Shown here: piece by piece, positions 1 through 64,000 of the stretch
How positions within the stretch are numbered: the first letter of the stretch is position 1
Layout: each line of letters opens with the position of its first letter
Assembly: GCA_019828595.1 (NCBI GenBank)
Contig: JAHQRK010000020.1
Coordinates: 124,001 to 188,000, forward strand
Length of the DNA stretch: 64,000 nt
Source: Aphanomyces cochlioides
Lineage: Eukaryota > Oomycota > Saprolegniomycetes > Saprolegniales > Verrucalvaceae
Direction: 5' to 3'
Notes under the pieces: generated by a model
What the model was told of the DNA's origin: nothing
What the model saw: only the letters and a program-made list of their open reading frames with translations
Databases searched by the model: none
Made by a program: the position numbers and the translations under genes

Positions 1-1498
1 AGAGTCCTTTCTTGTGGTTTGCAAGGGCGACGAGTTGGTCCAGTTGGGGCGACGGTGGAAGCTGCCGAAGGAGAGCGCCTTGCTGGCTCTCGATGCGTCC
101 CAACGCCGCGACGACCGTGTCCATCTCGTCTGACAAGTGCACGGGATGCACGGGGAGTCGTCCGTCGTCGGAACCTTGAGAATCGACTGACGTTGACGTC
201 CAGCTACGCATGCGCAGAGCCGATGGGCTTAGTGTACTTGGAGCGAGAGCTTCCATGAGCTCAATTTCAGCGCAGGAAGGACGTTGCGCTGGGTCAGGAT
301 GAACAAGCCGTCGGATGATCGCTGCAATGTCCTGCGGCACGCTTGGAGGGAGCTGGCGTTGCGTCGAGCTCGTCAAGCCAGTCAGCGTCACGTGTTTCTC
401 CATTTGAGTATCGAATTGACAGAAAAGCTCACAGAGGACAAGTCCAAGGCTGTAGACATCGGCGGCGGGCGTGCAAACATCGCCTCGAAGCTGCTCGGGG
501 CTGCTGTAGAGCGGCGTCCCAATGCCAGCGGCCGCGGCAGACGAGTGTGTCATGTGTGTCGCGAGTCCAAAGTCGCCGATTTTCACGCATGCATCGAGCG
601 TGAGAAAGATGTTGGCGGGCTTGATATCGCGGTGAATCAAGCCTTGGGCATGGATGTACTTGAGTCCGGCGACGATCTGCCGAAAGAGGGCAATGTTCGT
701 CGCCCTGTCGATGACTTTGCGGTCGTTGAGCCAGTGCTGGAGCGAGTTGCCGTGGTAGAGCGCCATTTGGATGTACACGTCCATCTGCAGACAAAGTTGT
801 GACTTCCGCCGCGTTGCCGGTGACGTCGCTTTGCCAACGTCCGCTTGAGACTCGTCGTCGGTGGAGAGAGCAGTGCGATCGAACTCAAAGCCAAAGCTGT
901 CGTCGTCTACCTCGCTGAATAAGCTGCTGTCGCTGCTGCTACGTTCGCTGCTGTCTTTGTCGTCGTTGCTTGAAATGATACGACGACCCGTGGAAGAGTT
1001 GTCAGCGTCAGCAGTGCTGCTTACCACGGACGCTGGCGGTAGATTCGAGTTGGCCGACACGAGTTTGCCAAAGATCCACGTGTGGTAGTACCGACAGACG
1101 TTTTCGTGGTCGAGACTGGCGAGGACTTGAGCTTCACGCAGCATGGTGTCGCGGATTTCCATCGGATTGAAAATCGCTTTTGGCGCAAAGTAGAACTGCT
1201 CGAGCTTGATGGCATAATGCCGCTGGTCAAGCTTGGAGCGGCATTTAAACACTTTGCCAAAGCCACCTTGCGCCACGACGACATGCTCGGTGAAATCTGT
1301 CTCGAATGGATTGAGCTGGCCAAAGGGGTAAACGTCGCCACCAGGGCTCTTTGCTGCACCAAACAAGTTGGATTTCGCCGTCTGCTTGTTGGCAGGCGAT
1401 GACACGCTCCGCTCTAACGCGACTTTATCCAACGCAAGAAGTGGCGTGTCGATTGAACGCGCAGGCTCGATTAACTTGGACGCACTTGGACGACGCAT
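1..1498 (-). CDS. eIF2alpha-kinase-like (PEK/HRI-type) protein kinase, C-terminus outside window
   Basis: One uninterrupted frame runs from ATG 1498 off the left edge (499 codons visible). Kinase motifs appear in order: glycine loop GGFGKVFK near residue 70, the ATP-binding lysine of YAIKLEQF near 88, HRDIKPANIF near 287, DFGLAT near 308, and the GTPLYSSPEQ activation/P+1 segment. The N and C lobes are separated by an acidic, serine-rich insert of roughly 75 residues just before DVYIQMALYHG. This insert and the YIQM lead-in are hallmarks of the eIF2alpha kinase group (PERK, GCN2, HRI, PKR). That family phosphorylates eIF2alpha to lower translation under stress; the trigger here cannot be read because no regulatory domain is visible. 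The N-terminal ~60 residues are short and low in complexity, which fits an HRI-like layout better than a GCN2-like one. Head-to-head with EMC4, 441 bp apart. Confidence 0.8.
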   Translation of the reverse strand, partial: MRRPSASKLIEPARSIDTPLLALDKVALERSVSSPANKQTAKSNLFGAAKSPGGDVYPFGQLNPFETDFTEHVVVAQGGFGKVFKCRSKLDQRHYAIKLEQFYFAPKAIFNPMEIRDTMLREAQVLASLDHENVCRYYHTWIFGKLVSANSNLPPASVVSSTADADNSSTGRRIISSNDDKDSSERSSSDSSLFSEVDDDSFGFEFDRTALSTDDESQADVGKATSPATRRKSQLCLQMDVYIQMALYHGNSLQHWLNDRKVIDRATNIALFRQIVAGLKYIHAQGLIHRDIKPANIFLTLDACVKIGDFGLATHMTHSSAAAAGIGTPLYSSPEQLRGDVCTPAADVYSLGLVLCELFCQFDTQMEKHVTLTGLTSSTQRQLPPSVPQDIAAIIRRLVHPDPAQRPSCAEIELMEALAPSTLSPSALRMRSWTSTSVDSQGSDDGRLPVHPVHLSDEMDTVVAALGRIESQQGALLRQLPPSPQLDQLVALANHKKGL

Positions 1499-1887
1499 AT
1501 TTATGACTATATCAAGCGTTACACCTCTCTTGGTCAACGCTTGAAACGCTCAACCATGACCGGCGCCGTTTGACGATACGCCAACAGAAGCAACACGCAT
1601 CGCATTGGATCGCTGCTTCCATCGAACCACTTCTTTTTATCGGCAGCACACCGACTGGCAGCTTTCCACTTCCTCTGAGACGAGCTATAATAGATTTTCG
1701 ACTGCTGATCGGCTTCTAGGGTCAATACCTGAGTGGAGATAACAAAAATCACTGGAGATTGAGTCAATAACCCTCGCGCATGTATACCTGAGCGGGCCTG
1801 GGCTAGATTGGTATCGTAGAGCTCGTATCGAGGAGGTTCCATGCCGTGGGGCTCCCTCGGCGGATGAAAAAGATTGCATTTGGTCAT

Positions 1888-1905
1888 TTATCCGGATCCG
1901 GATAA
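1888..1905. promoter_or_regulatory. 18-bp perfect palindrome TTATCCGGATCCGGATAA
   Basis: The sequence TTATCCGGATCCGGATAA is its own reverse complement and ends 34 bp before the EMC4 start codon. It holds two overlapping ATCCGGAT cores. The same core sits upstream of other host genes in the window (7518, 12800, 12887, 17630), so a promoter or transcription-factor site is the simplest reading. It lies in the shared space between the divergent kinase and EMC4 genes and could serve both. Confidence 0.5.
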
Positions 1906-1939
1906 TATCGAATTGGAGCCCCACTTCGACAGAAGCCTC

Positions 1940-2624
1940 ATGGTGCGTATGTGGACGTACGATCTCAATGCCAACACGCCGTCGGCGGATCCTCTTGGCT
2001 ACAACAAGCACGTCGTAGACGTAAGAAGTGGTTCCTCTCATTCTTGAATTGACTTTGCCGCATCTTAGGTGAACAGCGCCGTGACAACGACGTCGGCCAA
2101 CGACACGCTCGAGCTCAAGCAAAAGGTGAGCAAACAGTTGTAGCGTCAAATGCGTATCTAACGTCATGACAGAGAGCTTCGGAGATCGCAAATGCACCAT
2201 TCAAGGGATTGTTGCAAACAGGCTTTATGATGTGGATGAGTGGATCCTCCATCAATATTTTCAGCATCATGATCACAGCCATGGCGATATTCAATCCGCT
2301 CAAAGCGCTTTTCAACGTAAATGGAGGTACCCATCGTCTCTCTCTAACAACTTATTGATGCCCCCTTCACTTGTGTAGCTTTTGTCGGCTTGGAAGACGG
2401 CAAGACGGACTTGCTTCAATCTAAAGTGACGTTCGTGATTGCCAACTTGGTCGCCATTTCTGTTGCGTTGTACAAGTGTGGGACGATGGGCCTATTGCCA
2501 ACGACAAGTGCTGACTGGACATGGCTCTTGCCAGTCAAACAAGTACGTAGACGAGCTATGATTTTTGAAGTAAACTCTGGAATAGGCGATCGAATCATCT
2601 GCGGCTGCCACGCCAATCTACTGA
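1940..2624 (+). CDS. EMC4: ER membrane protein complex subunit 4 (EMC4/TMEM85)
   Basis: Five exons: 1940-2020, 2069-2125, 2173-2326, 2379-2542, 2586-2624, separated by 43-52 nt GT-AG introns. The spliced protein is about 164 residues. A cytosolic N-terminus is followed by a lysine-rich patch and two hydrophobic segments, one around FMMWMSGSSINIFSIMITAM and one around VTFVIANLVAISVALYKC. It closes with the family hallmark YKCGTMGLLPTTSADW, matching the YKCxxMGLLPT signature of EMC4. Family role: a subunit of the ER membrane complex that inserts tail-anchored and multi-pass proteins into the ER membrane. ATG 1940 is used because it is the first in frame after the palindromic element; 1949 is an alternative. 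Convergent with the GPCR-INPP4 gene, stops 57 bp apart. Confidence 0.85.
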
Positions 2625-2681
2625 TCTTCCGTGGAGATGCATATGTGGACAATGACAAGTTAAATACGAGGTTTTTCTACA

Positions 2682-5600
2682 CTATGACATGTTGCGCCCA
2701 CCCGCTTCGGGGGGACAACGGTATTGTTCGGGCATCATGCTGCGCTGGAGTGCATTAAATGCAAACCGACGCCGCCCAGTATTCTTCAACGTGTTTTCAA
2801 TACGCACTCCTCTCGTGCGCATCGTCGCGACCACTTCAGCCATTTTACTCGATGGCAATTCGTGATGCCAATTTAAAATCATGCCTATCGCCACGATGAA
2901 TACCGATGAACTGGACATGTCTCCCCCTACCTTGTTCGAGCGTGACGGACATGCCGGTGCGGTCCTTGGCACTCTTGCACACAGTGACGCGCCCGCCATC
3001 CAAGTGGCGCACGAGGCGTGAACTGAGTTGGAGCACTTCGGGGTGTTTCTTTCGACTGGCATTGCTCACATGAACAGCTTGGATCAATTCCTTGAGCAAA
3101 CGCGGTGCCAAATCATCGCCAGGTGCATGCTCGCAGTGTGACTGCACCAGTGGCTTAAGACGAGTGACAGCAGTGTCGTTGATGTGGTCTTGGAGCTTCT
3201 TGGGATACGCTGCTGACATGTTGGCCAGCGTTTGCTTTTCGTTGATGCCAATGTTGAACAGGATCGGATGGATAGCCACGAGACATCGCCTTGGAATCGA
3301 CACACGGCCTCTACTGCGCACCACCACACGAATGACGAAATCCTACAAAATTCCCAGATCGTCAAGATGCAAAGGGCTTGTTGAATATGTACCTCATCTT
3401 CGGACTTGGCGTGGTCATGGGTCCGATTACCCACCAAAGCGTCTTCGACATTCGAGTAGAGATCGACGGATGTAATGGACGAAGTCCAGGATTCACCGTC
3501 GTCTCCGCTGCGACTGGCGCTAGCTGGTATATCGCCACCATCAGGAACTAGAAGGAAACGGAATCGCCCGAGGGTGTCCATGGCAACCATCATGTCTTCA
3601 AGCATGCCGAGTTCAGCGCCATAAGTACTCAGGAGTGACTCGACGTGAAAGATGAAGCCAGCATGGAGCATGCGTTCAAAGCGCGCAGGTTTATCAAGCA
3701 AGAAATGAATTCTCGAGCAAAAAGATGTGACAAGCGTCGCGAGAGCTTGAGGGACACACATATCGAGGCGCGTATCGATAGTCCATGCGAGATCACCACG
3801 ACGTCGCTCGACTTGGGAAAGATATTGCCACGTCGATGGAAACAACGAAGGAACGTCCACGGGTTTGCACTTGTCGGCCTCTTGTTGGAGCGAAAAGACA
3901 CCGCCTTGTTTGAATTTGTACATGTGAGCAGCAAATGCACCGACGGTGGTTGTTTCGTAGACTTGGTCGTTGGTGGCGAGGACGTGCATCTCCTGCAAGT
4001 GGAGGTTCAACGGGAGAAAAGCAAGTGCGGGGTCTTTCTTCGCTGTGCTAGGCTTGAATCGATTGCGATCTCGTTCACGCTTCCACGCTGTTTGCCGCGC
4101 GGCATGGAGCATCGCAACATACTCTTTGCGGACTTGCACGCGTTCTTGGAGCCTACACAGTCAAAAATCAAACAAACGAGTAAAGAAAAGTTTGAACCAG
4201 TCGCGGCATTGACGTCGATCCGCTTCGTCTTGAATTTGTTCGAGCAAGTTTTCATACAACGTGCCCATCGAAGCGTCTTGATGCATCCTAGCATGCTCCA
4301 GCGCAACAAATTGCTGCAAATCTTGCTCGGCCTGCCAAAAAGCTTTGGTCCGCCTGGCGACAATGATATCCAAGTATTGTCCCGGCATAACGTTGCTGAA
4401 TGGACTCTCCATCAAATCTTCGACGACGAGAATTCCTTGGTCTTGTAAGTGGTATTGTGATGATACCATTTTGCCGACAGCCGTGGCGGCACCGCCCAGA
4501 GTCGTATTGCGTCGCATGAGATCAGCATCATGCACGAATGTAATGTGCAAGACGCAAGTGCCATGGAGTCGACATTGCCCTGGGGCGGCTTCAAGTACTA
4601 GGCCACCGCCATCAACATTACGGAAGAGAGTGGCAGCATCAACAGTAAATGACGAAATGCATCGGTCCGTTGGCTGAAGGAATTGGAGCAATGGATCGTC
4701 TTCATCTTCATCCGAGTCAGTGTCATCTTCGAGGTACTCAAGGCCATCCAAAGCTGAAGCTGCCGTTGCATGATGGTGCGATTGCTGCTGCGTGCTGGCA
4801 GTCGAGCCATTCGATGACGACTTGACGTGAATGCTGTCGCGGGCTGAAAACACGAGGAATCGAAACGCCCCCGTTGATCGAATGTCAACGTGAGCGACAG
4901 ACAGAAATGACACAACGAACATGTCAGGACTTGATGTCGGCTCCGGTACCATCGTATCGGTCGATGCCACACGCTGCCATTTGCCGGCTTGAGTCTCGAC
5001 AGCCACATAGCAGCCACTTGAAAGTGTTTCGGGCAGCATAAGGCGCAAACTCAACCCAACCGTCGGTGGCGGCACTGTTTCCATCGTAGAACGGTCAAAC
5101 GATGGATCGTTGATAGTATCGAGACAATCATCGATGGGTGAAATGGTTGCAGCGTCCGAGACAATACGAGGCGTGGCAATGATTTCTTTCGAATGGTTCG
5201 ATCGCTCGTCGTTGTCTTTTCGGAGTGACTTTGTCGCTGAGTTCCATTGGAGAAAGATAAAGCAGCATGGTGGAATGCACTGAGGGAGCCAGACAGTCGT
5301 GAGGTACCACCAGTAGTAAGGCACTTCAGACTGGACAAATTGCATGGCAAATGCCAAGAGGTATGTGCACGTGACTAGTCCAATCAATGCTGTGTAGAGA
5401 CGCAGAGCTTTCATAAGATAAATCTGCTGTGGCGAGTACGAAATCAAATGGAGAATCTTGGAACCACGGCGCATTACCATCCATCCAAGGCCGAGGACTC
5501 CAATCGTCAGCAGCGCAAAAATGGAGTAAGTTGTGTTGGAGAACCACGTGAAGAAGTGAACGTCTGCAAGGTTCAGATGGGAGAGATAGCACTGTGTATA

Positions 5601-7398
5601 GAAGGGCTGGATGTCGGAGAAGACGTATTGGAACGTAAGACCGTCCTTGCATGGGTAAGTCGGTGCGAGCATATTGACAGACAGCTCAGCAGAGTAGACT
5701 TGGCTGATGACGTCGCGGTGGGTGAAGCCGACGATTAGTTGGAAGGAGTAGAAGAGGACGTTCAGGCCGAGGAAGGACACCAGAGTAACAAGAGTCGGGA
5801 GCTTTCGAATACGGGGACTGAGCACCGCTCCCCAGTGGAAGCAAACAGACAAGAGCATTGTGAAGGCCAGACTTGACATACCGCACTTCATATAGAAAAA
5901 GACGTTTGAGCCTGCAACCCACATTGCGTTGTTGATCACGCCAAGCAAGAGTCCCAAGACTGAGGCCACGGCTGTGATATCACTGAAAAGCGCGATGGGA
6001 TGGCGGGGGAAAAGGAAGAGACCGTGTTTGAAGAGCATGAGGAGGCAAAACATCAAGCTCAAGACAAGCAAGACCAGGGAAATCCAATTGTACGGACCTG
6101 ATGGTGGCGAGGCTGTCACATCATGGACTAAAGTAGCGGTGATAACGCCAGTTGCGACCAATCCATGGGATGATTTACTCAATACATCAACAGGGATCGA
6201 AGCAAATGTGTCTTTGAAGGTCGCTTCGGGGTTCCTTGCATGTGTGACGGTTAAGTTGACGGCAGCATTTGCTGGGATGTCAAATGGAAGAATGAGTACC
6301 CAGAGCTTTAGCTTGTCGTCATAGGTGGCTGCAATTGGTACTGCAGGGGCTCCAACAAAAAACCATGATGAGTCGATGAAGTTGAAACCACTTTGGCTGA
6401 AGTTGAGACGGAGAAGGCTAGCTTGAGAAATTGCAAGGCTTGAGCTGAATTGGAGCGTGGCATTGTCTACTGCTTGGGAAAGCACATTGTGCGGCGTGAA
6501 GACGCCTTGGTAAATGCCACCAGCCTTGAGAGAGTCGACCAACAGAGTCGAAGTATATACACGGAAGTCAAAGCTGGGCAATTTTGCAACAAAATGCATA
6601 GGTAGAGGGGGCGAGTTGACGACGCCAGAGGGAGTTGCGACGTTTAAAAGATGGATGGAGAAAGACCCTTCGGTTGAGAATGGGACAGAAGAAATATCCG
6701 CTAGCACGTACGGCGCACTGGCAACCACCGTGAGATTGCATGATGTCAGTGGGGTGATTTCGACTGTTGGTGTTGAGATGGAGCATGAGCTCTGATTGCC
6801 GTTCCATATCCATTCTCCTGGAAATGGAATCAAAATCTGTTGAATCTTGGTAGCGTTGGGTTCATTGTTCACAAAGAAAGTGCGCTTGAGGTACACCATG
6901 TCGAATGAAATGGTCACTTGAGTGTTGTTTTGGTTGGGATAAGCAGGTGGTTGAGTGGCGCGCCACGTGTAATCTCTCGTCGTTGTGCCACAACATCCAT
7001 CGTCCGTACACGTCCAGCCTGACACCGTGACTGCCTCTTGCTTTACGTTGTAGGTGTCGCCGCAGAATTGTTTGCCTAGGCAATCTATGTAAGGAAGACA
7101 TGGCTTCCATAAATAAAGGGATGCGAATTTGTCGGAGTCGAGTCGTCCTAACGTATAAGTCGCGTCAATAATGTCGCTGAGGCGGATTGTACTGACCTTG
7201 CGAACAGCATGGCAAGCCAATGCACCCTCCAAAAGCAACGCTGTTATCACTGGATTGCGCGCAGCACGCCAAGCTTGGGGATGTGGTGCTATTCTCACAG
7301 CAAGGCAGACACGTCCACATGTCGTCTGCAAGCGCCCGTGAGTCCATCGCAAGGATATACAGGACAGGCGCGCATGTCCTTGCCATGCTTCGCCTCAT
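2682..7398 (-). CDS. GPCR-INPP4 fusion: seven-TM receptor joined to a phosphatidylinositol 4-phosphatase domain
   Basis: Five exons: 7398-7197, 7147-4198, 4152-3393, 3342-2931, 2884-2682; introns of 49, 45, 50 and 46 nt; total 4527 nt, 1508 residues. Residues 1-24 look like a signal peptide. A large Cys- and Asn-glycosylation-site-rich extracellular region follows to about residue 420, then about seven hydrophobic segments (roughly 420-700). Next come a linker with an acidic run, a C2-like region and the INPP4 phosphatase. The catalytic loop CKSAKDRTGMS (C at about residue 1426) matches the CX5R signature of INPP4, and the flanking RGVRIENTLKN and FAFNALQ blocks also match that family. INPP4 enzymes hydrolyse PI(3,4)P2 to PI3P. 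GPCRs fused to catalytic domains (GPCR-bigrams) are known from oomycetes. Inferred: a receptor that directly controls PI(3,4)P2. The first exon start and the 45-nt intron after CRDW are hand-chosen. Confidence 0.82.
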
Positions 7399-7517
7399 GT
7401 TGAATGCACTTAAGCCAGTTTCCCTGTCAGAATTAATATAAGCATTGCACAGCCCAATGTAAAAATTTGGCGTCGTTATTCTGTCGTTTGATTGGCTGCA
7501 CTAATAATCCGCATATT

Positions 7518-7527
7518 TATCCGGATA
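7518..7527. promoter_or_regulatory. Palindromic TATCCGGATA element and ATTGG-rich intergenic region
   Basis: TATCCGGATA is a perfect palindrome 120 bp upstream of the GPCR-INPP4 start. The 637-bp interval 7399-8035 contains no gene. It carries ATTGG (CCAAT-box complement) repeats near 7490, 7693, 7718, 7785, 7953 and 7983, the last two close to the PLP-enzyme start. The divergent promoters of both genes probably lie here. Confidence 0.45.
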
Positions 7528-8035
7528 TAATGTCGTCCGCTCTGGACGCATGCTTCTGGACTGTGCACTCGATCGGAGCCATGGCTTTCCACCCTGCTGT
7601 GTACCAACACGTCAGATTTTCAGAAGCAAGACGTGTGAGGCGGCTTCGAGCACCTCAGCGGGTTGACAATTCACCTTGTACAAAATCAGCCATTGATTGG
7701 TTAAAATTCTGGATTTAATTGGCTGACTTGATACTGCATGTAGCGTGTCCATTTACTAACGTTAGAAGTGTTGTAACTGCGACTTGATTGGGTATCTTAT
7801 GGAATTCGAAGTACATCGTGGTGAGACCTGGCAGGCAATGAGCCTGACAAACAGAGATGACTCAACAAACTTCCAGCGCTATCTTTAGTGAGGGTGATTA
7901 AAAAATGTGACAAGCAATTCCGAAAGCAAAAGAACGAGATTATGTGAATTTTAATTGGCTTAAAACAATTATCCTAAACTCTGATTGGCCAGGTCGAATT
8001 GATTGAGTGATGTCGATTTGTTGACATTTTGGAAG

Positions 8036-9230
8036 ATGACTCTTGAAGCAGACTTGGCGACGGCCGTCGCTCGACGAGAGCAGGAAGGCACAGCGCGTTC
8101 ATTGCGCATCCTCCCAGAGGCAAATGTGGACTTCTGCTCAAATGATTACATCGGCCTGAGTCGTAGCCCTGATTTAGCCCGTCGAATCCATTCCATCAAG
8201 GTTGGTTCCCATGGCTCAACTGGTTCAAGACTTATCTCTGGCCACTCCAAAGTTCATGCTGAAGTCGAGGACGAGCTCGCAACCTTCTATGGTGCAGAGT
8301 CTGCACTTGTCTTCAACTCTGGCTACGTGGCCAACATGAGTGTCATGTCGAGTGTGCCTCAGTCTGGTGATGTGGTTCTCTACGATGCCTTGGTGCACAA
8401 TTCATGCCGTGAGGGGTTACGTCTATGCCGTGCAACCTGTCAAAGCTTTCACCACAATGACTTGCAGCATTTAGAACAGCTTTTGCGCAGTCACAAGCCC
8501 AAGGCAAGGAATATCCTAGTCGTTGTCGAGTCTGTTTATTCTATGGACGGGGATGTGACGCCCATTGTGGAATTGGTACGATGAGCCAACTCGACATGAT
8601 CACTGACTGATTGACCTCTAGGTTGAGCTGTGTGAGTCCTTTGGAGCGTATTTGATCGTTGACGAAGCCCACAGCACAGCAGTTATGGGACCCAATGGCT
8701 CTGGTCTTGTCAGACAGCATGGCCTTGAGCGTCGTGTCTTTTGCAGTGTGTACACATTTGGCAAGGGTATGGGCATCCACGGAGCTGTCGTGTGTGGCTC
8801 ATTACCTCTCAAGAAGTACTTGACCAACTATGCCCGCCCATTCATCTACACAACGTCGCTGCCTGAATATGATATGCGCGTTATTCAGTGTGCTCATCGT
8901 GCTTGTGCTGCTGCAGATGGAGCTCGGGAAACTCTGAAAGCTCTAATTGCTCATTTTCGAGCTCGTGTATTGCATCATCCAACAATTCCGCGAGCGCATT
9001 TACTTCCAAGCGAGACTGCTGTCCAGGGAATTATTATCCGTGGCAACGAGGCAGCTCTCCAAGCTGCAGCATTCCTCTCCACCAAGGGTTTCAACGTCGT
9101 AGCAATCCGTGCTCCAACAGTACCAGCCAGCGAGGAACGCCTTCGGATCATCTTGCATGCATTCAATACCAACCAAGAAATCGGCCACCTCGTCGATGCC
9201 ATCGGCGAGTTGTTTCAAAGTAAGTTGTAG
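8036..9230 (+). CDS. PLP-dependent alpha-oxoamine synthase, 8-amino-7-oxononanoate synthase (BioF)-like
   Basis: Two exons, 8036-8575 and 8622-9230, with a 46-nt intron (8576-8621); 382 residues. Motifs of the alpha-oxoamine synthase family are present: VDFCSNDYIGLSRS near the N-terminus, GSHGSTGSRLISGH for substrate/PLP binding, DEAHSTAVMG with the PLP-pyridine Asp and His, and TFGKGMGIHGA with the Schiff-base lysine at about residue 228. The family condenses an amino acid with an acyl-CoA and releases CO2. The SNDYIGLS and GSRLISG wording and the compact length favour BioF (biotin synthesis, alanine plus pimeloyl thioester) over 2-amino-3-ketobutyrate ligase or ALA synthase, but substrate cannot be settled by eye. 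ATG 8036 is the first in-frame ATG; earlier in-frame codons include only a TTG. Confidence 0.75.
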
Positions 9231-9271
9231 ACGTTAATAGAACCAGGCATGTACTATCAAGTCGTCCTTGT

Positions 9272-9433
9272 TCAATCGGAGAGACATCGACTTTCGAGGT
9301 AGTCTTCCTTGGGTCGTGGTGGATCTTTGGAGCTAAATAGTTCTCGCTCCTTGGAGTCAAAGGCATAATTGAACGTGTTGACAACCGCCACGACAAAGAG
9401 ACTTGCTACAAAGCCTACAAAGATGTTTCTCAT
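9272..9433 (-). CDS. Small single-TM protein (53 aa), uncertain
   Basis: A 53-residue frame starts MRNIFVGFVASLFVVAVVN, a hydrophobic helix that could be a membrane anchor, and continues with a charged tail (SKERELFSSKDPPRPKEDYL). It lies in the gap between the converging BioF-like gene and insulysin, with no larger gene there. Small one-TM mitochondrial or ER subunits have this layout, but I recognise no family. It may also be chance. Positions 9434-9651 hold nothing recognisable. Confidence 0.35.
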   Translation of the reverse strand: MRNIFVGFVASLFVVAVVNTFNYAFDSKERELFSSKDPPRPKEDYLESRCLSD

Positions 9434-9651
9434 GAGTTCTGTGCTTCAGTTCATTCAGATCGTACAAATTTGGACAGCCCAGAGCGTGTTTCCGATTACT
9501 TCGTTGCTCATGAGATGCTGGAGATCTTCGAAGGGTTTCGAAATGCCCCTTGGATTTTCACTTGATGAAAGGTCATCGACAAGAGTTGGAATGATGAGAC
9601 GAATGTTTATCAAAGAAGGCGGGATGGATTCTAATCTACATGTTGTATCAT

Positions 9652-12600
9652 CTATGCTTGAGAGGGAGTCGTGACATGAACAGGACGGCTTGCCCGTTCA
9701 GGGAAAAGAGGCATCTCGAGCTTGAAGCGTCGAATATCCTTGACGTTGACGATCTTGGCGGTATTCGCATTGTCCAACGCAGCAGACGCAGCGGTACCGA
9801 GTGCATTCCAGGTCGGGGTTTCATTGTTCGCCTCAAGATCGCCCACAACGTGTTGATGACCGAGCATGTGGACACTGCATTTGCTGCGCTTGGGACCCAA
9901 AATCGACTCGTCAAAGAATGCAAGAACGTCGTCGAGAGACAGCGAACGCACATAAGCTGCAACGTCCTGACGACGGGAAAACACATAAGTTTCCGCCGAG
10001 ATTTCTTCCCAAAATCGGGAGCATTCTTCAGAGGCGGTCTTTGGCTTTTCAAGAAGCGCATCAACTACTGCTTGAATGTTTTTCTACGAAATTTATGACA
10101 ATCGACTTGATGGTCGACCGTACCTGGAATTCTTCTGGGGACAATTGGGCAAGTTCCGCCCGAATACTCTTGAAAAAGGCTTCAATGCTCCGTTCGACAT
10201 ATGCTGGCGATGCAACATCCGACTGAATGATGATGCGGAAATACTCGACACCATGAGCACGATGAGCGCTGCTGAATACGATGTAGCCAAGCTGTTCGAT
10301 TGTGCGAAGTTGATTGAAGCATGGCTCTTTGACCAACTGGGCAAAGATTTCGTTTAGCGCACGGAGTTGAATGGACTCAGGGCCAAGCTGGAAGACTGTG
10401 TAGATGCCAGAGTTCACACTTTCAGCATTGAGCTCAGGGATAGAATATATGTATTCGACGGGAGAGCTGAGCATCACTGCGCGGGTTTTAATACGTTGCG
10501 AAGTGAACACAGGCCTATGAAGAAAGTCAGAGGAATCTAAACAAGGATAAAGTTCACTTCGCTTGGATTGTCGTGAGCACATCATCCATGAGTCGTTGGG
10601 CAGTGTCAGCATCAACATTTCCATGGTAGTAGCCTTCGACGAAGAGGTTGCGGAAGATCCGTTGAGCATGATTGAGCAAGTCGTTCAGTGTGAGCTGGTC
10701 AATCACTTGGGCCTTTTCAGCAACTGTCCATTTTGTGTCCTCGAGGAGACACGAGCTAAAGTAGAGGGCATGTTTGTAGGGATCATCGCGTTCAAAGTTG
10801 TCATAACTTCGCTTGGTTTTGTCGTGGATTCGAAGAAATGTTTCTTCATCCAGATGAAAGTTCACCATGCTCTTGACAATAAGTTGGAAGAGAACTGGTA
10901 GCTTGTCGCTGTAACCACCTCCATACAATTCCAATGCCTTTGTCGTAAAGTTGAGCGAGTAGCGCATTCCGGCCAGCTCGGCATCGTAAGTGTACTCAGT
11001 CAATTGGTCCTTGACAGCGCGCACGAGCAAGTCGGTCAGAACAACAGCGGCAGGGCTTGTGTAGATTACTGGGGAATGGAACGTCATGCATATGTTGAGC
11101 TTTGGTTTCAAGAAGGTAGTATCGGTCTTGCACCACAAACGACAGGCGGCGTCATCTCGCAGGAGAGCCGGAAACGCTCCTTCCGTAGGATTTTTGACAA
11201 GCTCAAAATCACGAGGAATAAAAGCATTGGGGTGAGGAATAGCCAAGGAAGACTCCTTGGTCGTAGAAGTCCAACGCTGAAGCACTTCTGGGGCAATTGG
11301 AAGATCGCTGTAAGCGGCTTCATACCAAGGTTCCACAGAAGTCGTCTTTCCTTGGAATTCTTTGCTCACAACCATAAGTCGTACTCGTTCCGGGGTAAGG
11401 AGTGCAAGAATTTCGCGAACTTTATCTGCATCGTATTCGAAGAGAAGTGAGCTTCCTGCAACAATGTGCTTGACCGGGTAGATCTGCATTTTACTCGCGA
11501 GAGAGGTTGCATAATTCATTGGTGTTTCCTTCGACCGGAAGCGGAAGTTCATGAGGGCAATGCTTTGGGTTTCGTCAAAAACCCATGCAGGAATTGAATC
11601 TTCTTTCAGCAAGTGCAAATATTGAAAGATAGCGTAGACAATGTCGTCGACGTGTTTCATACCCTCCTCTGTTGCTTCGACTTCAACACAAAAGAGACTC
11701 CAATCATCAAATTCTTTCATGAGGCCAGCAGACAACTCGTTGACCCATTTCTGTCGCTTCAGAAATGATAGCAAAGAACCTACAAGACAGTTAGCCAACT
11801 GCATCGACGTTTCCAAAATTACCTGCGCCTTCGTGTCCAAGCAAATGCGAGATAATACTTGCAGGTTTTTGGAGATACGACGAGCGGAGAGGTGGCAATG
11901 GCCATGAAACTTCAATTGTGCGGAGGTCTTTGACTGGGACAACATTGATTCTTCGTTGAAGTTGATTCTTCTCGAAAGGGGCCCCTTCATACTCGAACGT
12001 TTTGGAGCCAGTATCGCGGATTGGGCTGAACATTGAACGTGCCCAACGCTCGAGAGTGTCCAGATCTTCTTTGCCAACAATTACAAGCTTCATAATGCGT
12101 GCCGAGTAATACTTGGCGTGGAATGCAAGCAATTCAGCTCGAACCTATGTAGAAGTCCCCGTAAATGTTTACAGAAAATTGAACATACCTCTTCATTGGG
12201 CGTTGTGCCAAGCGTGACGAGGTTGCCTGTTCCAAATTTGTTGAACGGGTGGCGGCGACTCGAGGTATGTTTGATGACTTGATCCAGACGCCATGGATCA
12301 CTCTGGAGATTCTTGTTATTCTCCGAATTGACAGCATTCATTTCACGTTCCGTAGCACTGATGGTGAAGAGTGGGGCAATGAAGAATTGGGCAAATCGAT
12401 CCAAGGCTTCTTCGAAGAACGGTGGCCGGACATCAAAGTAAAAATTCGTATCCGTTCCACTCGTGTACGCATTCGAGGATCCACCATGCGCGCTCAAATA
12501 TTGCGAGTATGAGTTTTCGTCGGGATATTTCTCAGTGCCCATGAAGAGCATGTGCTCCAAGAAATGCGCCAAACCCAAGAGGTGTTCTGGATCACTTTGG

Positions 12601-12758
12601 TGGCCCACACGCACATCCATGGCGGCTGCTGACTTCTCTGCTTCAGGGTCTGACACTAAGAGCACACAAAGTCCATTTTCAAGCTCGAAATGGCGGTAAT
12701 CTCGTTCGTCTCCAGCCGAAACAACAAGTCCGCCTTTTTCGCGGACACTCTTCTCCAT
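9652..12758 (-). CDS. IDE: Insulysin / insulin-degrading-enzyme-like M16A metalloprotease
   Basis: Five exons: 12758-12189, 12144-11823, 11779-10558, 10514-10124, 10083-9652; introns of 40-44 nt; 2937 nt, 978 residues. The inverted zinc motif HFLEH is at residues 65-69 and the third ligand Glu is in NAVNSENNKN at about 146. The spacing of 77 residues equals that of the insulysin family. The C-terminal half carries family blocks such as QLRTIEQLGYIVFSS and the terminal APLFPE-like region. The family degrades peptides below about 80 residues inside a closed chamber; length (about 980-1020 aa) matches. No signal peptide is seen, so cytosolic or peroxisomal action is likely. ATG 12758 lies 42 bp downstream of an ATCCGGAT element. 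All catalytic residues are intact. Confidence 0.9.
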
Positions 12759-12799
12759 CTTAGTAACTTTAGCGGAATGACGGGTTAGAACTAACTGGA

Positions 12800-12894
12800 A
12801 TCCGGATAATCCGAGAGTTTCAAAGGACAAGCATTCTGAACTATATATACTTCAATATTAACTACAGTGTATGAGTCACTCGAAACATCCGGAT
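12800..12894. promoter_or_regulatory. Two ATCCGGAT elements upstream of insulysin
   Basis: ATCCGGAT occurs at 12800-12807 and again at 12887-12894, i.e. 42 and 129 bp upstream of the insulysin ATG. Both read ATCCGGATAA in the + direction. They match the palindromic core seen before EMC4, the GPCR-INPP4 gene and the gene at 17709. Confidence 0.45.
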
Positions 12895-14644
12895 AACCAT
12901 CCAACAATCGACAGAAGACGCACCCGCAACCGCGCATCAATGGATCGACGCGCGAGATCGTTGAAAGAATGAGGGTTCATGTCCTTCGCAAGCTTTCTCT
13001 GGAGTGATTACTTGGTTCGAACAAGCTTCAAATCAACGAGCTTGAAATCGATGCAAATGTGACGATGACGCAGGCCTCGGTGACCTTGCGTTCATTGCAT
13101 CGTTGAATCAGTTTCGAGCAGAGCGTTCCAAGGTTATGTTGTGCCGACACAAACGATGCAAAGAAAGATGTATAACAACAGCGACATATATGTCAATCTT
13201 CGACATAAATGCGGGTCGTTGTTCAGCGTTGTCATCGCTGAAGGGCATCTTGGCGCCACACCACATTTTCAATAGGCTTTCCATGGAAATCCCTACAACC
13301 CATCCACATCAAAAGTGAGAGAATTCATTCGCAACAACATTCGTGGCAGACTTCAAGCTTCCATGTTGTTCTTCCGGCCACTAGTGCACATGTATCTCTG
13401 CAACAAATTGCGAGTACTCCATTCCCGAACATCATCGAAGGAGTTGAAAGCTTCAGCTACCTTGAAATGCATCACACAAAGACACTTCATGAAATCGGGA
13501 CAACTTGTCATCTTTGCACTTGACTCCTCGAACTACCTAATAATCTCACTGCAACTTCCACAAAATCCACTAAGACTGCTTTCGATAGCCTTTTCATCTT
13601 TGTGGCATCGCCGAGTAAATGCTTGAAATCCTTCGAAACATTGAGGAAGAAGCATTGAGAATGAGCGATGAGCCACGGTGGATATCCAAAGTCCAACTCG
13701 AATTGTATTGTCTTCGGAATTTACAGTGTGGATTGCATGGCATTTCTATTTTGTCCAATCCAAATTTAAAGTAGTTTCAATTGGCTATATATGGAGGCGT
13801 ACATCAATGTTGTGCGAGTTGTCAGAGTTCCCTCATCTCACGCTCATGCTTGTCGAGCTACAACGAGTTCTTGCACGCCTGTGCTAGCAATAATGATGAT
13901 AACTGACCAAATAAATTACGATGAATTTACTCCTATTTCTCTGAGTTTAAGCAACAACGGAGCGATTACAGCATTTCTGAGGGGATGGACGAAGGGCGCA
14001 AAAGCTATGCCGTCACATACGGCCTCGTGATACTCCGAAGTGTTTAAAACCCCGTAGAGAACATAAATCACACATTTAAGGAGCAAGTTGATTGTTGATT
14101 CCTTTGTATCGGTCCTTTATTCGAGATTGCGTTGCTAAACTAAAACAAGTTACATGACCAGCACCAACTCTTCTACATGTATTGTGTCAATTAAAATGCT
14201 CAAAGATATTGTAGACATCTTTCTATATGGCTAGCAATCAACGTGTTCAGTTGTAGACTACATATCGTCCCTCGACATGCAACGAGTGTACATGTGTGAA
14301 CCTGTAAAGCAGTTGAATGTGACTTTCGATTGATGTGAGAACTAATTTAAGTTTACTGCGATTCTAGCCTTCCTCTGTCACACTGAACCCTGTTTCTTAG
14401 TTATGAGTGCCTGGTTAGGGAGTTTAGATTAGCTTTCAACTACGTGTTCCTTTGTGTTGCGCTGGGATAAATCATTGGGCGGGTTTCTGTATTTTATTAG
14501 CATTTGATTGGTCAATGAATCCACAGTGCAAACTGCTCTGTGATTTCCATTGAGAGGTATATTCAAAACGCTCAGTACAAATTGCAAGTATAAATACCGA
14601 GAAAAAATATCATTTTACTGGAAAAAACAGTGATCTTTGCACTG
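12895..14644. other. 1.75-kb intergenic stretch without a recognised gene
   Basis: Only short frames are present. One minus-strand frame (13508-13696) has protein-like composition with a segment reading HLLGDATKMKRLSKAVLVDF, but no ATG-to-stop gene model can be built around it and I recognise no family. The rest is AT-rich. The stretch ends at the Harbinger element target site. Confidence 0.4.
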
Positions 14645-14775
14645 TAAGGGCATCCCTAAAAGTACACACGCTAAAACGTCAAAGTCGTCCGGTTAAATGA
14701 ATTTATATACGGAAATTGGTGTAAATATAGCGTCGTTTCTTGACATTTCCAAGCAGTCACACACAAACAGATCAA

Positions 14776-15537
14776 ATGGCAAAAGCAACTGGTCGGAAGC
14801 CTGGCCAAAGCAATTTCAAGCTAGAAGAGGGCAAGGCCTTGGCGGTGTCATACATAGCAATATCTACAGACGCTGCTGTTGGCACGGATCAAAGCCGCGA
14901 CTCCTTCTGGACACGAGTCCATGCAAACTTTGTCAGCTTCCTATCGGCGTCTGATGGAAACTCGACGTCACTCCAGAACCGTTGGAACAATACACTGATC
15001 AATGAAGTTGGAAAGTACGTTGGTCACTTGTCTTCTGCTCTACGTGTTTATCACAGTGGTTTGCAACTACATGATTACTTTGCAGAAGCCAAACGACAAT
15101 ATCATATAAAGGAAGGTGCACCATTTAAACACGATGAGGTATATCTTATTCTTAAGAAGCTACCGAAATATGCTGTTGCGTTGGATCAAATCGACTGTAC
15201 TGTATCCAGAGCGCTTGCACTTGATGAGAACGATGTCGATGACAATGGTCAATTATCTTTAAATGTTGCGCCCCGTCCAGAAGTTGGCAACAAGAAAGCC
15301 AAGCGATTGAAGACTACGCCACAAAAGCACGGATCGTCTGAAAAAATGGAAACGACCCTTCAACGCTTGGCGGCAGCATCGGAAGCCAAGAACAAGTTGT
15401 TGAAAGATTCTATGGTCATGAGGATCTTTGAACGCAATCCTGAGTCAGAGGAAGCCAAGACTTACTTCAAAATGATGCAGAAGCAGGCTTTGAACGATCT
15501 TGGCATCGATGTCAATGATGAGAACTTGGATCAGTAG
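14776..15537 (+). CDS. Harbinger-associated Myb/SANT-like (NAM-like) DNA-binding protein
   Basis: 253 residues, no intron. Residues about 18-75 form a trihelix/SANT-like fold with the spaced tryptophans FWTRVHANF and SLQNRWNNTLINEVGKY. A charged middle follows, then a C-terminal coiled region (SEEAKTYFKMMQKQALNDLG) like the NAM-associated C-terminal domain. In PIF/Harbinger elements this second protein binds the transposase and the terminal repeats and helps nuclear import. ATG 14776 is chosen because the protein-like part begins there; an ATG-free extension upstream has no support. The frame is intact, in contrast to the transposase. Confidence 0.75.
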   Translation: MAKATGRKPGQSNFKLEEGKALAVSYIAISTDAAVGTDQSRDSFWTRVHANFVSFLSASDGNSTSLQNRWNNTLINEVGKYVGHLSSALRVYHSGLQLHDYFAEAKRQYHIKEGAPFKHDEVYLILKKLPKYAVALDQIDCTVSRALALDENDVDDNGQLSLNVAPRPEVGNKKAKRLKTTPQKHGSSEKMETTLQRLAAASEAKNKLLKDSMVMRIFERNPESEEAKTYFKMMQKQALNDLGIDVNDENLDQ

Positions 15538-15697
15538 AGTAGATAAGTCAAAGTACATTAAGTTGCATGAATATCAATATTATTGTAATCTCAGAGCCGG
15601 CAGTGCAAGACATGACATGAGAGCAAGCCTGAACAAGTTATGAATGTTAAACGAATTCAGATTGCATTCATTGTGTATTATTTTTCTACTTTTTAAT

Positions 15698-17016
15698 CTA
15701 ATTTCCGTCGACATCGTCAACGTCCATGTGTTCGATCGCCCACATATCCCACAAGTGCACCATTATGTCGTTTTGAAGTTGTTCGTGACTGAATGTATCT
15801 TGCATTTCTTGTACTAGTTCTGTTCGATGAACAGCAGTTTGGGTATTGTCGCGAGCTACAAGCTGGAAAGGGTGTTCAGGAATGTACTCTTCATCACTAA
15901 TATACGATGAGTCCAAGTCATGGGCTCTTTCATAGTCAATAATGAGATTGTGAAGCAGCACGCAAGTTTTGATCACAGTCTTCATGGCATTGCGATCCCA
16001 TAAACGGCAACCGGCAGTGAGGATATGAAATCGACCCTGTAGAACGCCAAAAGCGCGATCAATATCCTTACGATTTGCCTCTTGTCGTGTTGCAAACAGT
16101 TTTTGCATTCTCGTTGCCGGCCTTGGTATTGTTTTCAAAAAGCATTGGTACTTAGGATAGATTCCATCTGCAAGCCAATACGCGTGGTTATACTGGTGGC
16201 CATTAACATCAAAGCGAACTAGTGGTGATGTACCATTAACAGCATTGTGGAATAATGGCGATCTGTCCAGAACGTTAATATCATTGAGGGAGCCAGGTGA
16301 ACCAAAATTGAAGTGCCAAAATCGTCCACGGTGGTCAGGAATCGCCTCTAGAATTACTGTTGGAACACCACTTTTCCCCTGAAACATTCTATTCCATGCA
16401 GTCGGACAGTTCTTCCAAATCCAGTGCATGCAATCAATTGAACCTATGCATCCAGGGAATCCTGCTCTGTCGCCTTCATCAAGTAATCGGTTCAAATCGT
16501 CTTCATTCGGGCTTCGCAGAGCTGATTCACCATAGGCAGAATTGACCGCGCAACAAAAGCGCTTCATAGACTCGAGAACGGTAGACTCTCCCATACGATA
16601 CTTATCATCCAGTTCATTTGCCAATACACCAGAGGTAAGCATTCGGACAGACGCAGCTACTTTTTGCAATGATGAAATCCCCAGTTTGCCCGTGACGTTG
16701 GGTTTCTGTATGAAATAGCTGTCGTACGCGGCAACTCGTTCGTGGATTTCATCAAACAATCCAATCGGGAGCTTGAAATGCTTGCGAAAATATGACGAGT
16801 CATAAACCGGTGATGGCCCCAATAGTCGTCGTGAAGGAGACTGGCATAGAGCTCATGTTTACGATCCACATTGGGTCTTCTACCAGGTCGAGAGCCCCCG
16901 CGTGTATTGGTTTCACATTGTTTGTACTGTTTGAGTATTTCAATGCTGACAATGGTCGCTTCGTCATCATTATCTTCCTCAATCATAGCCATCCAGTCGC
17001 GCCAGAATGGATCCAT
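15698..17016 (-). pseudogene. PIF/Harbinger DDE transposase with one frameshift
   Basis: The N-terminal part reads from ATG 17016 (MDPFWRDWMAMIEEDN) to LLHDDYWG. The remaining 370 residues read in the next frame from GPSPVYDSSYF to the stop at 15698. The switch lies in the run of four G (minus strand; positions 16817-16820); one extra G would give a continuous frame of 439 residues, normal for the family. The catalytic region is otherwise whole: CIGSIDCMHW (first Asp), YWLADGIYP (second Asp), and the NRKDIDRAFGVLQGRF block with the acidic residue of DDE_Tnp_4. Either this copy is inactive by a 1-nt homopolymer deletion or the assembly has an error here. Confidence 0.8.
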
Positions 17017-17629
17017 GGTTATTGCAATGTCTTTCACGCAGTGTACATGAAACCTGAATCTATAGATACAACGCCAAATATAGCGTTGCATCTATTGGTT
17101 TGGCGTGGACGCTAAATTATACAGGTCCCTGGTGTGAAATGCTCGTCAGTGCTAGAGCTCCAAATTTTATTTGAATAGCGTTCTAGCGTGTACTGTTGGG
17201 GATGCCCTAACCCCCTTAATTTCAATATGTCGAGCACTGTAAAAGTTGATGAATGTCAAGTTCAAGTGATACTCTGTCAAGCTTCAGCCAAATTCAGAAC
17301 ATTCGATGCGTTTGCGACCAAGACTATCCTCAACAGCGCTAGAACTGACCATTGCTGATCTATATCTCTTTGATGAGCCGCTAGCAAGCGTACCACCTGA
17401 CAAGGGCCTGTCGCCTTTCTGTCACGCCTAGTGGATTGCTTGCCCTTCTTGTCTGGCTGTTGTTCCTGATTGTCGTCGGAATGTTTCTGATGAAGTTTGC
17501 TAAACGAATCGGTGATCCTCTCCAATGATTGGTTTTTATTTAGCCAATACAAAGCGGCTATTTAAACTGCAAAGCATTTGATTGGTTGATGGCATTTGTT
17601 GACACATGATTTTGCCGGATATGGGTTTT

Positions 17630-17637
17630 ATCCGGAT
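17630..17637. promoter_or_regulatory. ATCCGGAT element upstream of the 17709 gene
   Basis: ATCCGGAT lies 72 bp before ATG 17709, with a half-copy GCCGGATA at 17614. The stretch 17211-17708 holds no gene; it also has ATTGG/CCAAT motifs near 17525, 17543 and 17581. Confidence 0.4.
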
Positions 17638-17708
17638 GCTGAGGATCATGAACAGAAAAGACAGCGCGCACATTCCCGCATTTCTGTGGCGTCGCACAAG
17701 CCCGCTAG

Positions 17709-20132
17709 ATGGAGCACACGACAGTCTGCGTCAACAAATACTCTCTCCAGTTCGAAGATGCAGACCTGGAAGCCAGCTTTCAAGCATTTAGTCATACTCG
17801 GAAGAAGATGCTCTGGTTACGATCTCTCATTCCAGCTGCGATCAGCCATCTCATCTTTGCATGGGGCGATAGTCTTGAACACGACTCGTATTATCTCCAA
17901 GTGACGCTCCCTGCGAGGTTATTGCTCATCGTCATGCAGTTTTCGACATTCTTGTTGGTCAAGTGGGTACGTTTTGAGTCGGTTGCCGTGTGTCTAATCC
18001 GGAGTGAGCAGGACTTGGTCAAGGCTGAAGAACAAGTGATGTTCATCTTGGCTCTATGTCATGGAATTCCAACACTGCTCTTGTTCACTCTACAGCGAGA
18101 GGTATTGCATCAATGGGATGCCCTTTTTGTCGTTTTTGGCCTCTCGTTTTTCACAATTCCCAAAGTTACACCACTTGGATTTGTTTATTCGATGATTGGC
18201 AGCGCAATCACATTGGTCATTTACTTTTCAATAGCGCTATTCGTGCGCCCACCTCCAAACAAGGTTCGTTGCAAGAGCAAAACCTTGGTGCTCATTTTTG
18301 TTCAGATTGAAGTCGTGCTGGCCTTCTTGTACTGTGCTCCAGTGATATGGATCTTCAACACCATTGCATACTATTCCGAATACAGCTACCGCGAGAGATT
18401 TGTTCTCCGAAAGCGCTTGACAAATGAACGAATATCGTTGGCAGTGAGTGCAGAACAAGCTGACCTTTCCTAAACATCAAGTAGGTATCACGGACGCTTA
18501 ATCCGTCACCGACTTCATCACCACAGCCGCCTGATGTTAGTGGTACAACACTTTTCTTGGGTGTCTTGCTTTGGGGTGTTTTTACTCTTGGCAGCTTTGC
18601 CTCGTTTCCTGATACGTTCAAGTTCGTTGATGAAGAAACAGGATGGGCTTGGTTTAGTCACATTGCTGGCGTGACAGTGTTTTTACTGACGATTACCCGA
18701 AGGGTAGACTCTTTTTGTGAGTTTATTTCATCTAATGTGTCTCTGTAGCTCACAATGCTGGTTGTCGTACCTGTCATCGGCGCAGGTACGCTCACTTTTC
18801 CAGCAACTTGAATTTATTCTTGTCTAGTTATGCTGTGGTTGATGTCCCTTGTTTTATCTGCCCGATGGATTATATTCTCTGCTCACAGTGTCGGGTACTC
18901 TTTGCTTGCCGCGTCGGCCATTTTAACGTTTGGAGTCTTCACTCGATTTATTCAAGCATGGAGAGAGGTTGCTTACGCTGTCTATGGCTTGTAGACTGAC
19001 TTTTAATTTTGTAGCTCGTGGCATTCCTACAACGCACATGTTTTTTATATCCCCAGCTACAGGATGGCCTCACGCAAGATTTTCCCATGCTGGACAAGAT
19101 TATTTCCGAATATCACGCTGGTTTTGATCCTCACGTATTGGCATCTCGCAACCTCACAACGAAGCAAATCACAGAGCCTTCATCTTCGTCTATGGTTATG
19201 ACAGTCTCTAAACCCGAGATGACCCAGGAGGACCTGAACATGGTTTCAGTCCTTCCATCATTCAAGCAAGGAAAATGCTTTTTCTGTAACAAAAATGCAA
19301 TTGTGCATTACGTGCCTACTTGCGGGCTGTAAGTACCAATATGTCAGTGTTGACGCTCATTATTGTGCATAGATGGGGCAAATGGACTCATTGGCGCATG
19401 GATTCAAATCACGTCGTTGAGAAAGCCCAACGTGGAAATGAAAAAGTTGGCCTCAAGCCGTCTGTGAGCATGTGTACTTCGTATTGCGATCTGCAGTCGA
19501 ATAATCGAGCCTTGCAAGAACATGTAAGAAATATCTTGACAACTCCTCTAATGGACATCTCACAGATTCGAGGACTTGATTCGACAATTGCATCTCTTAA
19601 GCAGCAAGTTAAGGTTGCAAAAGAGCATGAAAATGAAAGCCTCGCTTCAACTGTGCAACTGCAACGTGCTATGAGAGAGCTGGCTGAAAAACAAAAGCAA
19701 GAAAAACTGGCACTGGAAAAAGAGCACGCAAAGATTTTGCAATCAACTCTCAACGAATCAAATGTTAATCTGAAGGCTGTCACAGCTCAATGCGATTATT
19801 TACGGACTCATCTCCAACAAGTCGAAACAACTCTTGAGAAAGAAAGACGGCGTCGTGTTGCAAGTGAGTCTGCCCAAGCTCAAATGCAGCAGCGGATTGA
19901 AGACCAAAATGCCCGCATGGCCGCACTTGAGGTATTGCATGACCGATCAAATCGGACTCATCTACATTAGGTGGAGCTTCAAGCCTTTAGAAGGGCTCAA
20001 GAAGAAGCAACCGCTGCAGTTGTCCCAACACAAATACCGTCCACATTCACGGTCGAGCACTCTCGCCGTCGTATGCCATACGCTCGTGCGATAGAAATTG
20101 AAGGGTTGCGAGAATCTGTGATGAAGAAATAA
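17709..20132 (+). CDS. Multi-pass membrane protein with Cys-rich knuckle and C-terminal coiled coil (678 aa)
   Basis: Ten exons: 17709-17966, 18012-18263, 18306-18443, 18485-18703, 18749-18785, 18828-18967, 19015-19328, 19373-19523, 19566-19931, 19971-20132; total 2037 nt. The first ~400 residues contain about nine hydrophobic segments (e.g. LILFAWG-like, LLLFTLQREVLH, VVLAFLYCAPVIWIF). The motif YRERFVLRKRL after one of them resembles membrane-to-cytosol linkers of receptor-type proteins. A Cys/His cluster CFFCNKNAIVHYVPTCG follows near residue 510, reminiscent of a RING-like start but without its second half. The final ~200 residues are a strong coiled coil rich in E, K and Q. No catalytic domain is seen. 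I do not recognise the family. Two introns are multiples of three, so retention would be silent for frame. Convergent with the next gene, 13 bp apart. Confidence 0.65.
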
Positions 20133-20145
20133 AGTTATTTGTGCG

Positions 20146-20610
20146 CTACTTGGGTCGAAATGGAACCGCTGTGAAGTCGTCGTTGTATCGTTTGAATTCA
20201 GGATGGTAGTTGAAATTGTCAATGAGCACTTGGAGACCATTGGCGTGTTTGATCTTGGCTTCTTCATACTCGTTACTCATTTCCCCTGTTGTAGCTTTGT
20301 AGCTGTTTTCGAGCGGTTGGATTTTGGACGCAAAGAGATCAATCCATCGTTGGCACTCATTCAGTTTGGCCGTGATGTCTTGCTTGCGGGTGTGGAGCTT
20401 GAAGAGCTCGTCCTCGTAGTCTTTTTTACCCTTTCGGTCAGCTTTGATTTCAGCGTCTAAGACGTCAATTTTCCCCTTGAGCGAATCCAACACACCAGCG
20501 ATTCCACTCGTGGATCGGTTCATGTTGGACGCTTCCTTGGGCGTGACTAGAGGCTGCTCACTTTTTGGTTTATACACAAGCTTGGCTGGAGGTCGTTTGG
20601 TCGAGTTCAT
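20146..20610 (-). CDS. Small coiled-coil protein (154 aa)
   Basis: Single exon. After a basic proline-rich start (MNSTKRPPAKLVYKPKSEQP), residues about 30-130 form a continuous coiled coil (GKIDVLDAEIKADRKGKKDY onward). It ends in a compact motif PEFKRYNDDFTAVPFRPK. Short all-helical proteins with such an aromatic, proline-terminated tail occur among axonemal and basal-body proteins, and oomycetes make flagellated zoospores, but that link is only a guess. No family named. Confidence 0.6.
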   Translation of the reverse strand: MNSTKRPPAKLVYKPKSEQPLVTPKEASNMNRSTSGIAGVLDSLKGKIDVLDAEIKADRKGKKDYEDELFKLHTRKQDITAKLNECQRWIDLFASKIQPLENSYKATTGEMSNEYEEAKIKHANGLQVLIDNFNYHPEFKRYNDDFTAVPFRPK

Positions 20611-20694
20611 CCTGGCGAAGACTGTCTGCTATTTTCACGCCAGTTACGGTGCGAAACTGACGGAAAAATCAAATGACAACCATGGCATTACTTA

Positions 20695-23600
20695 TTAAAG
20701 TGCGTAAAGGATTTGAGTGAAGCACTCGAAGAGTGCAGTCGAGGTGAAGACGCCTTGCTTGCCTTGATCGACCTTAGCAGCGATGAATGCAAGCTCCGAC
20801 GGTGTCAAGTCCAAAGCAAGACGGAGGCAAATGTGCTTTAAGTCGGCGATGCGGCAAACTGCGTCAAAGGACCCAGTGGCTGCTGCTGCCGTCATATCCC
20901 GCGAAAGACCTTTGAACGCGTGGCGGACGATGATTGCTCCCGTTGTGTTCCACTGCATGACACTGACATCCTTGAGGGTGCTGTACTGAAGCAGCTTTGC
21001 ACGTATGGAGACATCGCACGCCGCAGGGCTCAAGACATCGCATTGCGCACTATTGCCAATGATATCAGCTATTCAAGGAGAGAACCAACCGGAGGATGCT
21101 TGCATCTTCATCGGGCTCTGGTTCCATTCGCTGGGCCATTGTCAAGATTCGAATGAGCTCCACAAAGCCTACAAGGAAGTTTTCGATCTACGGTTCTAGT
21201 CGAGGTGGTATTTACTCAAGCGGTCAAGGTTGGGTGGCACGATCTCCCGCAGGAATGTTTTGGCTTCATCGGGCGACCGCAATGGAAGATTCATGCGTGC
21301 AGATCCCAAGACGTCGGCAATTTCATCAAGCGTGAGGAGAAAGAGACCATTACTGGATTCACGGTAAGGCATCAGGTCAAAGCAAATCTTGAGATCTGTG
21401 CGGCGCTCTAATATGTTTTGGATGAGAAGAACGCGCCGTGCATGCCGCTGCCGCAAGACACGTTCGAGCTTTTCTGTTTCACTGAGTGGGTAGTGAAGCG
21501 TTGCGTTGGATTGCAATGCCGACGTCAAATCCCGTTCGTGTTCCTGCACCGCTGGCTCGTCGTAGCCATAGCCAAGCTGCAGACTTGACCGCTGAGCGGG
21601 ATATTCATGCTGTGGCTTGGGTTTAGCTACACATTTCCATCAAGAACTGATGGGGGGAAGGGAATTCCATACCTGGTTCTTCAGCCACGACAGCCGTTTG
21701 ATCAAGAAGAACCGACGTGTTGGACAAATGCGGCAGGTCTCGTGACGATTCATGACTGTGGAGGAGCTTCTCCAGCGTCTCACTGATAGTATGATACGCC
21801 ACGACACCGTCCTTTCGAGCGGAGAGCATTGAAATTGCATTCGCCGCGTCAGTGTGCGAGACAATAAGCCCCACTTCTTGCATGACCCAGATAAAGTCTG
21901 CTTTTGACACGCATCCCGTCGCAGCACTGTCAAGCGATCGGCAAGCACGGACAACCTCTGGAATCTACAGCATCGATTGCATTATCCTGTCGTCAAGACT
22001 CCTTAGTACCTTGGCATGCAACGCCTCGAAAAACTTTTTCTCGTCCACTCGCCACGGCCGATCTTTGTCTTGCTCAGCATCTCGTGGCTCTGCTTTAGCG
22101 ACTGGAACTTGACCATGGCTATGCATGTAGCGATAGAAATCCGACACGGCAACGTAGCCTCGCCCTGCTGGATCCAACTTCCAAAAGAGTGTTTCGACTT
22201 CGGCGTGTCGTGCGATCAAGCTTAACTGAGCCACTGCCTGGCGGAATTGACCCCGAGTGAGCTTTCCAAAGCGATCGCCGGGGAACAAGCCTCTCAGACT
22301 AGCACAATGCGTGTATCCCATGGCCTTGAACTGCTCAATCTTGGACAAAATCCGCTGCTCGAGCGTGATGGCTGGAAGCGCTGCGCCGTCGTCTTGTGGC
22401 TTGGTGTTTTGCATGTACAAGTCGGCAAATGTTGGCTTCTTCACGTGGGAAATCTTGACGCGACTCATTTGCGCTTCTGCATTTCTGCAACGATGGTCAA
22501 GTTCATGCGATTGAGCTGTTTAAGCTAACCTTTGCTCGGTAGATTTACCCGCGGGGGCGACCAAAGCAGGCGTCGTGACATCGTGGGCAACAGCAGCGTC
22601 CACTTTCTTCTTTCCCCGACGTGGCGGCGACGGAGGGCCCGCGCATCCCACGAGGCTTGTGCTCTTGGCTAGAAATGCTGCCTTGTCGTTGAAAGCCGCT
22701 AAAAAGTCGGCCAGATTGATATTCCCATCGACGTCCCTAGATACGACGTCAAGTGATGGCAATATCGAGGAGGACACGCACTGGAATTCTTGCATGCGCA
22801 GTCGAAGGCCTGTGAAGTCGGCGTTCGAGAGCGTGATGCCGCAGTGGCCCAAGAGATCTCGGAAATGGTCGGGTGGCATCGACGCCTTGCCTTGCTTTTG
22901 ATAATGCGTCAAGTATTTCCGCAAGAGGTCGCCATGCGCGAGAAGTTTCTCCCACAACTATCCAAACCCTTTGAGCTCCATGCGTTTGGCGGCGGCAGTC
23001 TTACCTTTTGGTTTTGAAAGAGCGTGGTCAACTTGACGCCGAGCATCGTGAGGAAACTCGCGTAGTGCACGCCTTGATCTGTCATGATCTTGTCTGGCAA
23101 TTGCGCATACAGGCGGTCGTACTCGGAGCCATTCAAGTACACGCCAAAGTGATTCATCGCGAGCTCAAACTCTTCCTTGGTCAAATAGCCCGTGCAACCG
23201 ACGTCCATCTACCACGGCGCTCAATGCCGCCGTCTTCCATGGACTTGTGGTGTACCTTGAGGAAGATTTCGTTGAGTTTGTCGTAATGTTTTGTCGCGAG
23301 CTCGAGTCCTCGGCGGATATTAGCATTGTTGTCGACCGTCGGTTGAGCTGCTGCCGGGTCGCTTGGCGTCAAGGGAACGTACTCTTGATCCCGCATGCGC
23401 TGCGCCACGAGACACCAGTGGCTCATGATCTGGCAGAATTGGTCAATGTCTACATGATAACTTGAGCCAAGAAGAATGTTCCATGCCGTGAACGTACCGA
23501 GTTTCTTCCCTGACGACGGGCAAAAGGCAGTAAAGAGTTCTTTCGACTGTGCATGTGTGATCTCATGACCAAACAGACGCTTGAGCGCTGGATGGAACTC

Positions 23601-23885
23601 TTTAAAGTCGAGTTTGTTGGCGCCATTGAGACTAAACCGGCGGAGCGTGTCTTCAGGCTTGCGGTCAAGCTTGGCGTAGAGCGCAATTTGATGCGCAAAG
23701 CGGTCGACGAGATCGGTGTTGCTCACCAGCGCTCGGATCAAGTTGACATCTACAAGGACAAGTTGCCGTCGGGGAGTGTGGATGACGAAGAATCTACCGG
23801 TCGGATTCATCGCATCGATTTTGGACGGCGTTGCGATCTGCGTGTTTCCAAAGAGAGTCTCCAAGTCGAACACCGGTGGGTCCAT
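20695..23885 (-). CDS. EF-hand-repeat protein (EFCAB6-like layout), 910 aa
   Basis: Eleven exons: 23885-23798, 23749-23498, 23449-23256, 23208-23005, 22957-22782, 22736-22530, 22484-22010, 21964-21673, 21626-21216, 21168-21090, 21049-20695; introns 40-48 nt; total 2733 nt. Three introns (48, 48 and 45 nt) are stop-free multiples of three, so their removal is inferred from EF-hand fit. Examples are GKKL|DIDQFCQIM and FQ|DVDGNINLADF, which read as EF-hand loops only when spliced. Further degenerate loops: MDVGCTGYLTKEEFEL, DPAGRGYVAVSDFYRY, TGCVSKADFIWVM. Most lack the full DxDxDG set, so calcium binding may be limited to a few hands. The serial arrangement of paired degenerate hands resembles EFCAB6 and calcyphosin-like proteins, often flagellar. 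Divergent from the ABCC gene. Confidence 0.75.
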
Positions 23886-24234
23886 CGTCGACGACACCAA
23901 AAAAGTGTTGAAAGATTGTTCTAATCTTCGTATCCAACCCTCGAAGCGACACTTGAAAGCTCACAATAATGATCGCATCCTTTCAATCAACCTAGAGCTA
24001 TCTTTGGCCAAGGTCCGCTATCTAGCTCCCTTTGGATGCACTTCGATGGACTGCCGCCGTCGGATTCTGCTTCAATCGCATCACACAATCGACGTCCTAC
24101 GACAACATTGACGATCCCAACGTTGTGGCTCTTCTGAATCCTCACTGCATGAGCAGACCACTCTGTCGTGAGCTTGGACAGTTGCTTCGTTAGCTGCCGT
24201 CATGGAATGTTGAGTAAATATGCCACGTGAGTTG

Positions 24235-24286
24235 GGTTCACCAACTGCTTGGTCATGTGTCAACGTGTCCAACCCGTTGGTGAACC
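24235..24286. repeat. 11-bp inverted repeat with 30-nt loop
   Basis: GGTTCACCAAC at 24235-24245 is exactly complementary to GTTGGTGAACC at 24276-24286. It is one of two hairpins in the 842-bp gap (23886-24727) between the EF-hand gene and the ABCC gene; no gene is seen in that gap. Confidence 0.6.
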
Positions 24287-24377
24287 GACAACGGCGTTGG
24301 TTACGGACACGCCACATCCTCAGCAGCATGGGAAAGGTTGGCTTGTCTGTCCAAGCTTCCCATCTACGTGCAGATCT

Positions 24378-24406
24378 CCACGGTGTTGCTGCCAGCAACA
24401 CCGTGG
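24378..24406. repeat. 13-bp perfect hairpin, 3-nt loop
   Basis: CCACGGTGTTGCT (24378-24390) is perfectly complementary to AGCAACACCGTGG (24394-24406), with loop GCC. It lies 320 bp before the ABCC start codon. Transcribed, it would form a very stable stem; a cruciform or 5' leader structure is possible. Confidence 0.65.
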
Positions 24407-24727
24407 TCAAGGGAACTTCCTTGGAAGACAACGTCGCGTGATAAACGATGGCTGGTTGTGTCTTGTCACAGGTGGAGCCGGTCGGACCAGCTTCGGAACC
24501 TTCCGCACTGTCCGTCGCCGCCGCGCGGAACGCCTTGACGATGGACGAGAAAGAGCACTCGGCTCTGCTTCTTCTCTTCGCTCTGCTTCGGAATGACTGT
24601 GGCGATGTCGAGCTTCACTCACGACCGACGGACACGGCCACCACGAACCTCGGAATGACGTGGAATAATCCCCCGATTACAAACTCATACAAGGAGAGGA
24701 TGTGATCACTCTTGGATTTCCTCTGGC

Positions 24728-27700
24728 ATGGCCAAGAACTACCAGTCCGTCTACGCCGAGGTCGCGCAGACCGACGCTGTGCGCGTCCACCCGCTGGACC
24801 AAGCCGGTCTCGTCTCCAAGCTCCTCTACAGCTGGGCGTCGCCACTCTTGTCGCTCGGCAACCAACGCCAGCTCAATCCTGAAGACATTTGGCCGCTCCA
24901 GCTTGAAAACCAATGCAAAGTCGTCAGCGCGGCGTTCGAACCGACCTTTCAACGCACGCGGTCGCTGATTCGGACCATCTTGACGACGTATGGATGGCGG
25001 TTTGTCATCATTGGCGTCCTCCAAGTGATTTCCGTCGCGTGTACACTGTACGGCCCTGTCGTCCTCAAACAAATCCTCAGCGCGCTTGAAGGAGACACGC
25101 CGTTCAGGCTGAAAGGAGTCCTCCAGCTCATCGGCACGCTCTTCCTCGCCAACGTCGCGCAGGCGTTCATTTCGGCCCACTCGACGTTCCAGAACCAACT
25201 CATCACGGTCAAACTCACGTCGGCGTTGCAACATTTGCTCTTCCACAAGTCGCTCGCGCTCGATGCGAAATGCCGCCGCGAAAAGACCGCCGGCGAGATC
25301 TCCAACATGTTTTCCGCCGACATTCAATGGATCCTCAACTTTTCCATCTTTGCCAACCAAGTGTGGCTCATCCCGATCCAAGTCGCGATCACGCTCTTCA
25401 TGCTCTACGACGTCATCGGCTGGGCGACGTTTGTCGGCGCCGGCGTCATTGTCCTCATGCTCACGATCAACAACTTTGTCGTTGTGGCACAGCGCCGCAA
25501 TTTCATGGCGCTCCGTGGCTGCCAGGACAAGCGCATGAAGTCTGTCAATGAAGTGTTCAGCGCGATGCAAGTCATCAAGTTGAACGCGTGGGAAGAAAAG
25601 TTTGCCGACAAAATCGCCGCCGAGCGCCAAGTCGAACTCGACACGCTCTGGCGCATTTTCTCCCTCTCGAGCTGCGTCACGCTCTGCTTGTACGCCGCGC
25701 CAGTCCTCGTCGCGATCGCGTCATTCGCCACGTACACGCTCGTGATGGATCAAACGCTGACGGCGACGCGCATGTTCACGGCGCTGTCGCTCTTTAACTT
25801 GCTCAAAATCCCGCTCATCCAAATGCCCCAGATCATTGCCAACATGATGCAAGCTCTTGTCGCCTTGCGTCGCATCATGCAGTTCCTCGACTTAGAAGAG
25901 AAGGATATGACGACCGTGTGGACGCCGCGCACGGCGCCGGCCGACGCGTTGGAGCGCTACACGCGCGACAAGATTGACATTTCGATTGAAAACGCATCGT
26001 TCGGCTGGACGGCAGACAGCAAACCGCTCTTCCGCGACTTGAATTTGACCGTCAAGCGCGGCGAATTCGTCATCGTGCACGGCTCCGTCGGTGAAGGCAA
26101 GTCGTCTCTCTGCGCGGCAATCCTTGGCGAAATGGAGAAGCAGTCGGGGTCGATCTTTGTCGGTGGCCAAGTCGCGTACTTTTCCCAACAAGCGTGGATT
26201 CAAAACATGACGATCCGGGAAAACATCCTCTTTGGCAAGCCGTACGACCGCGTCAAGTACAACAAAGTAATCGAAGCGTGCGCATTGACCAAGGACTTGA
26301 CGCTCTTTGCCGCCGGCGACCGCACGGAAATCGGCCAAAAGGGCGTCAACTTGTCGGGGGGACAGAAAGCGCGCATCAGCTTGGCGCGGGCGTGCTACAG
26401 CGATGCCGACATCTTTATCTTGGACTCGCCGCTCTCTGCCGTCGACGCGATCGTCCAGAACGAAATCTTCACCAAGTGTTTCCTCGGTCTGCTGCGCCAC
26501 AAGACGATCGTCTTGGTCACGCACTGTCCTGAAATCATCGAGTCGGACTGCATCGACCGCCGCATTGAAATCACAGCTGGCAACCTCGTGGAAACGATCA
26601 TCGAGAGCAAAAAGCACGACTCGCCCGCCTTGGTCGACCCGCTCCGTGTCCGCGTCGGCTTTCGCGACGACGACGAGTCGCCACTCAACGACCATCCACC
26701 GACTTGGGATATGCTCTTGACGCCGTCCGTGGCGACGCCATTCCCAGCGCATTTCGACGCCATGCCGTTCACTCCGTACGATGAAGCGACGTCGCACGGT
26801 GGTCTCACGTTTGACGAAGTGGCTGACAACGGTCGTTTGGTCATGGAGGAAGAACGCAGTCGTGGCCGCGTGGATGGACGCGTCTTCAAGTCGTACTTGG
26901 AAGCGATCGGCGGTTGGCCGCGCTTTGCCTTTTGGGTCTTTGTCTTGGCGCTGTGGCAAGGCATGTCGGTTGCCAGCGACCTCTGGCTCAGTTCGTGGAG
27001 CACGACGGTCGACAAAGTCACACGCGACGAGTTTCACCACCAAGCGGGATATTACTTGGGCGTCTACGCAGCGCTGGCCATCGGAAGTGTGCTCATGACG
27101 ATGGTCCGCACGCTTTCCATCTACGCGTCGAGCGTCGCGGCGTCTCGACGGCTCTTTTCCAACATGACAGCGGCGCTTCTCCGTGCTCCCATGCGATTCT
27201 TCGATGCGAATCCAATCGGCCGCATCTTGAATCGCTACTCGAACGACGTCGGCACTGTGGACAGCCAAATTCCGTACCATGTGAGTGGGTCGTTGGCCGT
27301 CGTCTTCATGGCGCTCTTCTCGTTCGGGACGACGATCTGGGTCTTGCAATGGGTCGGTCTTCTCCTCTTGCCGCTCATCTACTTGTACTTTGTCATGGGC
27401 CAGTTCTACGTCGAACCCGCGCGGGAGATGGAGCGTGTCAACAAGACGACCAAGTCGCCACTGCTCAATTTGATCTCCGAGTCGATCGAAGGTGGGCTTG
27501 TCATTCGTGCCTTCGGTCCCAAGCAAGTCCGCCGCTTCCAGCGCATGCACTACCGCAACGTCGACCACAACAACGAAGCGTCGTTTGCGACGCAAGTCAT
27601 CTCGCAGTGGTTTGCCATGCGCATTCAACTGCTCAGCGCGACGCTCCTCTTGCTCATCTCGACGTCGCTCATCTACATGCGCCAGTACTTGAACCCAGGT

Positions 27701-28633
27701 TTGATCGGCCTCGTGCTCAACTACTCGTTCACTGTCTTGCCGTCCTTCCAGCGACTCGTCTCGACGTGGGGCCAAGTCGAAACTGCGATGGTCGGCCCCG
27801 AACGTCTCGCCGAGTACGCCAACATTGAACCCGAAGCGCCGCGAGTGATCTCTGGCGCCGTCGCCAAGTCGTGGCCGACGACGGGCGAGGTGGAATTCGA
27901 CAAGATGAGCTTCCGCTACAAGGAGAACGATCCACTCGTGCTCAAGGATGTGAATGTGCACATCCAGTCGGGGGAAAAGATTGGCATTGTCGGCCGCACG
28001 GGCGCCGGCAAGTCGAGTCTCACGATGGCTCTTTTCCGCATCAATGAACTCGCGGCGGGCTCCATCAAGATCGACGGTGTGGACATTTCCAAGATTGGCG
28101 TCAAGACACTTCGCAGTGCGATTGCGATCATCCCGCAGTCGCCTGTTCTCTTCAAAGGCACACTGCGCAACTACTTGGACCCGTTTGGCGAGTTCACCGA
28201 CGACGAGTTGTGGTCGTGCCTTCGCAAAGTCGTCTTGGCCGATCGTATTGCAAGTGTCGAAGGCAATTTGGACAGTCCCGTGGAAGAAAACGGCGAAAAC
28301 TTTAGCGTCGGCGAGCGGCAGATGCTCTGCATGGCCCGAGCTCTTCTAAGACAAGCTCGCATTGTCGTGATGGACGAAGCGACAGCCGCCATCGACCACG
28401 AGACGGACCAAAACCTCCAGCGCGTCATTCGCACCGAATTTGCGTCGTCGACAGTGCTGACCATTGCCCATCGCCTCGACACGGTCTTGGACTGCGACCG
28501 CATTCTCGTCTTTGACCAAGGCCGACTCGTCCAGTGCGATAGTCCCAAGTCGCTCATCGAACAAGGCACGGGCATCTTCTTTGAACTCTGCTCGGAAGGC
28601 GGGTACCTTGACAAATTGGTTGTTCCTCAGTAA
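24728..28633 (+). CDS. ABC transporter, ABCC/MRP subfamily (full-length, intronless)
   Basis: 1301 residues in one exon. Layout TMD1-NBD1-TMD2-NBD2 without TMD0. NBD1: Walker A GSVGEGKSS at about 452, signature LSGGQ at about 541, Walker B IFILDSPLSAVD. NBD2: Walker A GRTGAGKSS at about 1088, signature FSVGERQ at about 1192, Walker B VVMDEATAAID. NBD1 has Asp where NBD2 has the catalytic Glu, the usual ABCC asymmetry, so ATP is probably hydrolysed mainly at the NBD2 site. ABCC proteins export organic anions and glutathione, glucuronide or phosphate conjugates. The N-terminal phrase LDQAGLVSKLLYSWASPLL is the ABCC lasso/elbow before TM1. GC content is high and the opposite strand stays open for long stretches, a codon-bias effect. 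The next gene starts 166 bp downstream in the same direction. Confidence 0.93.
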   Translation: MAKNYQSVYAEVAQTDAVRVHPLDQAGLVSKLLYSWASPLLSLGNQRQLNPEDIWPLQLENQCKVVSAAFEPTFQRTRSLIRTILTTYGWRFVIIGVLQVISVACTLYGPVVLKQILSALEGDTPFRLKGVLQLIGTLFLANVAQAFISAHSTFQNQLITVKLTSALQHLLFHKSLALDAKCRREKTAGEISNMFSADIQWILNFSIFANQVWLIPIQVAITLFMLYDVIGWATFVGAGVIVLMLTINNFVVVAQRRNFMALRGCQDKRMKSVNEVFSAMQVIKLNAWEEKFADKIAAERQVELDTLWRIFSLSSCVTLCLYAAPVLVAIASFATYTLVMDQTLTATRMFTALSLFNLLKIPLIQMPQIIANMMQALVALRRIMQFLDLEEKDMTTVWTPRTAPADALERYTRDKIDISIENASFGWTADSKPLFRDLNLTVKRGEFVIVHGSVGEGKSSLCAAILGEMEKQSGSIFVGGQVAYFSQQAWIQNMTIRENILFGKPYDRVKYNKVIEACALTKDLTLFAAGDRTEIGQKGVNLSGGQKARISLARACYSDADIFILDSPLSAVDAIVQNEIFTKCFLGLLRHKTIVLVTHCPEIIESDCIDRRIEITAGNLVETIIESKKHDSPALVDPLRVRVGFRDDDESPLNDHPPTWDMLLTPSVATPFPAHFDAMPFTPYDEATSHGGLTFDEVADNGRLVMEEERSRGRVDGRVFKSYLEAIGGWPRFAFWVFVLALWQGMSVASDLWLSSWSTTVDKVTRDEFHHQAGYYLGVYAALAIGSVLMTMVRTLSIYASSVAASRRLFSNMTAALLRAPMRFFDANPIGRILNRYSNDVGTVDSQIPYHVSGSLAVVFMALFSFGTTIWVLQWVGLLLLPLIYLYFVMGQFYVEPAREMERVNKTTKSPLLNLISESIEGGLVIRAFGPKQVRRFQRMHYRNVDHNNEASFATQVISQWFAMRIQLLSATLLLLISTSLIYMRQYLNPGLIGLVLNYSFTVLPSFQRLVSTWGQVETAMVGPERLAEYANIEPEAPRVISGAVAKSWPTTGEVEFDKMSFRYKENDPLVLKDVNVHIQSGEKIGIVGRTGAGKSSLTMALFRINELAAGSIKIDGVDISKIGVKTLRSAIAIIPQSPVLFKGTLRNYLDPFGEFTDDELWSCLRKVVLADRIASVEGNLDSPVEENGENFSVGERQMLCMARALLRQARIVVMDEATAAIDHETDQNLQRVIRTEFASSTVLTIAHRLDTVLDCDRILVFDQGRLVQCDSPKSLIEQGTGIFFELCSEGGYLDKLVVPQ

Positions 28634-28799
28634 AGCCATTCAACAAGTTTGTATTCATCGTCAAAACCCTCGTCGGTGACGAAAATTGGTGACGAGAGCT
28701 GCTGAAAAAGTACCCAGCACGGGCTTTAAAAATAGCACCCAACGTCGTCTTGGATGTTTCGCCGCTGGAGCCATTACTCGATTGAGAGAAGACGTCGTC

Positions 28800-31028
28800 A
28801 TGCCCCATGCTTCTCCATCGGCCGCGGCGATTCTCTCGTCCGACCCGACGACTAAACCAGCATTAGCGACCATGACGAGCGTCGTGCCGTTTGACGACTC
28901 CAAGGAGAGCAAGTCGCGGACTGTCATCAAGCGCGGCGTCGCCTTGAGCATTTGTATCTGGGTCGTCTGCATGTCGATCGAAGTCGTGGCGTATTTGATC
29001 GTGCCCATTTGGGTCTCCAACGACGTCTCGACGCTCTTGGCCAGCTTGCTTGCGCGTGGATACAGCCTCATGACCAACTTCGACACGGGGCCGTCCATGT
29101 CTGCGTGGGATGTTTCGCTCTACACGGGCTACAACGTCACTGCGACCGAGAACGAAGCGCGTTTGCGCCGCCTCATCGATCAAATCGACGCGTGGCCACT
29201 CGGGAGCTCGACACCACTCGACGTTCCCGTCGGCAAGATCCCCTTCACGATGACCCTTGGCCCCAAGAGGAATTTCTTGCAGAGCGTGTCCAAGACCAAC
29301 CAGACTGTCGACGCCGAGTCCGGGCGATACACGCTCATGGTCGGCAAGACCTTCTCGCTGAGCAATCCTGTCTTTAGTCCGCTCGTGTCGCTCGTCTTGT
29401 ACGTCAAGATGGCCAACAAAGTCCACGGGTATGAAACCCTCCGTGTCTTTCGGACGATCAGCTCCAACTCGACGCATCAGTCGCTCGTGGACGTGACGCT
29501 GACGTACCCGACGCTTCTTGGCGTTGCCAACCGCTTGATCTGTGTCACCAACTATGACGCTGCGACGGTCAAGTGCGGCAGCATCGTGCTCCCAAACACG
29601 ACAACGCTAGTAGTCGACGAGCAAAAGAAGAATGGCGGACCGGCGACACCGCCGTCGTGTACGCATCCCCAGATCAAAAACATGGTCTACTCCATCACGG
29701 ATCCCGACGTGATCAACTTCTACTGCGCGTCCGACCCGACGACGATCGCAGGACTCGTCGCGTTTGAGAACTGGATGGTCTTGACAGGCATTCCCAACGT
29801 CGACAACCAACGCATGCTCAGCTCAGTACATCATGCGCCGACGGGGTTTCGCCTCCCCCTTCAAACCGCGGGATTCCTCGACGCAGCGCCGAATGCGACG
29901 GCGGTCATGACGCCAACCATGCAAATTGCAAACCAACTGTGGACCGACCAAGCGTCTCGCGTCGACTACATCATCCAAACGCAGATTGCAATCCTGCTCG
30001 TCACGCGTTTGGCCTCGGCGGGGTTCTACTTGGCGTTGCTCGTCAAGTTTAGCTGGAAGAGCGGTCGCAATCTCTTTCTCGTGCTCGTCGACTACTTTTC
30101 GCTCGAAGTGACCAACAACAGCTCGTTTGAAATCACGGTCGCCCTCACATTGATCACGACGTTTTGGACGTACCGAGGCATGATCCTCGCCATGATTGTC
30201 CGCCAATGCCTCGCGCCGCTGCCTTGGAATCTCTCGTCGATGCATTCGTTCACGGACGACTTGGTTTTCATTCCAGGGCCAATCTGCTTCGTCTTTGTCG
30301 TTGGCATGAGTGTCATCAAGCACGTCTTGAACGCCTGCCGCATGTGTGTACGCTTGTCCTACGTGGCAATCTACCTCGCGATCGTTCTCCTCGTCGCGGG
30401 AGCTCTATCCCATCAAGGTCCTGCATTTACATCCGTCCGGTCGGTTGTTCCTTACACGTATCGCCCGACATTGGTCGCCCCCATGGTCATGTTTTACTAC
30501 CGCACGTCGCCCCATTTAGACTCGTATTTCTACATGGTCTATGCTGCCATCGGCGCGACGGTTGCCGCCGCCATTGCGTCGAAAATATGGCTTTACTTTC
30601 GAAAAGTCCGCGTCGTGCGGCAAATCCAAAGCGGTTCGTTCTACAATAGCATCCTCGCCACCTACTCGACGTTTGACGTGGCCGTCGGCTTGGCCATTCG
30701 ATTCCCGGGCGGATTCATGGACACCTCCCGCTTGTACGCCCATGGCGAGGGCGCCAAGCGATTCAAGTCGACAGTCTACAGCGTCGCGATGGCTGGGTAT
30801 GTTGAAATCGACGGCTGTCTCATGCCCACGACGTCGGTCCAGCGATGTTTTGCCGCCTATCTCTTGGGCTCGAGTGTCGACACGTCAGGCCCGATTCACT
30901 ACTTTAAGCTGAGCGAAGACGGCAAGACGGTCGAGAACCGCATCTACAGGACATTCCCGACGCTCTTCATCCGTGGAAAACCCATGGGAAAACTCTTTCG
31001 AAGCTTGTCGCTGCATGAATTTGAGTAG
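28800..31028 (+). CDS. Six-TM membrane protein, copy A of a local gene family (intact, 742 aa)
   Basis: ATG 28800 is the first in-frame ATG. A cytosolic N-terminus of ~45 residues is followed by TM1 (VALSICIWVVCMSIEVVAYL). A large non-cytosolic domain of about 340 residues comes next, with several N-glycosylation sequons and conserved blocks GPSMSAWDVSLYTGYN and VNFYC-like. Five more hydrophobic segments then cluster between about 425 and 640, and a cytosolic tail carries the blocks FDVAVGLAIRFPGGFMD, STVYSVAMAGYVEIDG and GPIHYFKLSEDG. I do not recognise a named family. Three further copies, all broken, lie at 31383, 53090 and on the minus strand at 62156. The extracytosolic domain with paired cysteines and the multi-copy nature suggest a surface receptor, channel or transporter under diversification; function unknown. 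Confidence 0.8.
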   Translation: MPHASPSAAAILSSDPTTKPALATMTSVVPFDDSKESKSRTVIKRGVALSICIWVVCMSIEVVAYLIVPIWVSNDVSTLLASLLARGYSLMTNFDTGPSMSAWDVSLYTGYNVTATENEARLRRLIDQIDAWPLGSSTPLDVPVGKIPFTMTLGPKRNFLQSVSKTNQTVDAESGRYTLMVGKTFSLSNPVFSPLVSLVLYVKMANKVHGYETLRVFRTISSNSTHQSLVDVTLTYPTLLGVANRLICVTNYDAATVKCGSIVLPNTTTLVVDEQKKNGGPATPPSCTHPQIKNMVYSITDPDVINFYCASDPTTIAGLVAFENWMVLTGIPNVDNQRMLSSVHHAPTGFRLPLQTAGFLDAAPNATAVMTPTMQIANQLWTDQASRVDYIIQTQIAILLVTRLASAGFYLALLVKFSWKSGRNLFLVLVDYFSLEVTNNSSFEITVALTLITTFWTYRGMILAMIVRQCLAPLPWNLSSMHSFTDDLVFIPGPICFVFVVGMSVIKHVLNACRMCVRLSYVAIYLAIVLLVAGALSHQGPAFTSVRSVVPYTYRPTLVAPMVMFYYRTSPHLDSYFYMVYAAIGATVAAAIASKIWLYFRKVRVVRQIQSGSFYNSILATYSTFDVAVGLAIRFPGGFMDTSRLYAHGEGAKRFKSTVYSVAMAGYVEIDGCLMPTTSVQRCFAAYLLGSSVDTSGPIHYFKLSEDGKTVENRIYRTFPTLFIRGKPMGKLFRSLSLHEFE

Positions 31029-31382
31029 CGACGTCCTCTTGGAGCAAAGCTTAAAGGAGAACAATATACGACTTGTTTGCGGCGCCCTCTCCGTCCTCGG
31101 TCGATTTTTGATTCCGTGCGACTTGTCTGTCATCAGATGCGCCTCATGGACCATTCTTTGCTGCTCCAGCAGAGGGATGTGGCGACTCGACGCGGAGTTG
31201 TCAACGAAATTCCCCCCTCTGACGTGTAGACACTACAGCTCATGACTAAATTTAGCGTCCTGTGAGACGCACACGAAGGATACGCCGGGTTCGGCCAAGA
31301 CAATTCACCACAGCAAGCCCGCGTCGTCGGACATCTCACGAGCGATATACACTGCCATGGGACGTCACCCACGACGAGACTG

Positions 31383-32286
31383 GTGTCCAACGCGCTCCGT
31401 GTCGGACGGAAAAGTAAGTTCAAGACCATTGGCAAAGTGTTCGTTTGGCTGGTTTGTCTGTCCGTGGAAGTGGCCGCCTACTTTGTTGCTCCCTACTGGA
31501 TTTTCCTCAACACATCCGCCATGCTGGACAACCTCTTGACGCCGTCGTACAGCATCATGACCATCTTCGACCGTGGCCCGACCATTACGTCTTGGGATCT
31601 CTGGCTGTACACAGGATACAACACAACGCCGCAGGAAAACGAACAGCTCTTGCGGTGGTTCATCACCCAAGTGGATCAATTGCCACGCGTATCGACAGTG
31701 CCACTTGAAATCCCCCTCGCGAGAATTCCATTCACGTTGACTCTCTTCTACTTTCGCACGTCGCGCCCACACATTTGATTCGTATTTCTACATGGCATGG
31801 GCTACATTTGGAGCGCTCGCTCTCGGCGCGATTGCTTCCCAATGTCACCATTACGACCGACAGTTCAGAGTGCAGCGTCAGCTTCATGACGGAAGTTTTG
31901 AAGAAGACCCGCTGAGTCGGTATTCCAGTTTTGACGTCGCCGTCGGCCTTGCAATCCGTTTCTTCGGGGGATTCATGGACCCCTCGCGCATGTACACGTA
32001 GCGTGAACGTTCGCATCGAGTGATATCGACGGTGTACAGTCTGGCCATGTCTGGCTATGTCGAAGTGGATGGGTATCTCATGCTCCTGACATCGGTGAGT
32101 CGCTGCGTTGCTGCTTAAATCTTGGGCGCGACAGTCGACACGTCGGGGCCGATCCACTACTTGAAGCTCAGCCCCGATCGAAAGAACGTCGAGGGCCGCA
32201 TCTACCGGACCTTTCCAACGCATTTTATTCAAAACCGACCGCTCTGGAGACTTATCTTCAGTTTATCACTGCGTGAGCTTGCATGA
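31383..32286 (+). pseudogene. Copy B of the six-TM family, internally deleted
   Basis: Reads without an ATG from SNALRVGRKSKFKTIGKVF through TM1 and GPTITSWDLWLYTGYN to PLARIPFTLTL. It then jumps near 31743 straight to FYFRTSRPH, equivalent to copy A residue ~600. About 400 residues (1.2 kb) are missing. A frameshift at about 31775 and two in-frame stops (31999-32001 and about 32116-32118) follow before the terminal LWRLIFSLSLRELA and stop. Tandem to copy A (355 bp gap, no gene in it), which suggests local duplication followed by decay. Confidence 0.85.
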
Positions 32287-32477
32287 ACACGTTCGACCGC
32301 TGACGTGCAACGATGCCACACCGGAACTCCCCTCCTTGTCTGCTTAAAAGAATATTGTCTGATGCTCTGTCGCGATGGAAATATGACATTTGAAGTCACA
32401 AACTCTGGCGCAATGAAAGCGCCGTGATCTACGAAGGAAGCACGTGCTGGCCATCCTAAAGGTGGTGGTACTATTAA

Positions 32478-33027
32478 TTGTAGGGGCAGATTGACATCGG
32501 GCACGGCGCATAGAAAGTGTAATATAAATATCAAAAAGTTCTCAAACGACAGAGATAGTATGATTGGTCAATAGCTCACTTCATTAAACCCCCCTCACTT
32601 CGAATTTTGCATCTCAAACCAGAAAGCAATGACAAAAAAACACATTCTGTCCGCCCCTTGGTCGTCAAGTGCCATACATACTTCAAGCGAGAAAAACTCA
32701 CGAATCTGAAAAACTCAATGACTCAGAGTAAAAACTTGATATTGTTTTTCAGATTTTGAGAAAAACTTGTCTTTATTTTGTGTGTCAATGTACTTTTGGC
32801 CAATCAAAAGCCAATAATTTCCCCTTCCCCTTTCACAAGCACATTTGAAATTCAGTTATTTTGGCGTTTTCGCTCATGGAAGTGGTGTATTACATACAAT
32901 TCGTAAGATATTCAATGCCTCACATTGTGCTTGAACTTTTTTAATATCTTTTGGCTGTCAAAAATGGAGTTTTTTTTACGGAGATACGACCTCTGATGTC
33001 GTGCCTGATGTCAATCTGCCCCTACAA
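32478..33027. mobile_element. Harbinger-type MITE (550 bp)
   Basis: Terminal inverted repeats start TTGTAGGGGCAGATTGACAT at 32478 and end in the complementary sequence at 33027. Both ends are flanked by TAA (32475-32477, 33028-33030). No coding sequence inside; AT-rich. TSD and size fit a non-autonomous PIF/Harbinger element. The ends differ from both autonomous Harbinger copies in the window. Confidence 0.75.
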
Positions 33028-33033
33028 TAAAAG

Positions 33034-33080
33034 GCATGCACTCCTCCAAAGACAAAAGCATGCACTCCTCCAAAGACATC
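33034..33080. repeat. Two-copy tandem repeat, 24-bp unit
   Basis: A unit starting GCATGCACTCCTCCAAAGAC is present twice head to tail, directly after the MITE. Slippage-type duplication; no function seen. Confidence 0.7.
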
Positions 33081-33141
33081 CCGTCGCTCGCTGTAGTCAA
33101 GTCGACTCCAAGAGCAGAGTTGTTGGCGAGACATGAATGCT

Positions 33142-34272
33142 GGTGAGATAATATGACCGATACGGTACTTGTACTTATGCAAGGTAATTATTCGTTCATA
33201 TCTACTCACCACCATGAAGATCATCTGTCATATCTATTCACCAGGGGTAGGTGAATATTCGGTCAAAATATGTTTATTGTTTATTATTAAACATATAGCT
33301 TTATAAAATATCTCTTCCATCATTTAGTTCACCGTGTCCGATGCGTTTGGCTCACGGCTAGGGAACCCACAGGTTGCGGGTTCGAGTGCCCCAATGCGCG
33401 TTTTTGATAAAATTTTGTATAATCCCATGTCTGATTGTATACCATTGATTGCTCCATCGAACCGCATAGATCTCATTTTTTCAATGTGCAGCAGGCGAGA
33501 AACTAGCATTCCAATGTATGCTGCAGCGTCATTTAGCACTGGCATGAATCTCATATCCTGTTTACAGCAACAGTCTCTTGATGATTCTGTTGTTGTACAC
33601 AGACTTTGAACTCCATGCCAATGCTCAATGATGCCTTGTCATACCGCTGCTTGCAACCACAGACCATGTATGTGTGATGGCTTTGTGGTTGCGAATAGAC
33701 TGTATGTCACAGCATCATTGAGTATTGGCATGGAGTTCAAAGTCTGTGTACAACAACAGAATCAGCAAGAGACTGTTGCTGTAGACAGGACGTGAGATTC
33801 ATGCCAGTGCTGAATGACGCTGCAGCATACATTGAAATGCTAGTTTCTCACCTACTGCATGTTGAAGGAATGAGATCTATGCATTTCCTACTGTAGAATA
33901 GCGCGCGTGAGGTAGGAGCAATCGAGCCAAACAATCAGACATGGGATTATACAAAATTTTATCAAAAACGCGTATTCGGGCACTCGAACCCGCAATCTGT
34001 GGGTTCCCCAGCCGTGAGCCAAACGCATCGGACACAGTGAACAAATCGAGAATGGAGATATTTTATTAATTTGTACGTTGATTAGATTGCAGTCAAAATA
34101 GTTCATCATTAGCTTAGTGTCGCTCAAAATATCTGCTTGGTCATCTCAGCATTCGTTCGTATGTGTTCACCAGGCAAATGACGATCGTTCAAAATGATTC
34201 ACCAGAGCCGAGCCATTCGTTCACTCACCAAGCCGAAATTTCGTGGTGAGATAATATGACCGATACGGTACT
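33142..34272. repeat. 29-bp direct repeats flanking a foldback element
   Basis: An identical 29-bp sequence, starting TGGTGAGATAATATGACCGA, occurs at 33142-33170 and 34244-34272. Between them lies the large inverted repeat. The right copy abuts the MULE coding region. The repeats are too long for a typical target-site duplication; they may be short terminal repeats or products of recombination. Confidence 0.65.
33303..34065. repeat. ~760-bp foldback (imperfect palindrome) with tRNA-like A/B boxes in each arm
   Basis: Left arm about 33303-33665 and right arm about 33685-34065 are complementary over most of their length, closing on a stem GCAACCACA/TGTGGTTGC near the centre. Each arm holds TTGGCTCACGGCTAGGGAA followed by GGTTGCGGGTTCGAGTGCCC (left; right arm close variant). 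These resemble the Pol III A box and B box of a tRNA, but their spacing is too short for a full cloverleaf. A head-to-head pair of tRNA-derived SINE-like units would look like this. No protein-coding capacity. Confidence 0.6.
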
Positions 34273-34289
34273 GGAACCAACAAAATTCG

Positions 34290-36469
34290 ATTTGGAAACT
34301 GTCGTTCTATGGAGTGGAAGACTATCTGGCGCAAGCTGTCAAGCTGAGCATTACTGAAGGGCCAAGTGGAGAGCATAATTACATTCCCGGAAGTGTGATC
34401 AACGTGGTAAAGAATCATGACTTTGGGAATTTTGTTTATCTGCGGAGCTGTTTGAACGAGCTGAGCCTCCATCATGGTTTTCGAGTCCAACAGAAGTATC
34501 GGAACACGAAGTCCGGGAAATGGACATGCACAAAAGCCGGCTGCACATTTTATGTTTGCGCAAGCCGCAAGAGAGATGAATCAATTTCGATCACATCGAT
34601 GGACTTGACTCATAACCATGCCTGCTTCAACAGTCATGCAAATTCACCCCACCCTGCCGTGACCCATGACATGGTAAGTCAAGTGGTCAAACAATTTCAA
34701 CATCGGCAGCAAGTCGGGCAAAGCGGAAACTTGTTGAAGACATGTATGGAACAGTGAATATAGCTTTTGAGAAGTTGGCCTGCTATTTCGAAATAATTGT
34801 AAACCACAACCCAGGAACATACGCCAAAGTTGAAACACTGGAAGGAGTATTCTACAGATGTATTCTTATTCCAAACTTTTGCAAAATGCCTTTCCATATT
34901 GTCAGCCCTTGATTGCTCTTGACGGTGTACATTAAACCAGAATTTTTCTTATCTTTTGTAGGTGCACATATGAAAGATTTGATGAACGCAAATGGAACGT
35001 TACTACTTGCTACAGCAAAGGATCCAAACAACCATCTTATTGTCTTAGGTAACGCAGACACGGACTTCTCGTATGACAATATTTAACAGGGATTGCAGTC
35101 GTTCCTGTTGAGTGTGGGCTTCATTGGAGTTGGTTTCTAAAATGCCTTCAAGAATCTGGAATATTGGACTCGCGAATCGTTATTGTTTCAGATCGTATGA
35201 AAGGTACAGGAATGTTTTTGGAAATTGAATCGTGTAAAATTATGCAAAGCTTTCATTTTTTCGAATTTAACAAACTGCCAAAAGTTTCGCAACTTCTAGA
35301 ACTTCTGGTGCTTCTAGTTTGTGAGTTCTGGTGCTTCTAGTTTGTGAAGCTTTTTTATACATCCCAAGTCCCATCCATGGGATATTTAAGTGTTCAGATT
35401 CTTACTTGCGTGTAGGATTGATCAACGCTGTCAGCGACGTCTGTCCAAATAACTCTCATAGATACTGCATGAGGCACATTGTTGCGAATATGAATTGCAC
35501 CATTGGTCAACATCTTTCTCCCAATGAAGAGTCCCTTGTGTACAAACTTGCCAGATCCGACAGTGCAGAAACTTTTGAGCGATATCTCGAAAAGATGAGA
35601 ACATCAAATGAAAGTAAGTTGTCGACTCAATTATCACGTCATGTCGGACAGGAGCTGCAACTTACTTAACGCAAATACCGCGAAAAAATTGGGTCACTTA
35701 TGCTATCGCTCGACCAACATTTGACAATGTCACATCTAACCTGGCCGAGGGCAACAACGAACGAACGAATGGCTTGGGAAAGAGTTACGAAGTTTGGACA
35801 TTATTACTCTTCATTTCCGCTATATGCATCACTTACTTCGAAACGTAAGAGAGAAGGTATTGTGCTCCCAATACTTCGTTCATCTAGAAGTTTCTATTCT
35901 ACTGCAACCTCTAGAAGCACTAGAAGCTCTAGAATCTTCTTGTCAAACTTTATCTCAAATTTTCTTAGGTTAAAAAGTAAATCATGGCCAGAGGAGGCGA
36001 TAACACCTGTCCATAAAAAACAAATGGATCAACTCATGACTAAGTCACGCATCATCGTGGTAGGAGTGCTGAACTGTCGATGACTGACTTCTCAACAGAT
36101 TGATGAATGTGAGCCAGGGAAAACGTATTTAGCCTTGTACTTTGATCCTTTGACAGATGTACGACATTTGTGGCGTCTTGTCAATTTGGAAGAAAAGACA
36201 TGCCAATGTAGAGTTTGGTTTGACACGAAAAAACCTTGCATTCATGCTCTTCGGTGCTACACCGGATTAGGATTAAATCCTACAGAGCACATGGATGATA
36301 CATTTTCAACCAAAAACTTCAAGAAAATGTACGAAGCGAATCTCACACCAGTAATCTATCGCGTGATGCAGCGTCGAAAGCTCCAAGAACTTGCGATCCT
36401 GACGGAGACAAATCAAAGCCAGGACCGAAGCCAAAGCGGCGAAAGAAATCAAAGGGAATGCGTAGTTAG
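34290..36469 (+). pseudogene. MULE (Mutator-like) transposase, broken
   Basis: No initiator ATG is seen. Domains in order: an N-terminal zinc-binding region (KWTCTKAGCTFYVCASRKRD ... THNHAC), a MULE catalytic core with PLIALDG (first Asp; 34905-34922), IVIVSDRMKG (second Asp), and SNLAEGNNER (Glu), then a SWIM zinc finger CQCRVWFDTKKPCIH. Probable introns at about 34920-34961, 35048-35089 and after RMKG (35200) restore phase. Frameshifts near 34735 (before VEDMYGTVN) and near 36400 (before GPKPKRRKKSKG) do not look like introns. The frame ends with the stop at 36467-36469. MULE enzymes excise elements with long terminal repeats; none was found here with certainty. Confidence 0.7.
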
Positions 36470-36635
36470 ATGTTATTGTATATTGTATAGTATTGTAGAT
36501 ATAGTACTTACTTAAAGTTAACTATGCACTAGCACTTTGTAGAAGTTACTTGAATATAGTGAATATTTAGAAGTTAAAGATGCTTATAGTAATATAAACT
36601 CCTTGAAGTTTTTAAGTCTCAACTCTAGAAGTTTT

Positions 36636-36773
36636 CAGAACTGTACAAAATTGCAGAAGTTACAGAAGATCATAACTTCGAGGAGTTACTAGAAGTAGAA
36701 TTAATTTCGAGAAGTTATCAGAACTGTACAAAGTTCCAGAAGTTAGAGAAAATCATAACGTCCAGCAGTTACT
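36636..36773. repeat. Tandem duplication, period 83 bp, AGAAGTTA-rich
   Basis: A block starting CAGAACTGTACAAA recurs at 36636 and 36719 with about 85 percent identity. It lies in the AT-rich, AGAAGTTA-rich 3' flank of the MULE gene. Similar short AGAAG/CTTCT repeats appear within MULE introns near 35290-35340 and 35880-35935. Confidence 0.6.
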
Positions 36774-36853
36774 ATTACTTTCCAGAAGTTACATAAATAC
36801 TGAAATTGTTATGTTGTTATATGGAACTAAATGCATTAGATTGAATTACAAAG

Positions 36854-37465
36854 CTATGATAACATGCGAACCATTTTTGCTACACGTTCAGCACTTGATC
36901 GTCTTTTCTTTTGACGAGATGGTCTCACCGTACTGTCGACATCTTGATGGTTGGTCTCTTCTTTGGTTTCTTCTTCATCATTCACATCTGCATTTGTACC
37001 GCTTGATTGCGCAGGACTAGTCATGCCTTCATTGCTGCCTTGGCTCGTCAAAAGAGGCGCCAAAATATCTCTTGGGTTGCCCCCACATGACTTAGTCTGG
37101 AAAATCAATAGGCGCAAAATACTCTTTACAACCTTTCCCTCACGCATGATATCATGCACGAGATCATCTTCGTCGTCGAGAGTCGTCACTCCATTGGTGG
37201 TTTGGTCGTCGTCGCCCGATGACACATTTTGACCAATAGAGTTTGATGGAGGCAAAGCATACTGTGGCTTTACTCCAGCCGATCGCCGAGGAGTGTAGGG
37301 CGCCAAACTTCCATCTTCCAACACAGGACGTCCCCACATGAGTCGAATGTGGCGATTTTCGGGAATTTCCTTGTGTCGGTTTTTCATATGAGTTGGGAAA
37401 ATCGTGTACCAAATAATCGTGCCACAGTCCTCAACCATGCACTTGAGCTGCTGCTTGGATGTCAT
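36854..37465 (-). CDS. Zinc-finger-like protein (203 aa) next to the MULE
   Basis: ATG 37465, single exon. The N-terminus has a C2H2-like pattern CMVEDCGTIIWYTIFPTHMKNRHKE (C-x4-C-x12-H-x4-H) resembling BED/C2H2 fingers of transposon accessory proteins. The middle is acidic and low in complexity; the C-terminus is basic (RPSRQKKRRSSAERVAKMV), a possible nuclear localisation signal. It converges on the MULE transposase and may be a second gene of that element, or an unrelated DNA-binding gene. No family firmly recognised. Confidence 0.5.
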   Translation of the reverse strand: MTSKQQLKCMVEDCGTIIWYTIFPTHMKNRHKEIPENRHIRLMWGRPVLEDGSLAPYTPRRSAGVKPQYALPPSNSIGQNVSSGDDDQTTNGVTTLDDEDDLVHDIMREGKVVKSILRLLIFQTKSCGGNPRDILAPLLTSQGSNEGMTSPAQSSGTNADVNDEEETKEETNHQDVDSTVRPSRQKKRRSSAERVAKMVRMLS

Positions 37466-37543
37466 CTTAAGTTTTAAAATGCTCTAGAAACTACTGGGTA
37501 TCAACTGCAAAACAGAGAAATTCCCCGAGAACAGGGTGGTTTA

Positions 37544-37579
37544 CCCTCAGAACAGGGTAGTACCACCCTGTTCTGAGGG
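37544..37579. repeat. 15-bp perfect hairpin, 6-nt loop
   Basis: CCCTCAGAACAGGGT (37544-37558) pairs with ACCCTGTTCTGAGGG (37565-37579). A third partial copy (GAGAACAGGGTGGT) lies just before at 37528. Could be the terminal structure of a transposon; a matching partner elsewhere was not found. Confidence 0.65.
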
Positions 37580-38186
37580 AATCCAGATAACTTCCAGATA
37601 ACCAAATAATTACCCTGATGAGTAGTGATGCTTGTGCTCCAATCAATCAGAGGGCTGGATTTATCGTAAAACACTGACAGACATCGACACCGATAAAACT
37701 TACTATAAAAATACGTAGTTTGATAAATATATAATCGACGATACATCGCATTTCAATTTAGATATAAGATACAATAAATCAAAATATCATTTATTAATAT
37801 TAAGAAAGAATAAACTATATAAATATTATAATAAAATCAATATTTTATTTTTTTGCTATAATATAGTTAAAATGACTTATAAAATATTTAGAACAGATTT
37901 AATTTATAAAGAAGTTCAGCAAAAAATATCTCTATTAAAGCAAGAAAAACCTATAATAGATAAATATTATTCAGAATTAAGAGCAAAGGTTAAACCAACT
38001 TTTGATGAACTACCTCCAAATCCAGATGAAAATCAAATAAGATATTACTTAACAAATGCTTTATCACCGATATTAAAAGACCAAACATCAAACTTTATAG
38101 CTAAACTAAGTACTTCAAATGACCTCATTGCTTTTTACAGATTGAGTTCTGATTTCTTATTTAAAGTAAAAGATCTTAAAGGTATA

Positions 38187-39839
38187 CTTCCTCTGTTCCA
38201 CTTTACCGCCGACCGAGAAAAACTAACTTTTTCCACTTTACCACCGACAATTCATTACCATTGGCTACAAATCAATTTCATGCATATTATTGGTTAAAAA
38301 CATGCAGGTCGCAGAGGCTCAGATTAAAAATGATTCAGGGCAATCCACAGTCGTCATGAGTGTCCCGCGACGCCGCAATGCATCCTTGCGAAGGTGTGGC
38401 AAGCGGAAATAGTTGCCGCCCTTGTTCTCAATGACAAGGCACATGACTGCCTGCAACGTCAAAAACACATTCTCCAGTTTCTCTTCATCAATGCACTCAA
38501 ATGCAGTGAGCGTTGCATGGATAACATCATCGACGGTGCGACTTACCATCTTGTATTGTAGGGACTGGATTGAAGCAAAGAAGCCCAAGTCCAGAACATT
38601 GAGATCTGGACTATTGGGGGGTTGACGCCTCACAACGAAGACCCACCCGTCCGTCGACACACTCGATAGTATCTCATCGGTAATCAAGCCATGTGGAGTC
38701 GCGTTGTCGTGCTGTAAAACAACACGTTTGTTCTTCGTAGGGAAACGTGCCTTGATAGCAGGTATAACTCTTGTAAAAACGTATTCTTGATAGACTTGAG
38801 CATCAACATTTGTCAAGGTGGTCACAAGCGTCCCAGCAGGTCGATTTCTCGAGCTACGTTGTGCAGGCAAGTTCTTGACGATTGGCCACATGCCAATCTT
38901 TCCATTGAACATTCTCTTGCGCTCATCGTCGTATCTAGGTCGAGCAACTGCAGCAATGAACATAACCTTTGGAAGAAAGCGCTTGCTCTTGCACGATCGG
39001 TAAAGTGGCTCCTCACCGTCAGTAAGGTACACTTTGCGTGTGTCCTTGTCACCATTAAACCATTTCTCATCAAGGTGCACGACATCCCACATTCCATCAA
39101 AGTGGGGGGTTTCAGGAGGACCGGCTTCGCCGGCGGAATCCGCGAGCTCGGCCGGAGCGCAGCGACGGACGTGCAAAAATCAAGGCGTTGAAGAGCATTT
39201 GAAGTTGTCAAGAGTGGTTGGAGTCGCGATGTACAGCGCTTGAGGGTCCCTTGGCGGAGACTGCGGTGAATTGTCGTCAATGGTATTCCAGCTGCTTCAG
39301 ACAGATCGCGCATGGTTGAGCGCAAACTTTGAGGTATTTCACGTGCGATGGTCCTGACTTCTTGTTGGGTGTAGATCGGTTTACGACCAACTTTGCCGAG
39401 TTTGCCCGATGGCATCAAAGGATTGACCGCGAAGTCGTTCAAAATTTTCGCCACTGTTGTTCGATGCAAGTTGAAATAAGAGGCAGCATTGGATATTGCC
39501 CCACGGGGCAGCTTTCCCAGAGTCTTGAGGTCATTGAGATACGTGACCACCTCCATCTTCTTTGAGTAGGACAGTTCGCGCTCGTGGCGTACTTGGTTCA
39601 TCTGCTCAGCCCCCAATTTTATTGTGAGAATTTTATATTTTGCAATTTTATTCCAGGGTGATTTAAACGATGTCGTTTTTGGGCGCCAAAATGGTCTTTT
39701 CGCGCTTTCCAGTCAATGTACACTTCCTCTCATTTTTATGCTCTTTCGAACATGATATATTTCGTCTTGATTGACGAAGAAATAAATTTTTGAGGTCACT
39801 CGGATGGCCAACGTCGGCGGTAAAGTGGAACAGAGGAAG
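38187..39839. mobile_element. Mariner/Tc1-type transposon, copy 1
   Basis: Inverted ends CTTCCTCTGTTCCACTTTAC with complement GTAAAGTGGAACAGAGGAAG, flanked by TA at 38185-38186 and 39840-39841. Carries one transposase on the minus strand. Its higher GC contrasts with the surrounding virus-like DNA. Confidence 0.9.
38319..39601 (-). pseudogene. Mariner transposase, copy 1, one frameshift
   Basis: From ATG 39601 (MNQVRHERELSYSKKMEV) the helix-turn-helix region is open to NALQRLDFC, then the frame shifts at a run of five T near 39178. The catalytic part continues with VVHLDEKWF (first Asp), VVLQHDNATPH (second Asp) and NSPDLNVLDLGFF (third acidic position, Asp), ending at 38319. All three catalytic acids are present, so only the frameshift separates this copy from an intact gene. 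Confidence 0.8.
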
Positions 39840-40266
39840 TAGATAGTAATTTCTTATTTGATTTATGGAATAAACATAAACAAAGAATGCTAAATAATGC
39901 TAATTCTTCTTCGGAATTAGAAGAAAAAAATGCTATTCCTGTAGTTCAACCAATGGATGCACCTTATGGTATACCACCGTCTGGAGCCCCACATGCAAAA
40001 CGCGGTAGAAAACCAAAAGATGAAAATAAATCTAATGCAACAAGATCGAATGTAATAGATCAACTAAAAATTAGTCCTTTATTCTAGGCAAAGCAAAGTA
40101 ATATCTTTGATATACCAGATACGTCTTTATCTGGTCATGGAATACATAAAACGCATCATAACACGTTAAAACGAACAGTTGGTAGAGGTATAGTTGGACA
40201 TACTTATGTAGCTCGTAGATAAATATTATTTATATAATTTATCTTTATATATATATGCTGCTAATT

Positions 40267-40584
40267 ATGAGTGATTTAAATATACCTACATACATTCAAA
40301 TTAACAAAGATAGATTTAAAGAAAGAAGACGAACTTGGGCATTTGCTAATAAAGATAAAATTAGAGAATATAATAATCGTTGGAGAAATAAGAACAGAGA
40401 ACGTTTAAGACAACAACAGGCTGAATATAATAAAACAGGTTATTATAAATCAAAGTTAATAGAACGCTTTAATGTTTTGAAAGATGAATTGCTAATAAAT
40501 AATGACAGTAATGATTTATTAATTGAATTAAGTAATGTATTAGATGAAATGCAAAAATTAAATATAATTGATGAAGAAGAATAA
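40267..40584 (+). CDS. Small charged virus-like protein (105 aa)
   Basis: From ATG 40267 (MSDLNIPTYIQINKDRFKE). Rich in Arg, Asn and Glu with a KDKIREYNNRWRNKNRERLR block. Repeated KDKIxEYNxxYxxxNKE motifs are common in small proteins of large and polinton-like DNA viruses, sometimes next to zinc fingers or nuclease domains; none is attached here. The frame is intact. Preceded and followed by very AT-rich spacers. Confidence 0.45.
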   Translation: MSDLNIPTYIQINKDRFKERRRTWAFANKDKIREYNNRWRNKNRERLRQQQAEYNKTGYYKSKLIERFNVLKDELLINNDSNDLLIELSNVLDEMQKLNIIDEEE

Positions 40585-40634
40585 AATAATTTTAAAAATA
40601 TTTTTAATTTTTTTTTTATATAAATAAAATAAAT

Positions 40635-41539
40635 ATGTCTGGTTCAAGTTTAATAACATTGAATTCAAGCAATGTATCAACGACTCAAACAAACACGTTT
40701 AATTACTCGTTTCCTTCAGGTAGTGTTAATTTCAAGAATTCTCGCGTTGCTGTCCAATCTATTATTCCTTATAGTTGGTTAAATGTCAATGATATTGTTT
40801 ACAATAATGCTGCTTTACATTTAATTTTCCCTGTAAGAATTGCTGGTAGTAATACAACAGCTACTTTAAATTTAACAATTCCTAATGGGTTTTACACTGT
40901 TTCTCAGCTTAATTCATATCTTCAAAGTCAAATGATAGCCGGTGGATACTATTTAGTCAATGGAAGTTCTCAAAACGTGTATTACTTGGAAATTGTTGAT
41001 AATACTCAATTAATAATGCTCAACTTAATTGTTACGTTGTTCCTACTATTCTACCTGGAGGATACTCTTACGGTAGTACAGGAACATGGGGTGCTGCTGG
41101 AATTGGTAGTTTTAGTACAGCTGGTAATCTCGTCCCACAATTAGTTACTTTAAATAATAATTTTGGTAGTCTTATTGGTTTTGCTTCAAATACCACTTTT
41201 CCTGCTTCAAGCAGTTGTTCAACTACTGTTAGCACAACATCTTCTCTTGTTCCTCAAATTACTCCAGTACAAAGTATTTATGTAGGTTGTAGTTTAGTTA
41301 AATATATTTATGCAAATCCGACAAATATTGTTTGTAATATACCTTTAACATCAGCATATGCTACAAATATACTGTATACTCCTCAGGAATTCGTTTGGTT
41401 ACCAATTTTATCTTGTAATTTCCCAAGTTTTACAGTACAATTTTATGACCAATCATATCAAGATTTACCAATAATTGATGTGAATCTAACTATTAACTTA
41501 TTAATTGAGACTAATAATGCAGCTTCTAATAATAAATAA
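40635..41539 (+). pseudogene. Penton/minor-capsid-like protein with one frameshift
   Basis: Opens MSGSSLITLNSSNVSTTQ and is rich in beta-prone N, S, T, V and Y. The blocks RVAVQSIIPYSWLNVN, PNGFYTVSQLNSYLQSQMI and QNVYYLEIVDN are the type seen in single-jelly-roll penton (minor capsid) proteins of polinton-like viruses and virophages. Near 41010 the frame shifts by one (at TTAATAATGC). The remaining ~175 codons continue in the new frame with QLNCYVVPTILPGG and a long beta-rich tail to TAA 41537-41539. Full length would be about 300 residues. Assignment rests on motif memory, not on a search. Confidence 0.5.
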
Positions 41540-42186
41540 ATATACTACTCCCGTCCGCAATATTTGTAATATTGTTTTTGTCTTGTTTTAAGTATTGGCA
41601 ATAGTTTAATTAAGTATAAATTTTACGTCAACTTTTTGGCTAAAAGTACAACATTTAATTTAATCTTGACTAATGTATGAGTGATGTTGATGCAATTCGG
41701 GAAGAACAAGACTCAACAGCACGTTTCGAAATCCCATCGATGTCTTGGCGGTATATGAGCGCTTGATTGGCACTCTGCAAAGGTAGTTTATATGATTGTC
41801 TTGTGTAGTGGATGCCATAGTGGTCTACGACTGCACAGCGGAACTTTTTTCATGATTACAGTAGAGTAGTCTGTGTTTAAGGAGTTGTTTCTCTCAATTG
41901 AATTTGATTCAGAGCACTTGCAGATAGTCCAATCAAAGAGCACGGTTATGTCATTCGACATGGATATGTTGGAGGTAGTATTAATCACCTAATACATCAT
42001 ATTAAGCACGGAGGAGGTAATATTACTGAGCTTAAACATCAATTGGCTAATTTAATAATAAAGTCGAATCCTAAAAAGTTCATCGCATTAAATTTTAATG
42101 ATTATTTAATTAGCTCTTGGGTTAATTATTTAATTAAATTATGTATTATTTTGTTAGATTTAATATAATCTCGAAAATTTAATATA
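41540..42186. other. Spacer with a virus-like fragment and a host-like insert
   Basis: 41540-41690 is AT-rich non-coding. About 41690-41935 is compositionally host-like and unrecognised. From about 41955 to 42168 a + frame reads HLIHHIKHGGGNITELKHQL and on to a stop, without a start codon; it resembles the His/Gly-rich style of the gene that follows and may be its displaced 5' part. Confidence 0.35.
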
Positions 42187-42700
42187 ACATCAACATAAAC
42201 ACGCAGATGGTCATATTCCAGTACATGTTCATTTAAGTAAAGCGCAAGTGTCTAAAGATAAAAATGGGCATCCCATTCAGTTGAGTCATTCACAAATAAA
42301 TGTACATGGTCATCAAATAATTCATGCTTATCCAGAAAATTATACAAAATTATTACATTCCCATCACCATAAAAAAGGTGCAAGAATTCATCTAACTCAT
42401 CACGAAATGGCGAACGGCAAAGGCTCTTGGGATGTTCTTAAATCTATTGCTTCTCCTGTATTAAGTGGTCTCCAAGGCGTTGCGAAGGAAATATTCCCTG
42501 ATTCAGCAAAAACAATTGATAATATTCGAGACGGGATTAGAACAGCTACTGGATACGGCATCAAACCACATAAGAAAGCTATGTTTACTCACGGTGGTGG
42601 GCCAGAATATTTTCCTGCTCAACATGCTGGTAAAGGGATTAAAAATCGTCATAAAAAAGACGCAAGGGGAACTGGTATACAACCATCTGGTCAATATTAG
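42187..42700 (+). pseudogene. His-rich basic virion-like protein, start codon missing
   Basis: Open from 42187 (after a stop) to TAG 42698-42700, with no ATG before the conserved-looking part. The first ~75 codons are His-rich (HIPVHVHLSKAQVSKDKNGH, HHHKKGARIHLTHHEMANG). An amphipathic segment follows (GSWDVLKSIASPVLSGLQGV), then a Gly/Lys-rich tail ending GTGIQPSGQY. A basic protein with one amphipathic helix near capsid genes is typical of minor virion components of adeno- and polinton-like viruses. Function is inferred from style only. Confidence 0.4.
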
Positions 42701-42768
42701 GGATAGTTTGTCCATTTTAATTTTAATTTAAACATATGGCGCAACCATATATACATATATAAAATATA

Positions 42769-43359
42769 ATGAGTAAATATAAAATTGGAATTGTCTATCA
42801 AATATTTTACAACGAAAATCCAGATATTCGATATATTGGGTCTACTACTACATCATTAACTAAACGAAAATTTGTACATAAGGAAAATTCTAAGCGATGG
42901 ATTAATGGTAAAACGGTAAAAGAAATATCAATATTTAAATATTTTAAAGAATATGGTTTTGAAAACTTTACAATTATTAAAATTAAAGAATATGAAATTA
43001 TAGACCAAAAACATCTATTAGCTATAGAAACATTATGGTTTAATAAATTGCAATGTATTAATAAAGTAATTCCTTTTCAACCTCATTGGAAGCATAATAG
43101 AAAATTGTATGAGAAAAAACGAATTAGACCTGATAATCATAAAGATAAACAATAAATCAGATACAAAGAAAATAAAGAAGAAGTATTAAAAATAAACTCT
43201 GCATTTAGAGAGCTTAATAGAGAGAAAATAAATAAACAAAAACGTGAATCAAATGCACCTTATAAATCTAAAAAATATTATTGTGAAATTTGCGATAAAG
43301 AAATATGTTTCAGCGGTAAAAAGAGGCATATTAGAAGATTCATAGGTAATATTAAATAA
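42769..43359 (+). pseudogene. GIY-YIG endonuclease-like protein with C-terminal zinc finger, one in-frame stop
   Basis: Starts MSKYKIGIVYQIF; the GIY-YIG core is GIVYQIF ... IRYIGSTTTSLTKRKFVHKE, with a Glu of the active site probably in LLAIETLWFNKLQC. The frame meets TAA at 43153-43155 after ~128 codons. It then stays open without a shift for 67 more codons to TAA 43357-43359, ending in a zinc-finger segment YYCEICDKEICFSGKKRHIRR. GIY-YIG plus a small C2H2 tail is a common pairing in mobile and viral genes. The stop is probably a recent nonsense mutation. Confidence 0.65.
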
Positions 43360-43407
43360 ATATTATATCTCATAATAAATATATATTTATTATATAATAT
43401 AGCAATT

Positions 43408-43688
43408 ATGAGTTTATCTGATGATGGGAAAAATAAGAAAAAATATGAAGACTTTATTAACAAATGCCATGTAATACAAACTGTTTTAAAGATTATATTA
43501 CTGGTTGGTATCCACATACAAAAGAATGTATAGACTTTAGAAAACTTCATCATGAGTCCTTCGTTGAATGTTCGAGTATTCTCTGTATAAAGATGAATGA
43601 AGCACAATATTTAATCCCTACTTATACGAGACCAAAACCAAAAACAATTATAATTGAATTAACGTATTATGATTCAGATTATGAATGA
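43408..43688 (+). pseudogene. Short virus-like gene with frameshift
   Basis: ATG 43408 (MSLSDDGKNKKKYEDFINKC) leads to a stop, while the adjacent frame continues from 43464 to TGA 43688 with FKDYITGWYPHTKECIDFRK and a C-terminal IIIELTYYDSDYE. A one-base shift near 43470-43490 would join the two parts (about 90 residues). No family recognised. Confidence 0.35.
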
Positions 43689-43746
43689 TTTTAACTTTGA
43701 ATTTTAATTTAAACATAAGATTACAATTTATATATACTTAGTAAAA

Positions 43747-43923
43747 ATGGTTACTAATTCATCGGAATACATGAAAGTATATTATCAAAAAAATAAAGAT
43801 AAATTAGGTAAAGTAGTTCATATTGTTTGTGATTGTGGTATGAAAATTAATCGTACATCTAAAAGTTATCATATTAAAACTAAAAATCATTTCTTTTTAT
43901 TAGAACAAAAAATAAAAAATTAA
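43747..43923 (+). CDS. 58-aa zinc-finger protein, virus-like
   Basis: MVTNSSEYMKVYYQKNKDKL is followed by CDCGMKINRTSKSYHIKTKNH, a C-x-C ... H-x5-H pattern. Short proteins pairing a YYxKNKxK lead with this finger type occur in polinton-like and giant viruses. Intact; AT-rich codons match the island. Confidence 0.5.
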   Translation: MVTNSSEYMKVYYQKNKDKLGKVVHIVCDCGMKINRTSKSYHIKTKNHFFLLEQKIKN

Positions 43924-44489
43924 GCTGTTATACAGCAGGTTAGAATATTTTCCAAAATTAATTAAATTTTAATGTTTGGATGTATTTTTTATCTAATTGA
44001 GCTTTTAATTCATAATATTTTGATTTGTAATCTATTTCTTCATCATTATCGTAATAGTCATAAACTCCTTCTTCATTGTTCTTTCGTGTAGTTGTTACTT
44101 CACCAGAGTCAATATTGTCCTTTTCAGTGAAATGTGGACTTGGCAGGTCATTGGCCAAATCGCATATCAATCGTCTATGCTAAATTTAATATGAAATATT
44201 GTATAGTATACAAAGTTAAGTACAATTTCTTCCTAGCAATGGTACCTGCATCCCAGAATACCGTCATGCATGATTTCTACGCCCAATACAACCTCGTTAT
44301 GAAGTGTCAAGTCGCCGCGCGTATCTTCCGCGAGTCAGCGTCCATCTTGGCCTTTCCCCACGGCCTTTCCCCAAGTCATATAATTAAGGTGATTTGATTG
44401 GTCAAAATATTGAAAATACTGATATATGATTGGCTAGTCGATTGTTAGTCGATTCTGGCAAGTCGATTCGATTCGACAGCCCAGTCCAA
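43924..44489. other. Fragment of a minus-strand virus-like ORF plus a host-like insert
   Basis: On the minus strand, 43958 to about 44120 encodes a charged C-terminus (YDYYDNDEEIDYKSKYYELK). Upstream of it (about 44125-44480) the sequence is GC-richer and host-like (reads ARIFRESASILAFPHGLSPS on +), probably an unrelated insertion between this fragment and the Rep-like gene. No complete gene. Confidence 0.35.
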
Positions 44490-45430
44490 TTTGGAATCGA
44501 ATGCATAATCTAATTCTATCGGAGCTCCATTGCGATGTATCAACTCGAAAATTAGTTAGAATAAAAACGTGAGGCTTGGGATATCTGCATTTGCCCCCTT
44601 CGTATTTACCTGAACTTAAACCATTTTGAATTTGTCCTATAGCACCATATTGATTATAGTCTTTACCTTATCGTGGTATATCTAAAATTATTATTTGTGG
44701 AACGTGTCCTTTGTCCATTAGAGTTCTTATTTGATTAAATATATTATCTTTTCCGTCGGCTATGATAACATTATAATCTAAATCTAATTAATTACAAACA
44801 TGTGATTTACCAATATTACCAGAATTTATTTTTATTCCATTTTTAATTTTATCAACATCTTCAATGCTATAAATAATTCGTGGATCAGCCTTATTCTTAC
44901 AAATATTTAAAATTCTTTGTTGAAATTGTTTCCATATTGTATTTTCAATCTCTTTTTTCATGTCTTCGTACATTGTTTTTGTATAATAATCATTTACTGC
45001 ATTTATCATTTTTTGGCCTAAATAAACTTGGGGATAGTAATCATAGAATTGCTCTTTTGTTAACTTTTGTAATTCACTAATATCAATACCATTATCATCA
45101 AAAACTTTTTCAAATGGTTTATGCGAAATTTGTTTCGTTTATCATTGTCATTTAGAATTACGTTTTCATTTTGTTTAAATGATGAATATATGATATAATG
45201 TTCAAAAATCTTTTTTAATGATGAATCAGTAATTGCTGATGCAAATTTGACCGATACTACTTCTTTTTCTTTTTCTTCAATTCCATTGGGATCAATTTTT
45301 CTCGTAAATGAATTTATAATTTCTTCTTTTGTATTAGTTGTAAATAATAATATATGTCTACTCTTATCATTTGCTATATTAACTTTTTTTCATCTTCATT
45401 TTTTAAATTTTCTAATTCAACGTTTGACAT
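44490..45430 (-). pseudogene. Rep/SF3-helicase-like protein (CRESS-DNA type), multiply broken
   Basis: Reads from ATG 45430 (MSNVELENLKNEDEKK) toward 44490 with frameshifts near 45390 and 45125 and in-frame stops near 44790 and 44670. Helicase motifs remain in order: Walker A NSGNIGKS (normally GxxxxGKS), Walker B-like PQIIILDIPR, the segment IGQIQNGLSSGKYEGGKC, and motif C PHVFILTNF. The IPR after Walker B and the KxGxxxSGKYE stretch are typical of Rep proteins of CRESS-DNA viruses and related plasmids rather than of D5-type helicases. The N-terminal HUH nuclease motifs were not found. Only the C-terminal helicase half is convincing. Confidence 0.55.
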
Positions 45431-45572
45431 TGTGTATATTATAATAATTTTAAATTATATATATTATATAATCTTATCTTTAAATTAAAATTAAAAATAA
45501 GTGAAACATGAAATAGTGTAATATCGTATAAATCAGTAAATAGTGGTGATTATGTAATACAAAAATGCAAAT

Positions 45573-45664
45573 ATCATTGAAACGTGGTGCCTAACAACGG
45601 GAGATATTACTGATACAAATATGCATAAATCATTGAAACGTGGTCCCTAACAACGGGAGATATT
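45573..45664. repeat. Two-copy direct repeat, period 56 bp
   Basis: A 36-bp block beginning ATCATTGAAACGTGGT and ending GGGAGATATT occurs at 45573 and 45629 with one mismatch. It lies between the virus-like island and the second Harbinger element and could mark the right edge of the island. Confidence 0.65.
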
Positions 45665-45856
45665 CCAAAATGTAAACTCTGTATAATAGAGACCTTTCGG
45701 TAAGCCCAACTTTGACTTTGACTTAAGGATTTTAACCCAAAGTCGACATTGGAGAAATTCCTCTTTCGGTACATCTTAGACTTAGAGTTAGGATATGTCC
45801 TGATTGCTGGTGTCTTGCAAGCCTGTACAGGAGACATTGACGAGTTCTTATCGATC

Positions 45857-46928
45857 ATGGATATCCTGATATCTCACAACGTGTTTCGCTCACGACCTGA
45901 GCGGCCATTAGTCTGTTACAACAATTCCTTCAATCGCTTCTTGGACGACGGAACGGCGATTCACAACTACCGTTTCACTATTTCTCAGCTGCAAACCCTT
46001 TCTATCAAACTTCAGTTACCACATTTCATTGTTACTCCGTCGAAGGACAGCGTTGATGCTTTAGAAGCGTTAGCACTCGTATGTCGACAAATGACAGAGC
46101 CGTCGCGTCTGTTTACGACGGCGAATGAGTTTGGGCGCTCAGTTGAGGCCTGCAGTCGGATTATCATGGAAACAATTCGACTCATTCACAAAGCTTTCAC
46201 AAAAATACTGTACTTCCACGAAAGATTGATGACGGCTCGTTGTGGTAAGTCTTGTCTTGATGTCTTCCTAATACTTTATAGCCGAGTATGCTAAAGCTAT
46301 TGAGGTGCGGAGTGGTCTCAGTGGCTTGAAATCTTGTATCGGTTTCATCGAAGGAACTAAACAGTTCATATCTCGTCCAACGCCACGACTCAATGCATCT
46401 GCGGACGAAAATCTACAACGGTCTGTCTACAATGGCCATCCTAGAAGGCATTGCCTTAATTGGCAAGGCATTGTCGTTCCCGATGGCTTGATAATATCTA
46501 TGTATGGCCCTGTAGAAGGGCGAAGACATGATTGCACGGTTCTATCGATGAGTCGTGTTATGGACATTTTACATGGCAATGCCTCTCAGCGTGAATACTG
46601 CTTGTACGGCGATCCAGCATATGGTTGTCAACAGGGTTTGGCCAGCCCTTTTCCGAATGCTTCTCCTGGATCAAACGAGGCTGCCTTCAACTCATCGATG
46701 AGTGCCGTCCGAGAATCCGTCGAATGGAGCTTTCACATCATCAAGAGTCTATGGGGTCACATCAGTTTTGACAAGAAAATGAGAGTACGGAGCTCACCAG
46801 TGGGCGTTTTCTGGCTCGTCGCAACGCTTCTCACCAACTGCAAAACTTGTTTGAAGCCACAGGGAAACCAGGTCTCTCAATACTTTGGTGTAGCTCCACC
46901 AGCACTCGACGATCTCTTGACTGCGTAG
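45857..46928 (+). CDS. PIF/Harbinger-like DDE transposase with Glu at the first catalytic position
   Basis: Two exons, 45857-46244 and 46282-46928 (37-nt intron), 344 residues, intact. The core reads CIGFIEGTKQFISRPTPR, then LNWQGIVVPDGLIISMYGPV and GRRHDCTVL, then YCLYGDPAYG (second Asp) and SVRESVEWSF-like with the third acid. In this family the first motif is normally F/AIDGT; here it is FIEGT, an Asp-to-Glu change at the metal-binding residue. Such a change usually weakens or abolishes cleavage, so the element may be inactive despite an open frame. ATG 45857 is the first in frame. Confidence 0.75.
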
Positions 46929-47131
46929 GACTTGTTTCAAAAAAATTAAATTGAATATTGCATTTTGATGAAATAAAGTAATTTAGGACTTTCATAAATT
47001 TAGTGTATAGTACGCGGTCTATTTGGAGTACTATTTAGTACCCTTTTGTGCCTAAATAGATAAAGAGAAGGTATTTGTGGACTTATATTTTTGTTCCATT
47101 TTTTTCAAGAAAGCTTGAAGAAGCTCCAATG

Positions 47132-47803
47132 TCATGCGCTGGTTTGCGTCGTACTGCGCGGCTTGCCGGGAGGCTGTTGTCGATCGAATTCCAAGCGCTG
47201 GACGGCGATTTCCTCCATCCTCTTCTCTCGTTCTTTTTTGTCCTCGATTGCGGTTTGGATTGATTCCACAAGAGCGTTGATGTTCACAGATGGTGCAGGG
47301 CGTTTGGTCTTCTTCTTGCCGGGTACATTGCCATCACTTGACGCCAATTCATTCATTGCTAGTTGACGCATAACAAGGCCAGAGTTTTGGATACCCTCTA
47401 GTTTCCGCTTGGCAGCTTCACGGGTCGCTGCTCCAACCTGTTCGTGGTCGTCCATGCGTGTCCTGATGTCTGTGAGGAGAACCTCAAGCTCATCATAATC
47501 CTCGGTCGTCCCTGATTGTCGTAGGGACAGTTTCTCCCCTTTGATAAACTTAGACATAATCGATTCAAACCTTGCCTTCAGGGCCACAGCTTTCTTGTTC
47601 ATTCCAAAGCCTGGATGTTGACACAACTGGGCCGCTATCTCGTCCCATGCGGTGGTTAGCTTGCCACGGTCGGCTTCCCACGGTCGGACAATAGAAACTT
47701 GTTGAAGAAGCTGAATGTCGTGGTGGCATGAGAATTTGCCGCAGCGGGGCGCATCAATCGCCTCGCTGCTTTCGTCAGATGGAGTGGTCACAGGCTGCTC
47801 CAT
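47132..47803 (-). CDS. Myb/SANT-like protein of the second Harbinger element
   Basis: 223 residues, single exon from ATG 47803. Residues 22-85 form the SANT-like part (HDIQLLQQVSIVRPWEADRG, KLTTAWDEIAAQLCQ, KAVALKARFESIM). A coiled, charged C-terminus carries a KKKTKRP basic cluster and AIEDKKEREKRMEEIAVQRLE. This is the common partner protein of oomycete and plant Harbinger transposases, thought to bind the element ends. Intact. Confidence 0.65.
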   Translation of the reverse strand: MEQPVTTPSDESSEAIDAPRCGKFSCHHDIQLLQQVSIVRPWEADRGKLTTAWDEIAAQLCQHPGFGMNKKAVALKARFESIMSKFIKGEKLSLRQSGTTEDYDELEVLLTDIRTRMDDHEQVGAATREAAKRKLEGIQNSGLVMRQLAMNELASSDGNVPGKKKTKRPAPSVNINALVESIQTAIEDKKEREKRMEEIAVQRLEFDRQQPPGKPRSTTQTSA

Positions 47804-47999
47804 TCAAAATTGAACTGACTGCAGTGCTCACATCCTAAATGTCCTATGTATAAGTCAAAAACGACTTCGACTTAGGACGCCACTAAGGCAATCTAATCTC
47901 GACTTAGGGCTGAATCTCGACTATGCATTTGTACAGATATATCATTTTATACAGGAAAATGTCTATCTAAAGTCAAAGTTTGGGCCACCGAAAGTTCTC

Positions 48000-48415
48000 T
48001 AAAAGTGTTTGTGTATTTTTGTGTTTGGGAGGGGAATATTTCTATATAGATGATGGTAAAAATTTGAAATGTAAACTCTATAAAGTTTGTGTTTTTGTAT
48101 TTCTGTGTTTATATATATAAATACAAAAACACAAAAACACATCGGGTTAATACTTTTAAACTATAATCTTTAGTCTGAATTTCTTAACTAAGAAATATAA
48201 GCTTAGCTTTTAGTTAAACATTTAGTTAAACATGTAGTTGAGGATGTGCAGCGAAGCAAGCAATAAGGAGGGAAGAAACTCCGTTTCTCACTCTCAGTGT
48301 TGGCACTTCATCTCGGAATATTTAAATATAACAATGTTTTAATTGTGTTTAAATATATTTAAATGTTGGATCGGGGGTTTCATTTAAATGTGAGATATCT
48401 TTGGTGCCAAGGACG
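48000..48415. other. Low-complexity AT-rich spacer
   Basis: Contains GTGTTTTTGT/ACAAAAACAC stretches forming a short inverted repeat around 48085-48140, and AT runs. No gene. Confidence 0.5.
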
Positions 48416-50818
48416 ATGACTCCGAATGGACGCAAGGCTGGCCGCAAAGCTTGTGAGGCAAGAAATCACTTCGTCAACACTGGAGAAATGTGCAACTAGA
48501 GTCAGCATTGGTACATTTGCAAGCACTGTGAGCAACAGTGGCTCGCATCCAAGAATAGTGATCACATTCAGGCTGCCCCACCACAAAAAATTGTTGGATC
48601 AAAGGTGGCGTTAGAGTCGCATTTAAGGGCATGCAAGGCTTATCGCGATAATGACACAAAACAAGGTGGTGACACAACCAACAGTGAGCACAAGGTAGAA
48701 ATACACCGTCACCGTCAATCAACCATTAGAGAGTTCCACGCGCCACCTCTCGACCGTAGTGCTGTTCGCAAATTTCACGACCTAATTCTAGAGTTTCAAG
48801 CAGAATCGGCAATCTCTGCATCGTTTGTTCAATTGCGGTCCTTTCACCGACTCATCTCTTTTACCGACCCTCAATGTGCTGCTGCAATACCCAGTCGTCG
48901 GTCATTGGGAAACCAAATTCTCAATCATTATTGTGACAATATCGATTGTGCTGAATCCAAATCATTAAAATCCCTCCAAGAACAAGGCTTTCGCGTCAAT
49001 GTTTTATCAGATGGATGGGAATCTGTTTCCATGACTCACATGCTTGGCATTGTTCTGTCCCTCTGTGGAAATACGTCAACGTTTGGAACATTCACATGTG
49101 GCTCAAGACACGATGCAATCGCTTTGGCTGAACAACTTGAGGCGAAGCTGATTGAAATGTCTCGTGATGGCTGGCAAATTGGTGGTGTGGTGACTGACAA
49201 TGCCGGCAATTGTGCAAGAATGCGTCGTATTTTGGCCCTGCGATGGCCTAAGATTATATTTTTGCATTGCTTCGCTCACCAAACACAACTCATGGTGAAG
49301 GATGTCATTCAATCGACGAACATGCAAGTCGTCCCTATGGCATATGATGCAAAATGCTTTTCTTTATCAACAGCAAAGTGGATGCCGCGTTTGCGGGGAA
49401 TCATGATGGATTTGTATGGACGTCAAATGGCAATAATAATGATGTGTGATACACGGTGGAACTCCCTCCAAGCAATGTTGGCGTCATTTCTGCGTTGTAA
49501 GTCTGCGTTTTATACTCTCTTTCTTCGCCACAGCGACGACTCCGATTTTCCGCAATCTCTTGTATGTTTGGACCCGTCTGGACACTTTTGGTCAATGGTA
49601 TTTACGCGAATATAGTCTATCATGTTGAAAGGCTTGTAGATTGAGAAAGCCGAGAAGATAATTCGACCTCTGTCGATCGCATCATTCAGATTGCAACGTG
49701 ATCTCAATTCTCTTGCAGACATCATACTTAACTTTGGCAGTATCTATCTCCCCCTGAATGTAGAGTCTGAACTCAATGGGGACGATGCTTTGGCATCATC
49801 ACTGGAAAAACGATGGCTAGATGTCGAGCAACCGATGGTTCGTCTAGCACTATTTCTTCATCCCAAGTATCGCTTCCATTTTCTCCAGCTTGAATCCATA
49901 CCAAACTTGACTAATGTGTCTGCGCTTGCTGAAATTGCAGTGTTCTACTTCGACAAGCTTGTCAATGGCAGTACAACAGGCATTTATCAAGAAACACTGG
50001 GTTGGTACAAGTCATCAAAGTTCTATGATGGCCTAGACCCAGCAAATTTTATTGGACCGACAGATCACGTCGATTTTTGGAGTTTTGTTTTGAATGCGAG
50101 CAATGGAAAGTCAAGGCTTGCTCGATTATCCCTGGTCATTTTGTCGGTAGCTATCAATACTGCTACATGTGAAAATCTCTTTTCTGAACTTGCGCTAGTA
50201 TGGACTGCAAAGAGAAATCGGTTAGCTCCAGAGAAAGCAACAAAGATTTGCATGGTACGAACCGCCGTGCGCCGAAAGAACGATAGGGAAGGCGGCCATT
50301 TAACCCTCCCATTTCATACAAACACAAAAGTGACGGCACATCGTGTGGTTGATGCAAAAGAATTATGCCGATCAAAGAAAAACAAACGAGGAAGAGACCA
50401 AGAGCACATGTGTGTTGATATATCTGTACAAGATGGTTTGACTGAGAACGTATCCAATTCACCGAGCTTCGATCACCATGGCCTAGAGAACAGAAGCGTT
50501 GTCAGTTAGCAAAGCTCTGTCGATGAGGCCATCGAGGCCAACGTTGGTGAGGAAGAAGACGTCGTCGACGATATTGAAGCTGTCGTCATTCTGTCTGAAT
50601 GGAAGGAATTACTTGGCCAAATTGAGGAGGACAACGACGATGATGACACACTTCCCGATGTTGCAGATGCTCCAACTACATCAAGCTTTCCAAGTTTCAA
50701 TGACCCACGTTTTCCTCAAGAGGCGAGAGCGGCGAAGATGACAGGACTGCGAGGACGCAAGGTTACTCTTCGTCTTCTTTTCAACAAGGTTGGCAATGGA
50801 GAGTGGAAGCTGGAATGA
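48416..50818 (+). pseudogene. hAT-superfamily transposase with two in-frame TAG codons
   Basis: ATG 48416 opens MTPNGRKAGRKACEARNHFV. A TAG at 48497-48499 interrupts it in frame, directly before a BED-type finger HWYICKHCEQQWL ... HLRAC. The catalytic part follows: VLSDGWESVSMTHMLG, GVVTDNAGNCARM (Asp), FLHCFAHQTQLMVKD and later WSM. A 42-nt intron (49598-49639) joins to IEKAEKIIRPLS and to the C-terminal hAT dimerisation block LARLSLVILSVAINTATCENLFSE (positions near 50125). A second in-frame TAG (50507-50509) precedes an acidic tail ending at TGA 50816-50818. Apart from the two stops the frame is whole. Terminal repeats and the 8-bp duplication were not found. Confidence 0.75.
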
Positions 50819-50843
50819 CTTGTATTGCATACTATTAATAGTA

Positions 50844-52452
50844 CTACCTCTGTTCCACAATTCATGTTATCAGTTACAGCTCATCCCTTATCGCTGCGAT
50901 TGGCTAAAAAGTAGTGGTTCTGGAAGCTAACAATGAGCTGAATCCAGGTGTATTTTTATCCAAATTTTATGAGTCAGTTTGCAAAACTTGTGGGTCTTCG
51001 TATGACTGACAATACAAAACGCAAGTGTAACCTACGCGACGACGAGCGAGTCGCTCTATATTGTGTCCTATTCCGAGGAAGCTCAAGTGGTGGGAATTTA
51101 CATCGAGAACTGGTTGAATCGGCATGCGCCAAGTTCAAAGTGAGTCGTATGACGTGCTACCGAGTGTGGAAGCGTGGCCAAGCCTCCATGCAAGATCACG
51201 GAGCATTGGATGTGAGAGCACGTGGCAAGGGCAACGCTGGTCGCAAGCCAAAGCGGACACAACAAGAGGTCGAACAAGCCATCAAAGGCGAGGAACTTTG
51301 GCAACGTCAAACTTATCGAACAATGTCAAAAGCGACAGGAATTTCAACTACTGTTCTGTGGCACTACGTTGCAACGAAATGGATCACGCCGCGATCAAGC
51401 TACACAAGACCATTGCTGAGCAATCAACACAAGAAAGATCGTGTCGTCTACTGCAAGAGGTACGTAGAGCCCCTTCTCGACGACATGTACGACTGCGTTC
51501 ATGTCAACGAGAAATGGTTCTACGTTACAAGAACCAAGATGAGATTTTACTTATGGCCCGATGAAGAATTGCCTCATCGTTGCATCGAAAACAAGGGTCA
51601 CCTTGAGAAAGTGATGTTTCTCTACGCTGTTGCAAGACCACGAGAAGGCTGGGATGGGAAGGTTGGATGCTGGGAGATCACGGACATTGTCACGACGAAG
51701 CGCACAAGCAAGAATCGGCCTTCAGGGACTCAGTTGGCTGTGCCGACAACGATCAACCGTGAGAAATACAGGTCGATGTTGTTGCTGCAAGTATTACCTG
51801 CGATCAAACGTTGCTGGATATGGCCTCGTGGAGTTGCTGTCGGTACGATTTGGATCCAACAAGACAACGCAAGATCGCATGTCTTGCCAAATGATTCGCT
51901 GGTTCTTGCCACCGGCAACGAAGGTCCTTGGGATATCCGATTGAGGAACCAGCCAGCCAAGTCTCCGGATCTCAACGTGCTTGATTTGGGCTTTTTTAAC
52001 TCTATTCAAAGCCTTCAACACAAGAAGGAATGCCGCAATACCGAAGAATTGATGCTTGCTGTCAAGGATGCCTTCAATGAATTGGATCCTGCCACCTTAA
52101 CCAAAACCTTCAAGACTCTTCAGCGCGTCATGAAGATTGTGATTGAAGTGAATGGATCCAATTCATTCAAGATTCCTCGAAGCAAGCATCAAGTCAATGA
52201 AGAAGATCAAGTCACTCTCCAGCTGCTGGACCTTCGCCTTGAAGAAGAAGAACGATTGAGCCAGTTATGCGACCTCTTTGAAAGTTGTGATGTCTAGTTG
52301 ACCCATGATAACATGCAGTAGCTCGTCGTACCTGGTTCGGTCGAGTTTGATTTTATTTTATTTTCAGATTCGATGGGTGTTGATGGGATACTGAACATCA
52401 TATATTTCAAATTGTTGAGTTTCTAATAACATGAATTGTGGAACAGAGGTAG
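50844..52452. mobile_element. Mariner/Tc1-type transposon, copy 2
   Basis: Perfect ~27-bp inverted ends beginning CTACCTCTGTTCCACAATTC, flanked by TA (50842-50843, 52453-52454). Carries one intact-frame transposase. Confidence 0.9.
50969..52297 (+). CDS. Mariner transposase, copy 2, first catalytic Asp replaced by Asn
   Basis: 442 residues from ATG 50969 (51002 is an alternative). N-terminal helix-turn-helix pair; RGKGNAGRKPKR linker resembling the GRPR motif region. The catalytic motifs are VHVNEKWF, WIQQDNARSH and KSPDLNVLDLGFF. The two other copies in this window read VHLDEKWF at the first motif, so the first metal-binding Asp has become Asn here. The frame is open throughout, yet this protein should be catalytically dead. 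A C-terminal acidic extension (DLRLEEEERLSQLCDLFE) is absent from copies 1 and 3. Confidence 0.8.
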   Translation: MSQFAKLVGLRMTDNTKRKCNLRDDERVALYCVLFRGSSSGGNLHRELVESACAKFKVSRMTCYRVWKRGQASMQDHGALDVRARGKGNAGRKPKRTQQEVEQAIKGEELWQRQTYRTMSKATGISTTVLWHYVATKWITPRSSYTRPLLSNQHKKDRVVYCKRYVEPLLDDMYDCVHVNEKWFYVTRTKMRFYLWPDEELPHRCIENKGHLEKVMFLYAVARPREGWDGKVGCWEITDIVTTKRTSKNRPSGTQLAVPTTINREKYRSMLLLQVLPAIKRCWIWPRGVAVGTIWIQQDNARSHVLPNDSLVLATGNEGPWDIRLRNQPAKSPDLNVLDLGFFNSIQSLQHKKECRNTEELMLAVKDAFNELDPATLTKTFKTLQRVMKIVIEVNGSNSFKIPRSKHQVNEEDQVTLQLLDLRLEEEERLSQLCDLFESCDV

Positions 52453-52454
52453 TA

Positions 52455-53089
52455 TTTGTTTAAATGCATTATTGTCTTTTTCACTGAAATTTGTATTTTT
52501 GACAAAAAATTGAAATATTCTCAAATACTATTCAGGTATAGTGAGTTCAAGTGTAATATGAAAGTACATTCAATAAAGTAAAGTTTTGAATGTGTGTTTT
52601 TTGTGTGTTTTTGTGAAGAAGACAAATACTCGATTCTGATTGGCTATAGATTTCGAATAGATTTGGAAAAATAGATACATTTTTCACCCCGCTCACAATT
52701 TAGAGTGTATGTACATGTATTGTCAATTTCATTCGAAATTGTGAGGGGGGCCCGAGATATATCGATTTTTCAAATCGATCTGCAAATCGCTCAGCCAATC
52801 AGAATCGAATATTTACCAAATTCACACAAAATACACCCAGACACACGTGTAATTAATTTGGGACGTTTGCCATACTTTCCATTTATACTTGACATCAGTA
52901 TGATCGAATCGATTTGGAATAGAATTCGATTTTGGTAAAAAATACAAATTTGGGTGAAAAAGACAATAACAATATTAATAAAATAAAAAAAAGTATTGAA
53001 ACACATTTATTAATAAATATTCAATCGATTTCGAGATTTGTTTAACACTAAATACCAACACTGTCACTCTCTCACTCAAGCTTTTTTTC
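52455..53089. other. AT-rich spacer with an imperfect inverted repeat (possible MITE)
   Basis: Left arm about 52590-52645 and right arm about 52794-52847 share CGATTCTGATTGGCT in opposite orientation and GTGTGTTTT-rich flanks. The interval looks like a ~260-bp non-autonomous element; duplicated target not resolved. No gene. Confidence 0.4.
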
Positions 53090-53784
53090 GGCCGTGTTTG
53101 CATCTGGCTTGTCTCCATGACGGTGGAAATCATCGCAGCGACGGTGGTGCAATACTCGCACTATGACAACTTGTGGATTCTTTGAGCCCGAGATTGCTTT
53201 GTGTCAAGTTCGTCTTTGTTTCTGGTCCAAGCGTGGCGACATGGGATGCTTCCTTGTACACTGGATACAACACCACGGCCAAAGACAAGGAAGTCAAGCT
53301 GTGACGTCACTTCCAGTCGGATCTACGGCGTAAATGGGACTTGTGACGCTTGGAATTCAAAGAAGTCTTCCGTGCAATGAAAAGGACTGCGGTACGTATT
53401 TCCATCGATCCTAGTCATGGAACGGTCTAAGAGGTGCGTTTCTGACAGCAAAGTTAGCCTTCCTTGTTGATCAAATTACCCCTTGAGTTCTATCTTCACT
53501 GCTGGTTTACTCGCTGACTTCATGTCGTGTCAGCGGAGATTCACTGACTGAACCCGATGAACGAGATCGACAGGTATCGACCCGAGACGCTCGTCTGTCA
53601 TAACGTGTAACGCACTCCAAGACAATCGAAACCTGTTCCAAAGATGGCTGTCTCGCTCAAACTGGACGTTCCAAGGCACAATCTTGGCGTCCGCCAATGT
53701 GTGGCGACGCTGCCTTGGAATTCGTCCTCGCTGCACTCATACACGGACGATTTGATCTTTATCCCGGGTCCTGTCTGCTATGTA

Positions 53785-55430
53785 CTACTCTGTTCCACTT
53801 TACTGTGGCCAAACACCTTTGGAGCGACCCTAAAAATCGATATCTTGATAAAAAGAAAGCAGTAATATGTCATTAGAAAGTGCATTAAAAAATAGAGGTT
53901 TCCTACAATTGACTGCAGACATAAAAACGATGATTTGAAGGGGAAATCGCCTCGTTTAGAGAAAGTCATTGTCCAAGTCATTCCACCATGTCAACAGAAG
54001 TCTTAAACGGAGCCATCAAGTCCAGAGAGCTCAACAACGACGACAAGATGGCCGTTGGCGGTTCTTACAGCAGTGGGTGGTTAATGGTAAGCCCAAGCAA
54101 GGGGCATTTGTCATGGCATCCCAACATTTTGGGTATCACAGAAAGACAATCTCCAAAGTGTGGCGTGGCTTCACGATGGGCGACATGCAAAACAAGAAGG
54201 CGGGACGTGTCGGGAGAAAAGAAATCAACACTGCCGCTGCTGTAGACGCAAAGGTGAGAGCGCTTAAACTACCCCAGCGCACCTGTCTGCGCGATATTTC
54301 TGCTGCCACCGGCCTCTCTTTGAGCGTGCTTCATGGTGGCATCAAAGCAGCCGTCATCAAACGAACAACCACCAGGCTGAAACCTCTCTTGACGGACAAA
54401 AACAAACTCGAGCGTTTGGAGTTCTGCCTTAACCATGTTAACTCAGCAGTCACCGACCCCAATGGGAACCATCCATTCCAGCCAATGATGCAAATCGTCC
54501 ATTTAGACGAAAAATGGTTCAACGCTGAGGTCGACAAAAGAGTGGTTTACTTGTGCTAAGGCGAAGAAGCACCAAAGCGCTCATGCAAAAGCAAACGCTT
54601 CATAACAAAGGTTATGTTTCTTGCTGCCGTCTCTGAGCCTTGCTGGGACTATGAGCGCAATTGTTACTTCGATGGACGACTTGGGATTTGGCCCTTCATT
54701 GAGACAGTCCCGGCCAAGCGCAACTCAAGAAATCGTCCCGCGGGCACCCTCGAAACAAAATGTGTCAGTGTTGATGCGGCGCTATATGAAGAATTTGTTC
54801 TGCAAAAGGTGATCCCTGCCATTCGTGAAAAGTTTCCTCACAAGACTGTGTGGTTGCAACAAGACAATGCTTCTCCACATCGACGGATTAATGAAGTTGC
54901 GCTACTCAATCAATCTACCGATGGCTGGAAGTTTCACTTGCTGCGACAGCCTCCCAACAGTCCGGACTTGAACGTCCTGGAGCTTGGCTTCTTTAGTGCG
55001 ATTCAAAATCTGCAACACAAGACGTTCAGCAAGTCGATTGACGAAGTTGTGACCGCAACGTTGAATGCTTTTGTCAATCTCAAGCCCGGCAAATTGAGTG
55101 ATGTCTTTCACACTCTGCGAGGTGTGATGTGTCTAGTCATTGAACTGAGCGGAGACAACAGATACAAACTGCCTCATTTGCGAAAAGAAGCCATCAAAAG
55201 GCGTGGCGATGAATTGGAAGTGTCTTGTTCGTCTACTGCCTTCGCCTAGGGATGGAGAAACCACTGCGGTCTTCAAGAGAAGATTTGCCATGCAAATGCA
55301 GGGATTTTGTCCAATTAAGTTTCATTCAAGTTGTTTCATCCAATCATTTTCCTCTATTTTCTGATTTGGCCACAGTAAAGCGGAAAAGATGAAATTTTGG
55401 TTTGGCCACAGTAAATCAGAACGGAGGAAG
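53785..55430. mobile_element. Mariner/Tc1-type transposon, copy 3
   Basis: Ends CTACTCTGTTCCACTTTACT and its imperfect complement ending CGGAGGAAG, flanked by TA at 53783-53784 and 55431-55432. The right end carries a partial duplication of the subterminal TTTGGCCACAGTAAA sequence (near 55365 and 55400). Inserted in copy C of the six-TM family. Confidence 0.85.
53988..55249 (+). pseudogene. Mariner transposase, copy 3, frameshift and stop
   Basis: ATG 53988 (MSTEVLNGAIKSRELNNDDK) shifts frame near 54060 into RFLQQWVVNGKPKQ. It continues through IVHLDEKWF (first Asp) to TAA at 54557-54559. After the stop the same frame continues with GEEAPKRSCKSKRFITKVMF, WLQQDNASPH (second Asp), NSPDLNVLELGFF (third Asp) and ends at 55249. 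Catalytic acids are intact. Closer in sequence to copy 1 than to copy 2. Confidence 0.8.
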
Positions 55431-55967
55431 TACATCATGGCTGTCGGTCTATGCGTCATGAAGCAACTACTCAACTCCTTCCCCGCCTGGATTATGCGGC
55501 GATTTATCTCGCGGCGGTGGTTCTTCTCACGGGGGCGCCCACTCACCAAGGTCCAGCTTTGACTTCGCAGCGCTCCGCCGATCCATTCACGCTCTACCCG
55601 ACTTTGGTCGCCCCGATGGTCTCTTACTACTACCGCACGTCGCCGCACTTGGATTCGTATTTCTACATGGCGTATGCTGCTCTTGTGGCCATTTTCTTGC
55701 CTCCTCTGGCGACTCATGTTTGGCGGAACTACCGAGCGAGGAAGGGACTGCGCCGCGTCGGAAGTGATCTCTCCAAGTTGAAAATGCATCGCAGTTACTC
55801 GAGCTTGGACGTCGCCGTTGGGCTCGCTATTCGTTTCCCAGGCGGATTCATGGACACCACGCGCCTCTACGCACGGCAGCGACGCCCCAACGGACCGAAA
55901 TCAACCGTGTACAGCCTCGCCAATGGCGAGGACGGTTGTGTCATGCGCACGTCGTCCGTCTAACGTA

Positions 55968-56429
55968 AATCATCATGAGTGAGCATGGCATCGTGAGTGA
56001 GCACCAGTAGAAATTAAGGAGAAGAACCTCCATATTTCAATGTTTTTATTTATTCGGAAGCCGGATAAATGGCGCGCTTTCTGCAAACTCGGACTGTTGT
56101 TTCTTTTCTCCTCAAATTTATATCTCTCAAATTTAATGTTTCCATTGAATATGTATACCCTAAACCTTAATATCTCACCTTTATTTTGATACATTATTCA
56201 AGATTAAATTGTGTGCTCACTCACGATTCCCAAAAAGTAAGCAAAATGAAACTTTGGACAGCAATAAGGAGTCGTAATGGAGACTAAAATCGCTTACTTT
56301 TTGTCTGTTCTTTGAATTCCAAATTCAATCTTTCGTTTGCGACTTGAACTAGAAAAAAACTCGCAAAACTTATTGAAATACTTGCGCTTGAACTTTTCGG
56401 TTCCAAACTTGTGCTCACTCATGATGATT
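55968..56429. mobile_element. TA-flanked MITE (462 bp), itself containing a nested inverted repeat
   Basis: Ends AATCATCATGAGTGAGCA and the exact complement, flanked by TA at 55966-55967 and 56430-56431. Inside, a second inverted pair (ATCGTGAGTGAGCAC at 55990 and its complement ending 56227) shares the GTGAGTGAGCA core, so one element may have inserted into its relative. No coding sequence. Mariner-type TSD but different ends from the autonomous mariners here. Confidence 0.75.
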
Positions 56430-56622
56430 TACGTACCGTTGTTTTGCAGCTTACATGGTGGGTTCGTTCATCGACACGTCAGGTCCGATTCATTACTTCA
56501 AGCTTACCGACGATCAAACCATCGTCCAGACGCGCATCTGTCGGACCTTTCCTACACACTTCATTCGCGAGAGATCCTTCTGGACACTCCTCAGCACGTT
56601 ATCTCTGTCCGAACTTGAATGA

Positions 56623-58069
56623 TGTTTGGCGGATCGAAAGCTTGTGCAGTCCAACAACCGCACTACGCTTCAGCCAGAGTACGATCGTCACGTTCTTGTC
56701 TCTTCGGCACCCTTTAGCTTCCAGTAGTTGGGTGCTGGTCGCCCTGGCCCCCTTCTCGTCGGGGGTCATCCCTCAGTGGTTGCCACTGTGTCCATATCGA
56801 CTTGGTTGCACAAGGATTTGGAAAACGTCCATTCTGGCCACGTTGGATATTGCTGGCGTGGCCGACTCATCTTGGCTCACGGTGGATGAGTGGACTCGAC
56901 AGACAGGCTCGTGTGAGGGAGAGACTTGGTACAGTTCCTTGAGCTTTTTGCATAGCCAGGCGGTGGAACCTTGCGACGTTTTCGTGTCGCACCTACCGAC
57001 GAGTAGGTGCTCGTACTGTTTACCATGAGAGCTTCTGTGCGACGTTCCGTCCTTCAGCAATTCAATCCGACGTGCGAAAGCAGCGATTGCGAATTCCATC
57101 CGCACTCACCTCCAAGTCGTCTCTAGAGCTTGGATGAATCGCGCCGAGATGTCAACGTGCAAATGAAGAGAGACTCGCATCGTCGTGGCAGAGTCTGGTG
57201 GTGGCGTCGTTCGAATGACACTGGTATAGTCCGCCCTTCATAAAAGATAGCATCTTTGTTGCGACAAAGGTCTCACGGTCTGACTCGTCGTCATATGCCC
57301 ACAGTGAATCTTCAACGTCCACTCAATCTTGCATCTCTCCGCCAAACTTTTTGGACTTTGGGATCAACCCCTTGCCGCCGTCGTTGATGTATAAACCACA
57401 GGCCATCTGCCGCCATTGTCACATGAGACAACAGCCATATTCAAGCTTCAAGACACCATTGAAAGAATCGATCACTCATAGCATATCCTGTCGACAGTCC
57501 CCTCAACAACCAGCTTCGTACTTTACCACGACTTGCTCGCCCAAACCATGGCGAGGAACGCTCCACGCGTCGAGGTTTGGAAGCTGATCTGTGTACTTTG
57601 TTGAGCTCCCATGCGTTGTTGTCCGTTCATGTCTTCTGCGACGTCTGCAAGTTTACTCTAACAGAGTTGGATCGCCGCACAAGTCCAAGAGCGCGACATG
57701 TGCCAAGTCACGACAAAGTCGACGTGGTCCTCTGCGACACCAGGAGGTGGATTTGTCTTTGGCTACGTCACACCAGCTGCATCCGCCCGCGTTGTTCGTC
57801 GAGAATTTGTCGTCTCCTGACGACAACAACGCCGTCGAGATGACAAAATCTACAACAACCCAACGCGAGATCTTGATTGCGTCGGTGAAATCGCTCCCTG
57901 AGGACGATTGGGACATGTGACCTTCAAAGTCGACGACATGTCTTTGAACTAGCAACGAAGTTTTCTCGTCAAGTTTCCATGTTGTGCAAGGCCGAAGTGT
58001 CCCATAGCTTGCATCTTGCTGGAAGTTGGATGCATCGACTCATTCTTGTATTTTGCTCCCACGACGACC
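56623..58069. other. 1.4-kb region without a firm gene; possible terminal exon ending at 57920
   Basis: A frame over about 57730-57920 has host-like codons and reads ALFVENLSSPDDNNAVEMTK to a stop after SLPEDDWDM, preceded by an AG acceptor-like site. It may be the last exon of a small gene, but no start or upstream exon was convincing. 56640-57300 has GC-rich, protein-like composition without a long frame and is probably decayed. Confidence 0.3.
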
Positions 58070-58495
58070 ATGATGTACTTTTCGCTCCATGCGCTCGAGA
58101 ACGCCAAGGCGGGGGCGAAATCCCAAGCCGACCACCCCGTCGTGACCGGCCAGTGGACGCCATTGGAACACAAACGCTTTCTCGCTGCCCTTGAAATCTA
58201 TCCCCGAGGGCCGTGGAAGCTCATTGCCAAGCATGTTGGCACGCGAACTGCCCGCCAAGCCCAAACACATGCTCAAAAGTACCGCGAGAAGATGTTTCGC
58301 CAAGCCAGAGGGCTCAAGAAGATCCACAAGAAGAGATCCCCCGTCGCTGTCCAGGAATGCAAGATCGTCTCGACTGACATGGCCACCGTCGAAGACAGCA
58401 TGGACTACCTCGTCGACCTCGTCATGAAGGAAGAGCAATGGCCCGCGACGGCCAACAACCAACTCCCGCCACCTCTCTCTGTCTTTGAATTGTAG
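58070..58495 (+). CDS. Single-repeat Myb-like protein, SHAQKYF class
   Basis: 141 residues from ATG 58070 (a second ATG follows immediately). Residues 27-74 form one Myb/SANT repeat GQWTPLEHKRFLAALEIY ... GPWKLIAKHVGTRT, ending with THAQKYREK, the oomycete variant of the SHAQKYF signature. The rest is basic (KKIHKKRSP) then acidic (EDSMDYLVDLVMKEEQW). Single-repeat Mybs of this class are DNA-binding regulators; in oomycetes related Mybs act in sporulation, but a role here is inference. The gap 58496-58874 to the next gene holds nothing recognised. Confidence 0.8.
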   Translation: MMYFSLHALENAKAGAKSQADHPVVTGQWTPLEHKRFLAALEIYPRGPWKLIAKHVGTRTARQAQTHAQKYREKMFRQARGLKKIHKKRSPVAVQECKIVSTDMATVEDSMDYLVDLVMKEEQWPATANNQLPPPLSVFEL

Positions 58496-58874
58496 CCGTC
58501 CCGGCCACGTATTGGTGTCCAACTGAGTCGAGTCATCCTGTATCTGTTCTCCCAAGCGATGCGTCAGCGCAACGACCACTACGCACCAATGCTTCCTGTA
58601 AGCTCGACCGTCCACGAGCTCTCCAACACGGACAACGTTTTGCCCACCGCTCATTTGTCTTGTTGTTTCTTTAGCTGGCAGGTTGGACAACTCGACAGGC
58701 CAAGCCACAGCACGGGTTGCGTCGAGAGCGTCCAAGACACGACGACCCAGCGTAGATTGCCTCAGAGTTCAAAGTCTAATACAGTCATGAGCATGGCGGT
58801 CAGGAGGCGGCGATGGAGCGGTAGCCATTCAAGTTGTCGGTGAACTTGGGAGACTACGAGTGAGGAAATTGGCG

Positions 58875-59915
58875 CTAGGGCCATGACTCGTTCCGCTGCA
58901 GCGCCACGACGCGATGTATGCCTTGGAGGTCGGGAATGATGGAGCGGTTGAGCTTGCCGCTCTGTCCAAAGTGTCCTGACGAGGTGTACATCGCGACAAC
59001 ATCTCGGGCTTGCTTGAACCCGACTTCAAAGAGAACGTGGCCTCCTGGACGAACGAGCGTTTGAAGCGACTGGACCAGCTGCTTGTACATGTCCAAGCCG
59101 TTGTCGTCGGCAAACAGCGCGACGTGCGGCTCATATTCCACGACTAAACAGAGCCTTGCATGGGTTTCTATGAGAGGGAACTTACCGTGTGTGTCCATGA
59201 CGTCAAGTTCATCCTGCGCAATGTAAGGCGGGTTGCAAAGCACGAGATCAAATCCATCGCCTGCCCAGCTCTTGATGTCGTCGGTGTTGCTGAGACGCCT
59301 CATGTCCTGCTGGACAAAGGTTGCTCGGGAGGCGAGATTGTGCGCGACGGCATTTTCGCGGGCGACGGCTAATGCCGCCGACGACACGTCCAACGCAACT
59401 CCACTTGCTTGAGGAAACATCGTGAGAGTTGTGACGAGTAAGCAGCCAGTGCCAGTGCCAAGGTCCAACACGCGCAATGGAGCGTCCGTGTCTTGCAACC
59501 CCTATCAGCAAGACGCCTCAGTACGCTCCTGATGCGATCGATCCTACTAGGGAGAGTTCGATGAGCATTTCCGTCTCTGGGCGTGGAATCAACGTGTCAC
59601 TTGTCACTTTGAACGACAGCGACCAGAACTCCTTGACGCCTAGGACGTACGCCAGCGGCTCGCCTTGCAGTCTTCGGGATGCCATGGCCTCGACCTCGGC
59701 TGTCGTTTGTGGCGCAAGCTACAGACAACAAGCATGAGAGGCGGACAACCGAGGCTGGAGGTTCGTACATCTCGGTCAGGATGCAAATAGAGCGTTTCCC
59801 GCGGAATTGGCGGCTTGTGTGCATGCGAGAGAATCGCGTTCGCTTCGTTCGCCGCGATGCCGAGACGAAGGAGACGCTGACGGGTCTCCCTTATCGTGGA
59901 CATCCACCGCCGCAT
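58875..59915 (-). CDS. HEMK1: PrmC/HemK-type release-factor glutamine methyltransferase
   Basis: Four exons: 59915-59769, 59718-59548, 59501-59186, 59143-58875; introns 50, 46 and 42 nt; 300 residues. Family blocks: GEPLAYVLGVKEFWSLSFKV, LIPRPETEMLIE, the SAM-binding LDLGTGTGCLL, and the catalytic NPPY in LVLCNPPYIAQDELDVMD. HVVEYEPHVALFADDNGL only reads correctly after removal of the 42-nt intron. The enzyme methylates the Gln of the GGQ motif of class I release factors. The presence of LIPRPETE and the FEPHxALF-like block favours the organellar/bacterial PrmC type over the eukaryotic cytosolic N6AMT1. A mitochondrial location is likely though no clear presequence is seen (N-terminus MRRWMSTIRETRQRLLRLG is basic). 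Confidence 0.88.
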
Positions 59916-60018
59916 CTTTATTGGTTGATAATGGTTGGTGATCTTGTGTCGTCGTGGCAGGAGCGCCACGACGCAGGCAGTCAGGACACCGGCAATGGTA
60001 TGGACTTAGATATTTTCA

Positions 60019-61572
60019 TTAGAGGGTTGCGTTTTGGAAGAAACTGTTGATGATGGCGAGGCCGACGCGGGGCTGGTCGACCGGCACCGTGTGTCCGGAG
60101 TTGAAGACCCGGACAAACGTAAGTCCAGCAGCCGATCGGACTTCGCCGGCGTTGTGTCCGTCGACTTGTAGCGGAGTGACGGAGGCCGCGTTGTACGCAT
60201 CATGGCCAGACCACTGCAGTTTCTTGGCCCACGCATCGTTGCCCTTCCAGTCGCAGACCAAGTCGGTGTCGCCGGCGAACAAAAGCACGCGGACGTTCGC
60301 AGCGAGGATGTCGGGGACGAAATGCACGGCGGACTTGCCATTGTCGACGGCAAATTCGCGGTTGACCGTCGCGTTGTTCCACCGAAAGGTCTTGTTGACG
60401 CCCAGCAAGCTCTGTGTGGTGTTGAGGTTCAAATACGCTTCCGTCTTGATCATGCCTTCGTCGGCGCACGTTGGTCCCGTGCAGACCACGCGGACGTCGT
60501 ACGGACTTCGCGTCGGATTCGTAATCAGCGGCACCAAGACCTTCCCAAGCGCCGGCGTGATGGCTAGACATGCTTGGGACTCGGCAGGATCTTGGCACGC
60601 TTGGACAATGCCCGCCAAGACGGCGGCATCCTGTTTCATTTGTTTCAGTTCGTCTGGCGTCACCAACGTGATGTTGTACTCGTCGCGGATCGATTCCACC
60701 ATGTCGACGACGCCTGGGAATTGAACAACCGTGTCGGTGCAGCCATTGCCGATGGCGATTCCGGCCAAGTTGATTCGAAGCGTGTCGTTCGCGAGCGGTA
60801 TCTTCTGCTGGTTGACGATGTAGTTGGCCGCAGCTGGGACGTAATGGCCGCCGTAGCTCTGTCCTGTAATGAACAACTCATGCGACTGGAACTTGGAGTG
60901 GTTTTTCAGCCAGCCTTGGAGGAACGCATAGACATTCCGGCCGACGTCAACCTCATCACTGTCGTCGTCGGCGGCATCGCCATAGGAAAACCCAACGCCA
61001 ATGGGTTGGTCGAGCCAAATGACATTGGCATTGTTCGTCCACGAGTTTGGATTGTACGTCGTTCCATTCAAGTCGTCTCGGATCGTGCATGGTCCGTTCA
61101 CGTTGAACATGGCCCACGTGGACGACGAGCCAGGTCCACCTTCGAGCCACAAGACGAGTGGATCTGTCTCGGGGTTGCTCCGGGATTCAAAGAACGAGTA
61201 AAAGTAATGGCCATTGGCTTTGTGTGGCAGCTTCACGTAGCCGAATTCATGGGCCGCAGGATCGCAGTAGTACGAGCCATCGTCCATGATGGCCGTCGTG
61301 GCATTGTGTCGATATGTGTCTGTTGGCAGCGGTCGCGAGACGTTGTAGAAGAGGAGACCGGTGAGCGCCACTGCAGCCACAGCCCCTAGGATCGTCGCCA
61401 GTGGTCTCTCCTTCTTCGGCTGCTGCGTTGAAGTGACCAAAGGAGTGTCTTCCGTCGATGTCATGCTGGTCGGATCTGGCGAATTATGAAGTTGCAGGGA
61501 CTCAACTGCTGTCGGTCGCTGTCTCATCCAATCAGCAACGGTTGACTCGCACTCTCCAGTATTTTCTATCAT
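60019..61572 (-). CDS. Serine carboxypeptidase (peptidase S10), membrane-anchored
   Basis: 517 residues, single exon. A cytosolic N-terminus of ~55 residues precedes one hydrophobic segment (LATILGAVAAVALTGLLFY), giving a type II membrane protein. Catalytic triad: Ser in ITGQSYGGHY (about residue 239), Asp in FAGDTDLVCDW, His in SGHTVPVDQP (about 494). The oxyanion region WLEGGPGSSS is present. The nucleophile elbow is GQSYGG where GESYAG is usual; the Glu-to-Gln change touches the residue that lowers the pH optimum in the family. Several N-glycosylation sites support lumenal or extracellular localisation. An inner ATG (about 61464) would shorten the cytosolic tail by ~36 residues. Confidence 0.87.
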   Translation of the reverse strand: MIENTGECESTVADWMRQRPTAVESLQLHNSPDPTSMTSTEDTPLVTSTQQPKKERPLATILGAVAAVALTGLLFYNVSRPLPTDTYRHNATTAIMDDGSYYCDPAAHEFGYVKLPHKANGHYFYSFFESRSNPETDPLVLWLEGGPGSSSTWAMFNVNGPCTIRDDLNGTTYNPNSWTNNANVIWLDQPIGVGFSYGDAADDDSDEVDVGRNVYAFLQGWLKNHSKFQSHELFITGQSYGGHYVPAAANYIVNQQKIPLANDTLRINLAGIAIGNGCTDTVVQFPGVVDMVESIRDEYNITLVTPDELKQMKQDAAVLAGIVQACQDPAESQACLAITPALGKVLVPLITNPTRSPYDVRVVCTGPTCADEGMIKTEAYLNLNTTQSLLGVNKTFRWNNATVNREFAVDNGKSAVHFVPDILAANVRVLLFAGDTDLVCDWKGNDAWAKKLQWSGHDAYNAASVTPLQVDGHNAGEVRSAAGLTFVRVFNSGHTVPVDQPRVGLAIINSFFQNATL

Positions 61573-62155
61573 CCAAACCGACGAGCCACTCGTTCTCGAT
61601 ATGAGCTATCAGGCTGCAACCACACTCTCTGCTCATCTCTCTCAATAACTGTCAATTTAACATGCCGCTAGCTGCCTTGGAAGCCCCGCCACGGCGGCAG
61701 ACGCTGGAGATTCCATCATTCCATCCGTCAACTTTTTTCTCACACCAGAATCGAAGTCGTCTTCGATTTTCGAAATTTATACTGTACTCCACCCAAACAA
61801 CTTTCTCACCACCAAAGTTGACACCACTGATATCGGAAGACTCTGGCATTCCAACGAAATTTCCTGTTAACATAAATAGTTTTGACAATTAATATATATC
61901 GTGTATACAAATTTACAAAGGTTTTACCTAGGAAGGATCAATGAGTCACGTCGGAGGGGGAATAACTATGGCATCATCGATTGCATCTAGCCTGCACTGC
62001 TCCTGAATACACTGAGCACGATGGCTACAGATGCTTTCTCTCGCCCCCCTGAAGGGGTGGCGTCTCTAGCAGCGAACGCTGTGGAGTGCATTACGGGCTG
62101 GAAAAGCTGTGAGGTTTTCTGTTGATGAAGACGTACTGGGGCGGCATTACAAGAA
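61573..62155. other. Intergenic, no gene recognised
   Basis: Divergent-type gap upstream of the carboxypeptidase; AT-rich, only short frames. Probably includes the carboxypeptidase promoter. Confidence 0.4.
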
Positions 62156-64000
62156 TTACTCGAGTTCATTTAGAGATAAGGTTTTCAGCAGTCGCCAAAC
62201 GGATCGTCCGTGGACAAACTCGTTCGGGAAGGTGCGGTAGAGTAGTCTCTCAACGCCGCATCGATTTGGCTTGAGTTTGAAGGAATGAATTGGACAAACA
62301 GTATCAATGGTGGAACCCAATAAGTATGCGGCAAAACATAGATCACGGACGAGAAAGGCATCAAACAGCCGCGACGTAGCCCGACAATGCAAGGCTATAC
62401 ACCGTGGAAATCGGGTCATTCGAGCGTCCTAGCCCGGAATACATGCGTCCAGCGTGCAAGAATCCCCCTGGAAAGCAGCGTCAAACTCGAGTAGCTGCGA
62501 GGGATTTGTCTCGACTGGTCCAGTTCACTTTCCACTTGCGTCATTGTTCGATAGCAAAACGGCACTTGGGATATCAAAGGAGGCACGACAATGGCGACGA
62601 CGGCTGCATACACCATGTAGAAATACGAATCCAAGTGGGGCGACGTGTGATAAAAGTACAAAAACATGGGGGCGATCAATGTGGGGAAGAAAGGGTACAG
62701 GTCAGTTGACCGCACTGAAGTGAAGGCGGGGCCTTGGTGTGTAAGAGCCTCCGTGACGAGGATCACTGTCCCGAGTTACATGGCGACGTAGGCAAGTCGC
62801 ACGCAAATGCGAAACGAATGCAAGACATGCTTGGCGAGGCACATGCCAACGACAAAGATGTAGCAGCTAGGAGCTGGTACAAAGACCAAATCGTCAGCGT
62901 AAGTATGCTTCGTGAGTACATTCCAAGGTAGAGGGGCAATCAATTGTCGAACAATCATCATGGCCAATATGACATCTCGGTAGGTCCAGTAAGTCGCGAC
63001 GAGCGTGATGGCTACAGTCGCGTCAAACGAGCTGTTGTTCGTGTCTTCAAACAAAGTATTCAAGCACAAGGCGAAAGAGGTTTCGATGGTTTGTCCAGCT
63101 GTACTTGACCGAGAGGGCGAGGTACAAGATTGCAGAGGCCACACTGGTGGTCAGGAGGATGCGTAGAATGACACCGTTCCTTCGACCTGTTGTGTACTGT
63201 ACGAGAGGCAGCATCAACCCTGTGGTATTCGGCGTTGCGTCCATGAACCCTGTGCTTTTCACCGGCAGACGGAAGCCTGTGGGGGCGAAAGTCCCCGCGG
63301 CGAGGTTAGATTGGTCGCTCACGTCTGGGATCGCCGTCACGACCATCCAATTGTGAAAGGCTAAGATTTCTGCAATGGCTTCAGGACTGGGGGAACAATA
63401 AAAGTTTTGGATGTCGATGTCCATGAGCGAGTAGATAATGGCCAGACTGTCTGGATGCCGACACGACGGCGACGTGGTGTACCCATCGGCGTTCTTTTGC
63501 TTGTCTGGGATCAATGAGGCGACAGTAGCTGGAGGAAGAATAATGCTGCCGCATTTACTAGCGCCAATGTCGGTATTCGTGACGCAAATCCCATGCTTGA
63601 TCGATCCAACAAGATGGGAACACATTTCACTGACGACGAGCAATGTCTGATGGGTCTCATTCGCATTGACGGTCTTGAGCACACGGACAGTTTTGTAGCC
63701 ACGGACTTTGTTTTCAATTTTCACATGAGCAACGATTCCAACGGATCAAAGACAGGATTACTCAGGGAGAAAGATTTCCCAAGCATGAGCGAGTAACGCC
63801 CCGAGCTAGCATCAAGAGTTTGGTTTGACTTGGAAACGCCTTGCTTGTAGATTGTTTTCATCCATAGCACAAGCATGAATGGGACTTGACCCACGGGGAC
63901 GTCAATTGGCTGTGTGGATCCCAAAGGCACAGCGAGGATTTGATCGACGAGGCGACGCATCATGAGTTCGTTTTCTTTCGCCGTCCTGTTGTAACCTGTG
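62156..64000 (-). pseudogene. Copy D of the six-TM family, frameshifted, runs off the right edge
   Basis: Equivalent to copy A from about residue 130 to the end. Blocks: IDVPVGQVPFMLVLW, GRYSLMLGKSFSLSNPVFDP, RGYKTVRVLKTVNANETHQ, FHNWMVVTAIPDVSD, APTGFRLPVKSTGFMDATPN, IAPLPWNVLTKHTYADDLVF, SHQGPAF-like THQGPAFTSVRS, HTSPHLDSYFYMVY, and the terminal LLKTLSLNELE at 62156. Breaks: frame shifts near 63730, 63060 and 62440, a stop after YVAM (near 62778), and loss of the DVAVGLAIR segment. Opposite orientation to the other three copies. Confidence 0.85.

What the first reader, a model, noticed from the sequence alone, without database searches (positions are those of the whole stretch)
37660..45480. 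Endogenous virus remnant combining a CRESS-like Rep helicase with polinton-like-virus-style genes
Seen: an abrupt AT-rich island with a minus-strand gene holding GNIGKS, IIILDIPR, KYEGGKC and PHVFILTNF in SF3-helicase order. The + strand genes resemble penton, GIY-YIG/zinc-finger and small basic virion proteins. Known: polinton-like viruses carry penton, SF3 helicase and GIY-YIG genes, while the IPR/SGKYE wording is typical of Rep of CRESS-DNA viruses. Inference: either a polinton-like virus with an unusual Rep-type helicase, or two integrations side by side. No major capsid gene was found in the window.
Basis: partly seen in the sequence, partly recalled or inferred. Interest (0 to 1): 0.85.

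Follow-up and report, generated by a model that had tools for sequence, protein, structure and literature searches.

The report
Oomycete virus fossil with borrowed helicase

Summary
The AT-rich island (about 37.82-45.69 kb) is a decayed, truncated polinton-like virus (PLV) in an oomycete, taken to be Aphanomyces cochlioides. It is one insertion, not two: relatives on contigs C31, C45, C12 and C18 of the same genome keep the helicase in the same place. The C18 relative is an 18.0-kb element with 382-bp terminal inverted repeats, an integrase, and ORFs in the packaging-ATPase, penton, capsid and protease positions.

The helicase is CRESS-Rep-like. In the C18 relative residues 158-321 align with CRESS Reps at 49% identity (hhalign probability 100%); 114 of 115 listed hits beyond its own lineage carry the CRESS Rep domain. 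The Rep HUH motif is missing; a possible relic of the catalytic tyrosine remains in some copies. The N-domain is predicted to resemble HUH/origin-binding domains, nearest polyomavirus large T, but not decisively. No match to the 1,057-aa pPolB of the genome's abundant Polintons was found beside this helicase; one such element (C2) is 73-79% identical to them in penton, ATPase and a capsid piece, so a replication module was swapped.

The window copy is dead. Oomycete PLVs are known; a CRESS-Rep-derived helicase in them was not found in ten searches of a partial library.

The parts
37821..45690 (.). Truncated, decayed polinton-like virus remnant (whole island, inserts included)
   Evidence: DNA identity 77-97% to colinear stretches on C31 and C45 from 37829/37821 on; right end shared with C18 to about 45690; GC 0.27 vs 0.45-0.48
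37872..38184 (+). First half of an ORF of unknown (probably virion) function, cut by a Tc1/mariner element; continues at 39842
   Evidence: 87-88% aa identity to C31 and C45, where the DNA is uninterrupted; no Pfam family at a useful E-value
38185..39841 (-). Tc1/mariner-type transposon with perfect 29-bp inverted repeats, inserted at a TA as read from the uninterrupted C31 and C45 sites
   Evidence: inverted repeats; HTH_Tnp_Tc3_2 PF01498, E 2e-7; flanks; five matches over the full length in the genome, this one included, 96-100% identical
39842..40087 (+). Second half of the interrupted ORF
   Evidence: adjacent to the first half on C31 (341365/341367) and C45 (1140252/1140254)
40255..40584 (+). 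Small basic protein, 109 aa
   Evidence: 86-97% aa identity to C31 and C45 copies, each in two pieces; weak PHROG hits only
40635..41539 (+). Penton-like capsid gene, frame broken near 41.0 kb
   Evidence: 33-38% identity over the N-terminal half and 24-29% over the rest to the gene next to the packaging ATPase in intact Polintons of the same genome; 50 matching stretches in the genome. Fold not tested
41545..41947 (.). Repeat insertion of 403 bp, absent from C31 and C45
   Evidence: 28 matches in the genome, this one and pieces included; the best other full-length copy 98% identical
42188..42700 (+). His-rich small virion-like protein, 170 aa; matches the 159-180 aa protein of other PLVs here
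   Evidence: 70-88% identity to C12, C31, C45; 25-31% to the C18, C2, C45b and family-X versions
42769..43155 (+). GIY-YIG homing-type endonuclease; a possible zinc-finger tail follows in 43156-43359 after a stop
   Evidence: PF01541 E 3e-4, below cut-off; 46-51% identity to C18 and C45b versions, absent at this place in C31 and C45
43405..43688 (+). Broken copy of a conserved 105-aa PLV protein
   Evidence: 62-71% identity to the intact C18 protein, in two pieces
43747..43923 (+). Small Cys/His protein, 58 aa
   Evidence: 69-95% identity at the same place in C12, C18, C31, C45
44009..45430 (-). CRESS-Rep-like SF3 helicase pseudogene (pieces 44009-44113, 44506-45114, 45105-45383; 44114-44505 is an inserted repeat; stops and a frameshift)
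   Evidence: 71-74% identity to the intact C18 helicase; three pieces vs C18 dN/dS 0.14-0.22; CRESS Rep homology of the family:
44114..44505 (.). Repeat insertion of 392 bp inside the helicase gene
   Evidence: 40 matches scored of 158 candidates in the genome, 89-100% identical, this one included
45428..45690 (.). Terminal region upstream of the helicase: two 52-nt direct repeats (45557-45608, 45613-45664); the second holds CGTGGTCCCTAACA, which also lies in the C18 terminal repeat, the first a one-base variant

Best explanation
The island is the truncated fossil of one integrated polinton-like virus. Its lineage runs replication on a helicase derived from a CRESS-DNA-virus Rep protein. SHOWN by sequence: the element family carries ORFs in the capsid, penton, packaging-ATPase and protease positions, an rve integrase with chromodomain, and a Rep-like SF3 helicase. 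The helicase half is close kin of CRESS Reps and the HUH motif is gone. In the window the capsid end is lost and several genes are broken or interrupted. INFERRED: after capture the Rep nuclease domain lost catalysis and became an origin-binding domain, as in polyomavirus large T. The protein then melts the origin in the terminal or intergenic region as a hexameric SF3 helicase and works with the small polymerase-like protein and host enzymes, instead of the protein-primed pPolB of ordinary Polintons. The rve integrase inserts the genome, making 5-bp target duplications; copies then decay by transposon insertion.
Confidence: 0.8

Rival explanations
1. Two side-by-side integrations: a PLV fragment and a separate CRESS-virus Rep fragment.
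For: Such Rep insertions are known in eukaryotic genomes (PMC3198968, search listing with abstract start only), and the helicase is on the opposite strand.
Against: The helicase sits at the same place beside the same small genes in C18, C31, C45a and C12, and with other PLV genes in C2, C6 and C45b; its nearest database relatives also carry no Rep nuclease domain annotation.
Confidence: 0.02
2. Opposite direction: this SF3 helicase domain arose in PLVs and was passed to a subgroup of CRESS viruses, whose Reps are known to be chimeric.
For: The CRESS profile matched the PCV2 Rep chain 7lar only in its nuclease part, not in the helicase part, so this helicase type is distinctive; the tree is unrooted; Rep chimerism is published (PMC5923481, search listing with abstract start only).
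Against: The CRESS rows are far more numerous and diverse (99 rows vs one 13-row clade on a 0.64 stem), though they were gathered with a PLV query; CRESS Reps generally have nuclease plus SF3 helicase (established knowledge); the PLV N-domain looks like a decayed Rep nuclease.
Confidence: 0.1
3. The protein is still a nicking Rep: a diverged HUH nuclease drives rolling-circle replication.
For: Motif-I-like RNxxxFT is nearly invariant; a Tyr in 7 of 10 rows at residue 104 with Lys 109 conserved could be motif III; HYH occurs in 4 of 10 rows and HFH in one. I raised this rival from 0.06 to 0.08 for the tyrosine.
Against: No His reaches 7 of 10 rows in any N-domain column; HYH falls in the predicted linker helix and is absent from the C18-type rows; C18 itself has Arg at the Tyr position although its gene is intact.
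Confidence: 0.08
4. An ordinary PLV SF3 helicase that only resembles CRESS Rep by convergence.
For: PLVs often carry SF3 helicases, some of independent origin (PMC4642659, passages).
Against: 49% identity over 154 columns, hhalign P 100%; 114 of 115 listed hits outside the lineage carry the CRESS Rep domain.
Confidence: 0.02

Closest known systems
Gossevirus (GKS1) group PLVs and Polintons of oomycetes (PMC7805220, PMC10120064; passages)
   Same: Oomycete host, integrated elements with TIRs, some with 5-7 bp target duplications, rve integrase in some, capsid genes, GC contrast
   Different: The passages report pPolB and/or rve, or primase-helicase + tyrosine recombinase; none of them mentions a CRESS-Rep-type helicase. 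Whether this capsid gene belongs to GKS1 was not tested here
Reps of Cressdnaviricota (PF02407 + SF3 helicase)
   Same: SF3 helicase domain and the linker before it, 31-50% identity
   Different: HUH motif missing; an 18-kb capsid-type element with TIRs, not a circular ssDNA genome of about 2 kb (size recalled)
Avipoxvirus apvRep and HHV-6 U94 (PMC10193959, passages)
   Same: Captured Rep in a dsDNA virus; nuclease motifs inactivated, helicase motifs partly kept
   Different: U94 came from a parvovirus; apvReps are mostly single-domain genes of a large virus; here apparently part of the replication module of a small virus
Adomaviruses of class -Ress (PMC11071296, passages)
   Same: Adenovirus-like virion genes combined with a CressRep
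   Different: Found in a survey of animal viruses; the passages say nothing of oomycete PLVs or of a lost nuclease
Polyomavirus large T antigen (SV40)
   Different: No sequence similarity shown; no J domain seen (large-T J domain recalled); different virion

Membership tests
Polinton-like virus / Polinton | Major capsid gene in the window element | tested here: not met
   No tblastn match of two capsid queries in the window; the copy is truncated, and C31 and C45 have capsid-like pieces directly upstream of the first window gene. Hence 'remnant of a PLV', not a complete member
Polinton-like virus / Polinton | Major capsid gene with double jelly-roll fold in relatives | tested here: inconclusive
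   569-585 aa ORFs; 57 matching stretches in the genome and 207 database homologues; no family or PDB sequence match, fold not predicted
Polinton-like virus / Polinton | Penton / minor capsid gene | tested here: inconclusive
   Homologue of the gene next to the packaging ATPase; fold not predicted, only noise in the PDB
Polinton-like virus / Polinton | A32/FtsK-type packaging ATPase (relatives) | tested here: met
   PF04665 above cut-off in C18 (N-terminal piece) and family X
Polinton-like virus / Polinton | rve integrase or tyrosine recombinase (relatives) | tested here: met
   PF00665 in C18 and C2, with Chromo PF00385 in C18
Polinton-like virus / Polinton | TIRs and short target duplications (relatives) | tested here: met
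   C18: 382-bp TIR, 5-bp ACCTT flanks; window copy truncated
Polinton (strict) | Protein-primed PolB in the helicase-bearing elements | tested here: not met
   The family-X pPolB (PF03175) had no match in the fetched parts of the eight helicase loci; C2 has a 408-aa ORF without Pfam match and without alignment to pPolB; C18, C45b and C6 have homologues of it
Cressdnaviricota Rep / CRESS-DNA virus | SF3 helicase with Walker A, Walker B and sensor | tested here: met
Cressdnaviricota Rep / CRESS-DNA virus | HUH/HUQ and YxxK nuclease motifs | tested here: not met
   24 of 24 CRESS rows have both; no HUH/HUQ at the sheet position in 10 PLV rows; a YxxK-like Tyr in 7 of 10 rows, not in C18; no Viral_Rep match in the three helicases scanned against Pfam
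Cressdnaviricota Rep / CRESS-DNA virus | Small circular ssDNA genome | tested here: not met
   C18 is an 18.0-kb element with TIRs
Large-T-like OBD + SF3 helicase | OBD fold (HUH-derived, nuclease-dead) | tested here: inconclusive

The most novel reading that the evidence does not exclude
A lineage of polinton-like viruses rebuilt its replication on a Rep captured from a single-stranded DNA virus. The nuclease became an origin-binding domain (a parallel to polyomavirus large T), protein-primed PolB was replaced by a small polymerase-like protein, and replication passes through a circular form. The same virion-gene lineage exists with either replication module (C2 vs family X), and gene order in helicase-bearing elements is circularly permuted: the helicase and the 178-aa-type gene are at opposite termini in C18 but neighbours in C2, C6 and C45b.
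Probability: 0.35. Interest if true: 0.8.

Novelty: new variant of a known kind. Interest (0 to 1): 0.62.

Why it matters
It links two realms of DNA viruses at the replication module: a capsid-type dsDNA virus of protists with a helicase of ssDNA-virus origin. The captures of Rep by dsDNA viruses that I read about (passages) are genes of poxviruses and a herpesvirus with altered roles, or animal adomaviruses. Here versions of both the usual (pPolB) and the Rep-helicase module coexist in one host genome, so how replication modules are swapped, and how a nicking initiator may become a non-nicking one, can be studied by comparison.

Tried and rejected
Two integrations side by side: rejected by synteny. 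Assembly chimera: rejected, since colinear copies lie on other contigs and the inserts are genome-wide repeats. Chance motif: L001 on C1 is a chance match to the P-loop pattern inside an unrelated ORF.

Led nowhere: viral-contig scans with helicase and capsid, single and as alignments, confirmed 0 relatives. The PF02407 search of the own genome gave 0, but none of 14 control genomes rang, so it does not show absence. PDB sequence search with the single helicase gave only noise; with its profile, four designed PPR repeat chains at E 5e-5 to 2e-4, built from repeat units of 2-3 bits each, and noise. Foldseek of the whole helicase model against the PDB gave AAA+ proteins, 1 of 750 at E <= 0.001, on a moderate model, pLDDT 72. 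Palindromes upstream of the helicase: one 20-nt perfect palindrome in C18; by the same threshold none in the window, C2, C6 or C45b (shuffles kept base content only), so no shared origin stem-loop was shown. VIA-align listed Rep nucleases nowhere in its 50 rows, only large-T OBDs and then mostly RRM-type domains.

Untested: the far ends of the C2, C6 and C45b elements; hence circular permutation is an observation on gene order only. In C2 the 178-aa gene is on the same strand as the helicase, unlike C6 and C45b.
Full report
WHERE. The window is bases 124001-188000 of contig C13 of a 76.2-Mb, 94-contig genome. A helicase homologue in the protein database, P0241 (397 aa, contig of 2,710,298 bases, named Aphanomyces cochlioides), has the length of the C2 protein, and contig C2 is 2,710,298 bases long. 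The host is therefore taken to be A. cochlioides, an oomycete.

THE OBSERVATION. Identity with relatives starts at 37821 on the left, and sequence shared with C18 runs to about 45690 on the right. Without three inserts the GC content is 0.27, against 0.475 and 0.447 in 10-kb flanks. Inserts: a Tc1/mariner-type element 38185-39841 with perfect 29-bp inverted repeats and two repeats of 403 and 392 bp, with 28 matches (pieces included) and 40 scored matches (of 158 candidates) in the genome, the window's own included. The penton-like gene, the 105-aa gene and the helicase are broken by frameshifts or stops.

ONE ELEMENT. tblastn of the C18 and window proteins against the fetched loci gives the order His-rich protein, 105-aa protein, 58-61 aa Cys/His protein, helicase (opposite strand) in the window, C31, C45a and C12. 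C18 has the same small genes beside the helicase, with a 99-aa gene of the ExoX-C-like kind between and its His-rich homologue on the other strand. In C31 and C45a capsid-like pieces lie directly upstream of the first window gene, so the window copy lost that end. GIY-YIG is in the window and elsewhere in C18 and C45b, but absent from C31 and C45a at this place: a mobile passenger.

THE RELATIVES. The own-genome search with the window's helicase piece found 8 matches (8 of 8 candidates scored), the window included. Four carry long open helicase ORFs: C18 367 aa from its first ATG (a 370-residue translation was used and numbered here), C45b 430, C6 368, C2 397. The penton query found 50 matching stretches (51 candidates) and the C18 capsid query 57 (62 candidates); several stretches can belong to one gene. 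C18 has 382-bp TIRs at 99.0% identity, 18.0 kb end to end, and as I read the printed ends a 5-bp ACCTT on both sides. It encodes an rve integrase with chromodomain, an A32-type ATPase in two frames, a fibre-like protein with Peptidase_S74 domain, two adjacent penton-like genes (the first split) and a 569-aa capsid-like ORF. Capsid-like relatives at up to 88% identity occur on other contigs in the protein database, longest contig among the 120 listed of 207: 16,256 bases. A 134-aa ORF is called protease by motif recalled from memory; neither Pfam nor NCBIfam matched it.

THE HELICASE. phmmer with the C18 protein: 5 same-lineage hits at 49-66% identity, then 115 further listed hits at 31-50% identity, 114 of them with PF02407 (120 listed of 122). 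A profile search gave the same picture (120 listed of 131). hhalign of 10 PLV rows with 24 CRESS rows aligns residues 158-321, starting at the linker before the helicase: 49% identity, P 100%, E 8e-60. A tree of 113 helicase domains (13 PLV-type; 99 CRESS-like of 115, after 16 rows without the expected linker motif were dropped; 1 other) puts the PLV type in one clade, 100/99. It is unrooted and its bootstrap had not settled. The window, C31 and C12 copies, being broken, were not put in. Eight of the 13 PLV-type rows are database proteins whose contigs I did not see; they are called PLV by similarity. dN/dS between intact copies is 0.06-0.35 in the 3 of 6 pairs where dS is finite (1.6-2.8, near saturation), and 0.14-0.22 between three window pieces and C18, which points to purifying selection.

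MODULE SWAP. The abundant Polinton family on the same contig (C13:224-262 kb) has a 1,057-aa pPolB (PF03175, E 2e-27) and a 362-aa integrase, and no helicase match in the fetched stretches. C2 shares 73% (penton), 79% (ATPase) and 76% (51-residue capsid piece) identity with it, but has a 397-aa Rep-like helicase, a 178-aa protein, a 408-aa polymerase-like ORF (motifs recalled, no Pfam match) and a different 309-aa integrase. In C6 and C45b the helicase and a 178-aa-type gene are close divergent neighbours; in C2 they are neighbours too, on the same strand and with a transposase-like ORF flanked by 39-bp inverted repeats (85% matching) between them; in C18 they lie at opposite termini. One circular order would explain this, but so might gene relocation, and the far ends of C2, C6 and C45b could not be fetched (and repeats).

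LITERATURE. Ten searches of the open library. Oomycete PLVs are well known: up to 299 capsid copies per genome, with pPolB and/or rve, or primase-helicase + tyrosine recombinase (PMC10120064, PMC7805220, passages). PLV SF3 helicases of independent origin with unassigned N-termini were noted in 2015 (PMC4642659, passages), and helicases fused to an unknown domain in 2023 (PMC10120064, passages); some may be this kind. The cryptophyte PLV paper lists other replicases (PMC12220804, passages). Rep capture with inactivated nuclease is published for avipoxviruses and HHV-6 (PMC10193959, passages), and CressRep in adomaviruses (PMC11071296, passages). PMC11903649 and PMC8204020 (passages) added nothing on this point. 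I found no statement of a CRESS-Rep-type helicase in oomycete PLVs; subscription papers and two papers I tried to open are not held, and I did not read any paper whole.

VERDICT. A real, single, dead PLV remnant; a new variant (CRESS-Rep-derived helicase without the HUH motif) of a known kind. The large-T-like mechanism is likely but unproven; the circular form is a hint.

Noticed in passing
G000:C13:224001-262000 (L041-L044), about 36-74 kb right of the window: Two copies of an abundant Polinton family with intact long ORFs and 99-100% identical proteins (pPolB, integrase, capsid, penton, fibre and others), one with terminal repeats identical over at least 111 bp (cut by the fetched end): a recent expansion in this genome.
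   Followed up: partly
L034:1219-2445 (C2), with relatives in C18, C45b and C6: A roughly 400-aa polymerase-like ORF (YDKKxFYP, TDS motifs recalled) found only with the Rep-like helicase among the loci examined; no Pfam match and no alignment to the 1,057-aa pPolB.
   Followed up: partly
L004 (C18:402958-402977): Perfect 20-nt palindrome GGTCTGCAACGTTGCAGACC between the helicase start and the terminal repeat, and a 48-bp tandem repeat (3.4 copies) inside the terminal repeat; possible origin or regulatory region.
   Followed up: partly
L029 (C45:1611882-1612506): Cluster of about 75-82-bp inverted repeats just outside the helicase of the C45b element; possibly its terminal region.
   Followed up: no
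L029:6542-7834 and L033:6932-8125: Second helicase subtype (34-36% identical to C18) with a Cys-rich start (MCNxxxCxNK...CRKHH type) in C2, C45b and the database protein P0242.
   Followed up: no
window 46272-46928 and 35331-35669: Flanks hold transposons: DDE_Tnp_4 transposase (PF13359, E 3e-16) to the right and a weak MULE match (PF10551, E 3e-4, below cut-off) to the left.
   Followed up: no
L006:3135-5939 (C18): 934-aa repetitive fibre-like protein with an endosialidase-chaperone (Peptidase_S74) domain; homologues in C2, C6, C31, C45a, C45b and the C13 Polintons, none in the window or the fetched part of C12; perhaps a receptor-binding fibre.
   Followed up: no
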